Shown piece after piece: positions 1 to 63,361 of a DNA stretch of 63,361 bases (the stretch's first letter is position 1; each line of letters begins with the position of its first letter). Made by a program: the position numbers and the translations under genes. The stretch is from an uncultured Eubacteriales bacterium (GTDB taxonomy: Bacteria; Bacillota; Clostridia; Saccharofermentanales; UBA5734), in assembly GCA_903835065.1 (NCBI GenBank), contig CAILLO010000011.1, forward strand, positions 1-63,361. Direction: 5' to 3'. The notes beneath the pieces were generated by a model. It searched no databases, was not told where the DNA came from, and saw only the letters and a list, made by a program, of their open reading frames with translations.

Positions 1-132
1 CGGGGGCGGCGCGGAGCGCGCGAATTGATTTTTCCGAGGGGAAAAGCCAGAATGACAGGAGAAACGCCCGCAACACGAACGTTCGATTCCGCGCGGTTTC
101 GCAACGAGCGGACAGAGGGCCAGGAGGGCCAG

Positions 133-909
133 ATGGACTGGATCGTCCCTATCGCGGTCGCACTGCCGACGCTGCTGCTGTTCCTGATCGGATATCTGAT
201 CCGCTTCCGGAAGCAATACGGGCTGATATCGGGCTATAACACGATGTCCGAGGAGAAGAAGAAGAACGTCGACGTCGAGGGCCTGGGCCGGCTGATGGGC
301 AACGCGCTCTTCCTGATGGGCTTCCTGATCGGCGCCGGCATGCTGCTGCTCTTCAAGGACCAGGGCGTCGCGGGCATCTGCGTCATCGGGCTCTCCCTGC
401 CCGTGGTCGTCTTCCTGCTGATCCGGGCGCAGAAGTACGACCGGAACGACAGGGCCCCGGACGGCCGCATGAAGAGCCGCTCGAAGTTCGCCATCGCGGG
501 GTTCGTCGTGTTCCTCGCCGTCGTCGCCGGGGGCGTGGGATATCTCTTCGCGCAGGGAAGCCAGCCGACGTCGGCGGTGCTCGCGGACGGCGGCCTGAAG
601 ATCTCCGGGCTGTACGGCCAGACCGTGCCGGTCGCGGACATCCGGAAGGTCGAGCTGGTCTTCGCGCTGCCCACGGTCGAGGCACGCACCAACGGATCCG
701 CGATCGGCGATCTCCTGTCCGGCCACTTCCGGCTGGCGGACGTCGGAGCGGCCCTGCTCTTCCTCGACCGCAGCAAGCCTCCGTTCCTGTACGTCGAGAC
801 CGCCACCCAGAAGATCTACCTGAACCTCGCGACGCCCGCGGAGACGCAGACCCTCTATGAGTCGCTGTCCACGGCGACGCTGCCCTTCGACCAGAAGCCG
901 CTCGGCTGA
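133..909 (+). CDS. DUF3784-type membrane protein with C-terminal bacterial PH-like domain
   Basis: Membrane protein of 258 residues. The N-terminal part (about residues 1-60) matches what I know of DUF3784: a first membrane helix, then the soluble motif KQYGLISGYNTMSEEKKKNV. Further hydrophobic helices follow near residues 55-75, 78-97 and 118-140. The C-terminal ~100 residues (LADGGLKISGLYGQTVPVAD onward) are soluble and resemble the small PH-like domains often fused to DUF3784. The reading frame is open further upstream, but the ATG at 133 has a good ribosome site (GGAGG about 8 bases before) and starts exactly at the family N-terminus. The function of this family is unknown; a role at the membrane is all that can be said. 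Confidence 0.8.
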   Translation: MDWIVPIAVALPTLLLFLIGYLIRFRKQYGLISGYNTMSEEKKKNVDVEGLGRLMGNALFLMGFLIGAGMLLLFKDQGVAGICVIGLSLPVVVFLLIRAQKYDRNDRAPDGRMKSRSKFAIAGFVVFLAVVAGGVGYLFAQGSQPTSAVLADGGLKISGLYGQTVPVADIRKVELVFALPTVEARTNGSAIGDLLSGHFRLADVGAALLFLDRSKPPFLYVETATQKIYLNLATPAETQTLYESLSTATLPFDQKPLG

Positions 910-972
910 CCGGATCCATGGACCCGCCCTGAACGCGTAACACCGGTGCATTCCATCGGGCCGCCGGCGCGC

Positions 973-978
973 ATACAA
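973..978 (+). promoter_or_regulatory. Candidate -10 box (TACAAT) for the DUF2177 gene
   Basis: TACAAT lies about 50 bases before the ATG at 1031. No convincing -35 element is seen at the right distance, so this is a weak call based on the hexamer alone. Confidence 0.35.
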
Positions 979-1030
979 TACGATCAGGCCCGTGAGGAAT
1001 TCGTGAGCCCGGCCCCGGGAGGAGAACGAC

Positions 1031-1426
1031 ATGACGTTCGTGAAACTGTATCTGATCGCCCTCGTGGTCTTCACCCTGATCGACATGGTCTGGCTGCTCT
1101 TCATTTCGCGCAAGCTCTACCAGGCCAAGATCGGCCACCTCATGGCCGACAAGGTCAACTTCGTGGCCGCAGGCCTGTTCTACCTGCTGTTCATCGGCGC
1201 GCTGGTCTTCTTCGTGATCTCCCCCGCGACCGACAAGGCCTCCGTGTGGTACGCCCTCGGCGCCGGCGCCTTCTTCGGGCTGGTCGCCTATGCGACCTAC
1301 GACCTGACCAACCTCGCGACGCTCAAGGGGTGGCCCGTGTCGCTCACCATGATCGACCTCTGCTGGGGCACGTTCGTGACCGGCGTCAGCTGCGCGTTGA
1401 CGACCTGGATCGGAAGCCGGATCTGA
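1031..1426 (+). CDS. DUF2177 family membrane protein
   Basis: A 131-residue protein with four predicted membrane helices (about residues 5-25, 45-65, 72-92 and 105-125). It carries the features I associate with DUF2177: an N-terminal helix with D-x-V-W (IDMVWLLFISRKLY), a central AAGLFYLLFIGAL helix, and a YATYDLTNLATLKGW motif before the last helix. The start is supported by GGGAGGAGAACGAC just before the ATG. The stop is one base before the next ATG (TGACATG), so it is probably co-translated with the DAK2-DegV gene. The function of the family is unknown. Confidence 0.85.
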   Translation: MTFVKLYLIALVVFTLIDMVWLLFISRKLYQAKIGHLMADKVNFVAAGLFYLLFIGALVFFVISPATDKASVWYALGAGAFFGLVAYATYDLTNLATLKGWPVSLTMIDLCWGTFVTGVSCALTTWIGSRI

Positions 1427-1427
1427 C

Positions 1428-3227
1428 ATGACCGAACAGGTCTCCAGCGAGCTGCTCCACCAGGCGATCCTCCAGGGCGCGCACCGCACCCGGGCGAATC
1501 GCGACGAGTTGAACCGCATCAACGTCTTCCCCGTCGTCGACAACGACACCGGGACCAACCTCGCTCACACGATGCACGCGATCGAGGACCGGTCGCGGGC
1601 GCACGGCGACGTGCGGTCGACGCTCAGGGACGTGGCCCGCTCCGCGCTGATCGGCGCGCGCGGCAATTCCGGGGCGATCTTCTCGCAGTACTTCCACGGC
1701 CTGTCGCTGCAGGGGTCGGACAAGGGTTCGGTGACGCTGTCCGAACTCGCGTCCTACTTCAAGGAGGCGTACGAGAAGGCGTACCGGGCCATCGAGAACC
1801 CCGTCGAGGGCACGGTGATCACGCTCATGCGCGCCTGGTACGTCGGGTACCAGGAGGCGCTCGACCTGCGCCGCACGCCGCACGAGGCGCTCGAGCACGC
1901 GCTCGACGGCCTGCACGCGGCGCTCCAGGAGACGCGGCGCACCATGAAGCGCCTCAAGGCGTCCAGCGTCGTCGACGCCGGCGCGCTCGGCTACTACCAC
2001 TTCATGTCCGGCTTCGTGCAGACCCTGCTGGGCAAGGCGGAGCCGCTGCCCGCCGAGACCGCCGCGGACCGGGCCGAATTCGCCGGCGGCGACGTGCACC
2101 GGGTGGGCGAGGGCGCCGAGATCCCCTTCCGCTATTGCACCGAGGTGCTGCTCGAGGCGCCCGGACTCGACGCCGAGGCGCTGCGCGAGGACCTCCGCGA
2201 GCTCGGCGACTGCCTGCTCGTGTCGGCGTCGGACGACCTCGCCCGCGTGCACCTGCACACGAGCCGGCCCTGGGAGATGGTCCGCGCCGCGGCAGCCCGG
2301 GGGCGCATCCTCGAGCACAAGGCCGACGACATGGTCGCGCAGAACCGGTTGGCCGGCCCGCACACGCACCGGACGGCCGTGGTGACCGACTCGATCGCCG
2401 ACCTGCCTCAGGAGTGGCTGTTCGAGCATGGCGTCTACCAGCTGCCGATCAACGTCCTGCTCGACGGCGTCGACTACCAGGACAAGATCACGATCGACGG
2501 CGCATACCTGAACGAGCACCTCGCCGGCGCCTCGTCCTCACAGCTCAACGCGGAGCAGGCCAGGGCGTTCTTCGCGCCGATCCTCGCGCACCACGAGCGC
2601 GTCCTGGTCCTGACCGTCTCGTCGCGCATGAGCGGCACGCACCAGCGGGTCCGCGAGGCGTTGGAGGCGCTGGGGGCGGACGGGAAGCGGGCGGTCCTGG
2701 TCGACACGAAGACCAACTCCGGCGCACAGGGACTGCTGGTCCGCGAGGCGGTCCTGCGGCTCGAGGCGGACGAGGCGCTCGAGAGCGTCGTCGCGGCGGT
2801 CGAGGAGCTGCGCGGGCGCGCGAGGATCCTCGTCAGCGTGGACGACATCGCCCCGATGGCCCGCTCCGGGCGCGTCAGCGAACGCATCGGCAGGCTGCTG
2901 ATCCGCCTGCGCTTCAAGCCGCTGATCTCGATCGACGCGGAGGGCAACGGCACGATCCAGGGCATCGCCTTCAGCCGCCGCAAGAACTGGAAGCTGCTGC
3001 TGCGCTCGCTGCGCCGCCGCTCGATCGAGGAGTACGTCGTCGTGCACGCCGGCGCCCCCGAGCGCGCCGAGCGGCTGCGCGAGGACCTCGTCCGGATGAC
3101 CGGGCGCGAACCCCTCTACATCACGGGAATCTCCGCCGTCGTCACGCTGTTCGCGGGCGTCGGCAGCGTCGCGGCCGCCTTTGTCGAGACGCCGCGCGAC
3201 CCCTCCGGAAGGAAGGCCCGCCGATGA
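1428..3227 (+). CDS. DAK2 (DhaL-like) kinase domain fused to a DegV fatty-acid-binding domain
   Basis: A 599-residue fusion. Residues ~1-210 are a DhaL/DAK2 nucleotide-binding domain: NVFPVVDNDTGTN is the metal-binding Asp cluster, and ALIGARGNSGAIFSQYFHG is the hallmark loop of FakA. Residues ~225-310 resemble the middle domain of FakA (GDCLLVSASDDLARVHLHTS). From about residue 313 to the end is a complete DegV domain (VVTDSIADLP, TVSSRMSGTH, ILVSVDDIAPMARSGRVS). In Firmicutes, FakA phosphorylates fatty acids held by separate DegV-type FakB proteins. Here kinase and lipid carrier are one chain, so the likely role is exogenous fatty acid activation. The stop overlaps the next start (ATGA), and lipid genes (PlsY, desaturase) lie nearby. 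Confidence 0.9.
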   Translation: MTEQVSSELLHQAILQGAHRTRANRDELNRINVFPVVDNDTGTNLAHTMHAIEDRSRAHGDVRSTLRDVARSALIGARGNSGAIFSQYFHGLSLQGSDKGSVTLSELASYFKEAYEKAYRAIENPVEGTVITLMRAWYVGYQEALDLRRTPHEALEHALDGLHAALQETRRTMKRLKASSVVDAGALGYYHFMSGFVQTLLGKAEPLPAETAADRAEFAGGDVHRVGEGAEIPFRYCTEVLLEAPGLDAEALREDLRELGDCLLVSASDDLARVHLHTSRPWEMVRAAAARGRILEHKADDMVAQNRLAGPHTHRTAVVTDSIADLPQEWLFEHGVYQLPINVLLDGVDYQDKITIDGAYLNEHLAGASSSQLNAEQARAFFAPILAHHERVLVLTVSSRMSGTHQRVREALEALGADGKRAVLVDTKTNSGAQGLLVREAVLRLEADEALESVVAAVEELRGRARILVSVDDIAPMARSGRVSERIGRLLIRLRFKPLISIDAEGNGTIQGIAFSRRKNWKLLLRSLRRRSIEEYVVVHAGAPERAERLREDLVRMTGREPLYITGISAVVTLFAGVGSVAAAFVETPRDPSGRKARR

Positions 3228-3991
3228 ACCACCTGATCCTCCTGGGCGCGCTGCTCGCGTTCTTCCTCGCCACGTTCGCCGTCGCGCAGCGCCTGAAGAA
3301 CCACGGCCTGGTCGACATCGCCTGGGGGACCGGCTTCGTCCTGTCCGCCTGGGTCTCCTTCGCGCTCGGCGCCCCGACCGGCCCCGTCCCGATCGCCATG
3401 ACCGCGCTGGTCACGGTCTGGGGCGTCCGCCTCACCTGGCACGTCGCGCGCCGCAACCTCGGCAAGCCGGAGGACTTCCGCTACGCGCACATGCGCGAGA
3501 CCTGGGACCCGAAGACCTACGGGCTCCGGATGTTCCTGCGGATCTACCTGCTGCAGCTCGTGCTGAACTACCTGATCGCGCTGCCGACGGTCGTGACCAA
3601 CCTCGCGGCGCCCGCCGGCTGGACCGGCTGGGCTTCGGCCGGCGTGGCGGTCTGGGCCGTTGGCTTCTTCTTCGAGACCGCGGGCGACGCGCAGCTCGCG
3701 CGCTTCAAGGCCGACCCGGCGAACCGCGGCAAGCTCCTGACGACCGGTCTGTGGCGGTACACGCGCCACCCCAACTACTTCGGCGAGGCCGCGCAGTGGT
3801 GGGGCCTGTTCCTGCTGGCCCTGCGGGGCTGGAGCACGGTCTGGCTGGTCCTCAGTCCGCTGCTGATCACGCTGTTCCTGCTCTACGTCTCCGGCGTGCC
3901 TCTGCTCGAGCGGAAGTACGCGGGCCGCGCGGACTGGGAGGCATACCGACGCCGGACTCCGAAGTTCTTCCCCTGGCTACCGCGGAAGTAG
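3224..3991 (+). CDS. DUF1295 / steroid 5-alpha-reductase-like membrane protein
   Basis: A 255-residue polytopic protein. The family signatures are visible: an N-terminal DIAWGTGFVLSAW helix, WGVRLTWHVARRNLGKPEDF, and the C-terminal block RHPNYFGEAAQWWG followed by YRRRTPKFFPWLPRK. The C-terminal block is typical of DUF1295/ICMT-like NAD(P)H-dependent reductases of lipids or sterol-like compounds. The start ATG overlaps the preceding stop (ATGA), so translation is coupled. The last 23 bases, including the stop codon, form a perfect direct repeat with 5581-5603, beyond the next gene. This suggests that the 3' end was duplicated when the intervening gene inserted. The substrate is unknown. Confidence 0.85.
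   Translation: MNHLILLGALLAFFLATFAVAQRLKNHGLVDIAWGTGFVLSAWVSFALGAPTGPVPIAMTALVTVWGVRLTWHVARRNLGKPEDFRYAHMRETWDPKTYGLRMFLRIYLLQLVLNYLIALPTVVTNLAAPAGWTGWASAGVAVWAVGFFFETAGDAQLARFKADPANRGKLLTTGLWRYTRHPNYFGEAAQWWGLFLLALRGWSTVWLVLSPLLITLFLLYVSGVPLLERKYAGRADWEAYRRRTPKFFPWLPRK
3969..3991 (+). repeat. Left copy of a 23-bp perfect direct repeat flanking the AlbA_2 gene
   Basis: Positions 3969-3991 are identical to 5581-5603 (begins TCCCCTGGCTACCGCGG, ends GAAGTAG). The repeat contains the last codons and stop of the DUF1295 gene. The bases on either side do not match. The spacing of 1,612 bases exactly encloses the AlbA_2 gene and its control region. Confidence 0.9.
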
Positions 3992-3999
3992 CATGCCCG

Positions 4000-4043
4000 T
4001 CGTGGCATGTTCGTGGCATGCTCGTGGCATGCTCGTGACATGT
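4000..4043 (+). repeat. Four tandem 11-bp repeats (TCGTGGCATGY) upstream of the AlbA_2 gene
   Basis: Units are at 4000-4010, 4011-4021, 4022-4032 and 4033-4043. The first three differ only in the last base; the fourth reads TCGTGACATGT. The period is about one helical turn, so the same DNA face is presented four times. This looks like an operator array for the gene that starts at 4084, but it could also be a simple slippage repeat. No protein is known to bind it. Confidence 0.7.
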
Positions 4044-4083
4044 TGAGCATTCTGTGCTAGGCTACCCTCAGGAGGGTAGAAAC

Positions 4084-5559
4084 ATGGCATTGCCGATTCA
4101 GGTCGAGTCGCTTCTCGAAGGGACCATCGTCGAGTCCGCAAGACTCGAGTGCAAGTCGGACTGGAATCCGGAAGCGGTTCTGCATACGATCTGCGCGTTC
4201 GCGAACGACATCGACAACTGGGGCGGCGGATACCTCCTCATCGGCGTCTCCGAACAGAACGGCATCCTCCGGGTGCTCGAAGGAGGGCTTTCTCCATCCT
4301 CCGTGGACCGGGTCATGAAGGAGCTTCTGAACACGACGAGGCGGATGGAACCTTCCTACGCTCCCATCGTGGAACCGAAGGCGATCGAGGGCGGACAAGT
4401 CCTCGTGATCTGGGCTCCCGGCGGATCGAACCGCCCCTATCGCTGCCCGGTATCGTTGGCCAAGGACGACAAGCGGAAAGCATATTACATCCGCCGGATG
4501 GCCAGCACGGTCCAGGCAACCCTCGAGGAGGAGCGCGACCTGTTCTCCCTGGCCAACCAGGTTCCATTCGACGACCGCATCCACCACGGTGCGACGTTGG
4601 CCGATCTGAAGCTCGCCCTGATCCAGTCCTTCCTTCAGGAGGTCCGCAGCGATCTCTTCGGCATGTCCGGCGACATGGACTTCAAGGATCTCTGCTCGAG
4701 AATGAGGATCGTGGATGGTCCGAGCGAAGACCTGAGACCCCTGAACGTCGGACTCCTGTTCTTCAACGACCATCCGCAGCGCTTCTTTCCCTATTCGCAC
4801 ATCGAAGTGACGGAATTCGGCGACGATCCGACGGGCTCCAGGATGACCGAGAAGATCTTCGACGGACCGCTGGACCAACTGCTGAGGGACTCGCTCCAAT
4901 ATCTGAAGAACATGGCGGTCCAGGAGCGAGTCGTCAAGGTTCCTGGAAAGCCGGAGTCGGAACGATGCTTCAACTACCCCTTCGAAGCGATCGAGGAAGC
5001 CTTGGCGAACGCCGTCTATCACCGAAGCTATGAATTGCGGGAGCCCATCGAAGTGCGCATCTTCGACGACCGCATCGAGATCCTGAGTTATCCTGGACCG
5101 GACCGATCCATAACGATTGCGGCGCTGCGGAACTTCAGGGTCATCGCCCGTCGGTACCGCAACCGGCGGATCGGAGAGTTCCTGAAGGAACTCCGGCTGA
5201 CGGAGGGGAAGGGGACGGGAATCCCTAGAATTCTGAAATCCCTGCGCGACAACGGGTCGCCGGACCCTGTCTTCGAGACCGACGAAGACCGATCGTATTT
5301 TCTCACGACCCTTCGAATCCATCCTTCATTCCATTCCAACGGCAGTGCGGCATCGGAATCCGCGGAGCTCGTCGCGCGGATCCTGAGCGCAATCGGACCC
5401 GAAGGAACGACGCGGAAGCAGCTGGCGGAGAAACTAGGCTATCGGAGCCGCCCTTCGTCGCTCACGGACGTCATCGACCGGATGCTTCTCGATGGGCGTC
5501 TGCACTTGAAATATCCTACCTCCAGCAAGCATCCGGGGCAGCGGCTGCTCAAGACGTAG
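4084..5559 (+). CDS. AlbA_2 (Schlafen-like) DNA-binding / GHKL ATPase protein, RecG-like C-terminus
   Basis: A 491-residue protein. Residues ~10-130 form an AlbA_2 domain (ARLECKSDWNPEAVLHTICA, then GGGYLLIGVSEQNG). Residues ~290-400 match the ATP-binding domain found in these proteins (EEALANAVYHRSYE, then SYPGP and GKGTGIPRILKSL). A winged-helix-like tail follows (TTRKQLAEKLGYRSRPSSLTD). Such proteins are annotated as putative transcriptional regulators or RecG-like proteins and are frequent on mobile DNA and in defence loci. The ATG at 4084 is chosen because GGAGG lies about 9 bases before it; an in-frame GTG at 4054 is less likely. The gene is visibly richer in A/T than its neighbours and lies between 23-bp direct repeats, which suggests transfer. 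Confidence 0.8.
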   Translation: MALPIQVESLLEGTIVESARLECKSDWNPEAVLHTICAFANDIDNWGGGYLLIGVSEQNGILRVLEGGLSPSSVDRVMKELLNTTRRMEPSYAPIVEPKAIEGGQVLVIWAPGGSNRPYRCPVSLAKDDKRKAYYIRRMASTVQATLEEERDLFSLANQVPFDDRIHHGATLADLKLALIQSFLQEVRSDLFGMSGDMDFKDLCSRMRIVDGPSEDLRPLNVGLLFFNDHPQRFFPYSHIEVTEFGDDPTGSRMTEKIFDGPLDQLLRDSLQYLKNMAVQERVVKVPGKPESERCFNYPFEAIEEALANAVYHRSYELREPIEVRIFDDRIEILSYPGPDRSITIAALRNFRVIARRYRNRRIGEFLKELRLTEGKGTGIPRILKSLRDNGSPDPVFETDEDRSYFLTTLRIHPSFHSNGSAASESAELVARILSAIGPEGTTRKQLAEKLGYRSRPSSLTDVIDRMLLDGRLHLKYPTSSKHPGQRLLKT

Positions 5560-5580
5560 TTCACGGATTCCGGACCGATA

Positions 5581-5603
5581 TCCCCTGGCTACCGCGGAAG
5601 TAG
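5581..5603 (+). repeat. Right copy of the 23-bp direct repeat flanking the AlbA_2 gene
   Basis: Identical to 3969-3991. On the minus strand this copy carries the last codons and stop of plsY (stop at 5591-5589). On the plus strand it carries the DUF1295 stop sequence. Before insertion the two convergent genes would have overlapped tail to tail in this segment. Confidence 0.9.
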
Positions 5604-6224
5604 GGGCTTCTCCGTCCCGTTCCACAGCCGCTTCAGGTTCTCCCGGTGGGAGACGGCCACGAGAATCCCGTAGGCCAATGCGAACAGCGTCCCGGCGAGC
5701 GGGTCGACGCGGCGCGCGAAGGCGAGGGCCATCGTGACGAGCGGCAGTTCGACCGCGGCGCACAGCGAGACGACGGACATGGTCCGCGAGACCAGGAACG
5801 CGACGACGGCGAGGACGAGCAGCACGAACGCCGCGAACGGGTCGACGAGCAGGACGACGCCGACGGCGGGCATGACGCCCTTGCCGCCCTTGAACCGGAA
5901 GTAGACGGGCCGGATGTGCCCGAGAATCACGAACAGCCCGGCGAGCCAACCGGGGTCGAAGCCGAGCGGGGTGGGGCCGAGCCAGGCGAACAGCGCGCGC
6001 GCGATCAGCACGGCGGCGACGGCCTTGGCCAGGTCCCCCAGCGCGGTCGCCGCGGCGGCGGCCTTGCCGTAGGTGCGCAGCATGTTGGTCGTGCCGGCGT
6101 TGCCGCTGCCCTGCGAGCGGATGTCGGCGCGCTTCGTCGCGCGCGCGACGAGAATCGCGGCGTTGACGCTGCCGAGGAGGTAGGCGGAGACGGCGGTCGC
6201 GGCGGCGGGGATCCAGAAGTCCAT
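5589..6224 (-). CDS. plsY: Glycerol-3-phosphate acyltransferase PlsY
   Basis: A 211-residue polytopic protein. PlsY transfers an acyl group from acyl phosphate to glycerol-3-phosphate at the membrane, the first step of phospholipid synthesis. The three conserved loops are visible: SGNAGTTNMLRTYGK (family motif SxNxGxTNxxR), FKGGKGV after GHIRPVYF, and the C-terminal SHRENLKRLWNGTE. The length is normal for the family. The start at 6224 begins MDFWIPAAAT. The open frame upstream is probably not translated. It converges on the DUF1295 gene, from which it is separated by the inserted AlbA_2 module. FakAB-type acyl phosphate production (the DAK2-DegV gene) would feed this enzyme. Confidence 0.95.
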   Translation of the reverse strand: MDFWIPAAATAVSAYLLGSVNAAILVARATKRADIRSQGSGNAGTTNMLRTYGKAAAAATALGDLAKAVAAVLIARALFAWLGPTPLGFDPGWLAGLFVILGHIRPVYFRFKGGKGVMPAVGVVLLVDPFAAFVLLVLAVVAFLVSRTMSVVSLCAAVELPLVTMALAFARRVDPLAGTLFALAYGILVAVSHRENLKRLWNGTEKPLLPR

Positions 6225-6410
6225 GGAGTCGTCCTCCGTGCGGTCGATACGGACCGGCTCCAGTGTATCATGCGCGTGCGGGGCGGCGGCGCCGGACGGC
6301 GGAACGCCCGCCGGCAAGAAGCGAATCCAGTCGTAAAAAACGCCCGTCGAACCCTTGGCCCGCGGATGGTATCATCGTGCCATCACCCGCCGAGGAGCCG
6401 GAGGTTGCCG

Positions 6411-7466
6411 ATGGAGCTGGAATTCACGCCCCGCAAGGACCTGGCCGCCTATGAATGGGATTTCCGCAAGGAGGACTGGCTGCGGCCGGAGATCGACCGC
6501 GAGCTCCTGAAGAAGCTGTCCGAGCGCAGCACCTGGCGCGGCGTCTGCCGCTTGGCTGTCCACGGGGGGCTGCTCCTCGCCAGCGCGGCCGCGGCGGTCG
6601 CCGTCGGGCTGTCGTTCGGCTGGGGCTGGGCCATCCCGCTGCTCTACGTCTATTACTTCTTCTATGGCTTCCTCACGGCGCTCGGCCACGAACTGCAGCA
6701 CAAGACCGTGCTGGGCAGAAAACTGGACGGGCTCAACGAAGCGATCTTCTTCGTCGTCCAGGTGCTGACCTGGAACAGCCCGACGCACGCGCGCATCGGC
6801 CACAAGCTGCACCACCGCTACACGATGGTCCGCGGTCTCGACCCGGAGACCGCCTGGCCGGAGGTCTTCACGACGAAGTGGACGCGCGGCGTGGTGTTCG
6901 ACCTCGTCTCGCGCCTCCTCGTCGTCGGCGCCGTCTACGAGCTCGGCAAGTCCGTCTGTCTGCAGGCGAAGCGCGCGCTGGGCGTCGAGGACGACGTCAT
7001 GGCGAAGCACTGCAACGAGCGGGAGGTGCGGCGGATCCGCATCGAGTCCCTCGCGATCCTCCTGGTCCACGTCGCCGTCGCCGTCGCGGCGGTACTGCTG
7101 CGGTTGTGGCCGCTGCTCGCGTTCGTCACGCTCGCCTGGCAGATCGGGATGGGCATCGAGAGCTTCTGGCACCACACCGAGCACATCGCCCGCGCCTACA
7201 ACGTCAAGGACTTGCGGCTGTGCACGCGCTCGGTCCGCGTGAGCGGCTTCGTCCGCCTGATCTACTGGGGCCTGGGCGACCACGTCGACCACCACTGGTT
7301 CCCGATCGTCCCCTCCTGGCAGCTGCCGAAACTCCACCAGGCGCTCGCGTCGCAGCTCGCCGAGCCCCGCGGCAAGGCCGGCTGCTGGGCCGAGATGTTC
7401 GCCATCGCCCGCGAGAAGGACGTCCGCCCGGAGAATGAATTCGTGCCGGTGAAGCTGCAGCCGTAG
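6411..7466 (+). CDS. Membrane fatty acid desaturase / hydroxylase-like protein
   Basis: A 351-residue integral membrane di-iron protein. Three histidine boxes are present: HELQH (His93 and His97), HKLHH (residues 131-135) and HVDHHWFP near residue 285, with a further HHTEHIARAYN segment. They lie between hydrophobic helices as in the FA_desaturase superfamily. The ATG at 6411 is preceded by GGAGG. It is divergent from plsY, fitting a lipid-modifying role. Unsaturation, hydroxylation and carotenoid or sphingolipid-like substrates cannot be separated from sequence. The enzyme family needs O2, which is notable if the organism is an anaerobe. Confidence 0.8.
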   Translation: MELEFTPRKDLAAYEWDFRKEDWLRPEIDRELLKKLSERSTWRGVCRLAVHGGLLLASAAAAVAVGLSFGWGWAIPLLYVYYFFYGFLTALGHELQHKTVLGRKLDGLNEAIFFVVQVLTWNSPTHARIGHKLHHRYTMVRGLDPETAWPEVFTTKWTRGVVFDLVSRLLVVGAVYELGKSVCLQAKRALGVEDDVMAKHCNEREVRRIRIESLAILLVHVAVAVAAVLLRLWPLLAFVTLAWQIGMGIESFWHHTEHIARAYNVKDLRLCTRSVRVSGFVRLIYWGLGDHVDHHWFPIVPSWQLPKLHQALASQLAEPRGKAGCWAEMFAIAREKDVRPENEFVPVKLQP

Positions 7467-7514
7467 GACGGTCGGATCGACCGGACGCTTCCGCCGCCGC
7501 CTTGGCCCCTGCAG

Positions 7515-7520
7515 TATAAT
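7515..7520 (+). promoter_or_regulatory. Perfect TATAAT -10 box six bases before the YhhN ATG
   Basis: With a -10 ending at 7520, transcription would start at or next to the ATG at 7527. No Shine-Dalgarno sequence is present. This suggests a leaderless mRNA. Confidence 0.6.
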
Positions 7521-7526
7521 CGGGAC

Positions 7527-8159
7527 ATGAGCGGCCTGCTGTTCCTCGTCCTCGCCGCGGCGCTGGCCGCGCACCTGGCCGTGCCGCGCCTCAAGGCGCC
7601 GTCCAAGGCGCTGCTCATGCCGCTGCTGCTCCTCTTCTACTGCCTCGAGGCGGACCGGATCGACCCCTGGGTCGTGGCCGCGCTGGCCGCCGCGACGCTC
7701 GGCGACATCCTGCTTCTGAAGCCCGACGTGGCGGTCCGCTTCCTGTCGGGGCTCGGCGCCTTCCTGGCCGGCCACGTCTTCTGGGCGGTCGTCTTCCTGC
7801 GCTCGACGGACGGGCTGCGCGGCGTACCCGCCTGGTTCGCCCTGGCCGCGATTCCCTATCTGGGATTCGCCGTCTGGTTCCTCCGGAAGCTCTGGAAGGA
7901 AGTGGCCGGAAAGCGCGCCGCGCTCATCGTCTACTGCCTCGCCATCGTCTTCATGAGCCTGATGGCCCTCGCCCGCGCCTTCACGCACGGGGGGACCGCC
8001 TTCTGGCTGCCCTTCGCGGGGTCGCTGCTGTTCCTCGCGTCGGACACGACGCTGGCGTTCCTGGTGTTCCACAAGCGGACGGCCTGGGGCGACGTGCTGT
8101 GCATGAGCGCCTACGTCGCCGCGCAGTCTCTGCTCGTGGTGGGCATGCTCGCCGGCTAG
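7527..8159 (+). CDS. YhhN family membrane protein (lysoplasmalogenase-like)
   Basis: A 210-residue protein with about eight short membrane helices. The YhhN/TMEM86 signatures are present: LKAPSKALLMPLLL near residue 30, GDILLL near residue 65, GLGAFLAGHVFW, and GSLLFLASDTTLAF with its conserved Asp. Eukaryotic TMEM86 proteins hydrolyse the vinyl ether bond of lysoplasmalogens. The bacterial function is inferred from that relationship and is less certain. The gene has no ribosome site and a TATAAT box six bases upstream, so it may be translated from a leaderless message. It follows the desaturase gene in a lipid-related stretch. Confidence 0.85.
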   Translation: MSGLLFLVLAAALAAHLAVPRLKAPSKALLMPLLLLFYCLEADRIDPWVVAALAAATLGDILLLKPDVAVRFLSGLGAFLAGHVFWAVVFLRSTDGLRGVPAWFALAAIPYLGFAVWFLRKLWKEVAGKRAALIVYCLAIVFMSLMALARAFTHGGTAFWLPFAGSLLFLASDTTLAFLVFHKRTAWGDVLCMSAYVAAQSLLVVGMLAG

Positions 8160-8216
8160 CGACGGCTCGTGCCTCCGACGTCCGCTTTTTCCATATCCGT
8201 TTCTACGGGAACCCCC

Positions 8217-8222
8217 TATCAT
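8217..8222 (+). promoter_or_regulatory. Candidate -10 (TATCAT) for the methyltransferase transcript
   Basis: TATCAT is followed by about 80 bases of structured leader before the ATG at 8307. No clear -35 hexamer was seen. Confidence 0.4.
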
Positions 8223-8229
8223 CGGGCCA

Positions 8230-8306
8230 GACGGAGACGCCCAGGGTGTCCCCGAAACCCGAAGGAGGCGGCTCCTTCACGCCTCGAGGCAGAAGGGAAG
8301 CGGACC
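8230..8306 (+). promoter_or_regulatory. Structured 5' leader, possibly a single glycine-riboswitch-like aptamer
   Basis: The leader contains GGAGACG (8233-8239), a GGG/CCC mini-hairpin, CCGAAGGAG (8259-8267), a perfect stem-loop GAAGGAG-GCGG-CTCCTTC (8261-8278), the palindrome GCCTCGAGGC (8281-8290) and AGGCAGAAGG. The order and wording recall the glycine riboswitch core (GGAGAG, then CCGAAGGAGCAA, then CUCUCAGGCAAAAGG), but the GCAA part is absent and the closing stem is imperfect. The perfect hairpin could by itself act as a translational control element. The identity is uncertain. Confidence 0.35.
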
Positions 8307-10019
8307 ATGCGCGACCGACACCCCCTCGTCAAGCCCCAGGAGTTCGAGCGGGCCCGCGACGGCGCACTGCGCCTGCTGGCCGAATACGGCGTCGCCTGCC
8401 CGCACGCCCTCGCGGCGGAGTGCCTGCAGGCGAAGAGCGGCATCCGCCTCGTCGACGGGCGGCTTCGCTTCCCGCGCGACGAGGTCGAAGCGCACCTCGA
8501 GCGCAAGCGGCAGGCGATCCAGGCGGCGCACCGCGCGGCCCAGGCGGCCCCCGGCGCCGGCGCCTTCACCATGGGCGGCCACTGGAACTGCCTGACCTAC
8601 CTCGACCCCGAGACCGGGACGCAGCGCGGGGCCACCTACGACGAGGCGGTCCGCCTAGCGAAGTTCTCCGAATCGCTCGGCGCGCGCGTCGTGCCCGTGC
8701 CGCTCGCCCCCGGCGACGTCGACCCCGCCTTCAAGACCATCGCCTGCGAGCGGATCGCCCTGCTCCATACGCGCGGGCTCGGCGGCTGGCTCACGGCCAC
8801 CGACCCGGCGCAGATCCGCCTCCTGATCGGGATGTACCGCGCCGCGGGCCGCCGCTACAAGTTGGGCCTCGAGGGCCTCATCACGCCGCTCCGCTTCAAC
8901 CCGGCCGTCTTCGACCTCTACTTCGCGTGGTGCGACGACCCCGACGTCGAGATCGGCATCATGGGCGGTATCCCGATGGCCGGCGCCACCGCGCCGCTGG
9001 TTTTCCCGGCCAATCTCGCCCTGTCCCTGGCCGAGGCGCTCGCCCTCGACTACGTGATGTACGTTCTGTCGGACGGCCGCAGCTCCCACTTCGACTTCCG
9101 CGAATTCCTGTTCGGCGTGCGGTCGACGCACGGCTCTTTCCGCACCAACGCCAAGACCGTCGACGCGCAGGCGCTGCTGGAGCGCACGGCCTGCTTCATG
9201 TTCCAGGCCTCGCTCGGCTGCCGTTCGTTCGGCGCGGTCGGCCAGATGTCGATGGACGAGGTCTACAGCCCCGTCCAGGCGGTGCTCGACCGGGAGATCC
9301 TGAAACACGGCGAACGCGTCTATCGCGGCTTCCCCGACCACTGCTTCGACGACGGGTACGACATCGTGCAGCTCGTGAAGGAGGGGTCCGAGGAGGGCAC
9401 GTTCATGGTCCACGAGACGACGGTCTCGACCTTCCGTTCGTTCTACGACATGGACCGGCTGGCCACGACGCTGAACCTGAGCGCGTGGCAGGCCGCCGGC
9501 GCGCGGACGATGCAGGCCGCGGCCTGGGACGAGGCCCGGCGGATCATGGGCGAGCACGACTACGAACTGCCGGACGACCGGCGCCGCGAGGTCGACCGGC
9601 TGTACGACGCCTACTTGCGGTCGGTGCGGTGGGGGAGGTGGAGGGGGCGCGGCGCCCCGGCCGACGGCCTCCGGGGACCGCTCGCTTCCGCCTACGCCCG
9701 GAACCGGTATCCCGCGCCCCAGACGGTCTCGATGTACTGCGCGTCCTCGGGGTGCGTCTCGATCTTCTCGCGGATGCGCGCCACGTGCACCGTGACGGTC
9801 GAGTTGTCGCCGAGGGCGTCGGCGCACCAGACGCGCTCGAACAGCTCCGCCTTGCTGAACACGCGGTCGGGGTTGCGAAGAAGGAACAGCAGCAGGTCGA
9901 ACTCCTTCTGGGCGAGCGCGACCTCGCGCCCGTGCACGAGCACGCGGCGGGACTGGGGCTGGACCTCGAGGCCGCGCACCGAGACCGGACGGACCTCGGG
10001 CTCGGACGGCTCGGCGTAG
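8307..10019 (+). CDS. MttB family (trimethylamine/glycine-betaine-type) corrinoid methyltransferase, with antisense-overlapping extension
   Basis: Homology to the MttB family covers about residues 1-440 (GGIPMAGATAPLVFPANLAL, DGRSSHFDFREFLFG, HETTVSTFRSFYDMDRL). The family transfers a methyl group from methylamines or betaines to a corrinoid protein. No in-frame TAG (pyrrolysine) occurs inside the homologous part, so this is the non-pyrrolysine branch, whose known members act on quaternary amines such as glycine betaine. The substrate here is unknown, and no corrinoid protein gene is adjacent. Oddly, no stop codon follows the expected C-terminus near 9630. The frame stays open to a TAG at 10017-10019, overlapping the response regulator gene on the other strand by about 330 bases and giving 570 residues. 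The start has AGAAGGGAAG before it. Confidence 0.75.
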   Translation: MRDRHPLVKPQEFERARDGALRLLAEYGVACPHALAAECLQAKSGIRLVDGRLRFPRDEVEAHLERKRQAIQAAHRAAQAAPGAGAFTMGGHWNCLTYLDPETGTQRGATYDEAVRLAKFSESLGARVVPVPLAPGDVDPAFKTIACERIALLHTRGLGGWLTATDPAQIRLLIGMYRAAGRRYKLGLEGLITPLRFNPAVFDLYFAWCDDPDVEIGIMGGIPMAGATAPLVFPANLALSLAEALALDYVMYVLSDGRSSHFDFREFLFGVRSTHGSFRTNAKTVDAQALLERTACFMFQASLGCRSFGAVGQMSMDEVYSPVQAVLDREILKHGERVYRGFPDHCFDDGYDIVQLVKEGSEEGTFMVHETTVSTFRSFYDMDRLATTLNLSAWQAAGARTMQAAAWDEARRIMGEHDYELPDDRRREVDRLYDAYLRSVRWGRWRGRGAPADGLRGPLASAYARNRYPAPQTVSMYCASSGCVSIFSRMRATCTVTVELSPRASAHQTRSNSSALLNTRSGLRRRNSSRSNSFWASATSRPCTSTRRDWGWTSRPRTETGRTSGSDGSA

Positions 10020-10408
10020 CGGTTCTTCAGGCGGTCGACCTTGGTCAGGTGCGCCTTCACGCGGGCCATCAACTCGCCGGGGCTGAACGGCTTGGCGACG
10101 TAGTCGTCGGCGCCGAGTCCGAACGCGCGGATCTTGTCGATGTCCTCGCGGCGGGCGGAGACGACGAGGATCGGAGCGTCCGTCGCGCCGCGCGCGAGCC
10201 GCAGCACGTCGAAGCCGTCTACGCCGGGCAGCATGAGATCGAGCAGGACCAGGTCGTAGCCGCCCGCGCGGATGCGCTCCACGCCCTTCGCGCCGTCGCC
10301 GCAGAGGTCGGCCGCGTAGCCCTCCACCTCGAGGTAGTCCCGCAGCAGGTCGGAGATCGTGGGGTCGTCCTCGACCACCAGCACGCGCCGCGCCGTCGCT
10401 TCGCCCAT
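9692..10408 (-). CDS. OmpR/PhoB family response regulator
   Basis: A 238-residue two-domain regulator. The receiver domain (residues ~8-120) has the acidic pair EDD, the phospho-acceptor Asp in LVLLDLMLPG, the switch Ser in ILVVSARRE and the Lys in DDYVAKPFSP. The C-terminal winged-helix domain has LAQKEFDLLLFLLRNPDRVF and ends VWGAGYRFRA. It is the last gene of a minus-strand operon: ABC ATPase, permease, histidine kinase, regulator. Its ATG is two bases after the kinase stop, with GGAGGAGG as ribosome site. It probably controls the transporter operon upstream. Confidence 0.95.
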   Translation of the reverse strand: MGEATARRVLVVEDDPTISDLLRDYLEVEGYAADLCGDGAKGVERIRAGGYDLVLLDLMLPGVDGFDVLRLARGATDAPILVVSARREDIDKIRAFGLGADDYVAKPFSPGELMARVKAHLTKVDRLKNRYAEPSEPEVRPVSVRGLEVQPQSRRVLVHGREVALAQKEFDLLLFLLRNPDRVFSKAELFERVWCADALGDNSTVTVHVARIREKIETHPEDAQYIETVWGAGYRFRA

Positions 10409-10410
10409 GG

Positions 10411-11889
10411 CTACGCCTCCTCCGTCCGCGTGCCGCCGGCGGGGGCGACGGGCAGCGACACCACGAACGTGGTCCCCTCGTCCTCGGTGCTGCGCACCCA
10501 GATCTCGCCCTGGTGGCCGTCGACGATCTGCTTGGCGATGGCGAGCCCGAGGCCGCTGCCGTCCGCCTTGCCGCGGGACGCGTCGGCCCGGTAGAACCGG
10601 TCGAAGATATAAGGCAGGCTGTCCTTCGGGATACCGACGCCCTCGTCGCGCACCTCGACCAGCACGCGCCCGGGCGCCTCGCGCAGCACGACGGAGATGC
10701 GGCCGGTCACGCCGCGCCGATACTTGCGCGCGTTCTCGAAGAGGTTCTGGAAGACGCGCTTCATGCGCTCGCGGTCGATGCGGACGGCGGCCCCCGCCGG
10801 CAGCCGGTCCTCGAAGACGAAGGCCATCCCGTCGCGCGCATACCCTTCTCGGTTCTCCTCGACGCGCTCCGCGAAATAGGCGGCGGCGTCCACGTCCTGG
10901 AAGTCGAAGGGCACCTGGTCGAGTTCGAGTTTCGAGAAGAACACGAGGTCGTCGATCATCCGGTCGACCTGCAGCGTCTTCGCGCGGAGGGTCTCGAGGT
11001 AGCGGAGCCGCTTCTCCGGCGTGTCCGCGACGCCGTCGCGCAGACCCTCGACGTAGCCGAGGATCGACGTGATCGGGGTCTTGAGGTCGTGGGAGATGCT
11101 GGAGACCAGCAGGCGGCGGCTCTCGTCGATGCGCCCGCGCTGGGCGACGCTCTCCTGCAGCTTCAGGCGGAGCTTCTCGAGGGAGCGCTGGACCTGGCGG
11201 ATCTCCTCGTCGCCCTGCTCGACCACCTCACGCGCGAGCTGGCCCTCGCTCAGCGCGGCCACGGTCTCGTTGAGGCGGACCAGCGGGCCGGAGACCGTGC
11301 GCGAGGTGCGGACCGAGTAGGCGAGGACCGTGATCAGGCAGAACAGGACGAACGTGACGGGGACGGAGACGACGAGGACCTCGGCAGTCTCGATGCGGCG
11401 GTCGGTCGCGGCCAGCAGGTAGACGGTGCCGGTGGCGCCGTCGGAGAAGGTGATCCGCTGGGCCTGGAGCACGTAGGGGACGCCGCCGATCGACACGGTG
11501 CGCGTCGCGAGGGCGGGCGCCTGGCCGGACCCGGACTCCGCGCCGTCGCGCGCGGCCACGTCGGACAGCCGGAGGCCGTCGGTCGCGTAGAGGGCGACGC
11601 CGGACTTCTCCACGAGGACCTCGGCGGTCAGTCCCTCGAGCCGGGCGGTGATGTACTTGCCGAACTCCTCCGTGGCGACGGAGTCGGGCGACTCGCGCCA
11701 GACCGTCGCGGCCGCGGAGAACAGTTCGGTGCGCAGCCGGAAGGCCTTCTCGAAGTCCGCGAAGCCGACGCCGGCTCCCGGGAACAGGTTCAGGGCGCCG
11801 AAGACCAGCGCGGCGAGCAGTGCCGTCGCCGTCGGCGGGATGACCAGCAGCGACAGGTTCGACAGCAGCAGCCGCCTCCGCAGGTCCAC
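10411..11889 (-). CDS. Membrane sensor histidine kinase with extracytoplasmic domain and HAMP
   Basis: A 492-residue kinase with a GTG start. One membrane helix (about residues 10-32) is followed by an extracytoplasmic sensor of about 120 residues, a second helix near residues 165-190, a HAMP linker and a coiled-coil stretch. HisKA has the phospho-accepting His in SISHDLKTPITSILGY, and the ATPase domain has NLFENARKYR, DEGVGIP and GSGLGLAIAK. The extracytoplasmic domain is larger than in BceS-type intramembrane sensors, so the signal is probably a ligand or cell-wall state rather than transporter flux. It sits four bases after the ABC permease stop and two bases before the response regulator. 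Confidence 0.93.
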   Translation of the reverse strand: MDLRRRLLLSNLSLLVIPPTATALLAALVFGALNLFPGAGVGFADFEKAFRLRTELFSAAATVWRESPDSVATEEFGKYITARLEGLTAEVLVEKSGVALYATDGLRLSDVAARDGAESGSGQAPALATRTVSIGGVPYVLQAQRITFSDGATGTVYLLAATDRRIETAEVLVVSVPVTFVLFCLITVLAYSVRTSRTVSGPLVRLNETVAALSEGQLAREVVEQGDEEIRQVQRSLEKLRLKLQESVAQRGRIDESRRLLVSSISHDLKTPITSILGYVEGLRDGVADTPEKRLRYLETLRAKTLQVDRMIDDLVFFSKLELDQVPFDFQDVDAAAYFAERVEENREGYARDGMAFVFEDRLPAGAAVRIDRERMKRVFQNLFENARKYRRGVTGRISVVLREAPGRVLVEVRDEGVGIPKDSLPYIFDRFYRADASRGKADGSGLGLAIAKQIVDGHQGEIWVRSTEDEGTTFVVSLPVAPAGGTRTEEA

Positions 11890-11893
11890 GGGA

Positions 11894-12643
11894 CTAGAGC
11901 GCCCGGCGGTCGAAGCGTCGGTAGCCGAGGGCGAAGAAGACCATGAGGTAGGCCGCGAGGACCGCGATCGAGCGGAGGATCGAGCCGACCGGCGGGTACG
12001 CCGAGATCCAGAGGCCGTACCAGTCGAGCAGCGACGTGATCAGGACGGGGGACAGGACGGAGACGAACCCCAGAGCCCGCAGGACGACGAACACGAGCAC
12101 GGACAGGAAGAAGACGCCGGTGCTGCTCTTGAGTACGTTCGCGAACCAGGCGACGACGACGGCGAGGACCATCATCGGGAAGAACGTCGCGACGTAGGCC
12201 ACGACGACGTCCAGCGCCCAGACCACGGAAATCAGCTTCGTGTAGAAGACGACCGTGACCAGCATCGACAGGACCATCACGATCCCGAGGTTCACGAGCA
12301 CGAACACGCCGACCGCGGAGAGCTTGGCCAGGTAGATCTTCAGGCGCGTGACCGGCTTGGTGACCGTGATCTTCATCGTGTCGGAGGCGAACTCGCCCGT
12401 GAAGGCGTCGATTACGGCGAGGGCCATGAACAGAGGGAGGACCGTGTTCGAGAAGAGCTGGAGGACCGTGATTGGGAAGGAGGAGCCGGTGCCGCCGAGG
12501 ATGCCGAGGCTGCCCCGCAGGACGACCGACACGAGCAGGGCGAAGGCGATCAGCCCGAGCGCCAGCAGTCCGACCACGACGGCCTTCTTCTTCTTGAAGA
12601 GGCGGAAGACCTCGTTCGCCAGTGTCGCCTTAAAGCTTTCCAT
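11894..12643 (-). CDS. ABC-2 type transporter permease
   Basis: A 249-residue protein with six predicted membrane helices and the ABC-2 layout. A basic N-terminal cytoplasmic segment (NEVFRLFKKKKA) precedes helix 1, and a large loop contains TKPVTRLKIYLAK, typical of these permeases. Its ATG lies inside the end of the ATPase gene (14-base overlap, other frame), so the two are translationally coupled and form one export complex. With the downstream two-component system this resembles peptide-antibiotic resistance or lantibiotic-immunity exporters, but the substrate is unknown. Confidence 0.85.
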   Translation of the reverse strand: MESFKATLANEVFRLFKKKKAVVVGLLALGLIAFALLVSVVLRGSLGILGGTGSSFPITVLQLFSNTVLPLFMALAVIDAFTGEFASDTMKITVTKPVTRLKIYLAKLSAVGVFVLVNLGIVMVLSMLVTVVFYTKLISVVWALDVVVAYVATFFPMMVLAVVVAWFANVLKSSTGVFFLSVLVFVVLRALGFVSVLSPVLITSLLDWYGLWISAYPPVGSILRSIAVLAAYLMVFFALGYRRFDRRAL

Positions 12644-13361
12644 GGCGGTCCACCTCGCTCATGAAGAAGCTCTCCAGGGAGGCGTGGTCGCGGAGGAGGT
12701 CCTCCGTCGCGTCCACCCGGACGAGCATACCGTCGAAGATCACGCCGATGCGGTCGCAGGTGCGCTCGACGTCGTGCACGAGGTGGCTCGAAATGAAGAA
12801 CGTGGTGCTCTCTGTCGCCGCAAGGCGCTTGACGAGGTTGCGCATCTCGACCATCCCCTCGACGTCGAGTCCGTTCAGGGGCTCGTCGAGCACCAGCAGG
12901 CGCGGGCGCGGCAGGATCGCGGCCGCGATGCCGAGGCGCTGCTTCATGCCGAGCGAGAAATTCGAGGCCTTCTCGTTGCGGTACTTGAGGATCCCGCAGG
13001 TCTCGAGCACCTCGTCGATGCGCTTCGGGTCGTCCATCCCGTAGAAGCGGCCCACGACCTTGAGGTTCTCGTACGCGGTCAGGTAGGGATAGGAGGTGGC
13101 CGTCTCGATGATGCTGCCGACGTTCGCCAGTGCCTTCTCGTACTCCGTCAGGATGCTGTGTCCGAAGATCCGCACGTCCCCGGCGTCCGGGGCCATCATG
13201 CCGGTCATGACCTTCATCGCGGTCGTCTTGCCGGCACCGTTGGGCCCGAGGAGGCCGAACACGTCGCCCTGGTACACGTCCAGGTCCATGCCGCGGATGC
13301 CGCGCTGGTTCTTGTAGGTCTTTGTGAGGCCTACGATCTCAATCGCCTTCTGTCGTTCCAT
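12630..13361 (-). CDS. ABC transporter ATP-binding protein (BcrA/CcmA-like)
   Basis: A 243-residue ATPase. Walker A is GPNGAGKTT near residue 40, the signature is FSLGMKQRLGIA, Walker B is LLVLDEPLNGLD, and the H-loop is FFISSHLVHDV. The C-terminus is short, without the extra domain of lipid-linked exporters. The ATG at 13361 is chosen because GGGAGG precedes it. The gene heads a four-gene minus-strand operon with its permease and a two-component system. An inverted repeat (13412-13437) lies about 50 bases upstream of the start and may be the operator. Confidence 0.93.
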   Translation of the reverse strand: MERQKAIEIVGLTKTYKNQRGIRGMDLDVYQGDVFGLLGPNGAGKTTAMKVMTGMMAPDAGDVRIFGHSILTEYEKALANVGSIIETATSYPYLTAYENLKVVGRFYGMDDPKRIDEVLETCGILKYRNEKASNFSLGMKQRLGIAAAILPRPRLLVLDEPLNGLDVEGMVEMRNLVKRLAATESTTFFISSHLVHDVERTCDRIGVIFDGMLVRVDATEDLLRDHASLESFFMSEVDRHGKL

Positions 13362-13411
13362 GGAACCTCCCTGGCTGCCGGGAAAGGCCGGGAATCTCCC
13401 CGGACAAGGCA

Positions 13412-13437
13412 TTCGGGACATCTCATGATATCCCGAA
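13412..13437 (-). promoter_or_regulatory. Inverted repeat TTCGGGA-N12-TCCCGAA upstream of the ABC/two-component operon
   Basis: The arms 13412-13418 and 13431-13437 are perfectly complementary, and three further inner pairs match (10 of 13). The site lies between the ABC ATPase start (13361) and the end of the next gene upstream (13473). It is a candidate operator. It could alternatively be a weak terminator for the secreted-protein gene, but no T-run follows. Confidence 0.45.
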
Positions 13438-13472
13438 CGCCAGTGGACTGCAAAGAAGGGGCGGGTCGCCGG

Positions 13473-14870
13473 TCAGTCGAAGACCATCGGGAAGACCGCG
13501 TTGAAGGTCGACGACTTCTCGGTCAGGATCTCCTGGAAGTTGATGCTGACGGTGGTCGGGTCGAAGTACATGCTGCCCTGCTGGAGGGTGCCGGTCCGGT
13601 CGGCGTAGGAGAAGGAGATCGAGTAGTAGCCGGTGTTGGGGGCCGTGAAGTCGAAGGCCAGCGGCGTGACGCCGGGCGTGCCGTCGACGTAGGTCTCGTA
13701 GTACTTGCCGGCGACCGCGTCCGCGGTGATCGAGGTGATCTCGATGAAGCGCTGGCCGATCTTCACGAACTTGCCGTCCTTCAGGACGACGACGTCGTTG
13801 CGGTAGGTGCCGACGAACTGCGCGGTCAGCTGATTCTGGGTCGCGCTCGGGTCGGACGTCGAGACCTGGACCTTCTTGCCGGTCAGGTCGGGGGCGGCGA
13901 CGTCGGTCGCGCCGATATCGGACATCGTGACGTGGACGCTCATGGACAGGTCGTGCGCCGAGCCCTGGTCATCCGTGCCGGAGAGGACGACGGAGAGGTC
14001 GACGTCGGTCAGGACGCCGTCGGGCAGGGTCGTCGCGGTGCCGGAGACGCTCTTGACGAAGATGTCGCCGGTCAGCGTCGGGAGGCCGAACCGGTTGTCG
14101 ACCGGGTTGGTGGTGCCGGAGGAGGTGGACGGGTCGACCTGCGGAGGAACGATCGCGTTGCCGGCCGAGTCGTACGTCACGCCGCCCGCCGGGGACGAGA
14201 CGGACCCGACGACGCCGCTCGAGACCAGGTACTGCTTGGTGGCGAAGGAGGCGACCGCGTTGACGAGCGCCGGAATCTGGGCCTCGGACAGAGAGCCCGC
14301 GAAGACCTTGCTCCCGTCGGCGCCGACCGAGACGGAGACGTAGTCCTTGAGGTTGCCGACGAAGGCGTCGACGATCCTCTCGATATCCTTCACGTTCTGG
14401 CTGGCCAGCGGGTCGGAGGCGTTGTATGAAGTGGAGTCGGCCGGAATCACGACGCCGCCGGGCTTCACGTCGCCCGACGCGGTCCGCGTGGCCTGGGTGT
14501 ACCGGTTGACGTAGTAGGTGTCAGAGGAGGCGTCGTAATAGATATTCTGCGTGGCGTCGTTGTAGGAGTAGGTCAGCGTGGGCGTCCCGGTGCCGAGCGT
14601 CGCGAGCTGCGAACTCTCGTACCCGCCTCCGCCCGTCTTCTGGGAGGAGGTCATGCGGTACAGCACGGTGCCGTTGTCGGACAGGACCATCGTGGTGCTT
14701 TCGGTGTAATTGCCGGAACTTTTCGACACGGCCGCGGAGGTCGCCTTGACGGCATCCTTCAGCTGCGTGTAGGCGGTATCCGCGACTGCGCCCGCCACCG
14801 CCGTCGTCGCGAGAATCGCGATGCCGACCACGATGCTCAGGGAGATCAGGGTCTTCTTCTTCATCTTCAT
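13473..14870 (-). CDS. Secreted protein of unknown function
   Basis: A 465-residue protein, not recognised. The N-terminus MKMKKKTLISLSIVVGIAIL is a signal peptide or anchor, with likely cleavage after AVAGAVA. The rest is extracellular, rich in Ser, Thr, Asp and Gly, with beta-rich segments (for example TLTYSYNDATQNIYYDASSD and FDFTAPNTGYYSISFSYAD). It has no cysteines in the exported part and no repeat of exact sequence. The ATG at 14870 is preferred over an in-frame GTG at 14879 because AAGGAG lies about 8 bases before it. It is upstream of the ABC/two-component operon on the same strand and may be sensed or processed with it, but this is a guess. Confidence 0.7.
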   Translation of the reverse strand: MKMKKKTLISLSIVVGIAILATTAVAGAVADTAYTQLKDAVKATSAAVSKSSGNYTESTTMVLSDNGTVLYRMTSSQKTGGGGYESSQLATLGTGTPTLTYSYNDATQNIYYDASSDTYYVNRYTQATRTASGDVKPGGVVIPADSTSYNASDPLASQNVKDIERIVDAFVGNLKDYVSVSVGADGSKVFAGSLSEAQIPALVNAVASFATKQYLVSSGVVGSVSSPAGGVTYDSAGNAIVPPQVDPSTSSGTTNPVDNRFGLPTLTGDIFVKSVSGTATTLPDGVLTDVDLSVVLSGTDDQGSAHDLSMSVHVTMSDIGATDVAAPDLTGKKVQVSTSDPSATQNQLTAQFVGTYRNDVVVLKDGKFVKIGQRFIEITSITADAVAGKYYETYVDGTPGVTPLAFDFTAPNTGYYSISFSYADRTGTLQQGSMYFDPTTVSINFQEILTEKSSTFNAVFPMVFD

Positions 14871-15014
14871 GGTCTCCACTCCTTTTCCCGCATCCGGGAG
14901 AGGCCTTCGATATCTCCATTCTGCGGCGCACTTCTTGAATCCGCCTTACGGAATCATGAACAATCCATGAACGAAGGGGTGGGCCATCCCGCGGACGCGC
15001 CCGGCGGTCTCCGG

Positions 15015-15290
15015 TCAGTCGACGCGCTCGACCATCAGCTTTTCGGATCCGGGCTGGTAGGAGAAGCGCCGCTCCGTGAGGAGGATCGGCAGCTGCTCGA
15101 CCAGGGTCTGGTGCGGCATGCGCTCCACGACGAAATCGCGGACGGTCCCTTCATAATAGACGGAGCCGGTCCCGGGGTAGCCGAAGGTGCTGATGCGGAT
15201 CTTCAGCCCGGCCAGCAGCCGCAACTCGGGGGGCAGCTCGTCGTCGGGCGGGGGTGTGGGTTCTACCTTGCGGAACGTGAATCGATCCAA
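15015..15290 (-). CDS. Small protein of unknown function, TTG start
   Basis: A 91-residue protein, not recognised. It begins at TTG 15290, which is preceded by GGAAGGAGA at a proper distance; no ATG fits. The sequence is soluble: a Pro-rich N-terminus (VEPTPPPDDELPPELRLLAG) is followed by IRISTFGYPGTGSVYYEGTV and VEQLPILLTERRFSYQPGSE. A candidate -10 on the minus strand (TAGAAT, 15357-15352) lies about 60 bases upstream. It is followed by the secreted-protein gene on the same strand. Confidence 0.6.
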   Translation of the reverse strand: MDRFTFRKVEPTPPPDDELPPELRLLAGLKIRISTFGYPGTGSVYYEGTVRDFVVERMPHQTLVEQLPILLTERRFSYQPGSEKLMVERVD

Positions 15291-15351
15291 GGGGGGTCTC
15301 CTTCCATCCGGGGCGCTCGGCGCCGGCGGACCTTGCATTTCCGGATGATTC

Positions 15352-15357
15352 CATTCT
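15352..15357 (-). promoter_or_regulatory. Candidate -10 (TAGAAT, minus strand) for the 91-residue protein
   Basis: TAGAAT on the minus strand, about 62 bases before the TTG start at 15290. No clear -35 was seen. Confidence 0.35.
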
Positions 15358-15439
15358 ACCCCGCCGACGTCCGGACCGCGCGACCTCACGTTACGCGACT
15401 CCGTCCGCCCGGCCGCCGCGCCTTCCGCTTCCCCGTTCG

Positions 15440-15467
15440 GTTGACTTGAGGCGGGAAGGGTATAGAC
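15440..15467 (+). promoter_or_regulatory. Promoter of the bL25 gene
   Basis: TTGACT near 15441 is followed, after 16 bases, by TAGACT (within TATAGACT). It is the only good -35/-10 pair before the ATG at 15522. Confidence 0.5.
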
Positions 15468-15521
15468 TTGAGGGAGAACCGCAGCCGACGCATGTGGCGC
15501 AAGCCAGAAGGAGTATCCGCC

Positions 15522-16136
15522 ATGGAAAAGACAGTACTGAAGGCCACGCCCCGGGACGGCAAGCCGAGAAAGCTCCGCAGGGACGGTTTCACACCGGGTG
15601 TCCTGAATTCCTCCGACACCTCCTCCACCCCCGTCCAGTTCGAGACCTCCGCGCTCAACAAGCTGATCGAGCGCCATGGCCCGAACGCCAAGGTCTGGAT
15701 CGAGCTCGACAAGAAGAAGCACTTCGGCTACATCAAGGAGATCCAGAAGCAGCCTGTCGACTGGAACGTGATCCACGTCTCCGTCCAGCTCGTCGACCAG
15801 GACCAGGAAGTGAAGATGCACCTGCCGATCTTCTACCACGGCCGCGAGGAGCTGGAGCACCGCATGCTGATGCTCCAGGTGTCGAAGTCCGAGGTCGAGG
15901 TGGTCGGCAAGGCCGGCAAGATGCCCGAATCGATCGGCATCGACGTGTCGAAGCGCGAGAGCGGCGACCACGTCACGTCCGCCGACTTCCACCTGCCCAA
16001 GGACGTCCATATCCACGAGACCGAGCACGAGTCCTACGCCGTCGTCCGCGTGCAGCGCGAACTGGTCGCCGAGGAGCCCGCCGCCAAGCCGGCCGAATCG
16101 GCCGCCACCGCTCCGGAAGCCGCCGCCAAGGAATAG
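15522..16136 (+). CDS. rplY: Large ribosomal subunit protein bL25 (CTC/TL5 type)
   Basis: A 204-residue protein of the long CTC form. The N-terminal 5S rRNA-binding domain (residues ~1-95) starts MEKTVLKATPRDGKPRKLRR and includes the loop DWNVIHVSVQ. The C-terminal beta domain (residues ~100-185) includes the typical LPIFYHGREELE and GDHVTSADFHLPKDV. An Ala/Pro/Glu-rich tail ends the protein. The start ATG follows AGAAGGAG. The product binds 5S rRNA in the 50S subunit and is also known as a general stress protein. It is monocistronic, with its own promoter and a terminator. Confidence 0.95.
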   Translation: MEKTVLKATPRDGKPRKLRRDGFTPGVLNSSDTSSTPVQFETSALNKLIERHGPNAKVWIELDKKKHFGYIKEIQKQPVDWNVIHVSVQLVDQDQEVKMHLPIFYHGREELEHRMLMLQVSKSEVEVVGKAGKMPESIGIDVSKRESGDHVTSADFHLPKDVHIHETEHESYAVVRVQRELVAEEPAAKPAESAATAPEAAAKE

Positions 16137-16169
16137 CCTCTCCAGTCAGGACCGCTGCGTCCCGCCCAC

Positions 16170-16204
16170 GGACCCCGCCCGCCTTCGCAAGGCCGGCGGG
16201 GTCC
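16170..16204 (+). terminator. Terminator hairpin after the bL25 gene
   Basis: GGACCCCGCC (16170-16179) pairs with GGCGGGGTCC (16195-16204), with an inner GCC/GGC pair. The T-run is weak (TTCG). Confidence 0.7.
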
Positions 16205-16337
16205 TTCGCGTCGGGTCCGGAATCTGGAATTCCCCCTATGCAAAACGGCTGTTCACGACATAATGGGTGGTGCAAACGATTGCAATTGAGAACCGACTGT
16301 GGAGCCGGCATGCGGATGCCGGTTGGAAGGAATTCGG

Positions 16338-16502
16338 ATGAAGCAGGATCGGATCCGGCTCGGGGGGATTCCCGGGCACGTACAGGAAATCTACGTCCGT
16401 CAGGGCCGACCGATGCGGATCTACATCGCGGCGCTCTGCATCCTCGGCGTCCTGGCCGTCGTCGCGGCCTTCGCGATCATCGTGGACGCCGGGCTCCTGT
16501 AG
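16338..16502 (+). CDS. Small single-helix membrane protein
   Basis: A 54-residue protein, not recognised. The basic and soluble N-terminal part (MKQDRIRLGGIPGHVQEIYV) is followed by one hydrophobic helix (RIYIAALCILGVLAVVAAFA) and a short tail. The ATG at 16338 has GGAAGGAA six bases before it. The gene stands alone between the bL25 terminator and two tandem terminator hairpins, so it is an independent unit. It might be a membrane-stress or regulatory small protein; nothing more can be read from it. Confidence 0.6.
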   Translation: MKQDRIRLGGIPGHVQEIYVRQGRPMRIYIAALCILGVLAVVAAFAIIVDAGLL

Positions 16503-16510
16503 CCCCCTCC

Positions 16511-16538
16511 CGGTCCCGTCCAACCCGGGACCGATTTT
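16511..16538 (+). terminator. Intrinsic terminator (CGGTCCCG / CGGGACCG + ATTTT)
   Basis: The stem 16511-16518 pairs with 16526-16533, with a 7-base loop followed by ATTTT. It lies eight bases after the stop of the 54-residue gene. Confidence 0.75.
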
Positions 16539-16541
16539 CAC

Positions 16542-16580
16542 GAAGAAGGCACCCCCGTTCTCCCTGGGGGCGCCTTCTTC
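16542..16580 (+). terminator. Second, larger terminator hairpin
   Basis: GAAGAAGGCACCCCC (16542-16556) pairs with GGGGGCGCCTTCTTC (16566-16580), with one mismatch and a 9-base loop. The strong stem has little T-tract. It isolates the small membrane-protein gene from the next one. Confidence 0.7.
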
Positions 16581-16622
16581 CATGTCCGCGTGCGATAATG
16601 GGGTGGGAAAGGCGGTGGTTTC

Positions 16623-16904
16623 ATGGAGCGGATGACCCGCAGGACGGGTCCGGACGGACGGGCGACGGTCGACGGGAGCCACGTCGTCCGGGACGGTGGA
16701 AACGCAGGCGGCGACGCCGTCGAGCGGCTGGCCCGGTTCGAAGACGCGGTCGATGAGCTGCTCGCGGAACAGGCCGACGCGACCCGGCAGCTCGAGCGGC
16801 TGCGCGGCGAAGGCAGGTCGAAGTCCGTGCGCTTCCGCGAGCTGATGGGACGCAAGCTCACCGACCAGTACCTCCTGGTGCTCCTCGCGAGGCACGGGAT
16901 CTGA
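16623..16904 (+). CDS. Conserved small hypothetical protein (Clostridia-type, coiled coil)
   Basis: A 93-residue protein. The layout MERMTRR...ERLARFEDAVDELL...SVRFRELMGRKLTDQYLL matches a small conserved family common in Clostridia genomes and their phages, always of unknown function. The central part (residues ~35-65) should form a helical coiled coil. GATAAT near 16590 is a plausible -10. The start ATG at 16623 has only a weak ribosome site. Confidence 0.6.
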   Translation: MERMTRRTGPDGRATVDGSHVVRDGGNAGGDAVERLARFEDAVDELLAEQADATRQLERLRGEGRSKSVRFRELMGRKLTDQYLLVLLARHGI

Positions 16905-17157
16905 CGGGACGCGGCCCGGAAGCCGCCCGGAGAGGCTGGAAAAAAGCGACCGAAGGAGTATACATCGGGTTGTACGGGTCCAAGGACGGCTAGAAGGAGC
17001 GGCGAACGGCGCAGGCCGGCGGCGCGAGCTAGAGGACCTTCGGACGAGCGACCAGGGCGGCGGCTGCCGTTTCGTCCAGGGGAGACCGTGATTCGGATGG
17101 ACGGCAGTTCGGATTGTCGTCCTGTTTTCTATTTTTCACCGAGGGAGGAACGACCCG
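16905..17157 (+). promoter_or_regulatory. 253-base leader with competing hairpins upstream of the PAS/GGDEF-like gene
   Basis: Three helices can be drawn. GGACGA (17042-17047) can pair with TCGTCC (17072-17077) and enclose CTGCCGT (17064-17070). CTGCCGT can instead pair with ACGGCAG (17101-17107). That in turn blocks the terminator stem formed by 17099-17107 and 17114-17122. This is the layout of an attenuator or riboswitch expression platform. The upstream part (16905-17040) matches no riboswitch class I know. Confidence 0.45.
17099..17136 (+). terminator. Intrinsic terminator (GGACGGCAG / TTGTCGTCC) with long T-rich tail
   Basis: A nine-pair stem (two G-U pairs) has a 6-base loop and is followed by TGTTTTCTATTTTT. 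It ends only about 20 bases before the next ATG, so it is placed to attenuate that gene, although it could simply end the upstream transcript. Confidence 0.65.
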
Positions 17158-18216
17158 ATGCTGTCGCGACGGATCACCGAAGACCAGTGCAGACTCCTGT
17201 TCCGGAAGTCCTCCCAGGCGACCGCGGTCGTCCAGGACGACCGGATCGTCCTGTGCAACCCGAGCGCCGAGAAGTTCTGGGGCTACAAGGAAAGCGAGCT
17301 CAGGAAAATCCACTTCCTCGAGCTGACTCTGGCCGAGGACCGCAACCGCGCCCGCCAGGACATGATCAAGCGCCTCGAGGACCGCGAGCCCGTATCGCGG
17401 CCGGTCTACCGGATGCGCCGCCACGACGGCGACGTGTTCTGGGTCGAGTCGGGCGGCATCCGGATCGACTGGGAGGGCGCGCCCGCGTGGCTGGCCTTCT
17501 TCAGCGAAACGAAGACGAAGCTCCGCCACGAGGACCGGGAGAAGGTCCTGGGCGTCCACCTCGAGCCCGGCCTGCCGAAGCCCTCGGGCGACGTTCCGTC
17601 GCCCGTCGCCGCTCCAGCCGCCGTGCCCGCCGCGATTGCCGTACCCGCCGTGTCCGCCGTGTACGCCGTGCCCGCCGCGCAGGCCGCCGACCCGCAGCCG
17701 GTCGCATCCGCGCCCGCCCCGAGCGGCGCCGGAGGACCCGGCCTCGACCCGCTGACCGGCCTGTTCGGCCGCGCCGCCTTCGACGTCGAGCTCAAGCGAA
17801 TCGACAAGGAATCCTTCCTGCCCGTCACGATCCTCCTCGCCGTCCTCGACGACTTCGAGGAGTACCGCGAGCACTTCGGCGACGCCGCGGGCGACGAGCT
17901 GGTCCGCAATTTCGCCGGATTCCTGAAGAAGGAGTGCCGCGAGAGCGACTTCCTCGCCCGGATCGACGAAGAGCGGTTCGCTCTCGTGCTGCCCAGGACG
18001 GACTCGTGGATGGCGGAGGGCCTCGAACGCCGCGTCTCGGAGGACCTCGCCGCGAGCAAGGGCGGCGCCGTGCCGTTCTCCGCGACCTTCGGCAAGCAGA
18101 CGCGCGACAAGATGGACATGGACTTCGACCAGGCGTTCGCGGCCGCATCGGACCGGCTGGACCGCCGGAAGAAGATGCACGAGATCTTCAAGGGCATGCC
18201 GGGAGATATCTTCTAG
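17158..18216 (+). CDS. PAS domain protein with degenerate GGDEF domain
   Basis: A 352-residue cytoplasmic protein. Residues ~10-125 form a PAS domain (VVQDDRIVLCNPSAEKFWGY). Residues ~150-190 are an Ala/Pro/Val-rich linker. Residues ~195-345 form a GGDEF-like domain that starts DPLTGLFGRAAF. The active-site motif is RIDEERFALVLP instead of RxGGDEFxxxLP, so both Gly residues are lost and cyclic-di-GMP synthesis is unlikely. It may act as a sensor or binding scaffold. The start has GAGGGAGGAA upstream. The gene is preceded by an attenuator-like leader. Confidence 0.8.
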   Translation: MLSRRITEDQCRLLFRKSSQATAVVQDDRIVLCNPSAEKFWGYKESELRKIHFLELTLAEDRNRARQDMIKRLEDREPVSRPVYRMRRHDGDVFWVESGGIRIDWEGAPAWLAFFSETKTKLRHEDREKVLGVHLEPGLPKPSGDVPSPVAAPAAVPAAIAVPAVSAVYAVPAAQAADPQPVASAPAPSGAGGPGLDPLTGLFGRAAFDVELKRIDKESFLPVTILLAVLDDFEEYREHFGDAAGDELVRNFAGFLKKECRESDFLARIDEERFALVLPRTDSWMAEGLERRVSEDLAASKGGAVPFSATFGKQTRDKMDMDFDQAFAAASDRLDRRKKMHEIFKGMPGDIF

Positions 18217-18332
18217 CCTCGCGCCGCCGCTTCTCCGGACTGGAGGAAAAAGGCCTGACGGGGAGGCCCGGAACGGGTTCCCAAGAAGCGTTCCGACGCC
18301 CTTCGCGCGCTCCCGGACAGTATCCGGCTCGC

Positions 18333-18362
18333 TTGACATCGCCGAACGGGGCGGTCTATCAT
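18333..18362 (+). promoter_or_regulatory. Promoter of the transglutaminase/Dlt-like operon
   Basis: TTGACA (18333-18338), an 18-base spacer and TATCAT (18357-18362), about 29 bases before the GTG start at 18391. Confidence 0.7.
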
Positions 18363-18390
18363 TTATTGAGAAATCGAAAGGCGGCCTCTG

Positions 18391-19743
18391 GTGAAGAAGT
18401 CCTCCCCGACCCCGCAGAAACCCTCCGGACGGCCCTCCGCCCCGGTCTCCCCGAATTCGGCGAAGCGACCGGCCCGCAGGAAGGGAGTCGCCCCCCGCGT
18501 TCTCTGGATTTCCGGCGCCTTCGTCCTCGTCGCCGTCTGCGGGATCCTCGCCCTGAACCACTTCCTCAACCCGGGCGTCGTCCGCCGCGTGACGATCGAG
18601 GCCGGCACCGGCGTGCCCGTCGCGGCGCGCTTCGTCTCCAACACCCGGTTCCGCGCCCAGTACGCCTCCGACGTCTCCGGCGTCGACACCTCCACGCCAG
18701 GGACCTATGACCTGAAGATCCTGATCGACGACAAGGAATACGATGTGACGCTCGCCGTGTCCGACACGACCCCGCCGACCGGCGACCCGGCCGAGGCGAG
18801 CACCTGGAAGGGCGAGCCCCTCGACCCGTCCGTCTTCGTGACCGGCCTGAAGGACGCGACCGCCGTGACCGTCGCCTACAAGACGCAGCCCGATTTCGGG
18901 ACGGCCGGCGACCAGACCGTGACGCTCGTGCTGACCGACACCTCCGGCAACACGTCCGAGGTCCAGTCGAAGCTGACCGTCCTCGCCGACACCGAGAAGC
19001 CCGTGATCTCGGGCGTCACGGACCTCAGCGTCTTCGTCGGAGATACGATCGCCTACCGGACCGGCGTGACCGTGACCGACAACCACGACGCGACCGTCAC
19101 GCTCGAGATCGACAATTCCGGAGTGGACCTCACCCGGCCCGGCGCCTATCCCGTCGTCTATTCGGCGACCGATGCGGCCGGCAACCGCGCCGAGGTCACC
19201 GCGACCGTCACCGTGGCCGTCAAGCCGGCGGGCGTTGTCACCTTGGCCGACCTCAACGCCAAGATCGACGAGATCTTCGCCCAGATTCTCAAGCCCGGCA
19301 TGACCGACCTCGATAAAATGAGCGCGATCTTCTACTATATCGCCGACCACATCAACTACACCGGCACGTCCGACAAGAGCGACTGGGTGAAGGCCGCCTA
19401 TTTCGGCATCACGCGCGGCTCGGGCGACTGCTTCAACTACTTCGCCCTCGCCAAGGGCATGCTCACGCGCGCCGGCTACGAGACGATTCCGATCGAGCGC
19501 GTCCCCGCGAAGACGCACCACTTCTGGAACCTCGTGAAGTACAACGGCCAGTGGTACCACTTCGACGCGATGCCCAACCTCAAGTACTACCACTTCGTCT
19601 GCCTGCTCCGGACCGACGCGGAGGTCGCGGCATATTCGGCCAGCAAGGACGCGGAGGGCCTCTTCTACGTCTTCGACCACACGGGGATCCCCGCCACCGC
19701 GACCGTGCCGCTCGATATCGAGCGCAAGGTCATCGATGGCTGA
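18391..19743 (+). CDS. Membrane-anchored transglutaminase-like protein with Ig-like domains
   Basis: A 450-residue protein with a GTG start. A basic N-terminus of about 35 residues and one helix (RVLWISGAFVLVAVCGILAL) anchor it in the membrane. Residues ~60-285 form beta-sandwich repeats of the DUF5011 type (TPGTYDLKILIDDKEYDVTL, DTEKPVISGVTDLSVFVGD, RPGAYPVVYSATDAAGNRAE). Residues ~290-430 are a transglutaminase-like domain with the full catalytic triad: Cys347 in SGDCFNYF, His376/377 in THHFWNLV and Asp392 in HFDAMP. It is first in the operon and overlaps the racemase gene by eight bases. It may cut, crosslink or amidate the extracellular polymer served by the rest of the operon; the substrate is unknown. 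Confidence 0.85.
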   Translation: MKKSSPTPQKPSGRPSAPVSPNSAKRPARRKGVAPRVLWISGAFVLVAVCGILALNHFLNPGVVRRVTIEAGTGVPVAARFVSNTRFRAQYASDVSGVDTSTPGTYDLKILIDDKEYDVTLAVSDTTPPTGDPAEASTWKGEPLDPSVFVTGLKDATAVTVAYKTQPDFGTAGDQTVTLVLTDTSGNTSEVQSKLTVLADTEKPVISGVTDLSVFVGDTIAYRTGVTVTDNHDATVTLEIDNSGVDLTRPGAYPVVYSATDAAGNRAEVTATVTVAVKPAGVVTLADLNAKIDEIFAQILKPGMTDLDKMSAIFYYIADHINYTGTSDKSDWVKAAYFGITRGSGDCFNYFALAKGMLTRAGYETIPIERVPAKTHHFWNLVKYNGQWYHFDAMPNLKYYHFVCLLRTDAEVAAYSASKDAEGLFYVFDHTGIPATATVPLDIERKVIDG

Positions 19744-20467
19744 CCCCGCCCGGAAGACGCTCGGCGTGATCGGGGGCCTCGGGCCCCTCGCGACCGCGCT
19801 TTTCCTCGAGCTGGTGATCCAGATGACCGACGCCGCCTGCGACCAGGAGCACCTCGACATGGTGATCTTCAACACGCCGTCGGTGCCCGACCGCACGCGC
19901 TTTCTGCTCGGCCTGAGCACCGACAGCCCGCTGCCCGGGATGGTCCGGATCGGCCGGGCCCTGTCGGCCGAGGGCTGCCACTGCATCGCCGTGCCCTGCA
20001 TCACCGCGCACGCCTTCTACCGCGAGCTGTCCGAGGCGATCGACCGCCCGATCCTGCACGCGGTGCGCGACACGGCGCGCCACCTGCGCGAGGCCGGCGT
20101 CGTGGCGGCCGGCATCGCCGCCACCGACGGCACGCTGGCCACGGGCCTCTTCCAGGCCGAGTTCGCCGCCGTCGGGATCCGCGCCGTCGTACCGTCCGAG
20201 GACGCGCAGCGCCAGGTGATGAGCATCATCTACGACGATGTGAAGGCCGGGCGTCCGGCCGACCTCGGCAAGTTCGACGCCGTGTCCGACGAACTCCGCC
20301 GCAACGGCGCGGAGGCGGTCGTGCTCGGGTGCACCGAGCTGTCGCTCGTGAAGCGCGAGCGGGAGATCGGCCCGGGGTATCTCGACGCGATGGAGGTCCT
20401 CGCCGCGGAGTCCGTCAGGGCCTGCGGCTATCCCCTGAAGAGCCGCTATCGCAGGCTGCTGGCCTGA
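19736..20467 (+). CDS. Aspartate/glutamate racemase family protein
   Basis: A 243-residue two-domain racemase. The family motifs are GVIGGLGPLAT at the N-terminus, the first catalytic Cys in IAVPCITAHAF (residue ~84), and the second in VLGCTELSLV (residue ~202). The family makes D-Asp or D-Glu without cofactor. Its position between the transglutaminase and the adenylation gene, with an 8-base overlap upstream and a 26-base gap downstream, suggests that it supplies a D-amino acid to the adenylating enzyme. Hydantoin racemase or maleate isomerase activity cannot be excluded. Confidence 0.88.
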   Translation: MADPARKTLGVIGGLGPLATALFLELVIQMTDAACDQEHLDMVIFNTPSVPDRTRFLLGLSTDSPLPGMVRIGRALSAEGCHCIAVPCITAHAFYRELSEAIDRPILHAVRDTARHLREAGVVAAGIAATDGTLATGLFQAEFAAVGIRAVVPSEDAQRQVMSIIYDDVKAGRPADLGKFDAVSDELRRNGAEAVVLGCTELSLVKREREIGPGYLDAMEVLAAESVRACGYPLKSRYRRLLA

Positions 20468-20493
20468 CCACCCGACCCACGAGGAGAACTCCG

Positions 20494-22026
20494 ATGCCCA
20501 ACCACGTGCTGGCCTATCTCGAGCGCACGGCCCCCCGCGTCCCGGACAAGGTCGCCTTCTCCAACGGGACCGACGCCCTGACCTTCCGCGAGGTCCACGA
20601 CCAGAGCCGCGCGATCGGCTCCTTCCTCGCCGGCCGCGGCTTCCACCGGCAGCCCGTCGCCGTCTTCATGAACAAGCACCCGAAGGCGATCGTCGCCTTC
20701 CTCGGCGTCGCCGCCGCCGGCTGCTTCTACGCGCCGATCGACGAGGAGATGCCCGCGTTCCGCATCGAGCTGATCTTCGGGACCCTCTCTCCCGCCGCCG
20801 TGATCTGCGACGCGCGCGGCAAGGCCGCCCTCGAGAAGCTCGCGTTCGCGGGCGAGGTCTTCCTGTACGACGAGATCCGAAGCACCCCCGTCGACGATGC
20901 GGCGCTCGCAGCCGTGCGCGCCCGCCACGTCGACACCGACCCGCTCTACGTCGTCTTCACTTCCGGCTCGACCGGCGTTCCCAAGGGCGTCGTCGCCTGC
21001 CACCGCTCCGTGATCGAGTACGTCGAGGTGCTGTCCGAGACGCTCGGCTTCTCCGAGGAGACCGTCTTCGGCATGCAGGTGCCGCTCTACTTCGACGCCT
21101 GCCTGAAGGAGATCTTCCCGACGCTGATGTTCGGCGCGACGACCTATCTCGTCCCGAAGAACCTCTTCATGTTCCCGGTCAAGCTCGTCGAGTTCCTGGA
21201 CCGGTACAGGGTGAACACCGTGTGCTGGGTCGTCTCGGCGCTCACCATGATCTCGGCCTTCGGCACCTTCGAGAAGGCGGTCCCCGAGACGCTCACGACC
21301 GTCGCCTTCGGCAGCGAGGTGTTCCCGCTCCGCCAGCTGGACCTCTGGCGCAAGGCGCTCCCGCGCGCGAAATTCACCAACTTGTACGGGCCGACCGAGG
21401 CGACCGGGATGACCTGCTTCTACCACGTCGACCGCGAGTTCGGAGAAGGCGAGTCCGTGCCGATCGGCCGGCCGTTCCCCAACCGCGAGGTGATCCTGCT
21501 CGACGACGACGACAAGGTGCCCGCGCCCGGCGGCATCGGCGAGATCTGCGTCCGCGGCACTTCGGTCACGCTCGGCTACTACCGGTCCCCGGACAGGACC
21601 GCCGCCTCCTTCGTCCAGAACCCGCTCCACGCCGACTACCCCGAGACGATCTACCGCACCGGCGACCTGGGGCGGTACAACGAGCGCGGCGAACTGCTGT
21701 TCGTGTCGCGCAAGGACTACCAGATCAAGCACATGGGCCACCGCATCGAACTCGGCGAAATCGAGGCCGACGTCCAGCTCGTGGACGGGGTGCGGCTCGC
21801 CTGCTGCGTCTACGACAAGGAGAGCGAGCGGATCGTGCTGTACTACGTCGGGGAGATCGCCCCGGCCGACCTGCTCGTCGAGCTGCGCGCCCGCCTGCCG
21901 CGCTACATGCTGCCCAACGCCGTCGAACCGCTCGACGCGCTGCCGCTGACGGCCAACGCCAAGATTGACCGGGTCTCCCTCATGACCTACACTGAGCGGA
22001 AAAGGAAGGAGAGCCGGAATGGATGA
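20494..22026 (+). CDS. Amino acid adenylation enzyme (DltA-like)
   Basis: A 510-residue stand-alone adenylation enzyme. It activates a carboxylic acid with ATP and loads it on a carrier protein. The core motifs are FTSGSTGVPKG (155-165), NLYGPTEATG, YRTGDLGRYN, the hinge DYQIKHMGHRIELGEIE and the C-terminal catalytic Lys in NAKIDR. Asp201 in the YFDACLKEIF block sits where NRPS and DltA enzymes bind the alpha-amino group, so the substrate is probably an amino acid. The local sequence does not match the D-Ala pocket of DltA that I know. GAGGAGAA precedes the ATG. The stop overlaps the carrier gene by eight bases. Confidence 0.88.
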   Translation: MPNHVLAYLERTAPRVPDKVAFSNGTDALTFREVHDQSRAIGSFLAGRGFHRQPVAVFMNKHPKAIVAFLGVAAAGCFYAPIDEEMPAFRIELIFGTLSPAAVICDARGKAALEKLAFAGEVFLYDEIRSTPVDDAALAAVRARHVDTDPLYVVFTSGSTGVPKGVVACHRSVIEYVEVLSETLGFSEETVFGMQVPLYFDACLKEIFPTLMFGATTYLVPKNLFMFPVKLVEFLDRYRVNTVCWVVSALTMISAFGTFEKAVPETLTTVAFGSEVFPLRQLDLWRKALPRAKFTNLYGPTEATGMTCFYHVDREFGEGESVPIGRPFPNREVILLDDDDKVPAPGGIGEICVRGTSVTLGYYRSPDRTAASFVQNPLHADYPETIYRTGDLGRYNERGELLFVSRKDYQIKHMGHRIELGEIEADVQLVDGVRLACCVYDKESERIVLYYVGEIAPADLLVELRARLPRYMLPNAVEPLDALPLTANAKIDRVSLMTYTERKRKESRNG

Positions 22027-22246
22027 ACTCCTCAGGATCCTGACGAAGCTCCACCCCGACGTCGACTTCACGGGCCGCGCCGACCTGATCGACGCCGGCG
22101 TGCTCGATTCGTTCGACATCATCTCCCTCGTCGCCGAGGTCGATTCCGTGTTCGACGTGCGGATCCCCGCCGAGGAGATCGTGCCCGAGAACTTCAACTC
22201 CGCCGTCGCTCTCTACGCGATGATCCAGCGTCTGGCCGACGAGTAG
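22019..22246 (+). CDS. Acyl/aminoacyl carrier protein (DltC-like)
   Basis: A 75-residue carrier protein. Ser31 in GVLDSFDIISLV is the 4'-phosphopantetheine attachment site, and the four-helix layout is complete. It overlaps the adenylation gene by eight bases and is followed 18 bases later by the MBOAT gene. This gives the Dlt-type partner set, with carrier and transferase genes in swapped order compared with the usual dltABCD. Confidence 0.9.
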   Translation: MDELLRILTKLHPDVDFTGRADLIDAGVLDSFDIISLVAEVDSVFDVRIPAEEIVPENFNSAVALYAMIQRLADE

Positions 22247-22264
22247 GGCGGGGACGTAGCGACC

Positions 22265-23872
22265 GTGCTGTTCACCTCGTACGCGTTCGTCGCCTTCGTC
22301 GCCGTCGTGGCGGTGCTCTACTACGTGCTTCCGAAGAAGGCGCAGTGGCCGCTGCTGCTGCTCGCGAGCTACGTCTTCTACTTTATCGCCGGCCCCTCCT
22401 TCCTGATCTACATCACCGCGACGGTCGTCTCCACCTGGTACGCCGGCCTGCGCATCGGCCGGATCGGGGCCGCCCACGCCGCGGACGCCGAAGCGGGGAA
22501 GGCGACCCGCTCGAAGGAGGACCGCAAGGCCGTCAAGGCGAAGGCCAAGGCGAAGGCCAAGGCGAAGCAGCGCGCATGGCTCGTCGCGTGCCTGCTCTTC
22601 AACTTCGGCATCCTCGCGGTCGTGAAGTACTCCAACTTCGCGATCTTCAACGTGAACTCGCTGCTCGCCGCGTTCGGTTCGCCGGACAAGCTGTCGTTCC
22701 TCACGATCGCCCTGCCGATGGGCATCTCGTTCTACACCTTCAAGACGATGTCCTACCTGATCGACCTCTACCGCGGCAAGTTCCCCGCCGAGCGCAACGT
22801 CTTCCGACTCGCGCTGTTCACGTCGTTCTTCCCGCAGCTCGTCCAGGGCCCGATCTCCCGCTTCGACGACCTGTCGAAGTCGCTGTTCGAGGAGCACCGC
22901 TTCGACCGCCGCGTCGTGCTGTCCGGCCTGCAGCGCATCCTCTGGGGGTTCTTCAAGAAGCTCGTGATCGCCGACCGCATCCTCGCCGGCGTGACGACGC
23001 TGATCAAGAACCCCGACCAGTACACGGGCGCGTTCGTCCTCGTCGGCATGCTCTTCTACGCGCTGCAGCTCTACGCCGACTTCACGGGCGGCATCGACAT
23101 CACGATCGGCATCTCCGAGATGCTCGGCATCAAGGTCGCGGAGAACTTCAACGCGCCGTTCCTTTCCCGGAACATCACCGATTACTGGCGCCGCTGGCAC
23201 ATCACCATGGGCACCTGGTTCCGCGACTACATCTTCTACCCGATGTCCGTGGCCCAACCGATGCTCCGGCTGTCCCGCTGGTGCCGCGAGAAGCTCGGCG
23301 AGGGCTTCGGCAAGCGCGTCACCGTCTACATGGCGACGATCGTGACCTGGTTCGCGACCGGCATCTGGCACGGCAGCAGCTGGAACTTCATCGCCTGGGG
23401 CCTCGCGAACGGCTTCGTCATCATCCTCTCCCACGAGTGCGAGCCGCTCTACAAGCGCTTCCACGCGCGGTTCCACTGGAAGGGGAAGCCCGCCTACACC
23501 GCCTTCGAGGTCGTGCGCACGGTGCTGCTGATGAGCTCGATCCGCCTGTTCGACTGCTACCGCGACGTGCCGCTCACGTTCCGCATGTTCGGCACGATGT
23601 TCACGACCTTCAACTACGGCCGCCTCTTCGACGGCACGCTGCTGAAGATCGGACTGTCCGGCGCGGACTACGCCGTCCTCGGCGTCGGCCTCGCCGTCCT
23701 GATCGGCAGCCGCGTCGTCAAGGACCGCACCGGCGACTTCCGCGAGCGGCTCGCGGCGGGTCCCGCCTGGGTGCGCACGGCGGCGACCTTCGCCCTGATC
23801 CTCGCGATCCTGGTCCTCGGCGCGTACGGGATCGGCTACGATGCGAAGCAGTTCATCTACAACCAGTTCTAG
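22265..23872 (+). CDS. MBOAT membrane acyltransferase (DltB/AlgI-like)
   Basis: A 535-residue protein with about eleven membrane helices and a GTG start. It is a membrane-bound O-acyltransferase: DYWRRWHITMGTWFRDYIF contains His312, and the conserved His369 is in TGIWHGSSWNFIAWG. In Dlt systems the homologous protein takes the aminoacyl group from the carrier and passes it across the membrane. A Lys/Ala-rich loop (residues ~78-103) should be cytoplasmic. It lies 18 bases after the carrier gene and ten bases before the SGNH-like gene. Confidence 0.9.
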   Translation: MLFTSYAFVAFVAVVAVLYYVLPKKAQWPLLLLASYVFYFIAGPSFLIYITATVVSTWYAGLRIGRIGAAHAADAEAGKATRSKEDRKAVKAKAKAKAKAKQRAWLVACLLFNFGILAVVKYSNFAIFNVNSLLAAFGSPDKLSFLTIALPMGISFYTFKTMSYLIDLYRGKFPAERNVFRLALFTSFFPQLVQGPISRFDDLSKSLFEEHRFDRRVVLSGLQRILWGFFKKLVIADRILAGVTTLIKNPDQYTGAFVLVGMLFYALQLYADFTGGIDITIGISEMLGIKVAENFNAPFLSRNITDYWRRWHITMGTWFRDYIFYPMSVAQPMLRLSRWCREKLGEGFGKRVTVYMATIVTWFATGIWHGSSWNFIAWGLANGFVIILSHECEPLYKRFHARFHWKGKPAYTAFEVVRTVLLMSSIRLFDCYRDVPLTFRMFGTMFTTFNYGRLFDGTLLKIGLSGADYAVLGVGLAVLIGSRVVKDRTGDFRERLAAGPAWVRTAATFALILAILVLGAYGIGYDAKQFIYNQF

Positions 23873-23882
23873 GGAGGGCGGG

Positions 23883-24956
23883 ATGAAGAGACTCCGGTCC
23901 ATCGGCTTCTCCGTCGTCGCCGCGGTCCTGTGCATCGCGGTCCTGTGGCTCGCGACGCGCCTCGTCGTCCCCAAGTACGACACCGGCATCGTCGAGGGGA
24001 ACCTGACCGCCGAGTACTACCAGGAGACGACGAAGCACGATGTGATCTTCATCGGTGACTGCGAGGTCTACGAGACGTTCTCGCCGATCACGCTCTGGGA
24101 GAAGTACGGCATCACGAGCTACATACGGGGCAACGCCCAGCAGCTGATGTGGCAGTCCTACTCCATGCTCGAGGACACGCTGCGGACCGAGAAGCCCAAG
24201 GTCGTCGTCCTCGGGGTCATCGGGATGAAATACGACACGCCCCAGAAGGAGACGTACAACCGAATGACCCTCGACGGCATGCGCTGGTCCGCCGCGAAGG
24301 TCGGGGCGATCGAGGCCTCGAGGATGCCGAACGAGAGCTTCGTCGACTACCTGTTCCCGCTGCTCCGCTACCATTCCCGCTGGAGCGCGCTGACGGCGTC
24401 CGACCTGAAGTATCTGTTCACGCGTCCGAAGCTGTTCAACAACGGCTACTACATGCGCGTCGACGTGAAGCCCGCGACGACGGTCCTGGTCGGCAAGAAG
24501 CTCCCCGACTACGATTTCGGCGCCAACGCCTACCAGTACCTCGACAGGATCGTGCAGCTCTGCAAGGACGACGGCATCGAGCTGATCCTCAACAAGGCGC
24601 CCGTGATCTACCCGTACTGGTACCCCGAGTGGGACAAGCAGATGGTCGACTACGCCGCGGCGCACGGCATCGCCTACTACAACTTCCTCGCCGAGAAGGA
24701 CGCGATCGGCATCGACCTCTCCACCGACACCTACGATGCAGGACTCCACCTGAACCTCTCGGGCGTCGAGAAGCTGTCGACCCGCCTCGGGGCGATCCTC
24801 TCCCAGGACTTCGGCGTGCCCGACCGCCGCTCGGATGCGACGCTCGCCGCCGACTACGCGAAGAAGGTCGCGTTCTACGACGCGATGCGCGACCGCCAGC
24901 TCGCCGAGATCGCCCAGTACGGGCACGTCCTGGGCTTCGGAGCTCCGGCGCAGTAG
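23883..24956 (+). CDS. SGNH/GDSL-like extracytoplasmic protein, possible DltD counterpart
   Basis: A 357-residue protein with one N-terminal helix (SIGFSVVAAVLCIAVLWLAT) and a large outer domain. Block I of the SGNH fold appears as VIFIGDCEVYE, with Cys60 at the position of the nucleophilic Ser. The distal pair is present in DAGLHLNLSG (Asp285 and His289). The family is usually annotated as SGNH/GDSL hydrolase and is found next to MBOAT genes. By analogy with DltD it would complete transfer of the aminoacyl group to the cell-surface acceptor. It is the last gene of the operon; the next gene has its own promoter. Confidence 0.8.
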   Translation: MKRLRSIGFSVVAAVLCIAVLWLATRLVVPKYDTGIVEGNLTAEYYQETTKHDVIFIGDCEVYETFSPITLWEKYGITSYIRGNAQQLMWQSYSMLEDTLRTEKPKVVVLGVIGMKYDTPQKETYNRMTLDGMRWSAAKVGAIEASRMPNESFVDYLFPLLRYHSRWSALTASDLKYLFTRPKLFNNGYYMRVDVKPATTVLVGKKLPDYDFGANAYQYLDRIVQLCKDDGIELILNKAPVIYPYWYPEWDKQMVDYAAAHGIAYYNFLAEKDAIGIDLSTDTYDAGLHLNLSGVEKLSTRLGAILSQDFGVPDRRSDATLAADYAKKVAFYDAMRDRQLAEIAQYGHVLGFGAPAQ

Positions 24957-24985
24957 GCCCCTTCCGCCCGCCGCGCACGGCGCGG

Positions 24986-24991
24986 TATAAT
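24986..24991 (+). promoter_or_regulatory. TATAAT -10 box for the lipoprotein gene
   Basis: A perfect TATAAT 41 bases before the ATG at 25033; the -35 region is not recognisable. It suggests that the lipoprotein is transcribed separately from the operon before it. Confidence 0.55.
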
Positions 24992-25032
24992 CTCCCTGAC
25001 GTCTCCGCCCGGAACAGGAAAGGAACCACGAT

Positions 25033-25557
25033 ATGAAGAGAACCCTCCTCCTCGCCGCCCTCCTCGCCGCAGCCCTCGCGCTGCCGCTCTCCGCCTGCGG
25101 AGCCGCGCCCACCGGCCCCTCCGCCACCGGCGCCCCGACCGCGACCCCCGCCGCCGCCGCGGGCTACGCCTTCGTCGTCAAGGGCACGACGATCGCGATG
25201 CACGCAGAAGCCGCCCCGATTCTCGCGAAGCTGGGCGACCCCAAGGAATACTTCGAAGCCCCGAGCTGCGCATTCCAGGGCACGGAGAAATCCTACGTGT
25301 ACTCCGGATTCAAGGTGACGACCTACGAACTCGACGGCAAGGACCACATCGCCTCCGTCCTGGTCCTCGACGACTCGATCGCCACCCCGGAGGGCGTCTT
25401 CCTCGGCGCGACGCTCGACGATGTCACGAAGGCCTACGGCACCGCGTACGCACAGAACCTCGGCCTCTACACCTACACGTCCGGGAAGATGACCCTCGCC
25501 TTCCTGCTCGAGAACGGGAAGGTCACCTCGATCGAGTACGCCGCTTCGGCGTCCTGA
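25033..25557 (+). CDS. Lipoprotein of unknown function
   Basis: A 174-residue protein with a signal peptide ending in the lipobox LSAC (Cys21), then a Pro/Thr/Ala-rich linker and a soluble domain of about 125 residues. The domain (GYAFVVKGTTIAMHAEAAPI, LGDPKEYFEAPSCAFQG, YTYTSGKMTLAFLLENGKVT) is the layout of small secreted clostridial lipoproteins annotated only as hypothetical. AGGAAAGGAAC lies before the ATG. It is not recognised beyond that. Confidence 0.75.
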   Translation: MKRTLLLAALLAAALALPLSACGAAPTGPSATGAPTATPAAAAGYAFVVKGTTIAMHAEAAPILAKLGDPKEYFEAPSCAFQGTEKSYVYSGFKVTTYELDGKDHIASVLVLDDSIATPEGVFLGATLDDVTKAYGTAYAQNLGLYTYTSGKMTLAFLLENGKVTSIEYAASAS

Positions 25558-25645
25558 ACCGGCCGCGCCTCCCGCCTCCGTTGCGGTAGAATGGAATCAT
25601 GAAGTGGGCCTGTCCGGCGAGCCGGACGGGTTGCGGGAGGGATTC

Positions 25646-26560
25646 ATGAAGATCCTCGATTTCGGCTCTCTGAACCTGGACACCGTCTACCGGGTCGACC
25701 ACATCGTCCAACCCGGCGAGACGCTTCTGCCGCTCTTCGTGCGCTCCTATTGCGGCGGAAAGGGTCTCAACCAGTCGATCGCGATCGCGCGCGCCGGTTG
25801 CCAGGTCTTCCACGCGGGGCGCGTCGGCCCCGACGGCAGCCGGCTGCTCGACCAGCTCAAGGAGGCCGGCGTCGACGTCCACCTCGTCGAGACCGTCGAG
25901 GCTCGGACCGGACATACCGTGATCCAGGTCGATTCGCAGGGGCAGAATGCGATCCTGCTGTTCGGCGGCGCCAACCGGGTGATCGAGAAGACGTTCATCG
26001 ACCGGACCCTGAAGGGTTTCCGCAAGGGCGACATGCTCGTCCTCCAGAACGAGATCTCCGAAGTCGCCTACCTGATCCAGAGGGGCTCCGAGCGAGGGAT
26101 GAGGATCTGCTTCAACGCCTCGCCCGCCGACGCCGCCCTCGTCCAGTACCCGCTGCATCTCGTGCACACCCTGCTCGTCAACGAGATCGAAGGGTCGACG
26201 CTGGCCGGGACCGACGACCCGGACCGCATCGTCGACGTCCTGATCGCGCAAGGCTACGGCAAGGAAGTCGTCCTGACGCTGGGCAAGCGCGGCGTCCTCT
26301 TCGGCGACGGCAAGCGCAAGTTCCGCTTCAAGAGCTTCTCCGTCCCCGTCGTCGACACGACCGGCGCCGGCGACACCTTCACCGGATTCTACCTCGCGGG
26401 CGTCGCGCGCGGTCTCGACGCCGAATCCTGCCTGCTCTACGCGACGGCCGCCGCCTCGATCTGCGTGACCCGCGCCGGCGCCGCCGAGTCGATTCCGGAC
26501 TGGGAGGAGACGGCCGCGTTCCTTTCCAGCGGGTCCCTTCCCGATGGCCCGAAACCGTGA
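25646..26560 (+). CDS. PfkB family carbohydrate kinase (ribokinase-like)
   Basis: A 304-residue sugar kinase. It shows the PfkB signature near the N-terminus (CGGKGLNQSIAIARAG) and the ATP/anion-hole motif DTTGAGDTFTGFYLAG with the catalytic Asp. It starts at ATG 25646 (MKILDFGSLNLD) with GGGAGG upstream; the longer open frame before it lacks a ribosome site. It phosphorylates a sugar with ATP. Ribokinase is the nearest match by feel (GGKGLNQS), but the substrate is not certain. It overlaps the start of the CDGSH gene by one base (TGATG). Confidence 0.9.
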   Translation: MKILDFGSLNLDTVYRVDHIVQPGETLLPLFVRSYCGGKGLNQSIAIARAGCQVFHAGRVGPDGSRLLDQLKEAGVDVHLVETVEARTGHTVIQVDSQGQNAILLFGGANRVIEKTFIDRTLKGFRKGDMLVLQNEISEVAYLIQRGSERGMRICFNASPADAALVQYPLHLVHTLLVNEIEGSTLAGTDDPDRIVDVLIAQGYGKEVVLTLGKRGVLFGDGKRKFRFKSFSVPVVDTTGAGDTFTGFYLAGVARGLDAESCLLYATAAASICVTRAGAAESIPDWEETAAFLSSGSLPDGPKP

Positions 26561-27258
26561 TGGAGGGGGAGAAGCGTCCGAGGATCCGCATACTGGCGGA
26601 TGGCCCGTATCTTGTCGGCGGAGGCGTCCCGCTGTCCGAGCAGGTGATCACCCCGGACGGCAACGGCTACCGGCTGGTGCCGGGCCGCCTGCTCGCGCGG
26701 ACGGAATCCTACGCGCTCTGCCGCTGCGGCGGGACGAAGACGCCGCCGTTCTGCGACGGCTCGCATGCGACGAATGGCTTCTCGGGACGGGAGACGGCGT
26801 CGCGCCGGTCCTACGAGGACCGCGCGGAGATCGAGTACGGGCCGGGACTCGACCTGCTGGACGACGACCGCTGCGCCTTCGCGCGGTTCTGCCACCGGGA
26901 GGCCGGCGACGTCTGGGAGTTCGTCGAGGAATCGGACGATCCGCACAAGAAGCGGGAGGCGATCATCGGCTCCAACGAATGCCCGTCGGGCCGCCTCGTG
27001 GCCGTCGAGAAGGACGGCCGCCGGATCGAGCCCGACTACGCGCCCTCGATCGAGGTCGCCCAGGACCCGGAGAACGAATGCAGCGCCAGCCTGTTCGTGA
27101 AGGGCGGGATCCCCGTCGAATCCACCGACGGCACGACCTACGAGGTGCGCAACCGCGTGGCGCTGTGCCGCTGCGGCCGGTCGAAGAACAAGCCCTTCTG
27201 CGACATGGCGCACGTCACGACCGGGTTCGACGACGGACATTCGGAAGGGCGGGCCTGA
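26560..27258 (+). CDS. Double CDGSH-type iron-sulfur protein
   Basis: A 232-residue protein with two CDGSH-type [2Fe-2S] sites. CRCGGTKTPPFCDGSH is near residue 50, and the slightly changed CRCGRSKNKPFCDMAH is near the C-terminus. Between them is a Cys-containing segment (FARFCHREAGDVW ... NECPSGRLVAVE) like the mono-cluster domain often found with double CDGSH proteins. It is probably a redox or cluster-transfer protein. The ATG overlaps the kinase stop by one base, so the two are co-translated. It ends 13 bases from the convergent PfkB gene. Confidence 0.85.
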   Translation: MEGEKRPRIRILADGPYLVGGGVPLSEQVITPDGNGYRLVPGRLLARTESYALCRCGGTKTPPFCDGSHATNGFSGRETASRRSYEDRAEIEYGPGLDLLDDDRCAFARFCHREAGDVWEFVEESDDPHKKREAIIGSNECPSGRLVAVEKDGRRIEPDYAPSIEVAQDPENECSASLFVKGGIPVESTDGTTYEVRNRVALCRCGRSKNKPFCDMAHVTTGFDDGHSEGRA

Positions 27259-27271
27259 AGGACCCTGGGGT

Positions 27272-28246
27272 TCAGACCGGAACCAGCTTCGGAACGCCGG
27301 AGCGACAGGCCTCGACCTCCTCGGGCGAGGGCATCGCGGGAATCGCGCCGCGCTTCGTCGCGCACAGGCTCCCGACCGCGTTGGCGTAATCGACCATCTC
27401 CTCGATCTCGTCGAAGGACAGCTCGGAGAACCTGCGGCCGCTGCGGGCGATCCGGAAGAGCAGCCCGCCCAGGAAGGCGTCACCCGCGCCGGTCGTGTCG
27501 ACCACGTCCACGTCGTACGTCGGGACGAGCCCCGTGCCCTTCGCGCACCGGAAGTAGCATTTCTTCGGACCGAGGGTCACGAGCAGCAGCCGCAGGTCGC
27601 CCGTGAAGAGCTTCCGGCCGCCGGCCGCGAGGTCCCTCTCGCCGGTCAGGAATTCGAGTTCGACTTCGGAGACCTTGAGAATGTCCGCGAAGGGGAGACC
27701 GGACAGCATGCCGCTCTTCGCCGCGGCCTCGCTCTCCCAGAGCGCGGGCCGCCAGTTCGGGTCGTAGGAGACGAGCGCTCCCTTGGACTTCGCCGCTGCC
27801 GCGGTCGCGAGCGTCGCCCGGCGGGCGGGCTCGTCCGTCAGGGACAGGGAGCCGAAGTGGAAGATCCGGGTCTGGTCGACGAGCGTCGTGTCGACCTCCT
27901 GGATCTTCAGGGTCGTGTCGGCGCCGGGACGGCGGTAGAAGCTGAAGCTGCGGTCTCCCCGGTCGTCGAGGTGCACGAAGGCCAGCGTCGTGTCGGCCTC
28001 CTTCGTGAAGCGCAGGCCGCGCGAATCGACTCCGAGCCCGTCCAGCACGGTCTTCAGGTAGCGGCCGAACGCGTCGTCGCCGACCTTGCCGATGAAGGCG
28101 CCCGTGCCGCCGAGGCGGGTCACCGCAGCCAGGACGTTGGCGGGCGCACCGCCGGGGTTGCGCTCGAACAGGGCGTTCCCGGCCGACGAGACGCCTGCGG
28201 GGGTGAAGTCGATCAGGAGTTCTCCGAGGGCGACGACATCGATCAT
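27272..28246 (-). CDS. PfkB family carbohydrate kinase (fructokinase-like)
   Basis: A 324-residue kinase. Motifs are MIDVVALGELLIDFTP at the N-terminus, NPGGAPANVLAAVTRLGG (PfkB signature 1), and DTTGAGDAFLGGLLFRI (signature 2 with catalytic Asp). The wording GELLIDF and GGAPANVA is that of bacterial fructokinases or 2-keto-3-deoxygluconate kinases. The start at 28246 is chosen because GGGGGA precedes it; an ATG nine bases earlier is possible. A good promoter lies upstream (TTGCAC, 17 bases, TATTGC on the minus strand). Confidence 0.88.
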   Translation of the reverse strand: MIDVVALGELLIDFTPAGVSSAGNALFERNPGGAPANVLAAVTRLGGTGAFIGKVGDDAFGRYLKTVLDGLGVDSRGLRFTKEADTTLAFVHLDDRGDRSFSFYRRPGADTTLKIQEVDTTLVDQTRIFHFGSLSLTDEPARRATLATAAAAKSKGALVSYDPNWRPALWESEAAAKSGMLSGLPFADILKVSEVELEFLTGERDLAAGGRKLFTGDLRLLLVTLGPKKCYFRCAKGTGLVPTYDVDVVDTTGAGDAFLGGLLFRIARSGRRFSELSFDEIEEMVDYANAVGSLCATKRGAIPAMPSPEEVEACRSGVPKLVPV

Positions 28247-28272
28247 GTCCCCCATGATAATCCGCCGGGAAG

Positions 28273-28301
28273 GCAATATCCAGAGCCGGAGGTTCGTGCA
28301 A
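28273..28301 (-). promoter_or_regulatory. Promoter of the fructokinase-like gene
   Basis: On the minus strand: TTGCAC (28301-28296), a 17-base spacer and TATTGC (28278-28273), about 27 bases before the start codon. It lies in the 180-base gap shared with the divergent Rieske gene. Confidence 0.5.
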
Positions 28302-28426
28302 TCGTTCCCTCGCGAAAGGAAATTTCCACAGACGCCGGACCGTGAGCCGGCCCCTTCGGCCAGGCATGGCGCCGGACGGGACGGAAGCGTAAGATGGAGG
28401 CATCCAGGAAACACGGGAGGTGCGCC

Positions 28427-28756
28427 ATGGAGACCCTGAAGATCGCCCAGACCCACGAACTCATGCCCGGCCAGATGAAGCGCATCGACGCCGGCAACCG
28501 ACATATCCTCCTCGCCAACGTCGACGGGACCTACTACGCGCTCGACGACAAGTGCCCGCATCTCGGCGGCTCGCTGTCCGGCGGCCGGCTGGAGGGCGGA
28601 CGCGTCTCGTGCCCGAACCACGGCGCCTCGTTCGAGCTCGCGACCGGCCGGAACGTCGGCAATGCGAAGATCGCCTTCATTTCGATTCGCGTCAATGACG
28701 CGAAGTCGTACAAGGTCCGGGTGGACGGCAGCGACGTGATCGTGGAGCTCGGCTGA
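28427..28756 (+). CDS. Rieske-type [2Fe-2S] ferredoxin
   Basis: A 109-residue single-domain Rieske protein. The cluster ligands are in KCPHLGG and SCPNHGA (C-x-H ... C-x2-H), separated by about 17 residues as in dioxygenase-type ferredoxins. CGGGAGG precedes the ATG at 28427. The Crp/Fnr gene follows five bases after the stop, so the two are one unit. An electron-transfer or redox-sensing role in the stress island is likely; the partner enzyme is unknown. Confidence 0.9.
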   Translation: METLKIAQTHELMPGQMKRIDAGNRHILLANVDGTYYALDDKCPHLGGSLSGGRLEGGRVSCPNHGASFELATGRNVGNAKIAFISIRVNDAKSYKVRVDGSDVIVELG

Positions 28757-28761
28757 CGCGC

Positions 28762-29502
28762 ATGGCATCGTCCGCGCCCGCCAGCCGTTCCTGCAGCTGC
28801 GGGCAGCACTGCGCGCACTGCCTCGAGAAGCTCTGCACGCACGGCATCCCGATCTTCGCTTCGCTCGCCGTCGACCAGCTCGAGAAGATCGCGGGGAAGA
28901 CCCTGCACCGAAGCTACGAGAAGGGCGAGACGATTCTCGAGGAGGGGAGCCACCCCGACTACGTCGCGATCCTCAACGGCGGCTCCGTCAAGGCCAGCCG
29001 CTTCACCGCGGATGGCCGGGAGCAGATCCTCTATGTGTTCTCCGAGGGCGACTTCTTCGGCGAGCAGAACCTCCTCTTCGACCGCCCCGCGGTCTATGCC
29101 GTGACCGCGCTCGAGCCCTGCCGGCTCTGCTTTCTCTACAAGAAGGACTTCCAGCAGCTGCTGGCCGACAACCCCGACATCGGGCTTCGGATCATCAGCG
29201 AACTCGGCTGGCGCATGAGCCACCTCGAGAACTCGGTCCGCAACATGGGCGTCCGGAGCCTCGAGTCCCGCATCGGCGCGGTGCTGCTCGAGCTCGCCGG
29301 CAAGTACGGCGCGAAGCAGGACGACGGCACGCTCGTGCGCATGCCGCTCAGCCGCGAGGGCCTCGCCAACTACATCGGAATCGCCCGCGAGACGGTGAGC
29401 CGCAAGCTCGGCATGCTCGAGGACGAGGGCATGATCCGCTCCGTCGGCGCGCGCCACATCCTGATCCGCGACATGAAGGCGCTCGAGGAGCTCGCGGGGT
29501 AG
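28762..29502 (+). CDS. Crp/Fnr family transcriptional regulator with N-terminal cysteine cluster
   Basis: A 246-residue regulator. The N-terminus has Cys at 11, 13, 17, 20 and 25 (C-x-C-x3-C-x2-C-x4-C), a possible Fe-S ligand set. The cNMP-like sensory domain spans residues ~30-150 and the winged helix-turn-helix residues ~180-230. The recognition helix reads ARETVSRKLG. The E-x2-S-R pattern is the one FNR uses to read TTGAT-type half sites. A perfect palindrome of that type lies just downstream, before the RIC gene. The gene is coupled to the Rieske gene. It is probably a redox or NO sensor that activates the repair genes. Confidence 0.9.
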   Translation: MASSAPASRSCSCGQHCAHCLEKLCTHGIPIFASLAVDQLEKIAGKTLHRSYEKGETILEEGSHPDYVAILNGGSVKASRFTADGREQILYVFSEGDFFGEQNLLFDRPAVYAVTALEPCRLCFLYKKDFQQLLADNPDIGLRIISELGWRMSHLENSVRNMGVRSLESRIGAVLLELAGKYGAKQDDGTLVRMPLSREGLANYIGIARETVSRKLGMLEDEGMIRSVGARHILIRDMKALEELAG

Positions 29503-29549
29503 GACCCGCAGGAAGACGCCGCCGCTCGCCCGCCACCCGACGCCCCTCC

Positions 29550-29563
29550 GTGATTGCAATCAC
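29550..29563. promoter_or_regulatory. FNR-like operator GTGATTGCAATCAC
   Basis: A perfect 14-bp palindrome. It fits the FNR/DNR pattern (T)TGAT-N4-ATCA(A) except for the outermost base. Its centre is 41.5 bases before the start point inferred from the -10 TACGAT (29586-29591), the classic position for class II activation by Crp/Fnr proteins. Confidence 0.75.
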
Positions 29564-29585
29564 ATCCTTATCCGGCCGGACCCGG

Positions 29586-29591
29586 TACGAT
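29586..29591 (+). promoter_or_regulatory. -10 box (TACGAT) of the RIC operon
   Basis: TACGAT with no -35 hexamer of its own; the FNR-like palindrome takes that place. This fits activator-dependent transcription of the genes starting at 29650. Confidence 0.6.
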
Positions 29592-29649
29592 GGGACCAGA
29601 ACGAAGAGGCGCGCGATGCGCGATCTGGAACCTACGGGAGGTCATGACC

Positions 29650-30327
29650 ATGGAAAACGACTGGATGGAACGCACGATCGGAAGCATCGTCGCGGAACTG
29701 CCCGAAGCCGCGCAGGTCTTCAAGCGCTTCGGCATCGACTACTGCTGCGGCGGCGGCCGCCCGCTCGAGGAAGCCGTCCGCGAGGCCGGGCTCGACGCCG
29801 ACACCGTCGACCGCGCCCTCTACGACGCGCAGTGCAAGGCCGCCGCGCTCACGGACGCCACCGACTTCCGCGCCTTCGCGCCCGCCGACCTCGTCGACCA
29901 CATCGAGGCCCGCCACCATGCGTACCTGCAGGAGGCCCTGCCGGAGATCTCCGAGCGGCTCGGACTGGTCCTGCGCGCCCACGGCCGCAACCACCCCGAG
30001 CTCTTCCAGCTGCACGCCGTCTTCGGCGCCCTGCGCACCGACCTCGAGCAGCACCTGGTGAAGGAGGAGACGATGCTCTTCCCGGGCGTGACCGACGGCC
30101 AGGGGCACCCCGGCGCCGAGACCCGCGCCCTCGCGCAGGTCATCCGCGACGAGCACACCGCCGCCGGCGAGGCCCTGCGCACGATGCGCCGCCTCATGCA
30201 TGACTACGCGCCGCCGGAGGACGCCTGCCCGACATTCCGCCGCCTGCTGAAGGACCTCGAGACGATGGAGGCGGACCTGTTCCAGCACATCCACCTCGAG
30301 AACAACATCCTGCTGCAGGGCGTCTGA
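29650..30327 (+). CDS. RIC/ScdA/YtfE-type iron-sulfur cluster repair di-iron protein
   Basis: A 225-residue protein. The N-terminal DUF542/ScdA_N domain (residues ~5-60) has FKRFGIDYCCGGGRPLEEA. A hemerythrin-like domain (residues ~75-220) has the expected His/Glu ligands (HIEARHHAYL, HAVFGALRTDLEQHLVKEE, IRDEHTAAG, LFQHIHLENNILL). RIC proteins restore iron-sulfur clusters damaged by NO or oxidants. The second ATG (29650) is preferred, since GGGAGG is 9-14 bases before it and too close to the first ATG (29644). It is the first gene after the FNR-like site. Confidence 0.93.
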   Translation: MENDWMERTIGSIVAELPEAAQVFKRFGIDYCCGGGRPLEEAVREAGLDADTVDRALYDAQCKAAALTDATDFRAFAPADLVDHIEARHHAYLQEALPEISERLGLVLRAHGRNHPELFQLHAVFGALRTDLEQHLVKEETMLFPGVTDGQGHPGAETRALAQVIRDEHTAAGEALRTMRRLMHDYAPPEDACPTFRRLLKDLETMEADLFQHIHLENNILLQGV

Positions 30328-30342
30328 CCCGGAGGCGCCGCC

Positions 30343-30522
30343 ATGGAGTCCGAACGCCCCGTCCTCGACCTCGGCTTCGTCGACATCGTGAAGCCGGGGA
30401 TGCTCGCCACCGCCGGACGGCTAACGACCCTCCCCAAGGGCGCGGCCCTGAAGAAGATCGGCCTGGGCGCGATCGTCTCGGAACTCGAGAAGCACGGATT
30501 CACCGTGGGAAAGCAGGCCTGA
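30343..30522 (+). CDS. Short DUF1858-like protein, apparently lacking its N-terminal helix
   Basis: A 59-residue protein. The segment GFVDIVKPGMLATAGRLTTL PKGAALKKI (written in two parts) matches the C-terminal half of the small DUF1858 proteins encoded next to DUF438 genes. Those normally have about 20 more residues (a VYDL...PEV...LKEL helix) between the N-terminal VLDL and GF. Here VLDL runs straight into GF, as if by in-frame deletion. CCCGGAGG precedes the ATG. It lies between the RIC and DUF438 genes, one base before the latter. The comparison is from memory of the family. Confidence 0.65.
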   Translation: MESERPVLDLGFVDIVKPGMLATAGRLTTLPKGAALKKIGLGAIVSELEKHGFTVGKQA

Positions 30523-30523
30523 C

Positions 30524-31786
30524 ATGAGCGAACTGATCAACAACCGCGAAGTGCGCCGCAACGTCCTCAAGGAGCTCATCTCCGAGCTGCACGACGGTAA
30601 GTCCGTCGACGACGTCAAGGCGAAGTTCCAGGAGACCTTCGGCGACGTGTCCGCCACCGAGATCTCCGACGTCGAGCAGGCCCTGATCCAGGACGGCATG
30701 CCCGTCTCCGAGGTCCAGCGCCTGTGCGACGTCCACGCGTCGGTCTTCAAGGGCTCGATCGCCCGGATCCACGCCCCGCGCGATACGTCGGAGATCCCGG
30801 GCCATCCCGTCTGGGTACTCCGCGCCGAGAACCGCGGCCTGGAGCGCCTGGTCCAGTCCTCGCTGCTCCCCGACCTGGCCCGCTGGTCCGACGCCGGCGA
30901 CCCGACCGCCCTGCCCGCCCTGATCCGCGACCTCGGCCAGCTCGCGAAGGTCGACCTGCACTACTCGAAGAAGGAGAACGTCCTGTTCCCGCTGCTCGAG
31001 AAGCACGACATCACGGCGCCGCCGAAAGTCATGTGGGGCGTCGACGACGAGATCCGCGCGCTGCTCAAGGACGCCCGCCGGGCCGTCGACGACGAGCCCG
31101 TCGGGATCGTGAGGACGCGGGTCGAGCTCGCGGTCGACAGGATCCGGGAGATGGTCTTCAAGGAGGAGAACATCCTGCTGCCCATGCTGCAAGAAAAGCT
31201 GACCGAGGCGGAGTGGCGGGGCGTCGCGAGGTCGTTCGCGGAGATCGGCTACTGCCTGGTCGACCGGGTGCCGGCGTGGGCCGAGCCCGCCACGGAGGAC
31301 GCCGCGCCCGGGCAAGCCGGCGACGCCTCCGCGACCGGGACGAAGCGCCCCCCGTCGTTCGGATCGCTCGTCATGCCCACCGGATCCCTCCACCCGCGCG
31401 AGATCGTCGCGATGCTCAATGCGCTGCCCTTCGACGTCACCTTCGTCGACAAGGACGACACCGTGAAGTACTTCTCGGCCGGCAAGGAGCGCATCTTCGC
31501 CCGCACGCCCGAGGTCATCGGCCGCAAGGTCGTCAACTGCCACCCGCCGGCCAGCGTCCACGTCGTCCAGCAGATCGTCGACGACTTCCGCAGCGGGAAG
31601 AAGGACCACGAGGACTTCTGGATCCGGATGGGGCCGAAGTTCGTCTATATCCGCTACTTCGCCGTGCGCAGCGAGTCCGGGGAATTCCTCGGGACGCTCG
31701 AGGTCACCCAGGACATCGGGCCCATCGCGAAGCTCGAAGGGGAGAAGCGACTGAGGGACCAGGCCGTGGAGCCGCTCCCCGTGTGA
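30524..31786 (+). CDS. DUF438 protein with hemerythrin-like and PAS domains
   Basis: A 420-residue protein. Residues ~5-85 are DUF438 (NREVRRNVLKELISELHDGK, ALIQDGMPVSEVQRLCDVH). Residues ~90-240 are hemerythrin-like with scattered His/Glu ligands (HPVWVLRAENRGLE, HYSKKENVLFPLLEKH, VFKEENILLPML). Residues ~290-405 are a PAS domain (ALPFDVTFVDKDDTVKYFS) containing the conserved Cys-His of NCHPPASVH. These proteins are thought to sense or handle NO, O2 or heme. The gene starts one base after the DUF1858-like gene and ends in a large hairpin. Confidence 0.9.
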   Translation: MSELINNREVRRNVLKELISELHDGKSVDDVKAKFQETFGDVSATEISDVEQALIQDGMPVSEVQRLCDVHASVFKGSIARIHAPRDTSEIPGHPVWVLRAENRGLERLVQSSLLPDLARWSDAGDPTALPALIRDLGQLAKVDLHYSKKENVLFPLLEKHDITAPPKVMWGVDDEIRALLKDARRAVDDEPVGIVRTRVELAVDRIREMVFKEENILLPMLQEKLTEAEWRGVARSFAEIGYCLVDRVPAWAEPATEDAAPGQAGDASATGTKRPPSFGSLVMPTGSLHPREIVAMLNALPFDVTFVDKDDTVKYFSAGKERIFARTPEVIGRKVVNCHPPASVHVVQQIVDDFRSGKKDHEDFWIRMGPKFVYIRYFAVRSESGEFLGTLEVTQDIGPIAKLEGEKRLRDQAVEPLPV

Positions 31787-31809
31787 AGAAAACTTCACGG
31801 AGCGGCTCC
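31768..31809 (+). terminator. Large hairpin at the end of the DUF438 gene
   Basis: GGAGCCGCTCC (31768-31778) and GTGAAG (31783-31788) pair with CTTCAC (31793-31798) and GGAGCGGCTCC (31799-31809). The hairpin has a 4-base bulge and an AAAA loop. It overlaps the last codons. There is no T-run, so it may be a partial terminator or an mRNA-end stabiliser rather than a complete stop before the next gene. Confidence 0.55.
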
Positions 31810-31892
31810 GGGTCCGTCACGCGCCCTACACCGCGCCGCCCCATCATGGAGTCGGAAGGGTCGAAGCCCGACCGGCGAAGGGGGATGAAGGA

Positions 31893-33248
31893 TTGGCGAC
31901 CACGGACATCGCAGCCCCGCAGAAGGGGAAGAAGCGGAAGAAGCCCGCCTGGATCCGGGTGGCCCGCACGGTCAGCCGCATTGCGTCCTTCCTGCTGGTC
32001 CCCATCCTCTTCATCGACGCCTACGACGTCTTCCGCCTGATCGTCCGCTCCGTGGTCGACGGGAAGTCCCTCGACGTGGCCACAATCGCGCCCCAGCTCC
32101 TGACCCTGCTTCTGCTTCTCGGCTCCGCCCTCCTCGTCGGCCGGGTCTTCTGCGGCTGGATGTGCGCCTTCGGCTCCTACGGCGACCTGGTCCGCAGGCT
32201 CGGCGCCTGGCTCACCCGCGACAAGCGCTACGTCGGCGAAAAGCCGGACCGTCGGCTGAGATGCTTGAAATACGCCGTCCTCCTGGTCCCGGTCGTCTTC
32301 GCGCTGCTGCCGGGCGGACCCGACCTCTCCTCCACCAGCCCCTGGGACGCGTTCGGCATGATCGCCTCCTCCGGCCCGCTCCCCGACTTCGGCTCCGCGG
32401 CGGCCGCCGTGCCCGTCGGCGCCTTCCTGCTGCTCCTGGTCACCGTCGGCTCGATCTACGTCGACCGCTTCTTCTGCCGATACCTCTGCCCCCTCGGCGC
32501 CATGTTCTCGCTCGTCTCCCGCAGCCGCTTCCTGACCCTGTCGAAGCCGACCGAGAAGTGCGGGCGCTGCCGCGTCTGCACCAACCGATGCTCCATGGGC
32601 CTCGAACTCTACAAGACCGAGGTGGTCACCTCCGGCGAATGCATCCAGTGCATGGCCTGCGTCGAGGCCTGCCCGCGGCGGAACATCGTGCCACTGGCCG
32701 CGAGCCGCAAGGTCAGGCCCCTCGTCGCCGCGCTGGCCGTCGTCGTCTCGATGGCCGTCGCGGGCCTCGCGCTCTCCGGATCCTTCGGCGGCGGCGCGAC
32801 CGGCGCCCTCTCCTCGACCTCCATTTCGAGCCGGTCCGGTTCGCTCAACAGCGCGACCGACGGCGCCGGGCAGGGCGCCGCGCCGACCAAGGTCCCGCCG
32901 GAGGCCTCGGGCGCCGCGCCGTCCCGGGCCGCGCCGACCCAGGTCCCGACGGCGGCCGCGGGCGCCGCGAAATACAAGGACGGGACCTACCAGGGGTCCG
33001 GCATCGGATTCCGCAACCAGACCACGACGGTCTCGGTGACCATCGTCGGCGGCCGCGTCGCCTCCGTCGTCCCGGTCTCGACCGGGGACAGCCGCTCGTG
33101 GTTCTCCCGGGCCTTCGGCGCCCTGTCCCGGCTCGTCCTCGGGAAGCAGGCCGCGGTCACCGACATCGTGGGCGGCGCCACCTACAGCAGCCGCGGCATC
33201 GACGGCGCCGTCGCGAACGCCCTCTCCAAGGCCGCTGTGGTATCATGA
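31893..33248 (+). CDS. NapH/NosR-like membrane 4Fe-4S protein with C-terminal FMN-binding domain
   Basis: A 451-residue protein with a TTG start (AAGGGGG upstream). The N-terminal membrane part has the NapH/NosR pair of Cys motifs in helices (GRVFCGWMCAFGSYGD and FFCRYLCPLGAMFS). Then come two 4Fe-4S sites: CGRCRVCTNRC and CIQCMACVEACP. An Ala/Pro-rich linker leads to an FMN_bind domain (KYKDGTYQGSGIGFRNQTTT). The covalent flavin motif appears as DIVGGATYSSRGI, with Thr as attachment site. It probably moves electrons across the membrane to an external flavin. It sits between the NO-repair genes and a two-component system. Confidence 0.88.
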   Translation: MATTDIAAPQKGKKRKKPAWIRVARTVSRIASFLLVPILFIDAYDVFRLIVRSVVDGKSLDVATIAPQLLTLLLLLGSALLVGRVFCGWMCAFGSYGDLVRRLGAWLTRDKRYVGEKPDRRLRCLKYAVLLVPVVFALLPGGPDLSSTSPWDAFGMIASSGPLPDFGSAAAAVPVGAFLLLLVTVGSIYVDRFFCRYLCPLGAMFSLVSRSRFLTLSKPTEKCGRCRVCTNRCSMGLELYKTEVVTSGECIQCMACVEACPRRNIVPLAASRKVRPLVAALAVVVSMAVAGLALSGSFGGGATGALSSTSISSRSGSLNSATDGAGQGAAPTKVPPEASGAAPSRAAPTQVPTAAAGAAKYKDGTYQGSGIGFRNQTTTVSVTIVGGRVASVVPVSTGDSRSWFSRAFGALSRLVLGKQAAVTDIVGGATYSSRGIDGAVANALSKAAVVS

Positions 33249-33269
33249 GGGCCTAGAGGGGGACGCGTC

Positions 33270-33983
33270 TTGGACAGGGTGCTGATCGTCGACGACGAGG
33301 ACCGGATCCGCGAAGTGCTGAAGGAATACGCCGCCTTCGAAGGCTTCGACGTGGCCGAGGCCCGGGACGGCATCGAGGCCGTCCAGATCTGCCGGACCCG
33401 CGACTTCGACGTGATCGTGATGGACGTCATGATGCCCCGCCTGGACGGCTTCTCCGCGATCAAGGAGATCCGGAAGACCAAGCCGGTCCCCGTCCTGATG
33501 CTTTCCGCGCGGGGCGAGATCTACGACAAGCTCTTCGGGTTCGAACTCGGCATCGACGACTACGTGGTCAAGCCCTTCTCCCCGAAGGAGGTCATGGCCC
33601 GCCTCCACGTGATCCTCCAGCGCAACCGTCCGCACGAGCCGCCGGCTCCTGCGCCGGACCCGCCCGTCGCCGCGGACTCCGGCCCGTCCGCGAACTGGAC
33701 CGATGCGGGGCTCGTCCTCGACCCCCTCGGCCGCCGGCTCTGGATCGACGAGGTCCGCGTCGACCTGCCGCCCAAGGAATTCGACCTCCTCGTGTGCCTC
33801 GTCCGCAACCGCAACCTCTGCCTTTCCCGCGAGAAGCTGCTGAACGAGGTCTGGGGCTACGACTTCTTCGGGGACACGCGCACCGTCGACACCCACGTCA
33901 AGCTGCTGCGCGGGCACCTCGGCCGCTACCGCTGCCGCATCGCGACGCTCCGCGGGGTCGGGTACCGCTACGATGGCGGATAG
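33270..33983 (+). CDS. OmpR/PhoB family response regulator
   Basis: A 237-residue regulator with a TTG start preceded by GAGGGGGA. Its receiver domain has VDDEDR, the phospho-acceptor Asp in VIVMDVMMPR, and the Lys in DDYVVKPFSP. A Pro-rich linker (EPPAPAPDPP) leads to the winged-helix domain (LPPKEFDLLVCLVRNRNLCL, ending LRGVGYRYDGG). It lies 21 bases after the NapH-like gene and overlaps the kinase gene by 11 bases, so all three may be co-transcribed. Confidence 0.94.
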   Translation: MDRVLIVDDEDRIREVLKEYAAFEGFDVAEARDGIEAVQICRTRDFDVIVMDVMMPRLDGFSAIKEIRKTKPVPVLMLSARGEIYDKLFGFELGIDDYVVKPFSPKEVMARLHVILQRNRPHEPPAPAPDPPVAADSGPSANWTDAGLVLDPLGRRLWIDEVRVDLPPKEFDLLVCLVRNRNLCLSREKLLNEVWGYDFFGDTRTVDTHVKLLRGHLGRYRCRIATLRGVGYRYDGG

Positions 33984-35367
33984 GCGCAGTCTCCGCTTCC
34001 GGCTGTCCCTCTTCCTGGTCCTCTTCGCCGCCGGCCTCATGGCCTCGCTGTGGCTGTTCCAATCGCTGTTCCTCGGCACCTCCTACGCGGCCATGAAGAC
34101 CCGCGAGATCGTGCGGACGGCGGAGCAGACGCGCGCGGCCTACGGGAACGACGGCTTCTCGGACCTGATCCTGCAGACCTCCTTCAACCAGGGAATCGAC
34201 ATCGAGGTCTTCGACTTCGACGGGAACCTGCTGGCCATCTCCGACGAGGACGACCGCGCCAGCACCCGCGACCTCGTCCGGTTCGACGACTTCAGGACCC
34301 GCGTCCTCGCGTCGACGGCGCCGGTCACCTACACGGTCCAGGACGCGCGCGTCGAGGGTTCCATCCTCGTCTACGGCTCGGTCGTCGTCGACGCCCAGGG
34401 GAACCGGGCGCTGCTCTACGTCGGCTCGCCGCTCAACCCGGACGACGCCACTTCGACGGTGCTCGGCAAGCAGATGCTCTACGCGACCGCGCTCTCGCTC
34501 CTGCTGGCCCTCGTGGCGGCGGTCCTCCTGTCCAAGCCGATTTCCGACCCCATCGTCCGCATCACGAAGGCCGCGGCGTCCCTCGCGCAGGGCCGGTACC
34601 GCCGACCCGCGGGGAAGGGCGCCTACACGGAAGTCGACCAGCTCGACCACACGCTCGCCGACGCGGCGGCGGAGCTCTCGAGGACCGAGGACCTGCGTCG
34701 CGAGCTCGTCGGCAACATCTCCCACGACCTCCGGACGCCGCTGACCATGGTCAAGGCCTACGCCGAGATGATCCGCGACCTGTCCGGCAACGACCGGGAG
34801 CGCCGCGAGGCGCACCTGAAGGTCATCATCGAGGAGTCGGACCGGCTCGGTGCGCTGGTCTCCGACGTGCTCGACCTCTCCCGCGCCGAGTCGGACAACG
34901 AGTCCCCCGTCCGCGTGGTCCTGGACCTCGGGGAGATGGTCGGCCGCATCCTGGAGCGGTTCCATATCTACACGGAGAAGGAAGGCACCGTCTTCGCCTT
35001 CTCGTGCGACGGACCGGCCCTCGTCCGCGCGGACCCGGTCCGGATGCAGCAGGTGGTCTACAACCTGGTGGGCAACGCCGTCAACTATGCCGGGGCCGAC
35101 CGGACCGTCCGCATCCGCGTCACGGATGCAGAAGGGCGGGTGCGCTTCGAAGTGTCCGACACCGGCAGGGGCATCCCCCCGGAGGAGCAGGACGCGATCT
35201 GGGAGCGCTACTACAAGAGCGGCGAACCGCACCGGAGGAGCGTCGTGGGGTCCGGCATCGGGCTGTCCATCGTGAAGCGCATCCTCGAGGCGCACGGCGC
35301 GCGGTTCGGCGTCGTGAGCCAGGTCGGGGAGGGAAGCACGTTCTGGTTCGAGCTGGAGCGCGCCTAG
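33973..35367 (+). CDS. Membrane sensor histidine kinase
   Basis: A 464-residue kinase with two membrane helices (about residues 10-32 and 165-187). They enclose an outer sensor of about 130 residues (GIDIEVFDFDGNLLAISDED). HAMP, HisKA (NISHDLRTPLTMVKAYAEMI, with phospho-accepting His) and an ATPase domain (NLVGNAVNYAG, DTGRGIP, GSGIGLSIVK) follow. It overlaps its response regulator by 11 bases and ends tail to tail with the zinc-ribbon gene (4-base CTAG overlap of the two stops). The signal is unknown; the neighbour suggests redox or respiratory control. Confidence 0.94.
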   Translation: MADRRSLRFRLSLFLVLFAAGLMASLWLFQSLFLGTSYAAMKTREIVRTAEQTRAAYGNDGFSDLILQTSFNQGIDIEVFDFDGNLLAISDEDDRASTRDLVRFDDFRTRVLASTAPVTYTVQDARVEGSILVYGSVVVDAQGNRALLYVGSPLNPDDATSTVLGKQMLYATALSLLLALVAAVLLSKPISDPIVRITKAAASLAQGRYRRPAGKGAYTEVDQLDHTLADAAAELSRTEDLRRELVGNISHDLRTPLTMVKAYAEMIRDLSGNDRERREAHLKVIIEESDRLGALVSDVLDLSRAESDNESPVRVVLDLGEMVGRILERFHIYTEKEGTVFAFSCDGPALVRADPVRMQQVVYNLVGNAVNYAGADRTVRIRVTDAEGRVRFEVSDTGRGIPPEEQDAIWERYYKSGEPHRRSVVGSGIGLSIVKRILEAHGARFGVVSQVGEGSTFWFELERA

Positions 35368-35918
35368 TTCCGTCCCGGCTGGGTCGGCGCCCCGCACTTC
35401 GTGCAGAAACGGGCCCCCGCCGAGAGCGGCGAACCGCAATTCGAGCAGAATCCCCAGTGCCCCTGCGCGGGCGGGACCGGCGCGTACCCGGCGGGCCAGA
35501 GCGCCTTGTCGCGGCTCAGGACCGTCCTGCACTTGAATCCGTGCTGCTTCGCGGTCTCCTTCACGGCCTTGGGGATGGATCCGAGGTCGAGCTTGTACTC
35601 GTAGGCCTTGCCGTCCGTGGAGTATTGGACGCCCTTCACCTTGCGGAACAGCGTCGCGCCGCTCTGGAACGACGACTCGGAACTGCTCCCGAAGGAGAAG
35701 CCCGAGCCGGTCTCGGCGGTCTTCTCGTAGAGGAAGACCGTCTGCTCCGCATCGTCGACGAAGACGAGCGCCTCATAGTCGATGCGTTTGTCGCCCGTAC
35801 CCCAGCCCGCATCGAGGAACTCGGTGCGGACCGAGACGTCCGTGCCCGCTCCGAGCTGGACGGGGACGCCGAGAGCGCGGAGTGCGGTGGAGATGGCCGA
35901 GACGAGGATGCCGTTCAC
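35364..35918 (-). CDS. Zinc-ribbon protein of unknown function
   Basis: A 184-residue protein with a GTG start that overlaps the DedA stop (GTGA). The first ~135 residues form an alpha/beta domain (VNGILVSAISTALRALGVPV, DYEALVFVDDAEQTVFLYEK) that I do not recognise. A linker ends in a C-terminal zinc ribbon: FCSNCGSPLSAGARFCTKCG (two CxxC pairs). Such ribbons often end small Firmicutes proteins of unknown role. It is co-translated with DedA. Confidence 0.75.
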   Translation of the reverse strand: MNGILVSAISTALRALGVPVQLGAGTDVSVRTEFLDAGWGTGDKRIDYEALVFVDDAEQTVFLYEKTAETGSGFSFGSSSESSFQSGATLFRKVKGVQYSTDGKAYEYKLDLGSIPKAVKETAKQHGFKCRTVLSRDKALWPAGYAPVPPAQGHWGFCSNCGSPLSAGARFCTKCGAPTQPGRN

Positions 35919-36604
35919 TTGTCCTGGAACTCGCAGGACGCAGCGGCGGCCTCCGCGGCGGCCAGCGCCTTGCGGGCCTTCCCGGCCGCGCGTTCCTTGA
36001 AGAACGTGATGGCGGCGGGGATGCAGGAGATCGCGATGATCAGGATCTCGACGATGCCGAAGTGGTCCTGCACGAACGGAATCGTGCCGACGAACCAGCC
36101 GAGGGTCAGGAACAGGGTCACCCACATCGCGACGCCGATCACGTTGCTGCGGAGGAAGCGGACGAAGGTCATCGTGCCCATGCCGGCGACGAAGGGGACG
36201 AAGGTGCGGATGATGGGGAAGAAGTGCCCCAGCACGACGGTGCCGGCGCCGTGCTTTTCATAGAACTCGTGCGCTCGCTGGAGGTAGGCGGGGTTCAGGA
36301 ACCGGATCTTCTCGTTGCGGAAGACGCGCGGTCCGAGCATGCGCCCGATGTTGTAGTTCGAAGTGTCCCCGAGGATGCCGGCCGCGAGGATCAGCGGCGC
36401 CGCGATCCAGAGCTTCATTCCCGACGAGGCGCACAGCGCCCCGACGGCGAAGATCAGGGAATCGCCGGGGAGGAAGGGCGTGAAGAACAGGCCCGTCTCG
36501 CAGAAGATCAGCAGGAAGGGCACGATGTAGATGATCGCGCCCTGGTTGGCCGGGTCGTTCAGCCATTTGTTGAAGTGAAGGACGATCTCGATCAAGTTGC
36601 TCAT
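35915..36604 (-). CDS. DedA family membrane protein
   Basis: A 229-residue protein of the DedA/SNARE-associated family, proposed to act in membrane homeostasis or as lipid flippases. The motifs are FCETGLFFTPFLPGDSLIFA (Glu and Asp of the family), GDTSNYNIGRMLG and GHFFPIIRTFVPFVAGMGTM (with the key Arg). The ATG at 36604 has no ribosome site. TATACA lies only about 13 bases before it, so the message may be almost leaderless. The zinc-ribbon gene follows with overlap. Confidence 0.9.
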   Translation of the reverse strand: MSNLIEIVLHFNKWLNDPANQGAIIYIVPFLLIFCETGLFFTPFLPGDSLIFAVGALCASSGMKLWIAAPLILAAGILGDTSNYNIGRMLGPRVFRNEKIRFLNPAYLQRAHEFYEKHGAGTVVLGHFFPIIRTFVPFVAGMGTMTFVRFLRSNVIGVAMWVTLFLTLGWFVGTIPFVQDHFGIVEILIIAISCIPAAITFFKERAAGKARKALAAAEAAAASCEFQDK

Positions 36605-36669
36605 GAAGCGAGCGTACTGTATAACGGGGCCTGCGGTCAAGTGGATGGGCGGTTGAGGTCGAGAAGGCG

Positions 36670-38493
36670 TCAGCCCGCCGACAGGCCCGACACGATCCAC
36701 GCGTAGAAGTCCGGGGCCTCCTTCTGGACCAACGCGAGGATCTTCGGGGCGTCCGTCGCGAGGTCGGTCTGCAGCACCGTCGCGTCGTCCGAGGTCAGGG
36801 CCGCGAGGTCGATCGAGTTGTCGGCGGTGGGCTGGACCCCGTCGAAGGCCTGGGCGGGGAGGCGGGTCATCGAGAGATCCGCGCTGGCCTTGCCCTCCGC
36901 CGACTCGAAGGCGAGGCCGACCGTGGTCGTCCCGCTGTCGACGGCGTTCCCCTGATTGTGGACCTCCAGCGTGAGCGTGTCAGCGGGCGGGAGCCAGTCG
37001 GCCTTCGCGGAGAGCGTCAACGTCACGTCGGTCTTCTGGGCCGCGAGGTCGGTCGCCGCGTCGTAGGCGAGGGTCACGACGCCCGTGGCCGACACCGAGG
37101 TCGATCCGGCGTTCGCGCTTGCCTGGAGCGCGGCGAGGTCGAGGGACACGGTGCCGGAGACCTCGGACTTCGCGCCGAGGGTGGCCTTGGAGACGAGGTC
37201 GAAGGCCTGCGCGCCGCCGATATGAAGCGAGACGTGCGTCGCGGTGCCGGAGCCGGTCTTGAAGGGCAGCTGGGCGAACAGCACCGTGGTCGTGCCGTCG
37301 GCCTGGGCCGAAGCGGGAACGAATTCGATCGTGCGCGAGATCACGCGGCCGTCCGTGGCGATGTCGAGCGTCTGTCGGAACGAAGCGAGGTCGACGCTGC
37401 CCGCCGTCACGCCCTGGGCGGCGTCGGCGAGGGCGGAGGTCCAGGCCGCGAATGTCGGCAGCGCGTCGTAGGCGTTCTGCAGGGATGTCGTGTCCTCGCC
37501 GGAGGCCGCGGCCGCGACGACGGCGTGGAGGGCGGTGCGCACCGCCCCGACGGTATTGTCGTAGAGGACCTGGTCGGTGGAGGCGTGCGACAGGATGGAC
37601 CGCAGCATCGAGGCGAACTGCTCGCCCGTCAGCGTGGAGCGCATCGCGAGGCAGGAGACCGAGACGTCGCCGATGGTGACGTCCTGCGCGCCGAGGGAGT
37701 CGATCGTGCCCTGGTCGAGCGCCGCGGCGTAGAGGTCCGCGTAGGCGGCCAACGACTTCGAGAGCGCCGGGCCATCGACCGTGAGGTCCTTGAGGACCGA
37801 CGGGAACTGCGCGGTCGGCAGGGAGACGGCACCCGTCGGCAGGCCCGACGAACCGGCGAGGGACGTCAGCTCGGACGGCGAAAGGACGAGGAGGTGCGAC
37901 AGGAGGGCGGGCGCGTCGACGACGATGCGGCCGTCGGACAGCGCGACGAGGCCGGCCTTGACGAGCTCCGAGCTTCCGAGGCCGATCGTCAGGTCGGTGC
38001 GCGACGCGCCGCCCTGGGGCGCGGTGTCGGAGTCGAAGCCGAGCTTGAGCTTGCGCACCGCGTCGGCGACGGCCGCCGAGCCGGTCGCGTCCATCGCGCC
38101 GAGGTTCGAGAGCAAGGCGTCGTCGAGCCCGAAGGTCGCCGTGCCCTGGACGCGGAAGGGCTTCGGGGCCGCGGACGGGCCGGCGTCCTTTGCGGCCAGG
38201 GCGTCCTGCGCGGCCTTGACGGCGGCGGCGTAGGACTGGCCGACCGTCTGCAGCGCGACCTTGACGTTCTGCTTCTCGACGGCGACGACGAAGGCGTGGT
38301 CCCCGACGAGGAGGCGGTAGGCGGGGAGGCGGAAGAAGGCGAGCACGACGGCGGCCGCCACGAGCACGACGGCGAGTGCGCCGCCGAGGATCCGAAGCCA
38401 GGCCCTCGGGCGCCTGCGAGACGCGGGGGAGGGGGAGGTCGCGGGGGTCGGCGTGGGAATCGCTTCCGGAAGGGTCGTCGTCTCGTCCGCCAT
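36670..38493 (-). CDS. Large membrane-anchored extracytoplasmic protein of unknown function
   Basis: A 607-residue protein. The cytoplasmic N-terminus is Pro/Thr-rich (TTTLPEAIPTPTPATSPSPA), then a basic stretch and one helix (ILGGALAVVLVAAAVVLAFF) anchor a large outer part. That part is beta-rich, Ser/Thr/Asp/Ala-rich and has few Cys. It resembles anchored clostridial proteins annotated as DUF6583 or hypothetical; this match is uncertain. The ATG at 38493 follows AAGGAGA. It could have a cell-envelope role, but no catalytic motif is visible. Confidence 0.65.
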   Translation of the reverse strand: MADETTTLPEAIPTPTPATSPSPASRRRPRAWLRILGGALAVVLVAAAVVLAFFRLPAYRLLVGDHAFVVAVEKQNVKVALQTVGQSYAAAVKAAQDALAAKDAGPSAAPKPFRVQGTATFGLDDALLSNLGAMDATGSAAVADAVRKLKLGFDSDTAPQGGASRTDLTIGLGSSELVKAGLVALSDGRIVVDAPALLSHLLVLSPSELTSLAGSSGLPTGAVSLPTAQFPSVLKDLTVDGPALSKSLAAYADLYAAALDQGTIDSLGAQDVTIGDVSVSCLAMRSTLTGEQFASMLRSILSHASTDQVLYDNTVGAVRTALHAVVAAAASGEDTTSLQNAYDALPTFAAWTSALADAAQGVTAGSVDLASFRQTLDIATDGRVISRTIEFVPASAQADGTTTVLFAQLPFKTGSGTATHVSLHIGGAQAFDLVSKATLGAKSEVSGTVSLDLAALQASANAGSTSVSATGVVTLAYDAATDLAAQKTDVTLTLSAKADWLPPADTLTLEVHNQGNAVDSGTTTVGLAFESAEGKASADLSMTRLPAQAFDGVQPTADNSIDLAALTSDDATVLQTDLATDAPKILALVQKEAPDFYAWIVSGLSAG

Positions 38494-38700
38494 GGGAGGT
38501 CTCCTTCGGTCCGTTCCGCGAGGGCCGATTCCCGCGCGCTGCGTCAAGTCTACCATGGGCGAGGGTCCTCCGGGAGCGTCTTCGATTCTGCCGGCGTTCG
38601 CCCTCCGGTTCCTCTCCCTGCCAGGGACGTCGATCGCGCACCGCGCCCCCTTTCCGCAGAAAAGCACCCGAGGGGGATTCCCGCGCGCGATGCGATGTGA

Positions 38701-38706
38701 TAGTAT
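38701..38706 (+). promoter_or_regulatory. Candidate -10 (TAGTAT) of the Gfo/Idh operon
   Basis: TAGTAT would place the start point near 38713, just before the palindrome at 38719-38734. The -35 is unclear. Confidence 0.4.
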
Positions 38707-38718
38707 CTCTATGAATCG

Positions 38719-38734
38719 TAGTAATCGATTGCTA
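38719..38734. promoter_or_regulatory. LacI-like operator palindrome TAGTAATCGATTGCTA
   Basis: A 16-bp palindrome with one mismatched pair per arm around the perfect core AATCGATT. It lies just downstream of the inferred transcription start and 53 bases before the ATG of the dehydrogenase gene. Size, central CG and position fit a LacI/GalR-family repressor site. No LacI-type gene is in the window. Confidence 0.55.
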
Positions 38735-38786
38735 TCCGCCGGATTGCGCCCCGGGCGCAGGACGTACCCCAAAGGAGGGAACCACC

Positions 38787-39992
38787 ATGAGCACTGCGGA
38801 GAGACCGGACGTCCTCGTCGTCGGCGGCGGGATGATCAGCAAGGAAGTCGTGCTGCCCACGCTGTTCCAGGAACAGCGCTACGGCCGCGTCGGAGAGATC
38901 TCGATCAGTTCCCTCACGGGCGACATCATCCGCGACCTGCAGGGGATGTTCCCGAAGTTCAAGGGCTATCCCGACCCCGATGTGCTCGGCACCGCCGAGC
39001 GCTTCCCCGACATGTTCAAGGACGCGATCCGCGCGCTGCCCGAGACCGGCGTCGTCGTCGTCGCGACTCCCGACCACCTGCATACGCCCGTGATCATGGC
39101 CGCCCTCGAGGCCGGCCGCCACTGCATCGTCGAGAAGCCCCTGTGCCTGAAGGTCGACGAGGCGAGGAAGATCATCGCGCTCGCCGAGGAGAAGGGCCTC
39201 TACATCCTCACCGACTACCACAAGCGCCACGACCGCTCGGTCCGCGCCGCCCGCTACCGCTTCCGCAAGGGCGAGCTCGGCGAGATGCTCCACGGCCACG
39301 CCTGGATCGAGGAGCCCAAGTACATGGCCCTCGACGTCTTCAAGGACTGGGCCGAGAAGAGCTCGTCCTTCGAGTACATCGGCGTGCACTACGCCGACGC
39401 CTACTACTTCGTCACCGGCCTGAAGCCGAAGCGCCTCGTCGCCTACGGCCAGAAGAAATTCCTGCCCACGCAGGGCAAGAACGCGTACGACGCCGTGCAG
39501 GCCACGATCGAGTGGGAGGACGGTTCCGCGTTCTGGATCCAGACGTCGTGGGTCAATAATCCGAAGAACAGCGCGATGACCAACCAGGGCATGATGCTAC
39601 TCGGCACCCAGGGCGAGTACTGGGCGGACCACAAGAACCGCAACACGCACTTCGTGACCGACGCCAAGGGCTACGAGGACTTCAACCCGAACTTCTTCAA
39701 GCAGTACGACAGCTGGGACTTCCCCGGCGAGGTCGACAACGTCGGCTACGGCTACGACAGCATCGTGCAGGGCGTCAACGACGTCCGGCGCCTCAGCCTC
39801 GCGACGCAGGGACTGAGCCCCGAGGCCGCGCTGGCCGAGAGGAAGAAGATGCTGGCCGTGATGGGCGAGACCCGCGCGCTGCCCCGCCAGGCGCTGGTCG
39901 GCGTCGCGATCAACAACGCCGTGCGCATGAGCGTCGACAACGGCTCGAAGTTCGTCGTGTTCGACGAAGACATGAACATCCGCTTCGAGTAG
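38787..39992 (+). CDS. Gfo/Idh/MocA family NAD(P)-dependent dehydrogenase
   Basis: A 401-residue oxidoreductase. The Rossmann start reads VLVVGGGMISKEVVLPTL, and the family motif EKP is in HCIVEKPLCLKV. The C-terminal sheet domain carries YIGVHYADAYYFVTG, where the catalytic His is expected. The family oxidises or reduces sugars, inositols and amino sugars. AAAGGAGGGAACCACC precedes the ATG. It is first in an operon with an AEC transporter and a cupin-aminotransferase. This suggests uptake or release and catabolism of a polyol-, sugar- or amino-sugar-like compound. Confidence 0.88.
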   Translation: MSTAERPDVLVVGGGMISKEVVLPTLFQEQRYGRVGEISISSLTGDIIRDLQGMFPKFKGYPDPDVLGTAERFPDMFKDAIRALPETGVVVVATPDHLHTPVIMAALEAGRHCIVEKPLCLKVDEARKIIALAEEKGLYILTDYHKRHDRSVRAARYRFRKGELGEMLHGHAWIEEPKYMALDVFKDWAEKSSSFEYIGVHYADAYYFVTGLKPKRLVAYGQKKFLPTQGKNAYDAVQATIEWEDGSAFWIQTSWVNNPKNSAMTNQGMMLLGTQGEYWADHKNRNTHFVTDAKGYEDFNPNFFKQYDSWDFPGEVDNVGYGYDSIVQGVNDVRRLSLATQGLSPEAALAERKKMLAVMGETRALPRQALVGVAINNAVRMSVDNGSKFVVFDEDMNIRFE

Positions 39993-40034
39993 AGGCGGAC
40001 GGGGCAGGGCAGAGCAGGCGGAGCGGACGGCGGC

Positions 40035-40988
40035 ATGGCGATCCTCTCGATCATCGTCCCGATCTTCCTCCTCATTTCGGCCGGCTTCGGGCTGCGCCGG
40101 AAGGGGTTCATCACCGACGACGTGAAGAACTTCCTGTCGAAGTTCGTCTTCTACGCCGCCTTCCCCGCGCTCACGTTCCGCTCGATCGCCTCCTTCGATT
40201 TCCGCACGACGATGGACCTGCCGCTCGTCGCCGCCAACCTGTCTTCTACTGGCATCATGTTCGTCCTCTCGTTCGGCGCGGTGATGCTGCTCAAGGCGCG
40301 GCACAAGCGCGGCGCCCTGCACATGGGCTCCTTCCGCTCGAACCAGGGGTACCTCGGGCTGCCCGTCGTCAACGGCTTCTACGGCGCCCAGGCGATGAGC
40401 CGGGCGGCCGTCGTCAACGGCTTCGACTCGCCGCTGTCCGTGATCCTGTCGGCGGTCGCCCTCGAGACCTACGGCACCCGCGCCGGCGGCTCGCGCCTCA
40501 AGGAGCTCGGGGCCAAGCTGCTCGGTCTGGTCACCAACCCGATCGTCCTCTCCTCGTTCCTCGCGCTGCTCGTCGCGTACCTGCGCATCCCGGTCCTCTC
40601 GGTGGGCCTCGTCGACCAGACGCTCGCCCTGCTCGCCGGCACGTCGCTGCCCCTCGCGCTGCTGTCCATCGGCTGCTCGCTCGAGATCGGCAAGCTCCTC
40701 GCGAACCTGCGCCCCGTTCTCGCCGTCGCCGCGGCCAAACTGCTGGCCCTGCCCGCGATCGCCTTCGTCCTGTCCTACTTCGTCTTCGGCCTGCGCGGCA
40801 GCGACCTCGCCGTCAACCTCGTCCTCACCGCGATGCCCACGTCCGTCTCGAGCTACATCATGGCCTGCGAGATGGACACCGACGAGGAGCTGATGGCCTC
40901 GATCATCGGACTCACCACCTTCGCCTCCGTCGTGACCGTGTCCCTGCTGCAGTGGGCCCTCGCGAGCGGGCTCATCCCGACGACCTGA
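40035..40988 (+). CDS. AEC family (auxin efflux carrier-like) transporter
   Basis: A 317-residue protein with about ten membrane helices. The N-terminal half (FLLISAGFGLRRKGFITDDV, KFVFYAAFPALTFRSIASFD) and the C-terminal half (AMPTSVSSYIMACEMDTDEE) match bacterial AEC proteins, which move small organic acids. It lies 42 bases after the dehydrogenase and 13 bases before the cupin-aminotransferase gene. The operon suggests that it transports the substrate or product of those enzymes. Confidence 0.88.
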   Translation: MAILSIIVPIFLLISAGFGLRRKGFITDDVKNFLSKFVFYAAFPALTFRSIASFDFRTTMDLPLVAANLSSTGIMFVLSFGAVMLLKARHKRGALHMGSFRSNQGYLGLPVVNGFYGAQAMSRAAVVNGFDSPLSVILSAVALETYGTRAGGSRLKELGAKLLGLVTNPIVLSSFLALLVAYLRIPVLSVGLVDQTLALLAGTSLPLALLSIGCSLEIGKLLANLRPVLAVAAAKLLALPAIAFVLSYFVFGLRGSDLAVNLVLTAMPTSVSSYIMACEMDTDEELMASIIGLTTFASVVTVSLLQWALASGLIPTT

Positions 40989-41001
40989 GGAGGACGGACG
41001 C

Positions 41002-42759
41002 ATGCATCTGAACCGCATCTGGGACCAGCCCGGGGACGAACCGCAACGGGAGAAAATCCTGTTCGACCGCCCCCTCACCGAAACGATCTGCCTCGGCCGC
41101 GTGACGGTCCAGCCCGGCGAGAAGAGCCCGGAGGGCCTGCACCCCGACGAGGAGGAGATCTACGTGATCCTCTCGGGCCGCGCCAGCCTGCGCGTCGGCG
41201 ACGAGTCCCACGAGGTCGGAGGCGGCTGCGTCGCGTACGTGCCCAGGAACTTCGTCCACCAGATAACCTGCATCTCCCCCGAACCCCTGGTCTACCTGTA
41301 TTTCGCGAACTGGCCGGATACGGCTCGACAAAAGAAGGAGTGGAAGGAAATGGCGAAGAGTTTTGAAATGGTCTCCCGCAAGGTCCCGCAGGTGCATACG
41401 AAGTACCGCACGATCGTCACCGACATCCCGAACCAGCCGTCGCTCGACATCATCGCGGAGCTCCGCAAGTACGAGCCCCGGTCCATGTCCGGCCAGCCGC
41501 TGGTGGTCTGGGACCGCGCCGACGGCATCAACGTGTACGACCGCTACGGCAACAAGTGGCTGGACTTCAGCTCCGGCGTGCTGGTCACGAACTCGGGCCA
41601 CGGCAACCCCGCGGTCAAGCAGGCCATCCTCGACCAGGTCGAGCACGGCCTCCTGCACAACTACTGCTTCCCGAGCGAAGCCCGCATGAAGCTCACGAAG
41701 AAGCTATCCGAGATCGCGCCCGCGGGGCTCGACAAGGTGTTCCTGCTGACGACCGGCGGCGAGGCGACCGAGTGCGCGATCAAGCTCATGCGCACCTGGG
41801 GCCAGAAGATCTCCGGCGGCAAGAAGAAGATCAAGATCATCACCTTCGCCGACGACTTCCACGGCCGCACGATGGGTGCCCAGATGGCCGGCGGCTCGCC
41901 GAAGGGCAAGGTCTGGATCGTGAACCACGACCCCGACATGCACACCGTGCCGTTCCCGAACGCGTTCAAGTACGAGTGGGCCGACGAGTCCCGCGCCGAC
42001 TATTCGGACGACAAGTGCTGGTCGAACTGGCTCGCGTACCTCGACGAGCAGAAGATCGCCTACGACGACATCGCGGGCTTCATGCCCGAGTCCTTCCAGG
42101 GCGGGTGGGTGCAGCTCATGCCCGTCGGCTTCGTGAAGCGCCTGCGGAAGTTCTGCGACCAGCACGGCGCCCTGATCACCTTCGACGAGGTCCAGTCGGG
42201 CTTCGGCCGCTCGGGCAAGCTCTTCACGTACCAGCACTACGGCGTCGCGGCCGACCTCGTGTGCTGCGGCAAGGGCATCACCAGCTCGCTTCCGCTGTCC
42301 GCCGTCATCGGCCGCGCCGACGTCATGGACGTGTACGGGCCGAACGAGATGACCAGCACGCACACGGGCAATCCCGTCTGCGCCGAGGCCGCGCTGGCGA
42401 ACATCGAATACATGATGGCCAACGACCTGATCGGCAACGCCGCCCGGCTCGAGGGCATCTGCCGCACGTTCCTCAAGGGTCTCCAGAAGAAGCACGCGGA
42501 CGTCATCGGCTGCGTGTACGGCGTCGGCCTCGCCTGGGGCCTCGTTTTCACGCAGAAGGGCTCCAAGGAGATCGACCCCGACCTGGCCCACGACATCGTG
42601 CGCATCTCGGTCGAGAGCGGCCTCATGTTCTTCGCCCCCGTCGGCGCCGGCGCGACGATCAAGGTCGTCCCCCCGCTGGTCATCACCGAGGAGCCGCTGC
42701 GCGAAGGCCTCCAGGTGTTCGCCGACGCGATCGAGGCGGCGCTGGCCCTGAGGAAGTAG
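41002..42759 (+). CDS. Cupin fused to class III aminotransferase
   Basis: A 585-residue fusion. Residues ~1-105 form a cupin (PGEKSPEGLHPDEEEIYVIL, SGRASLRVGDESHEVGGG). Residues ~117-585 form a class III PLP aminotransferase: FLLTTGGEATECAIKLMRTW (phosphate loop), ITFDEVQSGFGRSGK (Asp binding PLP), and the PLP Lys in CCGKGITSSLPLSAVIGRAD. Inside the frame, ATG 41350 (MAKSFEMVSRK) is preceded by AAGGAG at about 9 bases. A free aminotransferase could therefore also be made from the same gene. It follows the AEC gene by 13 bases with AGGAGGAC upstream. It might transaminate a keto-sugar or keto-inositol made by the dehydrogenase; this is inference. Confidence 0.88.
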   Translation: MHLNRIWDQPGDEPQREKILFDRPLTETICLGRVTVQPGEKSPEGLHPDEEEIYVILSGRASLRVGDESHEVGGGCVAYVPRNFVHQITCISPEPLVYLYFANWPDTARQKKEWKEMAKSFEMVSRKVPQVHTKYRTIVTDIPNQPSLDIIAELRKYEPRSMSGQPLVVWDRADGINVYDRYGNKWLDFSSGVLVTNSGHGNPAVKQAILDQVEHGLLHNYCFPSEARMKLTKKLSEIAPAGLDKVFLLTTGGEATECAIKLMRTWGQKISGGKKKIKIITFADDFHGRTMGAQMAGGSPKGKVWIVNHDPDMHTVPFPNAFKYEWADESRADYSDDKCWSNWLAYLDEQKIAYDDIAGFMPESFQGGWVQLMPVGFVKRLRKFCDQHGALITFDEVQSGFGRSGKLFTYQHYGVAADLVCCGKGITSSLPLSAVIGRADVMDVYGPNEMTSTHTGNPVCAEAALANIEYMMANDLIGNAARLEGICRTFLKGLQKKHADVIGCVYGVGLAWGLVFTQKGSKEIDPDLAHDIVRISVESGLMFFAPVGAGATIKVVPPLVITEEPLREGLQVFADAIEAALALRK

Positions 42760-42822
42760 GGCGCACGATTCGCCACGAGAGGTTCGGCAGACCGCAGGGA
42801 ATCCATGCATGCCGAGTCCCCG

Positions 42823-42868
42823 CCGAAGTCCCGTCGAAGCCGCTCCCAAGGCTTCGGGGGGACTTCGG
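42823..42868 (+). terminator. Terminator-like hairpin after the cupin-aminotransferase gene
   Basis: The outer stem is CCGAAGTCCC (42823-42832) / GGGACTTCGG (42859-42868). The inner stem is CGAAGCC / GGCTTCG. Its left arm and loop (GAAGTCCCGTCGAAGCCG) resemble those of the hairpin at 45128. Confidence 0.65.
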
Positions 42869-43007
42869 CTTCGCATTCGTCCCTTCGAATGCCCTGCAAT
42901 GGTATGAAAACCGCCTACAAAAGGCAAAGTACTCCTGCTAGAATCAATCCATCGTGTTCCATCCCGTCTGGATCGGCTGTTCCGCTTCGGCGAAGGGGAG
43001 AGTATCG

Positions 43008-44822
43008 ATGGACAAGAAGACGAAGGAACGGATTCCAGGACCAGGACTCGAGGAGTGCCTGGACCAGATGTTCTTGGTCTCCGATTCCTCGACGTCTCTG
43101 CCGGACGACGCCAAGGAGCGTTCCCGCTGCATGGCGTGGGCGAAGAGGACCTGGTCGCGCATGAAGCGCTCCCGCGTGACCCTGTGCGTCTTCCTGGCGA
43201 TCTTCTTCGCCCTTGTCTGGCGGCTCGGTTCCTATCCCGCCTACTTCAACGACATCGTCGAACACATGATCCACGTGCAGGCCGACAAGATCTTCGACCA
43301 CATCGACGCTTCGAAGATCGTGACGTGGACCTGGACTGCGATGTACACCCATCAGGCATACACTTCACCGGTGTACTCGTTCTTCATCGATGCAGGCCTT
43401 CGGCTCTTCGGACTGACGCTCTTGGGCGTCAGGATCTTCCCCGCCCTGTTCGAATTCCTGGCGCTGCTGCTTGCCTACTTCGGATTGAAGAAATTCCTTC
43501 CTCGCAACCTTATCCTCATCTTCCTCGCGCTTCTCGCCCTATCCCCCTGGCATCTGCTCTACGCAAGGTCCGGTGGCATCTTCGGCGTCAGCACGGGCAT
43601 GTATCTGATTGCCGTCTCGATGCTGCTCCTGATGCACGGACGCACGCGTTCTCTGGCCTTCGCGATCGCCGCGGGCCTGTCCGTCGCCCTTCTGCCCTAT
43701 GGATACGTGGCATTGAGGCTCATTTTCCTGGTCCTGATCGTGATCGCCTTCTATGCCTCGTTCCGGATCGACAGGACGAATTCCATCGTCTTCTTCTCGA
43801 CCGTCGCGCTCGTCGTGTCCATCCAGCTCTCCGGATATCCGGACTCCTTCAAGCAGTTCTTCAATGCACGCGGAGAAGCCCTGAACAATATCGCGAAGTC
43901 ATCCGACGGCTCGTACAACATCCCTCTTCTGATCGAGATGCTGAAGCGGAACGTGGGGTGCCTGTACAACCAGCTTCTGGGATTCAACGACAGCAAGCAC
44001 TACCTGAACGTGAACATCGCCAACAGCTTCTATACCGGCGATGTCGTCCTCTATCCCAAATTCCTCGTGCCCTTCCTTCTGCTCGGGATCGCCTTCTGCC
44101 TCTATCACCTGATCTTCAAGCGGAAGGCGCTTCCCGGCCTGCTGCTCCTCCTCTTCGGGATCGGTCTCGTACCCGGGCTCATGGCGGGCATCGGACTGCC
44201 CAATCTGTCCCGCTCGATGCTGCTCCTTGCACCCGTCTACCTGCTGATCGCCTACGGAATCTATCATTCCTTCGCGCTGCTGCAGTCGGTGCTTTCGCCA
44301 TGGAAGCCCCGTCTCGTCCCCATCCTCCTGATTCTGGCGGTCCTCGCGACCTCCATGTACCAGCTCTACAACTACTTCGACTACACCAAGGACGAGGGAG
44401 CGAAGAATGTCGTCCAGCACAGGATCTTCACGGACGTGATCCAGACCTTCGTTCGCGAATATCCAGGCAAGACGATCCTGTACCACGACGCCTCTCCGTT
44501 CTATGTCTACAGTTATGTCCTCATGGAGTGGGTGGGACAGGACGAAATCCGCACGCTGCTGGACGACGGCCGTCTGACCTTCGTCCGTCAGGATTCGGCG
44601 GATTGGGTCCACAAACGGGTCCAGGCAGGCCAGTTCGACCTGATCATCAGCATGGACCCGAAGACCCTCGAGAGAATCTACCCGGAAGTGACAAACATGT
44701 TCTGCGACAAGGAAGACGGCTATTCGATCTACACGACCGACCCCTCTATCGAGAAGGATCTGTTCCTGCCCGCTCCGACTTCGACCCCTGTGCCTTCGAC
44801 CACGCTCGTTCCAGCGGGTTGA
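43008..44822 (+). CDS. Polytopic glycosyltransferase-like membrane protein (GT39/PMT-like)
   Basis: A 604-residue protein. After a soluble N-terminus of about 60 residues come about eleven membrane helices. A first outer loop (SYPAYFNDIVEHMIHVQADK) carries acidic residues like the catalytic loop of GT-C enzymes, and a soluble C-terminal domain of about 140 residues follows (IQTFVREYPGKTILYHDASP). The layout is that of PMT/ArnT-like lipid-linked sugar transferases; the sugar and acceptor are unknown. The ATG at 43008 follows GAAGGGGAGAG. The gene is visibly more A/T-rich than its neighbours, which may reflect transfer. It ends in a Pro/Thr-rich tail. Confidence 0.75.
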   Translation: MDKKTKERIPGPGLEECLDQMFLVSDSSTSLPDDAKERSRCMAWAKRTWSRMKRSRVTLCVFLAIFFALVWRLGSYPAYFNDIVEHMIHVQADKIFDHIDASKIVTWTWTAMYTHQAYTSPVYSFFIDAGLRLFGLTLLGVRIFPALFEFLALLLAYFGLKKFLPRNLILIFLALLALSPWHLLYARSGGIFGVSTGMYLIAVSMLLLMHGRTRSLAFAIAAGLSVALLPYGYVALRLIFLVLIVIAFYASFRIDRTNSIVFFSTVALVVSIQLSGYPDSFKQFFNARGEALNNIAKSSDGSYNIPLLIEMLKRNVGCLYNQLLGFNDSKHYLNVNIANSFYTGDVVLYPKFLVPFLLLGIAFCLYHLIFKRKALPGLLLLLFGIGLVPGLMAGIGLPNLSRSMLLLAPVYLLIAYGIYHSFALLQSVLSPWKPRLVPILLILAVLATSMYQLYNYFDYTKDEGAKNVVQHRIFTDVIQTFVREYPGKTILYHDASPFYVYSYVLMEWVGQDEIRTLLDDGRLTFVRQDSADWVHKRVQAGQFDLIISMDPKTLERIYPEVTNMFCDKEDGYSIYTTDPSIEKDLFLPAPTSTPVPSTTLVPAG

Positions 44823-44825
44823 AGG

Positions 44826-44981
44826 CTACTTAGCCGCCCCGAAGTCCGCGAATTGCAGGGACGGGACCGCCGTCAGCCGACCCTCGCAGATTCCGGCGTG
44901 GACCATGTACCGATTGATCGTACCGAGCTCGATGGCGAGCCGTGCTTTCAGGGTGAGAATCAGGTCCGGATTTCCTTTCAT
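44826..44981 (-). pseudogene. N-terminal fragment of a bacterioferritin/ferritin-like gene
   Basis: The minus-strand frame starts at ATG 44981 with AAAGGA nine bases before it and encodes 51 residues. The first ~35 (MKGNPDLILTLKARLAIELG, TINRYMVHAGICEG) match the first helix of bacterioferritins (MKGN...LL..EL.AINQYFLHA.MCE). The sequence then loses similarity and stops at TAG 44826. The rest of the roughly 155-residue gene is absent. The intact start suggests recent loss; a real 51-residue peptide is possible but unlikely. Confidence 0.6.
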
Positions 44982-45015
44982 GCGAACTTATCCTTTCGGC
45001 TGCCCGGCCCCGACG

Positions 45016-45104
45016 CGGCCACGAGGTGTCGTCCATCGCCCTGCTGCCGCTCCCGACGGGAGCGCAGTTGCCGCCGGAGATGAAGCTGGAATTCGGGAAC
45101 TACC
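45016..45104 (+). repeat. 89-bp duplicate of the start of the epimerase-like gene (copy 1)
   Basis: This segment matches 46424-46512 at 87 of 89 positions (two C/T differences, offset 1,408). In the gene it encodes about residues 30-58 (HEVSSIALPPLPTGAQLPPE and on). Here it lies in no open gene, so it is a partial duplicate. Confidence 0.9.
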
Positions 45105-45127
45105 ACCCCGTCGGAATCCTCGGATCC

Positions 45128-45173
45128 CGGAAGTCCCGTCGGAGCCGTCTCGTCGGCCCCGGCGGGACTTCCG
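45128..45173 (+). terminator. Eleven-pair hairpin CGGAAGTCCCG / CGGGACTTCCG
   Basis: The arms are 45128-45138 and 45163-45173, with a 24-base loop and no T-run. Its left half (GGAAGTCCCGTCGGAGCCG) is close to that of the hairpin at 42823, as if the two were copies of one element. Confidence 0.5.
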
Positions 45174-45254
45174 TTACGCGTCCGGTCCCGAATCCGCCCT
45201 CCCGACCCCGTTTTTCGGCATGGAGCCGGAGTACTTTATGGTATATGACAGCCC

Positions 45255-45272
45255 GGAGGAACGGGTTCCTCC
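45255..45272 (+). promoter_or_regulatory. Leader stem-loop GGAGGAAC-GG-GTTCCTCC before the RsgI-like gene
   Basis: A perfect 8-pair stem with a 2-base loop, directly before the ribosome site (AAAGGAAAGGA) of the gene at 45291. It could control translation or mRNA stability. Confidence 0.45.
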
Positions 45273-45290
45273 AAAGGAAAGGATGACCGC

Positions 45291-46193
45291 ATGAAACGGA
45301 AAAGAGAAGGCATCGCCTCGCTGGTCGTCGCCGCGGCGCTCGTGGTCGCGATCCCGCTGTACTTCGTGGTCCTCGCCCCGCTGCTGAATCAGGGCTCCAG
45401 GCAGGTCGCCGCCGAGAGCCGCATCGTCACGGTCGACATCAACCCAAGCATCCAGCTGACCGTCGGCGCCGACGACAAGGTCCTCGCGACGAAAGCCCTG
45501 AACCAGGATGCCGTCAAGCTGCTCGCGACCCTCGACCTCAAGGGCCTTGCCGCGTCCGACGCCGTACAGACGATCGTCGCCGCCGCCGTCACGCTCGGCT
45601 ACATCGACCCCGCCGCGACCGACACCTACGTCGCGATCGCCGTCGAGGACAACGACGACACGAGCCAGGCCGACGAGCAGAAGCTCGAGACCGGCCTCAA
45701 GACGTCCGCCGAGCAGGGGCTCCAGCAGAAGGGCGCCCACTGCACCGTCGACGTCGCCGAATTCGTGCACGCCCGCATCAGCGAAGCCGCGAAGCTCGAC
45801 ATCTCCGCCGGCCGCCTGAACCTCATCGACCGCCTCGCCGCCGCGCTCGGCCAGACCCGCGAACAGGTCCTGGCCCAGTACCAGAACGCGAGCGTCAAGC
45901 AGATCATGAAGGTCCTCAACGCCGCGAACGGCAACGGCAACGACGTGTCCGCCACGCCGGGCGACAAGGGCAACGGGAACGGCAAGGGGAACGGCAACGG
46001 AAACGGCAACGGGGACGGCGTGACGGCCGACCCGACCTCCGGCGCGACGGCTGAACCCACTCTGGCCGCGAGCGCCACCGCGACGCCCCTGCCGACCGCG
46101 ACGCCCACGCCCCTGCCGACCGCGACGCCCACGCCCAAGCCCACGCCCAAGCCAACGGTCACCCCGGACGTCGTCGGCAGCGCCACGAAGTAG
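45291..46193 (+). CDS. RsgI-like extracytoplasmic protein without the anti-sigma domain
   Basis: A 300-residue protein. It starts with a basic segment and one membrane helix (ASLVVAAALVVAIPLYFVVL), followed by VTVDINPSIQLTV, the hallmark of the RsgI (anti-sigma-I factor) outer domain, to about residue 215. Then come a GN-repeat (GNGNGKGNGNGNGNG) and a Pro/Thr-rich tail. Classic RsgI has a cytoplasmic sigma-binding domain before the helix; here only about ten residues precede it, so sigma control is doubtful. It may be a wall-associated sensor or structural protein. AAAGGAAAGGA precedes the ATG. No sigI gene is nearby. Confidence 0.75.
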   Translation: MKRKREGIASLVVAAALVVAIPLYFVVLAPLLNQGSRQVAAESRIVTVDINPSIQLTVGADDKVLATKALNQDAVKLLATLDLKGLAASDAVQTIVAAAVTLGYIDPAATDTYVAIAVEDNDDTSQADEQKLETGLKTSAEQGLQQKGAHCTVDVAEFVHARISEAAKLDISAGRLNLIDRLAAALGQTREQVLAQYQNASVKQIMKVLNAANGNGNDVSATPGDKGNGNGKGNGNGNGNGDGVTADPTSGATAEPTLAASATATPLPTATPTPLPTATPTPKPTPKPTVTPDVVGSATK

Positions 46194-46207
46194 ACGGGCG
46201 CCAGGGA

Positions 46208-46223
46208 GAGGGGACGTCCCCTC
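46208..46223. repeat. Perfect 16-bp palindrome GAGGGGACGTCCCCTC
   Basis: It lies just after the RsgI-like gene and before its terminator. It could be the first of two tandem hairpins ending the transcript. Confidence 0.5.
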
Positions 46224-46231
46224 GTCCGAGA

Positions 46232-46264
46232 GGGTCTCGCCGGCGACCGGCGGGGCCCTTTTCC
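46232..46264 (+). terminator. Intrinsic terminator of the RsgI-like gene
   Basis: GGGTCTCGCCG (46232-46242) pairs with CGGCGGGGCCC (46248-46258), including two G-U pairs, and is followed by TTTTCC. Confidence 0.8.
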
Positions 46265-46337
46265 GTGCACGGGAATCCGCGCGGACCCGGCGCGGAGTGC
46301 CATACTGGAGAGGGTGTCCGCGCCCGGAGGGGTGCAC

Positions 46338-47366
46338 ATGGAAAGAGGCATCGGCATGAAGGTCTTCATGGTCGGAGGGACGGGGCTGCTCGGCAGCGAA
46401 GCGGCGAAGGAACTGATCCGGCTCGGCCACGAGGTGTCGTCCATCGCCCTGCCGCCGCTCCCGACGGGAGCGCAGCTGCCGCCGGAGATGAAGCTGGAAT
46501 TCGGGAACTACCTCGAACTGTCGGACGACGACGTCCGCCGGCACATGGCGAGCTGCGAGGGCTTCGTCTTCGCCGCGGGCGTCGACGAGCGCGTCGAGGG
46601 GCCGCCGCCGATCTACGACATGTTCCGGAAGTTCAACATCGACCCGCTCGAGCGCCTGCTGCGCCTCGCGAAGGAGTCCGGCGTGAAGCACGCCGTCCTC
46701 TGCGGGTCGTATTTCGCGTACTTCGACCGCGTCTGGCCGGAACTGGATCTCGCGAAGCACCACCCGTACATCCGCAGCCGCGTCGACCAGGCGAGGGTGG
46801 CCCTCGGGTTCGCCGGGCCCGGCTTCGACGTCGCCGTGCTGGAACTGCCCTATATCTTCGGCACGCAACCTGGCCGCAAGCCGGTCTGGGTCTTCCTGGT
46901 CGAGCAGATCCGCGGCATGAAGGGCCGGACGGTATACCCTCGCGGCGGCACCACCATGGTGACCGTGCGCCAGGTCGGGCAGACGGTCGCCGGCGCGCTC
47001 GAGCGCAACCGGGGAGGGACGAACATCCCGGTCGGCTGGTACAACCTGAAGTGGACCGAGTTCCTGGCCGTCGTCCACAAGTACATGGGGATGCCCGGCC
47101 GCAAGGTCGTCACGCTCCCCGAATGGGTCTACGCGCTCGCCATGCGCGGCATCGTGAAGCAGCAGAAGAAGGCCGGACACGAGGGCGGCCTCGACATGGT
47201 CCCCTTCGCGAAGGTCATGTGCGCGGAGTGCTTCATCGACAAGGGCCCGATCGAGGCGCTGGGCGTCACGCCCGACGACCTCGACGCGGCGATCGGCGCG
47301 TCGATCCGGCTGTGCCTCGACATCCTCGACGGCCGGACCGAGACCGTCGGCATGAAGGGCGAATAG
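46338..47366 (+). CDS. NAD(P)-dependent epimerase/reductase-like protein
   Basis: A 342-residue protein of the extended SDR/NmrA-like type. The Rossmann motif is GGTGLLGSEAAKELIR near residue 12, followed by SCEGFVFAAGVDE and KHAVLCGSYFAYF. The C-terminal half is substrate-binding (NIPVGWYNLKWTEFLAVVHK). The ATG at 46338 has GGAGG about 9 bases before it; ATG 46356 is an alternative. Codons ~30-58 are duplicated at 45016-45104 upstream. The gene ends before a bidirectional terminator. The substrate is unknown. Confidence 0.8.
   Translation: MERGIGMKVFMVGGTGLLGSEAAKELIRLGHEVSSIALPPLPTGAQLPPEMKLEFGNYLELSDDDVRRHMASCEGFVFAAGVDERVEGPPPIYDMFRKFNIDPLERLLRLAKESGVKHAVLCGSYFAYFDRVWPELDLAKHHPYIRSRVDQARVALGFAGPGFDVAVLELPYIFGTQPGRKPVWVFLVEQIRGMKGRTVYPRGGTTMVTVRQVGQTVAGALERNRGGTNIPVGWYNLKWTEFLAVVHKYMGMPGRKVVTLPEWVYALAMRGIVKQQKKAGHEGGLDMVPFAKVMCAECFIDKGPIEALGVTPDDLDAAIGASIRLCLDILDGRTETVGMKGE
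46424..46512 (+). repeat. 89-bp segment duplicated at 45016-45104 (copy 2, inside the epimerase-like gene)
   Basis: The in-gene copy, with two transitions relative to copy 1. It contains the self-complementary stretch CGCTCCCGACGGGAGCG. Confidence 0.9.
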
Positions 47367-47398
47367 GCCGGGCGCGCCCCGCTCGCGCATCGCGCGAA

Positions 47399-47430
47399 AG
47401 GACCCCGCCGGAATCGTCCGACGGGGTCCT
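47399..47430. terminator. Bidirectional terminator hairpin between convergent genes
   Basis: AGGACCCCGCCGG (47399-47411) pairs with CCGACGGGGTCCT (47418-47430), with one mismatch and a 6-base loop. It lies between the epimerase-like gene and the convergent aldo/keto reductase gene. Confidence 0.7.
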
Positions 47431-47457
47431 CGTTCGTCTGGCCTTGGCTCCCGCTCC

Positions 47458-48588
47458 TCAGCCGAGGGCGGCGTGGCTCTCCTTGAGCTGGTCGCGGATC
47501 TTCAGGTGCTGCGGGCACTTGGTCTCGCACTCGCCGCACTCGGTGCAGGCCGCGGCGTTCTTGCCCCGGAACCACGGCATCTTCCCGATCATCGCGTAGT
47601 TCTTGCGCGCGAGCTCGGTCAGCCCGTAGACCTTGTGGTAGTTCATCTGCTCGAACACGAACGGGATGTTGACCTCGAACGGGCAGGGCATGCAGTACTC
47701 GCAGCCCGTGCAGTACAGGTCGGACAGCGTCTTCATCTCCTCGGCCATCTTCACGATGCCCTCGTGCTCTGCAGGGGAGAGGGGCGTCAGGCGCGACACG
47801 GTCGCCGCGTTCTCGAGCAGCTGCGGCATCGCGCTCATGCCGGACAGCAGGATGTCGACGTTCGGGTTGGTCGCGACGAACCGGAGGCCCAGTTCCGCGG
47901 ACGCGCTGACCTCAATGCCGCACTTCTCGATCAGCTCCTTGGGCAGCCCCGAGATCCGTCCGCCGCCGAGCGGCCCCATGACGGTCACGCCGAGCCCCTT
48001 CGCCTTCGCGTGGGCCATCCCGGCCTCGTTGCTGCGGTCGAGCACGTTGTACTGGCACAGTACCGTCTCGAAGTACCCGGTGTCGACGAGCCGGATCATG
48101 TCTTCGGGCTTCTCCGAGTGGAAGGAGAACGAGACGTGACGGATCAGGCCCTCGGATTTCGCCTTCACGGCTTCCGCGTGCCAGCCCGCGCGCTTCTCGA
48201 CTTCCATGAAACCGTCGTAGCTGACGCCGTGGTAGTGGTAGAAGTCGAGGTGGTCGGTGCCGAGGCGCGTGAGCTGCTCCTCGAGAATCCGCCGGTAGTC
48301 GCCCGGCTTCTTCACGCGATCCCCCGGGCACTTGGAGGACACGAGCACGCGGTCGCGCAGTCCCTGCAGCGCCTTGCCGAGGACGACCTCGCTCTGGCCG
48401 CCGTGGTAGAAGTAGGCCGTGTCGAAGTAGTTGATGCCGAGTTCATAGCCCTTGCGGAGCATCTCGATCGCGGCCTCCTCGTCGACCTGCTCCTTGCCGT
48501 CCTGGCCCAGCCGGGTCGGGAGACGCATGCAGCCGAAGCCGAGGCGGGAGACTCTTTCCTTGGTGTCGCCGAACGTCGTGTAGTTCAT
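47458..48588 (-). CDS. Aldo/keto reductase with C-terminal ferredoxin-like domain
   Basis: A 376-residue protein. Residues ~1-290 are the aldo/keto reductase barrel: FGCMRLPTRLG, DTAYFYHGGQSEVVLGKAL (catalytic Tyr), HLDFYHYHGVSYDG. Residues ~295-370 hold two Cys-rich 4Fe-4S-like motifs (CTGCEYCMPCP and CTECGECETKCPQHL). This is the known predicted-oxidoreductase subfamily of anaerobes. The ATG at 48588 has GGAGG before it. TATAAT lies on the minus strand at 48629-48624. Confidence 0.92.
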   Translation of the reverse strand: MNYTTFGDTKERVSRLGFGCMRLPTRLGQDGKEQVDEEAAIEMLRKGYELGINYFDTAYFYHGGQSEVVLGKALQGLRDRVLVSSKCPGDRVKKPGDYRRILEEQLTRLGTDHLDFYHYHGVSYDGFMEVEKRAGWHAEAVKAKSEGLIRHVSFSFHSEKPEDMIRLVDTGYFETVLCQYNVLDRSNEAGMAHAKAKGLGVTVMGPLGGGRISGLPKELIEKCGIEVSASAELGLRFVATNPNVDILLSGMSAMPQLLENAATVSRLTPLSPAEHEGIVKMAEEMKTLSDLYCTGCEYCMPCPFEVNIPFVFEQMNYHKVYGLTELARKNYAMIGKMPWFRGKNAAACTECGECETKCPQHLKIRDQLKESHAALG

Positions 48589-48623
48589 CGTATCCTCCAC
48601 CGGGCCATCTCGCCCGCACGCCG

Positions 48624-48629
48624 ATTATA
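48624..48629 (-). promoter_or_regulatory. TATAAT -10 box of the aldo/keto reductase gene
   Basis: A perfect -10 on the minus strand, with TTGTTC about 15 bases further upstream as a weak -35. Confidence 0.55.
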
Positions 48630-48740
48630 CCCCATGGAGGCGCCGAACAAGTAGACGCGATTTCCGAGCATGCGTGCGGGAAACCGACGATTCCGGAACC
48701 GCGAGGCTTGACGGGCGCATAGGAGGGTGGCAGGATGGCC

Positions 48741-48753
48741 TTGAGTGACTCAA
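48741..48753. promoter_or_regulatory. Palindrome TTGAGTGACTCAA overlapping the promoter of the XRE-bactofilin gene
   Basis: A perfect 6+1+6 palindrome eight bases before the -10 TAGAAT (48761-48766), so it covers the -35 region. It is a likely operator, perhaps for the XRE protein itself. Confidence 0.55.
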
Positions 48754-48760
48754 CCAATGG

Positions 48761-48766
48761 TAGAAT
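48761..48766 (+). promoter_or_regulatory. -10 box (TAGAAT) of the XRE-bactofilin gene
   Basis: TAGAAT about 117 bases before the ATG at 48883. The leader between them shows no clear structure. Confidence 0.5.
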
Positions 48767-48882
48767 CTGCCGACTCTCCCAATGCTCGATGGACTTTCGG
48801 CCTGTCCTGCTCCTACGATGGAGCCGTACCCCCGCCGTGCACCGGGTCCGCACCGATGCATCCGACCCCCAGGAGGCCCGCC

Positions 48883-49578
48883 ATGGAAGAGTTCAAGGAC
48901 CGTCTCGTCCAGCTCCGCAAGTCCGTCCCCATGACCCAGGATGCGCTCGCCGCGAGGCTCGGCGTCACCTACCAGGCCGTCTCCAAGTGGGAGACCGGCA
49001 GCTGCTACCCCGACGTCACGCTGCTTCCGAAGATCGCCGCCGTATTCGGCACGACGGTCGACTACCTGCTCGGCGGGGGAGAGGCCCCGGCGCAGACCGC
49101 CAGTGTCGAACCCGCGGCCGAGGCGACTCCCGTCGCGATCGACGTCGACGTGCCCGGCGACCTCGAGATCCGCCTGTTCTGCAAGGGCAGGCAGATCGCG
49201 GACGCCAAGGTGAACGGCACGGTCACGGTGCGCGTCCTCGGACGCATCCGCGACGTCCACGGCTTCACCAACCTCGTGTGCGACGACATCGAAGGCGACG
49301 CGGACGTCGGCGGCAGCCTCGACTGCCACGGCGACATCGGCGGCGACGTCTCGGTCGGCGGCAGCTTGCGGCTCAAGGGTGACATCGACGGCGACGTCCA
49401 TGCCGGGGGCAGCGTGGAATGCTACGGAGAGATCTCCGGAGACGTCTCGGCGGGCAGGGTCACGGCCGGCGAGATCGGCGGCGACGTGTCCGCGACGGAG
49501 GTCGCGGCCGGCGAGATCAACGGCGACGTGTCGGCCCGCACGGTGCGCATGCGCAAGGACGCGGAAGAGAAGGACTGA
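48883..49578 (+). CDS. XRE-family HTH regulator fused to a bactofilin-like repeat domain
   Basis: A 231-residue protein. Residues ~1-65 form an XRE helix-turn-helix (MTQDALAARLGVTYQAVSKW) of the Firmicutes type. Residues ~65-100 are a linker. Residues ~100-225 are a beta-helical polymer-forming domain with repeated GDV units (EGDADVGGSLDCHGDIGGDV, GGSLRLKGDIDGDVHAGGSV, GEISGDVSAGRVTAGEIGGD). AGGAGGCCCGCC precedes the ATG. A promoter palindrome suggests self-regulation. The fusion implies a DNA-binding protein that self-assembles. The signal is unknown. Confidence 0.85.
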   Translation: MEEFKDRLVQLRKSVPMTQDALAARLGVTYQAVSKWETGSCYPDVTLLPKIAAVFGTTVDYLLGGGEAPAQTASVEPAAEATPVAIDVDVPGDLEIRLFCKGRQIADAKVNGTVTVRVLGRIRDVHGFTNLVCDDIEGDADVGGSLDCHGDIGGDVSVGGSLRLKGDIDGDVHAGGSVECYGEISGDVSAGRVTAGEIGGDVSATEVAAGEINGDVSARTVRMRKDAEEKD

Positions 49579-49596
49579 CCGCGCCGCGCCCGGCGC

Positions 49597-51438
49597 TCAC
49601 GCGAGCTCGAGCGGCCCCGCGTAGGCCCGGAACTGCGTGTCGTAGAGGACCTTGTAGAGGCCGCAGCGTTCGAGCAGCTCGGCGTGCGTGCCGCTCTCGA
49701 CGACGCGGCCGTGGTCCAGCACCAGGATCCGGTCGGCGGACAGCACGGTCGACAGGCGGTGCGCGATGACGAAGCTCGTCCGGCCGCGCAGCAGCGGCTC
49801 CATGGCCTGCTGGATCAGCTGCTCGGAGAGCGAGTCGAGGGACGAGGTAGCCTCGTCCATGATGATGATGCGGGGGTCCTTCAGGATGACCCGCGCGATC
49901 GAGACGCGCTGCTTCTCGCCGCCCGACAGCTTGATGCCGCGGTTGCCGACGATCGTGCCGTATCCGTCCGGCAGCGACTGGATGTAGTCGTGGATGTTGG
50001 CGGCCCGGCACGCCGCGACGATCTCCTCGTCGGTCGCGTCGGCCTTCGCGTACAGCAGGTTCTCGCGGACCGAGGCGTTGAAGAGGTAGGGCTCCTGCAT
50101 CACGATGCCGAAGTTCGAGCGGAGCGAGGCGATCGTCAGGTCCCGCACGTCGGAGCCGTCGATGCGCACGGCGCCGCCGGTCGTGTCGTAGAGACGGGGG
50201 ATCAGGTGGGTCAGGGTCGTCTTGCCGGCGCCGCTCGGGCCGACGAGCGCGGTCATCGTGCCGGGCTCCGCGACGAAGGAGACGCCCTCCAGGACGTTCG
50301 CCTTGCCCGTGTAGGAGAAGGTGACGTCGTCGAATTCCACGCGGCCGTCGAAGGCGCCGGCGGCGCGGGCGTCCGGGCGGTCCGCGATGTCCTGCTTCAG
50401 GTCGAGGTAGTCGAAGATGCGCTCGAACAGGGCCAGCGAGCGGGTCAGGTCGATGTGGACGTTGGAAATCGACACGACGGGGCCGTAGAGCCGCGCGAGC
50501 AGCGCGACGAAGGCGACGATCTCGCCGATCGTGATCGTGCCGCGGATGTACTCCATGCCGCCGAAAAAGTAGATCGAGAGCGGACCGATGGTCGTGAAGA
50601 CGCCGAGGACGAGGCCGAACCAGCGCCCCGCCACGGACTCCTTGATCTGGAGCTTCGTGGCTTCCTGGTTGAAGCCCTCGAATTTGCCGAATTCGTCCTT
50701 CTCGCGGCCGAAGATCTTCATCAGGGTCGAGCCGCTGACGCTCAGCGTCTCCTGGACGACCTGGTTCATGTCCTGGACCTTGGCCTGCGTCTGCGAGGCG
50801 ATCTTCCAGCGGACGCGGCCGACCTTCTTGGTCGGAATCGCGAAGAGCGGGACGATGACCAGTCCGATGATCGCGAGACGCCAGTCCATGGCGAACAGCG
50901 CCACCGCGGTGAAGAGCAGCATGGCGACGTTGCGGGCGAGGCTGACGATCGTGGTCCGGTAGACGTCCTGGATGCCGCTGATGTCGCTGGTCATCCGCGT
51001 GATGATGTCGCCGGGCTTGACGATGGAGAAGAAGGCCAGGGACATGTGCTCGAGGTGGCGGTACATCGCGTTGCGGATGTCGAAGATGATGTGCGACGAC
51101 GTCCAGCTGTCGAGGTAGTTCGAGCCGACGTCGATCAGGCCGAGCGCCACCGTGGCCGCGAGCGACGCGCCCGTCAGCATCGCGAGCAGGCCGAGGTCCC
51201 TGCCGGGCAGCGCCGTGTCGATCATGCTGCGCGTGAGCAGGGGCGGGACGAGGCCGAGGAGGGAGGAGACGGAGATCGCGAAGAGCGAGAGGGCCAGGTA
51301 CTTCCAGTAGGGCCGGAAGTAGGACAGGATGCGCTTCAGCAGGCTCTTCGTGATCCTGGGCTTCGGGAGGTCCTCCTGCGCATACCGGCCGAAGGCGCGG
51401 CCGTAGCCGCCGCCTCCGCCCCCGCCGAACTCAGCCAT
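49597..51438 (-). CDS. ABC exporter half-transporter (fused membrane and ATPase domains)
   Basis: A 613-residue protein. A Gly-rich N-terminus (MAEFGGGGGGGYGRAFGRYA) and six membrane helices (residues ~45-330) are followed by an ATPase domain. Walker A is GPSGAGKTT, the signature is LSGGEKQR, and Walker B has the catalytic Glu (IIIMDEATSSLD). All catalytic residues are present, so it may work as a homodimer. GGGAGGAGG precedes the ATG. The gene overlaps the PadR gene by eight bases, and two more half-transporters lie on the other side of the divergent promoter. Confidence 0.92.
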   Translation of the reverse strand: MAEFGGGGGGGYGRAFGRYAQEDLPKPRITKSLLKRILSYFRPYWKYLALSLFAISVSSLLGLVPPLLTRSMIDTALPGRDLGLLAMLTGASLAATVALGLIDVGSNYLDSWTSSHIIFDIRNAMYRHLEHMSLAFFSIVKPGDIITRMTSDISGIQDVYRTTIVSLARNVAMLLFTAVALFAMDWRLAIIGLVIVPLFAIPTKKVGRVRWKIASQTQAKVQDMNQVVQETLSVSGSTLMKIFGREKDEFGKFEGFNQEATKLQIKESVAGRWFGLVLGVFTTIGPLSIYFFGGMEYIRGTITIGEIVAFVALLARLYGPVVSISNVHIDLTRSLALFERIFDYLDLKQDIADRPDARAAGAFDGRVEFDDVTFSYTGKANVLEGVSFVAEPGTMTALVGPSGAGKTTLTHLIPRLYDTTGGAVRIDGSDVRDLTIASLRSNFGIVMQEPYLFNASVRENLLYAKADATDEEIVAACRAANIHDYIQSLPDGYGTIVGNRGIKLSGGEKQRVSIARVILKDPRIIIMDEATSSLDSLSEQLIQQAMEPLLRGRTSFVIAHRLSTVLSADRILVLDHGRVVESGTHAELLERCGLYKVLYDTQFRAYAGPLELA

Positions 51439-52018
51439 CCTCGGGCCTCCTCCCGGTTTCGGGCCCGGCCAGGCGCTCGAGGTCCGCGACCAGGCCGCCC
51501 AGGACCTCCAGGTATTCCTCGCGCTTCGTCGGTTCGACCGCGCACAGGCGTCCGACGTGGAAGAGCAGGTCCACCGCGTTGCGCGTCCGGCTGCGCAGCT
51601 CGCCGAGTCCCTCCAGCTCTTCCAGCCCGAATCCGCGGTGTCCGCCCGGGCCGAACCCATGGTGACCGCGCGGCCCCCTGCGGCTGCCGGGGAACATCGG
51701 GTGTCGGCCGTCCTCCGTCGGGTCCGCCTGGTTCGCGGCCAGGTAGGTGCGGCCCTCCGCGGTGATCGAATAGACCTTCTGCCGGCCCTGGACGACCGGC
51801 TCGACGTACCCCAGCTCCTCGAGCATCTGCAGGGTCGGGTAGACGGAGCCGGGGCTCGGGCGGTAGAATCCCGCGGACCGCTCCTCGAGCACACCGATCA
51901 TCTCGTAGCCGTGCATGCTCTTCTCGGACAGCAGCTGCAACAGGGCCATCTTCACGTCGCCCCTGCCGAAGAACCTCCCGCGTCCGTGCTCGAACGCCGG
52001 TCCTCTCGTTTCATCCAT
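51431..52018 (-). CDS. PadR family transcriptional regulator
   Basis: A 195-residue regulator. Residues ~20-95 are the PadR winged helix (ALLQLLSEKSMHGYEMIGVL, GSVYPTLQMLEELGYVEPVV, KVYSITAEGRTYL). Then comes a Gly/His/Arg-rich linker (GPRGHHGFGPGGHRG) and a helical C-terminal dimer domain. PadR regulators next to ABC exporters usually repress them until a drug binds. Two CGATATATCG palindromes lie 29-67 bases upstream of its start and are likely its operators. Confidence 0.9.
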   Translation of the reverse strand: MDETRGPAFEHGRGRFFGRGDVKMALLQLLSEKSMHGYEMIGVLEERSAGFYRPSPGSVYPTLQMLEELGYVEPVVQGRQKVYSITAEGRTYLAANQADPTEDGRHPMFPGSRRGPRGHHGFGPGGHRGFGLEELEGLGELRSRTRNAVDLLFHVGRLCAVEPTKREEYLEVLGGLVADLERLAGPETGRRPEDG

Positions 52019-52046
52019 CCTTTCGTTTCTCCTTCTGCATTCAATG

Positions 52047-52056
52047 CGATATATCG
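52047..52056. promoter_or_regulatory. PadR operator copy 1 (CGATATATCG)
   Basis: A perfect 10-bp palindrome in an A/T-rich island between the PadR gene and the divergent exporter genes. Confidence 0.65.
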
Positions 52057-52074
52057 TTATAACGACAATGTAAG

Positions 52075-52084
52075 CGATATATCG
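52075..52084. promoter_or_regulatory. PadR operator copy 2 (CGATATATCG)
   Basis: Identical to the copy at 52047, with a centre-to-centre distance of 28 bases, and preceded by the same G (GCGATATATCG). Confidence 0.65.
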
Positions 52085-52155
52085 TAACGAGTCAACCCCG
52101 TCGAACGGATCCGCGACGAATCCCATTTCCCCTCGAACCGCTCGCCCCGGACGCG

Positions 52156-52161
52156 TATAAT
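52156..52161 (+). promoter_or_regulatory. TATAAT -10 box seven bases before the ABC exporter ATG
   Basis: The inferred start point falls at the ATG (52169), and there is no ribosome site. This suggests a leaderless mRNA for the first exporter gene. Confidence 0.6.
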
Positions 52162-52168
52162 CGACCCG

Positions 52169-53884
52169 ATGGGCAGACGGTTCCTCCTCCGCTTCCTCAA
52201 GCTCCACTGGTTCGGCTACGCCGTCGGCGTAGCCTTCATGTTCCTCGCGTCGTGGATCCAGACCCTGTTCCCCCGGATCCTCGGCGATACGGTCGATATC
52301 CTGAAGACGGCCGGATTCGCGCCGGCCGGCGTGTACACCCAGATCGGGTACCTGCTGGGGGTCGCCGCCGCGACGTTCGGCACCACCTACGTCTGGCGCA
52401 ACCTCGTGATCGGCGGCGCGCGCCGCCTCGAGTGCGACCTCCGCGAGGCGCTGTTCGACCACTTCCAGGTCCTGTCGCCCTCGTTCTACTCGCGCCGCAA
52501 GACCGGCGACCTGATCGCCTATGCGATCAACGATATCAACGCGGTGCGCATGATGCTCGGCCCCGCGACCTCGCAGGCGATCAACGGCGTCGCGGTGATT
52601 CTGTTCACGGTCGTCGCGATGGCCCGCGCCTCGGATTGGCGGCTCACCCTGCTCGCGCTGCTGCCGCTGCCGTTCATCGTCGCCTTCATGCTCGTCGTCG
52701 GCCGGGTCGTGAAGAAGCGCTTCAAGCGGGTGCAGAAGACCTTCGCCACGATTTCCGACCGCGTCAACGAGAACATCTCCGGCATCCGGGTCATCAAGGC
52801 GTACGCCCAGGAGGACGAGGAGGTCCGCCGGTTCGAGCGCCTGAACGACCGGATGGTCGAGGCCAACCTCGCCATGGTCCGCGTCTCGTCGCTGCTGTCG
52901 CCGGTGATCGAGGCCTGCTTCACGGTCAGCTTCGTGCTCAACCTGATCCTGGGCGGCGGGCGGGTCCTCGCCGGCCAGATCACGCTCGGCGACTTCGTGG
53001 CCTTCAACGGCTACCTCGTGCTGCTGCTCAAGCCCGTGATCTCCATCGGGCAGGTCATCAACGTCGTCCAGCGCGGCATGGCGTCGCTCTCGCGCCTCGA
53101 CGAGATCCTCGACGTCGCGCCCGACGTCGTCGACGGCGGGCCGGTCGCCGCGTTCCCCGCGCATGCCGGCATCGCGGTCCGCGACCTGTCCTTCGCTTAC
53201 CCGGGTGCGGACCGGGAGGCGCTGAGCGGCATCGACCTGACGATCCCTGCCGGCCGCACGCTCGGCATCGTCGGGCGCACGGGGTCGGGCAAGAGCACGC
53301 TGGTCCAGCTGCTGATGAAGATGTACAACGTCGAGGACGGCCGGATCCTGTTCGGCGGCACCGACCTCAACGACTTCCGGCTGGACGCGCTGCGGCGGGG
53401 GTTCGGCCTCGTCCCGCAGGACAACTTCCTCTTCAGCGCGACCGTCGAGGAGAACATCCGGTGCTTCCAGGGCGGCTATACGCCGGAGCAGGTCGCGCAG
53501 GCCGCTCGCGACGCCTGCATCTACGACAGCCTGATGGCGCTGCCCGACGGACTCGGCACGATGCTCGGCGAGCGCGGCGTCAACCTCTCCGGCGGCCAGA
53601 AGCAGCGCATCTCGATCGCCCGCGCCCTGATCCGCGACCCGGAGGTGCTCGTGCTCGACGACGCGCTGTCCGCCGTGGACACGGTCACCGAGGGCGAGAT
53701 CCTCGCGAACCTGCGCCGCGTCCGCGCGGGCCGGACGACGCTCATCATCGCGCACCGCATCTCGGCCGTGCAGGAGGCCGACGAGATCGTGGTCCTCGAC
53801 GCCGGCCGCATCGTCGAACGCGGCACGCACGCCGAACTGCTGGCGAAAGGAGGGCCGTACCGTGAAATCTGCGACCTCCAGTAG
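52169..53884 (+). CDS. ABC exporter half-transporter, degenerate-site subunit
   Basis: A 571-residue protein: six membrane helices (residues ~10-310), then an ATPase domain with GRTGSGKST (Walker A) and LSGGQKQR (signature). Walker B ends in LVLDDALSAVD, with Asp in place of the catalytic Glu. The partner gene (23-base overlap) keeps the Glu but has LSAGQ as signature. Together they form the asymmetric pair, one working and one weak ATP site, known from BmrCD- and TM287/288-type heterodimers. A multidrug or peptide export role is likely. Confidence 0.92.
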   Translation: MGRRFLLRFLKLHWFGYAVGVAFMFLASWIQTLFPRILGDTVDILKTAGFAPAGVYTQIGYLLGVAAATFGTTYVWRNLVIGGARRLECDLREALFDHFQVLSPSFYSRRKTGDLIAYAINDINAVRMMLGPATSQAINGVAVILFTVVAMARASDWRLTLLALLPLPFIVAFMLVVGRVVKKRFKRVQKTFATISDRVNENISGIRVIKAYAQEDEEVRRFERLNDRMVEANLAMVRVSSLLSPVIEACFTVSFVLNLILGGGRVLAGQITLGDFVAFNGYLVLLLKPVISIGQVINVVQRGMASLSRLDEILDVAPDVVDGGPVAAFPAHAGIAVRDLSFAYPGADREALSGIDLTIPAGRTLGIVGRTGSGKSTLVQLLMKMYNVEDGRILFGGTDLNDFRLDALRRGFGLVPQDNFLFSATVEENIRCFQGGYTPEQVAQAARDACIYDSLMALPDGLGTMLGERGVNLSGGQKQRISIARALIRDPEVLVLDDALSAVDTVTEGEILANLRRVRAGRTTLIIAHRISAVQEADEIVVLDAGRIVERGTHAELLAKGGPYREICDLQ

Positions 53885-55667
53885 CCTCCGCCGCCTCCTG
53901 TCCCTCAACCGGCCGCACGCGAAGAAGATCGCCCTCGCCGCCTTCTTCGTGCTGCTCGTGAACGGCGCCCTGCTGCTCCAGCCCTATATCCTCAAGGTCG
54001 TCATCGACGATTTCCTCACGCAGCACGTGGCGCAGCAGGGCCTGTACTCGCTGCCCGCCATGGGGATCCTCTACTTCGCCGTCGTCGTCGCGGCCGGCTT
54101 CTTCTCGGTCGCCCAGGTGAACCTGGTCAACCAGATCGGGCAGAAGATCATGCGGGGCCTCCGGACGCGCGTCTTCCGCACAATCCAGCTGCTCCCGCTC
54201 AAGTATCTGGACCGCACGTCGACGGGCAGTCTCATCACGCGCGCGACCAACGACGTCGAGGCCCTGAGCGACCTCTACACGGACGTGCTCATGAGCCTCT
54301 TCGCGGACGCGTTCCTGATCCTCGGCATCATCGGGGCCATGCTGCTGATCGACGTCCGCCTCGCCCTCGTCTCTCTGTGCGTCACCCCGGGCATGTTCGC
54401 CGTGATCTTCCTGCTCCGGACGAAGATCAAGAAGAACTTCCAGCGCGTCAAGCGCCTGATCGGCCGCATCAACGGGTTCCTCGCCGAGAACCTGTCGGGC
54501 ATGAAGCTGGTCCAGTCCTTCTGCGCGGAGAAGGAGAAGAAGGCCGGATTCACCGGACTGAACGGCGAATACTTCAAGAGCACGCTTTTCCAGGTCCGCA
54601 TGAACAGCGTGCTGAGGCCGCTGTCGGACGTCTTCCAGAACCTCACCGTCGCGCTGCTCCTGTGGTACGGGATGGGCCGCATCGGCGCCAGTACCCTGGA
54701 GATCGGCGTGCTCTACGCGTTCACCACGTACGTGAAGCAGTTCTTCTCGCCGGTGTCCGACATCGCCGACAACTACACCACGATCCAGTCCGCCTTCGTC
54801 TCCGCCGACCGCATCTTCGAGCTGCTGGACCAGGCCCCGACCCTCGAGGACCTCGACGCGGGGCTGCCGCTCGATCGCCTGCGGGGCGACATCGAGTTCC
54901 GGCACGTCTGGTTCGCTTACAACGACGAGGACTGGGTCCTCAAGCACGTCAGCTTCCACGTCCTCCCGGGCGAGACCGTCGCGTTCGTCGGCGAGACCGG
55001 CGCGGGCAAGACCACGATCATCAGCCTCGTCAGCGCGTTCTACGCGGCCCAGAAGGGCGAGATCCTCGTCGACGGCATCCCGATCGGCGACATCCGCAAG
55101 CGCGACCTGCGGCGCAACATCTCCGTCGTGCTGCAGGACGTCTTCCTGTTCTCCGAGACGATCGGCAGGAACGTGTCGCTCAACGACGAGATCGACAGCG
55201 AGGAAATCGAGGACGCCCTAAAGACCTCCTACGCCAAGGTCTTCGTCGACTTCCTGCCGGGCGGCATCGACGAGCCGGTCATGGAGCGGGGCAGCACGCT
55301 GTCGGCCGGCCAGCGGCAGCTCCTGTCCTTCGCGCGGGCCATCGCCCACGACCCCGCCGTCATCGTCCTCGACGAGGCGACCGCGAACATCGACACGAGC
55401 ACCGAGGGGCTGATCCAGAAGGCCATCGAGAACGTCGCGAGGGACCGGACGACGCTGGTCATCGCGCACCGCCTGTCGACGATCCGCAAGGCGGACCGCA
55501 TCGTCGTGATGCGCGACGGCGAGGTCGTCGAGACCGGCGACCACGAGAGCCTGATGGACCGGAACGGATACTACGCCGAGATGGTCCAGGGCGGAGAATC
55601 GGTCGGGGAAAATCCGGACGATTCGCCGGAATCCTCGTCCGGAACGCGAGGCGCCGCCGCGCTATAA
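53862..55667 (+). CDS. ABC exporter half-transporter, canonical-Walker subunit
   Basis: A 601-residue protein with a GTG start (AAAGGAGGG upstream), overlapping the preceding gene by 23 bases. Six membrane helices are followed by an ATPase domain: GETGAGKTT (Walker A), a changed signature LSAGQRQ, and an intact Walker B IVLDEATANID. It completes the heterodimer with the previous gene. An Asp/Ser/Glu-rich tail ends it. Confidence 0.92.
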   Translation: MKSATSSSLRRLLSLNRPHAKKIALAAFFVLLVNGALLLQPYILKVVIDDFLTQHVAQQGLYSLPAMGILYFAVVVAAGFFSVAQVNLVNQIGQKIMRGLRTRVFRTIQLLPLKYLDRTSTGSLITRATNDVEALSDLYTDVLMSLFADAFLILGIIGAMLLIDVRLALVSLCVTPGMFAVIFLLRTKIKKNFQRVKRLIGRINGFLAENLSGMKLVQSFCAEKEKKAGFTGLNGEYFKSTLFQVRMNSVLRPLSDVFQNLTVALLLWYGMGRIGASTLEIGVLYAFTTYVKQFFSPVSDIADNYTTIQSAFVSADRIFELLDQAPTLEDLDAGLPLDRLRGDIEFRHVWFAYNDEDWVLKHVSFHVLPGETVAFVGETGAGKTTIISLVSAFYAAQKGEILVDGIPIGDIRKRDLRRNISVVLQDVFLFSETIGRNVSLNDEIDSEEIEDALKTSYAKVFVDFLPGGIDEPVMERGSTLSAGQRQLLSFARAIAHDPAVIVLDEATANIDTSTEGLIQKAIENVARDRTTLVIAHRLSTIRKADRIVVMRDGEVVETGDHESLMDRNGYYAEMVQGGESVGENPDDSPESSSGTRGAAAL

Positions 55668-55669
55668 TG
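55664..55669 (+). promoter_or_regulatory. TATAAT -10 box of the GH172-like gene
   Basis: A perfect -10 at the very end of the exporter gene, about 36 bases before the ATG at 55705. Confidence 0.5.
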
Positions 55670-55704
55670 GGGCCAGATACCCCAGTGCACGGAGGGACAG
55701 GAAC

Positions 55705-56787
55705 ATGTTCGACGGAATGGGCGTGACGTTGGGAGACCTGCACCGGCTGTCCTCGGCGAGGACGCGCTCGGTGTCGCCGGAGAATCCGACGGGCGGGAAG
55801 GGACTGGGCGGGATGGCGGACGTCGGGCCCGGCACGGCCTCCTTCGCGGCCCGCGAGCTCGGGCGCGGCTGGAAGGTCCAGCCGTACGTGAACGCGGCGC
55901 CGGGCGAGACGCTCGTGCTGTGCGACCTGGATGGCCCGGGGTGCCTCCAGCACGTCTGGATGACCCTGACCGGGAACCTGCGCCACCAGGTGCTCCGGAT
56001 CTACTGGGACGGACAGGAGCGGCCGTCCGTCGAGTGCCCGCCGGGCGACTTCTTCGCGTGCGGGTGGGGCGAGTTCGCGCCGGTCTCGTCGCTGGCCGTG
56101 TGCGTGAATCCCGGCAGCGCGTTCAACAGCTACTGGCCGATGCCGTTCCGCAAGCACTGCCGCATGACCCTCGAGAACCGCGGGGACCAGCCCATGAAGG
56201 CATACTTCCAGATCGACTACGCCGAGGGGCCCGTCTCCGACGACGCCGCATATTTCCACGCCCAGTTCCGCCGGTCGAACCCGCTGCCGTACAAGTCGGT
56301 GCACACGCTGCTCGACGGCGTGCGCGGCCAGGGGCAGTACGTCGGCACCTACCTGGCCTGGGGCGTGAACAACGCGGGCTGGTGGGGCGAGGGCGAAATC
56401 AAGTTCTTCCTCGACGGCGACGGCGAGTTCCCGACGATCTGCGGCACGGGCACGGAGGACTATTTCTGCGGTTCGTACGATTTCGTGAACCAGAAGGCGA
56501 AGCAGTACCAGGAGTTCTCGACGCCCTATTGCGGACTTCCGCAGGTCATCCGCCCCGACGGGGTCTACCGGTCGCAGACGCGCTTCGGCCTGTACCGCTG
56601 GCACATCGCGGACCCGGTCCGCTTCTCGTCCGACCTGAAGGTCACGATCCAGGCTCTGGGCTGGCGCCCCGACGGGCGCTACCTGCCGCTGCAGGACGAC
56701 ATCGCGTCGACGGCCTTCTGGTATCAGACGCTGCCGACGGCGCCGTTCCCGGCGCTGCCGGACCGCGACGCCTGCGAGATCGTGTAG
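55705..56787 (+). CDS. DUF2961 / GH172 family glycoside hydrolase-like protein
   Basis: A 360-residue protein without signal peptide. DUF2961 founded glycoside hydrolase family 172 (difructose-anhydride and D-arabinan-cleaving enzymes). The family block ICGTGTEDYFCGSYDF with Glu251 is intact, as are the N-terminal GPGCLQHVWMTL and the C-terminal RFGLYRWHIADPVRFSSDLK. GGAGGGACAGGAAC precedes the ATG. Intracellular action on an oligosaccharide imported by a transporter (for example the GPH symporter further on) is plausible. The substrate is unknown. Confidence 0.85.
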   Translation: MFDGMGVTLGDLHRLSSARTRSVSPENPTGGKGLGGMADVGPGTASFAARELGRGWKVQPYVNAAPGETLVLCDLDGPGCLQHVWMTLTGNLRHQVLRIYWDGQERPSVECPPGDFFACGWGEFAPVSSLAVCVNPGSAFNSYWPMPFRKHCRMTLENRGDQPMKAYFQIDYAEGPVSDDAAYFHAQFRRSNPLPYKSVHTLLDGVRGQGQYVGTYLAWGVNNAGWWGEGEIKFFLDGDGEFPTICGTGTEDYFCGSYDFVNQKAKQYQEFSTPYCGLPQVIRPDGVYRSQTRFGLYRWHIADPVRFSSDLKVTIQALGWRPDGRYLPLQDDIASTAFWYQTLPTAPFPALPDRDACEIV

Positions 56788-56837
56788 CGGCGGGATCGAT
56801 CGGCCGGCGTCTCGCGGTCACGGCAACCTGTCGTCCG

Positions 56838-57224
56838 TCAGCCCGCGTGGCAGGCGACGGCCTCGATTTCGATCCAGGCGTCCTTCGGTAGCGCACCGAC
56901 CTGGATCGTGGCGCGGGCAGGGAGCACGGGGCCGGTGAAATAGCCCGCGTAGATGCCGTTCACGACCGCGAACTGGGACAGGTCCTTCAGAAACACCGTC
57001 GTCTTCACGACATCCGCAAAGGAATAGCCGGCCGCGGCCAGAATCGCCCCGAGGCTGTCGAGCACCCGGCGGGTCTGCGCCTCGATGCCGCCTTCGACGA
57101 GCACGCCCGACGCGGGGTCGAGCGGAATCGCCCCGGACAAGAACAGGAAGCCGCCGGCTTCCACAGCCTGGGAATAGGGGCCGACCGCCTTCGGGGCATC
57201 GGGGGTGTCGATGGAACGCTTCAT
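56838..57224 (-). CDS. RidA family protein (reactive intermediate deaminase)
   Basis: A 128-residue protein of normal length for the RidA/YjgF family. The motifs are PKAVGPYSQAVEAGGFLFLS near the N-terminus, the conserved Arg in LPARATIQVGALP (residue ~104), and Glu in WIEIEAVA. RidA hydrolyses enamine/imine intermediates such as 2-aminoacrylate. GAGGAGGACCCC precedes the ATG. It is monocistronic, with TATACT about 50 bases upstream on the minus strand. Confidence 0.95.
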   Translation of the reverse strand: MKRSIDTPDAPKAVGPYSQAVEAGGFLFLSGAIPLDPASGVLVEGGIEAQTRRVLDSLGAILAAAGYSFADVVKTTVFLKDLSQFAVVNGIYAGYFTGPVLPARATIQVGALPKDAWIEIEAVACHAG

Positions 57225-57358
57225 GGGGTCCTCCTCGCGGTGATTCCGCGTCGTCTGGGATTCGGCCGACAGTTCGAGTATAGGCCATCCGGCGGATGCG
57301 TCAACGCGGCGCCGCCCGTTCGGCCGGTCCTTCGGATGCGCGGAGGGTCCTTCCTGCG

Positions 57359-57364
57359 TATACT
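57359..57364 (+). promoter_or_regulatory. -10 box (TATACT) of the MltG-like gene
   Basis: TATACT 58 bases before the ATG at 57423; the -35 is unclear. Confidence 0.4.
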
Positions 57365-57422
57365 GGAAGAGGTCGGGTCCCCGAGGCAGGTCAGGGAGAC
57401 GTCGGCCCTACAGGAGGCCCTC

Positions 57423-58367
57423 ATGCCCCGACACCCCCGCACGACTCTCTTCTGCGTTCTCGTCGGCCTCCTGTGCCTGACGACGGCCTGCTCGCTCCCG
57501 ACCTCGACGCCCGTTCCGACCGCGACGGCGGCGCCCACGCTGTCGCCCACATCGACGTCGCTCGGCTACGTCGACGTCCAGGACGGAGACCAGCTCGTGC
57601 GGGACATCATCCCCCGGATCGCCCGTGAATTCGCCTTATCCGTACCGGCCGTCGAGGCGGTCCTCGCGACGCCGATCGCGAGCCCCCTGATCGCCGCCGA
57701 CCTGACCGACTTCCGCCGCCTCGAGGGCATCCCCCCGCCCGGCCGCTACCCGGTCGTCCCGGGCTCGGACCCTACGATCCTTGTCCGCACCTGGATTCTC
57801 GCGGCCGAGGACCGCTACGCCGAACTCGTCGCGGAAGCCACCTCGCCCAATTCCCTGTCGGACCCCGACCGGCTCGCGCTGGCCTCCATGGTCGAGGCCG
57901 AGTGCCTGGCGAACGAGCATTACGACGAAGTCTCGACGGTCTTCCAGAACCGCCTGGCAGGGAAGTGGCTGCTGCGCAGCTGCGTCACCGCCGAATACGC
58001 GCTGGGCTTCCAGCGGCCGTACCTCACGAGCGCGGACCGCAAGGTCGCGAGCCCCTACGACACCTACGTCACGGCCGGTCTGCCGAAAGGGCCGATCTGC
58101 GTCGTCGACGACGGGAGCCTCCGGGCCGCGATCGCCCGACCGCTGGCGCAGGGCATCTACTACTTCTACTACGACTACCTCCGCGACGACATGTTCTTCT
58201 TCACCGGCGACACGACGGGCTACGATGCCTTCCACGCCGACGCCACGGCCTCGCGCGAACGGTACGACGCGCACTCGGACGTGCCCTCCGACGCGTTCGT
58301 CGACAAGCAGGTCCTGTTCGGGCACGGCCCGGTCGACTGGATGACCTGGAGCTACGGGTCGCGATAG
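57423..58367 (+). CDS. MltG-like endolytic transglycosylase domain in a lipoprotein
   Basis: A 314-residue protein. The signal peptide ends in the lipobox LTTAC, followed by a Pro/Thr-rich linker. The C-terminal half has the MltG/YceG catalytic region: LASMVEAECLANEHYDEVST, with Glu at the position of the catalytic residue, and ASPYDTYVTAGLPKGPICVV, the family motif. MltG normally has a membrane helix and cuts nascent peptidoglycan. Here the anchor is a lipid and the N-terminal LysM-like part is not seen. AGGAGGCCCTC precedes the ATG. It is probably a secondary, specialised MltG. Confidence 0.8.
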   Translation: MPRHPRTTLFCVLVGLLCLTTACSLPTSTPVPTATAAPTLSPTSTSLGYVDVQDGDQLVRDIIPRIAREFALSVPAVEAVLATPIASPLIAADLTDFRRLEGIPPPGRYPVVPGSDPTILVRTWILAAEDRYAELVAEATSPNSLSDPDRLALASMVEAECLANEHYDEVSTVFQNRLAGKWLLRSCVTAEYALGFQRPYLTSADRKVASPYDTYVTAGLPKGPICVVDDGSLRAAIARPLAQGIYYFYYDYLRDDMFFFTGDTTGYDAFHADATASRERYDAHSDVPSDAFVDKQVLFGHGPVDWMTWSYGSR

Positions 58368-58375
58368 ACCTCGGC

Positions 58376-59104
58376 CTACCGCTTCTCCAGCGCCTCCACG
58401 TTCAGGCAATCCAGCGAATCGCTGCGCCGCGCGGGCGCGACGAAGGAGACCGCGTTGCCGAGGATCCGACGCACGTTCGCGTCGTAGAAGGTCGGGTTCG
58501 CCTCGTGGCCCGGCTGGAAATAGAATACCTGCCCGAGGCCGCGCCGGAACAGGCACGCAGAGCGGAACACCTCGCCGCCCGCGAACCAGCCGATCAGCAG
58601 CGTCTCGTCGGGCGTCGGGATGTCGAACGGCTCGCCGTACATCTCCTCCACCAGCAATTCGAAGTGCTCGGGCACGCCGCGCAGGATCGGGTGCCCCGGA
58701 CTCGCCGTCCACAGGCGCTCGCGGTCGCCGTCGCGCCACTTGAGCGTGCAGCTCGTGCCCATGAGCAGCTTGAACGGCTTCGAGAAGTGCCCGGAGTGCA
58801 GGACGACCAGCCCCAGTCCCCGCAGCACGTGGTCGGCGACGAGCCTCGCGGTCTCGTCGGGGACGAGGTGGTGCGCGACGTGGCCCCACCAGACCAGCAC
58901 GTCGGTTTCCCGCAATACGGCGTCCGTCAGCCCGCAGTCCGGGTCGGCCAGCGTCGCGGTCCGGACCGTCGCGCCGGCCAGCGCGGGGTGCTCGCCGAAC
59001 GCGGCCGCTAGGACGCGGTGGATGCCTTCCGGATAGACGGCGGCGATCTCCGGTTCTTGCTTCTCGTGGACGAACTCGTTCCAGACCAGGATCCGGATGC
59101 CCAT
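58376..59104 (-). CDS. ThuA-like (trehalose utilisation/GATase-like) protein
   Basis: A 242-residue protein. It begins [20 protein letters not shown] and contains [19 protein letters not shown] and [20 protein letters not shown], which match the ThuA family of sugar catabolism operons. GAGGAGGTACGCC precedes the ATG at 59104. Neighbouring carbohydrate genes (GH172, GPH symporter) fit a sugar-related role. The reaction is unknown; ThuA has been linked to trehalose/sucrose 3-keto derivatives. Confidence 0.88.
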
Positions 59105-59183
59105 GGCGTACCTCCTCGGCGCGTCGGCGCCTGCCCTCAGCGTATCACCCGCGCCCCGCGAATTCCATGCCGGGGATTCCGAC

Positions 59184-59212
59184 TTGTCGGATGGCCCGGA
59201 GAGCTCTAGAAT
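59184..59212 (+). promoter_or_regulatory. Promoter of the LysM protein gene
   Basis: TTGTCG (59184-59189), a 17-base spacer and TAGAAT (59207-59212), 22 bases before the ATG. Confidence 0.6.
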
Positions 59213-59234
59213 CGGAAGAGAAGGGGGACGCGTC

Positions 59235-59945
59235 ATGAGCCGGTACGAGCCCGAACGCAGAAGGCCGACCCCTATCGGCGCCCTCGCCTGGGTCGCCGGC
59301 ATCGCGCTCCTCGCGGCCGTCGTCCTCTTCGTCGGCAAGCAGCTCGTGCTCTGGTCCAACGCGGCGCCCCCGACCGCGACCCCCGCCGCCGACGCCACCG
59401 ACGCGCCCTCGCTCACCGATGGCCAGCAGCCCACCGACACTCCGACGCCCGGCGACACGCTGCCCCCGACCGCGACCCCCACGGTCGAGATTTCGCCGAT
59501 TCCGCCCGAAGGGCTCACGTGCACGGTCCAGGAGAACGACTCGATCTGGGTCCTCTGCACACGTTTCTACGGCGAGTACTCCGAGGCCCTCGGCCAGCGG
59601 ATCATCGACGCGAACGTCGCGAAGCACCCCGCGATCTCCCCGGACGGCACTCTCTACGTCGGCTGGGTGATCCTCATTCCGCCGGGCGACCCCGACGTCA
59701 CCTTCGTTCCCCAACCCACCTCGACCCCGGCGCCGACGGTCGCGGTCTCGCCGATCCCCACCGAAGGCGCGTCCTGCAAGATCGTCTCCGGCAACACCCT
59801 CTCCGGCATCTGCATCCGCTTCTACGGCACGTCCTCCGACGCGCTCGTCCAGAAGGTCGTCGACGCCAACAAGACCAAGTATCCGACGATCTCCGCCAAC
59901 CACCTGCAGTCCGGCTGGGTGCTTGTCATCCCCTACGCTCCTTGA
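59235..59945 (+). CDS. Membrane-anchored protein with two LysM-like domains
   Basis: A 236-residue protein. One N-terminal helix ([20 protein letters not shown]) is followed by a Pro/Thr/Asp-rich linker, a LysM-like repeat (residues ~95-155: [28 protein letters not shown]), a second linker and a second repeat (residues ~175-235: [28 protein letters not shown]). Each repeat has an unusual Cys pair (C...C) that could form a disulfide. Likely role: peptidoglycan binding or wall positioning. AGGGGGACGCGTC precedes the ATG. Confidence 0.85.
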
Positions 59946-59970
59946 CACCCCATCCCCCCACGCACACAAT
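59942..59970 (+). promoter_or_regulatory. Promoter of the PlsC-like gene
   Basis: A perfect TTGACA (59942-59947), a 17-base spacer and CACAAT (59965-59970), 45 bases before the ATG at 60016. Confidence 0.7.
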
Positions 59971-60015
59971 GGGATGAGGCCGAAACCCAGTAGGGCTCCT
60001 GTTCTGGAGGGTGTC

Positions 60016-61497
60016 ATGGGGAAGAAGCAAACCGCGCTCGTGCGCGATCCGATCCGCAAGGCACACAAGCGCCATATCCTGCCGCGCTCGAAGTTGTCGA
60101 AGCCGATGCTCGTCGTCGGCCGCGCGCTCATGCCGACCTACATGCAGGCCGTCCTCAACTTCCGCGACGTCGAGGTCCGCAAGGCCGACAAGGCGATTTC
60201 CGCCCTGCGTGACTTCGAGGAGGGCCGCACGCGCCTGATCGTGGCCTTCCGCCACCCGTACGGCGACGAGCCGCAGCTCCTCTTCCAGGTCTTCAACAAC
60301 CTCCTGCCGCGCATCGCCCGCCGCAGCGGCTTCCCCCTGCGCCGCCGGCCGCACCTGCGCTTCCTGCACGACTACGCCGTCCCGCTCTGGGGCGACGCCT
60401 TCATCCGCTTCCTCCTGCCTCGCATCGGCTCCGTGCCCGTCTACCACGTCAAGTTCGACGCGGTCAGCCTCAAGCTCATCCGCGGCATCCTCCTCGAGGA
60501 CCGCTACCCGCTCGCGCTCGCGCCCGAGGGCCAGGTCTCGTACCGCAGCGAAGCGCTGCCGCGCATCGAGCAGGGCACCGTGCGCATGGGCTTCTGGACC
60601 GTCAAGGACCTCGAGAAGCTCGGTCGTCCGGAGCACGTGAAGATCCTGCCGCTGTCGATCCACTACCGGTTCGACCCGCGGGACGAGAAGAAGCTCTGGG
60701 CCGTCCTCGACCGCCTCGACCGGATCTGCGGCTTCAACCCGTCGCCCGTCCTCGCGAGGTTCCGCACGGGGCCGTCCACGACCGTCGGCCTGCAGCGCCG
60801 CGTCGACGCCCTCGAGAACCGCGTCCTCGACCTGACCGAGACCTTCTACGCGACGTCGTACGGATTCGTGCCCGCGCCCCGCCCGGTCGTCGACGACGCC
60901 GACCCCGACGCCGCGCCCGCCGCCACCGTCACGGCGCCCGAAGCGATCGCCGCACGGCGAAGACGCTGGGAGGCCCTCATGGCGTGCGCGCTCGCCACCG
61001 CCGAGCACGGCCTCGGCCTCGTCGGGGCGACCCCCGACGGGGAGATCATCCAGCGCGTCTACCGCATCCGGCAGGAATGCTGGGACCGGATCTACCCGGA
61101 GCAGCCGGTCGAAGGCCTGCCGCCGCTCGAGACCGCCTTCTCGAACCGCCGCGCCGGCGAAGCCTGGTACGCCATGCGCCACATGGAACTCTGCGACATC
61201 ATGTACTACCTCGATGCCGGCTACGAGCAGGGGCGAAATGGGGACGGCCCGGACCTCGACCGCATCGTGGAGGCGATCTACAGCCTCGACGACCTGGTGT
61301 CCCGCCTCATGGGCGGCGACTTCTCCAACCGGATGAACCTGCTCCGCAAGCGCGCCACGATCATCGCCGGCGACCCGATCGACCTGAACGACTACAACGT
61401 CGTGGGCGAGAAGGTCACCCGCCTCGCCTGCCAGCAGGCCACCGACGAACTCCGGAAGCGCTTCGACGCCCTGATCGAGGAATCCTACGGACTCTAG
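60016..61497 (+). CDS. PlsC-like (1-acylglycerol-3-phosphate acyltransferase-like) protein
   Basis: A 493-residue protein, about twice the usual PlsC length. Residues ~60-290 resemble the acyltransferase domain: FRHPYGDEPQLLF, where PlsC has NHxxxxD, and LAPEGQVSYRSEALPRIEQG, where PlsC has FPEGTRS. The His-Asp spacing is one residue shorter than usual, so the catalytic assignment is tentative. The C-terminal ~200 residues are helical and not recognised. CTGGAGGGTGTC precedes the ATG. It probably esterifies a glycerolipid. Confidence 0.75.
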   Translation: MGKKQTALVRDPIRKAHKRHILPRSKLSKPMLVVGRALMPTYMQAVLNFRDVEVRKADKAISALRDFEEGRTRLIVAFRHPYGDEPQLLFQVFNNLLPRIARRSGFPLRRRPHLRFLHDYAVPLWGDAFIRFLLPRIGSVPVYHVKFDAVSLKLIRGILLEDRYPLALAPEGQVSYRSEALPRIEQGTVRMGFWTVKDLEKLGRPEHVKILPLSIHYRFDPRDEKKLWAVLDRLDRICGFNPSPVLARFRTGPSTTVGLQRRVDALENRVLDLTETFYATSYGFVPAPRPVVDDADPDAAPAATVTAPEAIAARRRRWEALMACALATAEHGLGLVGATPDGEIIQRVYRIRQECWDRIYPEQPVEGLPPLETAFSNRRAGEAWYAMRHMELCDIMYYLDAGYEQGRNGDGPDLDRIVEAIYSLDDLVSRLMGGDFSNRMNLLRKRATIIAGDPIDLNDYNVVGEKVTRLACQQATDELRKRFDALIEESYGL

Positions 61498-61515
61498 TCC
61501 CGCAAGGAGGCACGC

Positions 61516-62925
61516 ATGGCCAGCAACGGTACGCCCGACAACGTCCCCGCCCCGACCTCCGCCCCCGCTCCCGCGCCCGCCCGCCTCTCGCTACGCACGA
61601 AACTCGGCTTCGGCGTCGGCGACCTCGGCGGCAACCTGTTCTTCACCGCCATGGGATTCTACGGCCTCTTCTACCTCACCGAGATCGCCCGCGTCTCCGC
61701 CGCCATCGCCGGCGTCGCCTTCGCGATCAGCAAGGTCTGGGACGCGCTGGCCGACCCGCTCATGGGCTACGTCTCCGACAACACGCGCACGCGCTGGGGC
61801 CGCCGCCGCCCGTACCTCCTCTTCGGTTCGGTCCCGCTCCTGCTCGCCGTCTGGTACTTCTTCTCCGCCCCGACGTTCCACACCGAGACCGCGCAGCTGA
61901 TCTGGGCCTCGGCGATGCTGATCGTCATGTACACGGCCTACACGGTCGTCAACATCCCCTACGGCGCCCTCACGCCCGAGCTCACCAAGGACTTCAAGGA
62001 GCGCAGCACGCTGAACGGCTTCCGCTTCAGCTTCGCCGTCGTCGGCACGATCCTCGGCGCCGCGGCCGCCATGCTCGTCGGCTTCTTCGGCACCGACGCC
62101 CGGTTCGGCTGGTCCATGACCGGCCTCGTCTTCGGCGCCGTGATGGCCGTGACGACCCTGCTCACGTTCTCCTCGGTCCGCGAGCCCGACCACTCCGCCG
62201 AGCCGCGCGTCCGCACGAAGTTCTTCTCCACCTACTTCACCGTCTTCCGCAACCGCGACTACCTCAAGCTCGCGCTGGTGTACACCTTCCACCTCACCGG
62301 CCTCACCTTCGTCCAGGCCATGCTCCCGTACTACTTCAAGTACGTCTTCAAGAACGACGGGATGACCACGATCGCGCTGCTGCTCATGCTAGTCGTCGCC
62401 ATGCTGTTCATCCCGGTGTCCGTCGCCGTCTCCAAGCGCATCGGCAAGAAGGCCACCTACCAGATCGCCCTCGGCATCCTCGCCGTCGCCTGCCTGATCA
62501 TCTTCTTCCTCGGCCACGTCCTCGGCATGTATTTCACGATCGGGGTCATGGTCCTGGCCGGCATCGGCGTCGGCTTCGCGTACGTGCCGCCCTTCGCCAT
62601 GCTGCCCGACGTCGTCGAAGTGGACGCGGTCCGCACGAAGACCCGCAAGGAAGGCGCGTACTACGGCATGTGGACCTTCTTCACGAAGATCGGCAGCGCC
62701 GCGGCCATCATCCTCACCGGCTTCCTCCTCGCCCTCGCCGGCTTCCAGGAGCCGACCGCGGCCAACCAGGTCGTCTCGCAGTCCGATTCGGCGCTGGTCA
62801 TGATGCGCTGGCTCATCGGCGTGATCCCCTTCGTGTTCTTCCTCGGCGGCACGCTGCTGGTCCAGCTCTACCCGCTGGACGAGAAGACCTACGACGCGAT
62901 CGTGCTGGAGTATACGGGAAAGTAG
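61516..62925 (+). CDS. GPH family (glycoside-pentoside-hexuronide:cation) symporter
   Basis: A 469-residue protein with twelve membrane helices. The GPH/MFS_2 signatures are the N-terminal GVGDLGGNLFFTAMGFYGLF, the loop YVSDNTRTRWGRRRPYLLFG, and the Asp-bearing DALADPLMGY. It imports a glycoside or sugar with Na+ or H+. CGCAAGGAGGCACGC precedes the ATG. It starts 18 bases after the PlsC-like gene and is probably co-transcribed with it. Partners could be the GH172 and ThuA-like genes. Confidence 0.92.
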   Translation: MASNGTPDNVPAPTSAPAPAPARLSLRTKLGFGVGDLGGNLFFTAMGFYGLFYLTEIARVSAAIAGVAFAISKVWDALADPLMGYVSDNTRTRWGRRRPYLLFGSVPLLLAVWYFFSAPTFHTETAQLIWASAMLIVMYTAYTVVNIPYGALTPELTKDFKERSTLNGFRFSFAVVGTILGAAAAMLVGFFGTDARFGWSMTGLVFGAVMAVTTLLTFSSVREPDHSAEPRVRTKFFSTYFTVFRNRDYLKLALVYTFHLTGLTFVQAMLPYYFKYVFKNDGMTTIALLLMLVVAMLFIPVSVAVSKRIGKKATYQIALGILAVACLIIFFLGHVLGMYFTIGVMVLAGIGVGFAYVPPFAMLPDVVEVDAVRTKTRKEGAYYGMWTFFTKIGSAAAIILTGFLLALAGFQEPTAANQVVSQSDSALVMMRWLIGVIPFVFFLGGTLLVQLYPLDEKTYDAIVLEYTGK

Positions 62926-63018
62926 GGGGACAGAAAACAGCAGCCGGACCGGAAACCGGCACGGGAGCAACGTACCGTGACGAGCGAGACCGATTCTGAA
63001 TGGGTTCCCATATTGGCC

Positions 63019-63361
63019 TTACGAATCGCTGGTTCCCTTGATTCGAGCGTCGATTTCCGAAGTAGGTAATCGAATCTTGCCGCCATTTGCGCGCTGGATT
63101 CTTTGCATGATATTTACATACATATCCTGCTCAATGATTCGTTCTTCCAGCAACAGATCAAGAAGGCCCAGTGTTTCCATGACATCAACGCCTTCCTGTC
63201 GAGCCACTTTTCGAAGCGGGCCATCTGTCGTCAACAAATACAAATTTCTGGCTTTCGCGACGGCGAGTGCGTGTGAGTCATAACGTGAAAGTTTCGGATG
63301 GTCGCTCTGGTATTGCATAGAAGCGTACAATTCCTCGAGGGTCAGTTCAATCGGACTCGAG
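63019..63361 (-). CDS. PIN-domain protein (DUF3368-like), C-terminal part; gene runs off the window
   Basis: The minus-strand frame is open through the window end, so only the last ~114 residues are seen. SRYDSHALAVAKARNLYLLT followed by TDGPLRKVARQEGVDV is the C-terminal half of a PIN nuclease domain with two of the conserved Asp residues. The tail LLEERIIEQDMYVNIMQRIQ is typical of DUF3368-type toxins. Such proteins are usually toxin partners of a small antitoxin gene, which would lie beyond the window. The gene is clearly more A/T-rich than the rest, which suggests transfer. Confidence 0.75.
   Translation of the reverse strand, partial: SSPIELTLEELYASMQYQSDHPKLSRYDSHALAVAKARNLYLLTTDGPLRKVARQEGVDVMETLGLLDLLLEERIIEQDMYVNIMQRIQRANGGKIRLPTSEIDARIKGTSDS

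Follow-up and report, generated by a model that had tools for sequence, protein, structure and literature searches.

The locus raises the question of what is attached, and to what, by a gene cassette that has the central roles of teichoic-acid D-alanylation and also encodes an amino acid racemase and a transglutaminase-like protein. The Dlt pathway (DltA, DltC, DltB, DltX and DltD) has in common with the cassette an adenylation enzyme, a carrier protein, an MBOAT protein and an SGNH-fold protein. Known Dlt-type surface aminoacylation adds D-Ala, leaving the surface less negative. The cassette lies in the window, the whole stretch of 63,361 nucleotides that was analysed. Its logic is that of Dlt, but by sequence it does not belong to Dlt. 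The reading favoured here, with a probability of roughly one half, is that it directs a Dlt-like decoration outside the membrane in which the added group is an acidic amino acid, D-aspartate being the most likely.

Organization and spread of the cassette

An ORF check of the window recovers the six cassette genes of the earlier note, all on the + strand and with coordinates unchanged. These and the associated features are as follows.

18333–18362, + strand: candidate sigma-70-like promoter site TTGACA-18-TATCAT, identified by consensus match alone (11 of 12 positions)
18391–19743, + strand: transglutaminase-like protein (TG), membrane-anchored (N-terminal transmembrane segment by eye), with Ig-like/Rib repeats (PF01841, 4.4e-9; PF16403, 2.2e-9)
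19736–20467, + strand: Asp-type amino acid racemase (RAC) with Cys88 and Cys199 (Asp_Glu_race, 4.9e-35; TIGR00035)
20494–22026, + strand: free-standing amino-acid adenylation enzyme (ADE; AMP-binding, 6.8e-67)
21106–21108, + strand: codon of ADE Lys205, equivalent by alignment to GrsA position 239 and DltA Met201
22019–22246, + strand: carrier protein (ACP) with phosphopantetheine Ser31 in LDSFD (PF00550, PP-binding)
22265–23872, + strand: MBOAT acyltransferase with His312 (RRWHITMG) and His369 (WHGSSWNF) (PF03062, 3.9e-14)
23852–23869, + strand: FIYNQF acyl-shuttle motif, C-terminal and fused to the MBOAT (FxYxxF-type end in relatives)
23883–24956, + strand: predicted SGNH-fold extracytoplasmic acyltransferase with Cys60 at the nucleophile position, His289 and Asp285 (AlphaFold2 model, fold search)
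25033–25557, + strand: small conserved lipoprotein (LP) with lipobox LSAC and an invariant SCA..G motif (alignment, model)

The TG and RAC genes overlap by 8 bases, as do those of ADE and ACP, and no intergenic gap within the six-gene block exceeds 30 bases. Between the end of the candidate promoter site and the first start codon of the cassette lie 28 bases; the region contains two sigma-70-like sites, where 0.5 would be expected. The description of six tightly packed genes behind one promoter-like site is thus borne out by the ORFs and by the single 11/12 site upstream, and the residues that the earlier note had named (ADE Asp201, ACP Ser31, MBOAT His312 and His369) are correct. Its inventory holds for the six genes but had overlooked the Cys at the SGNH nucleophile position and a seventh conserved gene, that of the lipoprotein, which starts 76 bases after the block and is conserved with the other six. 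A PAS-GGDEF protein is encoded directly upstream on the same strand (window 17158–18216) and did not turn up regularly beside the cassette in the loci examined.

The MBOAT and adenylation genes were traced at genus, family, order and class level, together with named clostridial metagenome genomes; the resulting clade set comprises 104 distinct adenylation enzymes with at least 50% identity to the window ADE, identical copies removed. Within an even sample of the class the cassette clade is present in 41 of 391 genomes, about a tenth, and the core genes co-occur in conserved order across many families. The order ADE-ACP-MBOAT(-SGNH) is kept throughout the loci with sufficient downstream DNA, some of which have inserted genes. 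Those of one genus (AraC, MutS-like, AIRS and Zn-ribbon, between ADE and ACP or after the MBOAT) appear to have no connection with the cassette and give no clue to the acceptor. The matching of roles to Dlt in a changed order, A-C-B-D, therefore recurs in related genomes as had been claimed and is not an accident of the window genome. The survey for the full six-gene order gives a more divided result: alongside the core order, TG is present in 89 of the 92 loci with sufficient upstream DNA, which establishes it as a conserved member, but RAC is present in only 64 of these and absent from 28. The cassette, with seven genes including LP, is real, widespread among clostridia and apparently undescribed; a search confined to the open literature found no published description of it.

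The adenylation pocket and the racemase

The ADE pocket is lined by D201, A202, K205, C244, A271, G273, L297, G305, M306 and K490, giving the code DAKCAGLGM(K), in which Asp201 and Lys205 are equivalent to Asp197 and Met201 of DltA by alignment to 3fcc. The same ten aligned positions read DLMILCTVA(K) in DltA proteins from the same class (L304 and L305, both above the DltA cut-off), in agreement with the earlier claim that the pocket does not resemble that of D-Ala DltA. The amino-group-binding Asp at position 235 is present in 104/104 distinct clade members, while position 239 is basic in all of them (102 Lys, 2 Arg), compared with Met or other non-basic residues in DltA proteins; no code position other than D235 is acidic. 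Of the three DltA proteins above the TIGR01734 cut-off, two (L304, L305) have Cys at position 301, which is Gly in ADE. Scored against family models, ADE fails as DltA (257 against a cut-off of 559.85 for TIGR01734, 259.5 against 476 for NF003417) and passes the amino-acid adenylation domain model TIGR01733 (330.5 against 317.4). Similarly, ACP retains the carrier Ser and fails the DltC models NF003464 and TIGR01688 (32.5 against 68 and 22 against 52.35), and the MBOAT fails the DltB model TIGR04091 (165.8 against 375) and passes PF03062 (53.1 against 27). These cut-offs, together with the non-D-Ala pocket (Lys at 239, Gly at 301), rule out membership of the canonical D-alanylation system. For a pocket with Lys or Arg at 239 and no acidic code residue except D235, an acidic substrate side chain is the simplest partner; the ADE substrate is likely an acidic amino acid, and D-Asp is probably the best single guess. 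In free-standing ligases the pocket code is an unreliable guide to specificity, and the usual code for Asp has its Lys at 278.

RAC belongs to the aspartate racemase subfamily TIGR00035 (190.7 bits, cut-off 93.1) and just passes the model of the cysteate racemase CuyB, NF052483 (196.4, cut-off 190). Its best PDB match is the P. horikoshii aspartate racemase 1jfl (7e-50), and the catalytic pair Cys88 and Cys199 is invariant in 15/15 aligned sequences. A TIGR00035 racemase is encoded in 37 of the 41 cassette genomes and in 79 of the 350 others (odds ratio 32, Fisher p 1e-17, kinship ignored). Eleven genomes combine a standard or K-to-R pocket with a locus devoid of RAC, and eight of these have a TIGR00035 racemase gene outside the locus, which in G268 is interrupted. 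The cassette genomes without any such racemase are G201, G289 and G501, which belong to one genus and have the standard pocket, and G552. A quick tree places the locus racemases together in a single clade (76 of 80, with 2 relocated copies), while loci L225/L231 and L253 hold racemases from outside it; on this tree, other racemases have been freshly recruited into the locus about twice. The proposal of a built-in racemase for D-Asp or D-Glu thus stands in part: the enzyme is of the Asp type and statistically tied to the cassette, but it is missing from almost a third of the loci, and D-Glu is the less likely product because MurI supplies D-Glu anyway and RAC is Asp-like.

A clade of 14 rows displays the remodelled pocket DAKCGGLGV, and here RAC is missing from 12/12 loci with sufficient upstream DNA; a search of five of its genomes gave no TIGR00035 member and at most weak, MurI-like matches. 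Pocket change and racemase loss map to the same well-supported branch and thus represent one event, not a statistic; as a general rule their association was rejected, the independent pairs on the tree being too few. Enzymes with the DAKCGGLGV pocket would probably use a related substrate, D-Glu or an L-amino acid, for which a dedicated racemase is unnecessary. Loci of this clade (L061, L082, L167-L169, L172, L173, L175 and L178) have up to three tandem transglutaminase-like paralogues instead of one.

The same observations bear on a serious though unlikely alternative, in which the pathway would carry glutamate (D-Glu from MurI, or L-Glu) and the racemase would be a broad Asp/Glu enzyme or meet some other need. 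K239 and A236 resemble the non-ribosomal code for Glu, DAKDLGVVDK, with its Lys at 239; the pocket codes of clade-2 relatives, which include DAKDMLLGD and DSKDMCIVD, are even nearer to it, and clade-2 relatives with no such racemase in the locus also have K239. The existence of racemase-free cassette members fits glutamate as well, but a dedicated and repeatedly recruited TIGR00035 enzyme would be unneeded where MurI already makes D-Glu, and an aspartate racemase, 1jfl, is the nearest to RAC. More doubtful is that the pathway handles another amino acid, either small, neutral and of D-configuration or sulfonated, such as D-cysteate: the invariant Lys or Arg of the pocket and the replacement by Gly of the DltA Cys at 301 (L304, L305) argue against it, set against a RAC score above the cysteate-racemase cut-off, the roomy pocket afforded by A271 and G273 and the use of D-Ala by DltA relatives elsewhere. 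It is improbable that the core is a drifted ordinary D-alanylation or glycylation system with the racemase and the transglutaminase as mere neighbours of convenience since, although the loci that lack RAC and an association that may partly reflect kinship would suit it, TG is nearly constant (89/92), racemases are newly recruited at the locus and retained elsewhere in the genome, the DltA, DltB and DltC cut-offs are all failed, and the cassette has zero overlap with the 17 DltA-like genomes of the same sample (only about 2 expected).

Proteins of transfer and of the cell surface

The ACP DS motif is found in 99/99 clade members, and the aligned clade MBOATs have the RWH and WHG motifs. The window MBOAT is the only MBOAT match in its genome assembly. 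A C-terminal end of the FxYxxF type is present in 94/94 clade MBOATs; in DltX and PatA the Tyr of this motif delivers the acyl group to its SGNH partner, and other MBOAT/SGNH systems operate without a carrier protein (PMC12148441). The cassette, with the shuttle motif fused to its MBOAT and a carrier protein as donor, is a mix of two known designs. With Dlt it shares, by analogy, the relay from MBOAT through a Tyr motif to an SGNH protein, although in Dlt the motif resides in the separate DltX. With PatA/PatB and AlgI-type O-acetylation it shares the C-terminal FxYxxF of the MBOAT and the SGNH partner; in contrast, the donor in those systems is acetyl-CoA, whereas a carrier-bound aminoacyl group is predicted here.

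The window SGNH protein has no Pfam match at 0.001, and a PDB profile search with the family alignment gave no match, whereas a fold search (VIA) with its AlphaFold2 model (pLDDT 87.7) matched SGNH enzymes with Z scores of 11.1–13.1 over 162–202 aligned residues, including PatB (11.3) and DltD (7dxm, 11.1). Among 24 family members, 21 match Lipase_GDSL_2 weakly and the DltD family (PF04914) is absent from the Pfam matches at E up to 1, the likeness to DltD being in fold alone. The nucleophile position in block I is Cys in 85/85 proteins and not the Ser typical of SGNH enzymes, including that of Dlt and the PatB-type partners, and Asp285 and His289 are invariant in the aligned proteins. Ser occurs in the outgroups, which are the SGNH neighbours from related cassettes that have a different adenylation enzyme. 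A Cys nucleophile would imply a thioester intermediate, which would allow amides to be formed besides esters.

TG combines Transglut_core with Bact_surface_Ig-like domains (Pfam), and its triad Cys347, His377 and Asp392 is invariant in 15/15 aligned sequences; with this C-H-D triad it could be a peptidase or amidase, and the crosslinking that the earlier note had suggested is not supported. The model of LP shows weak similarity in fold comparison to DUF4309 YjgB and to YfeY. The racemase, TG and LP are all additions relative to Dlt.

Proposed pathway, acceptor and variant cassettes

According to the favoured reading, decoration with D-aspartate, RAC, a member of the aspartate racemase family, would convert L-Asp to D-Asp in the cytoplasm. 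ADE would adenylate D-Asp, whose amino group would be bound by Asp201 and whose side-chain carboxylate by Lys205, and load it as a thioester on the Ser31-phosphopantetheine of ACP. By the example of DltX and PatA, the MBOAT would then pass the aminoacyl group across the membrane to the Tyr of its own FIYNQF, which would replace a separate DltX. The SGNH protein, with its predicted fold and invariant Cys, would accept the group on Cys60 and pass it to a surface acceptor, where TG and LP, conserved members of the cassette, would act outside on the acceptor or the product. A parallel is provided by the racD-aslA pathway for D-Asp crossbridges in lactic acid bacteria, where an aspartate racemase is encoded in an operon with the enzyme that attaches D-Asp (PMC4155827). 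The dedicated racemase beside the attaching enzyme corresponds to what is proposed for the cassette, but there the attachment is by a cytoplasmic ATP-grasp ligase, as against adenylation, a carrier and trans-membrane transfer.

The LtaS-type sulfatase (PF00884) and the TagB/F family (PF04464) have no match in this 98% complete assembly, a further difference from Dlt on which a teichoic-acid acceptor was rejected. The genome encodes five LCP proteins, so some wall glycopolymer is likely attached. Taken together, these findings make a wall glycopolymer other than classical teichoic acid the likeliest acceptor, with peptidoglycan or protein also possible. The most specific form of the proposal is put forward tentatively: a widespread clostridial envelope modification in which D-Asp would travel by the ACP-MBOAT relay onto a non-teichoic surface polymer or a peptidoglycan amine, joined in an amide or ester by the Cys-dependent SGNH enzyme, with TG acting on the product. 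If true, an acidic D-amino acid would shift surface charge in the direction opposite to D-Ala and alter the encounters of gut and rumen clostridia with cationic peptides, metals and hosts. The modification would moreover define an SGNH transferase family working through cysteine, and provide a concrete source and use of D-Asp in about a tenth of the class genomes sampled.

Variant cassettes depart from this scheme at the adenylation step. Locus L091 (4935–11512) shares TG, ACP, MBOAT, Cys-SGNH and LP with the cassette but has a distant adenylation enzyme of code DVHFFAMYV and lacks a racemase; the racemase is gone where the DAK pocket is gone, and the swap suggests that the transfer machinery can serve another amino acid, both from a single case. 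This cassette is followed by a Peptidase_M15_4 lipoprotein. The distant clade-2 adenylation enzymes L086-L089, L094, L095 and L102, most of them with the code DVK(I/T)(M/L)S(L/I)CN, are accompanied by a carrier and possibly represent a carrier-loading system of a different kind; a PLP decarboxylase of the ornithine/DAP type (PF02784) adjoins some of them, as shown for L088 and L095. In L093, L096, L097 and L259, Ser replaces the amino-group-binding Asp, and these enzymes, which keep carrier and often MBOAT neighbours, may act on a substrate without an alpha-amino group.
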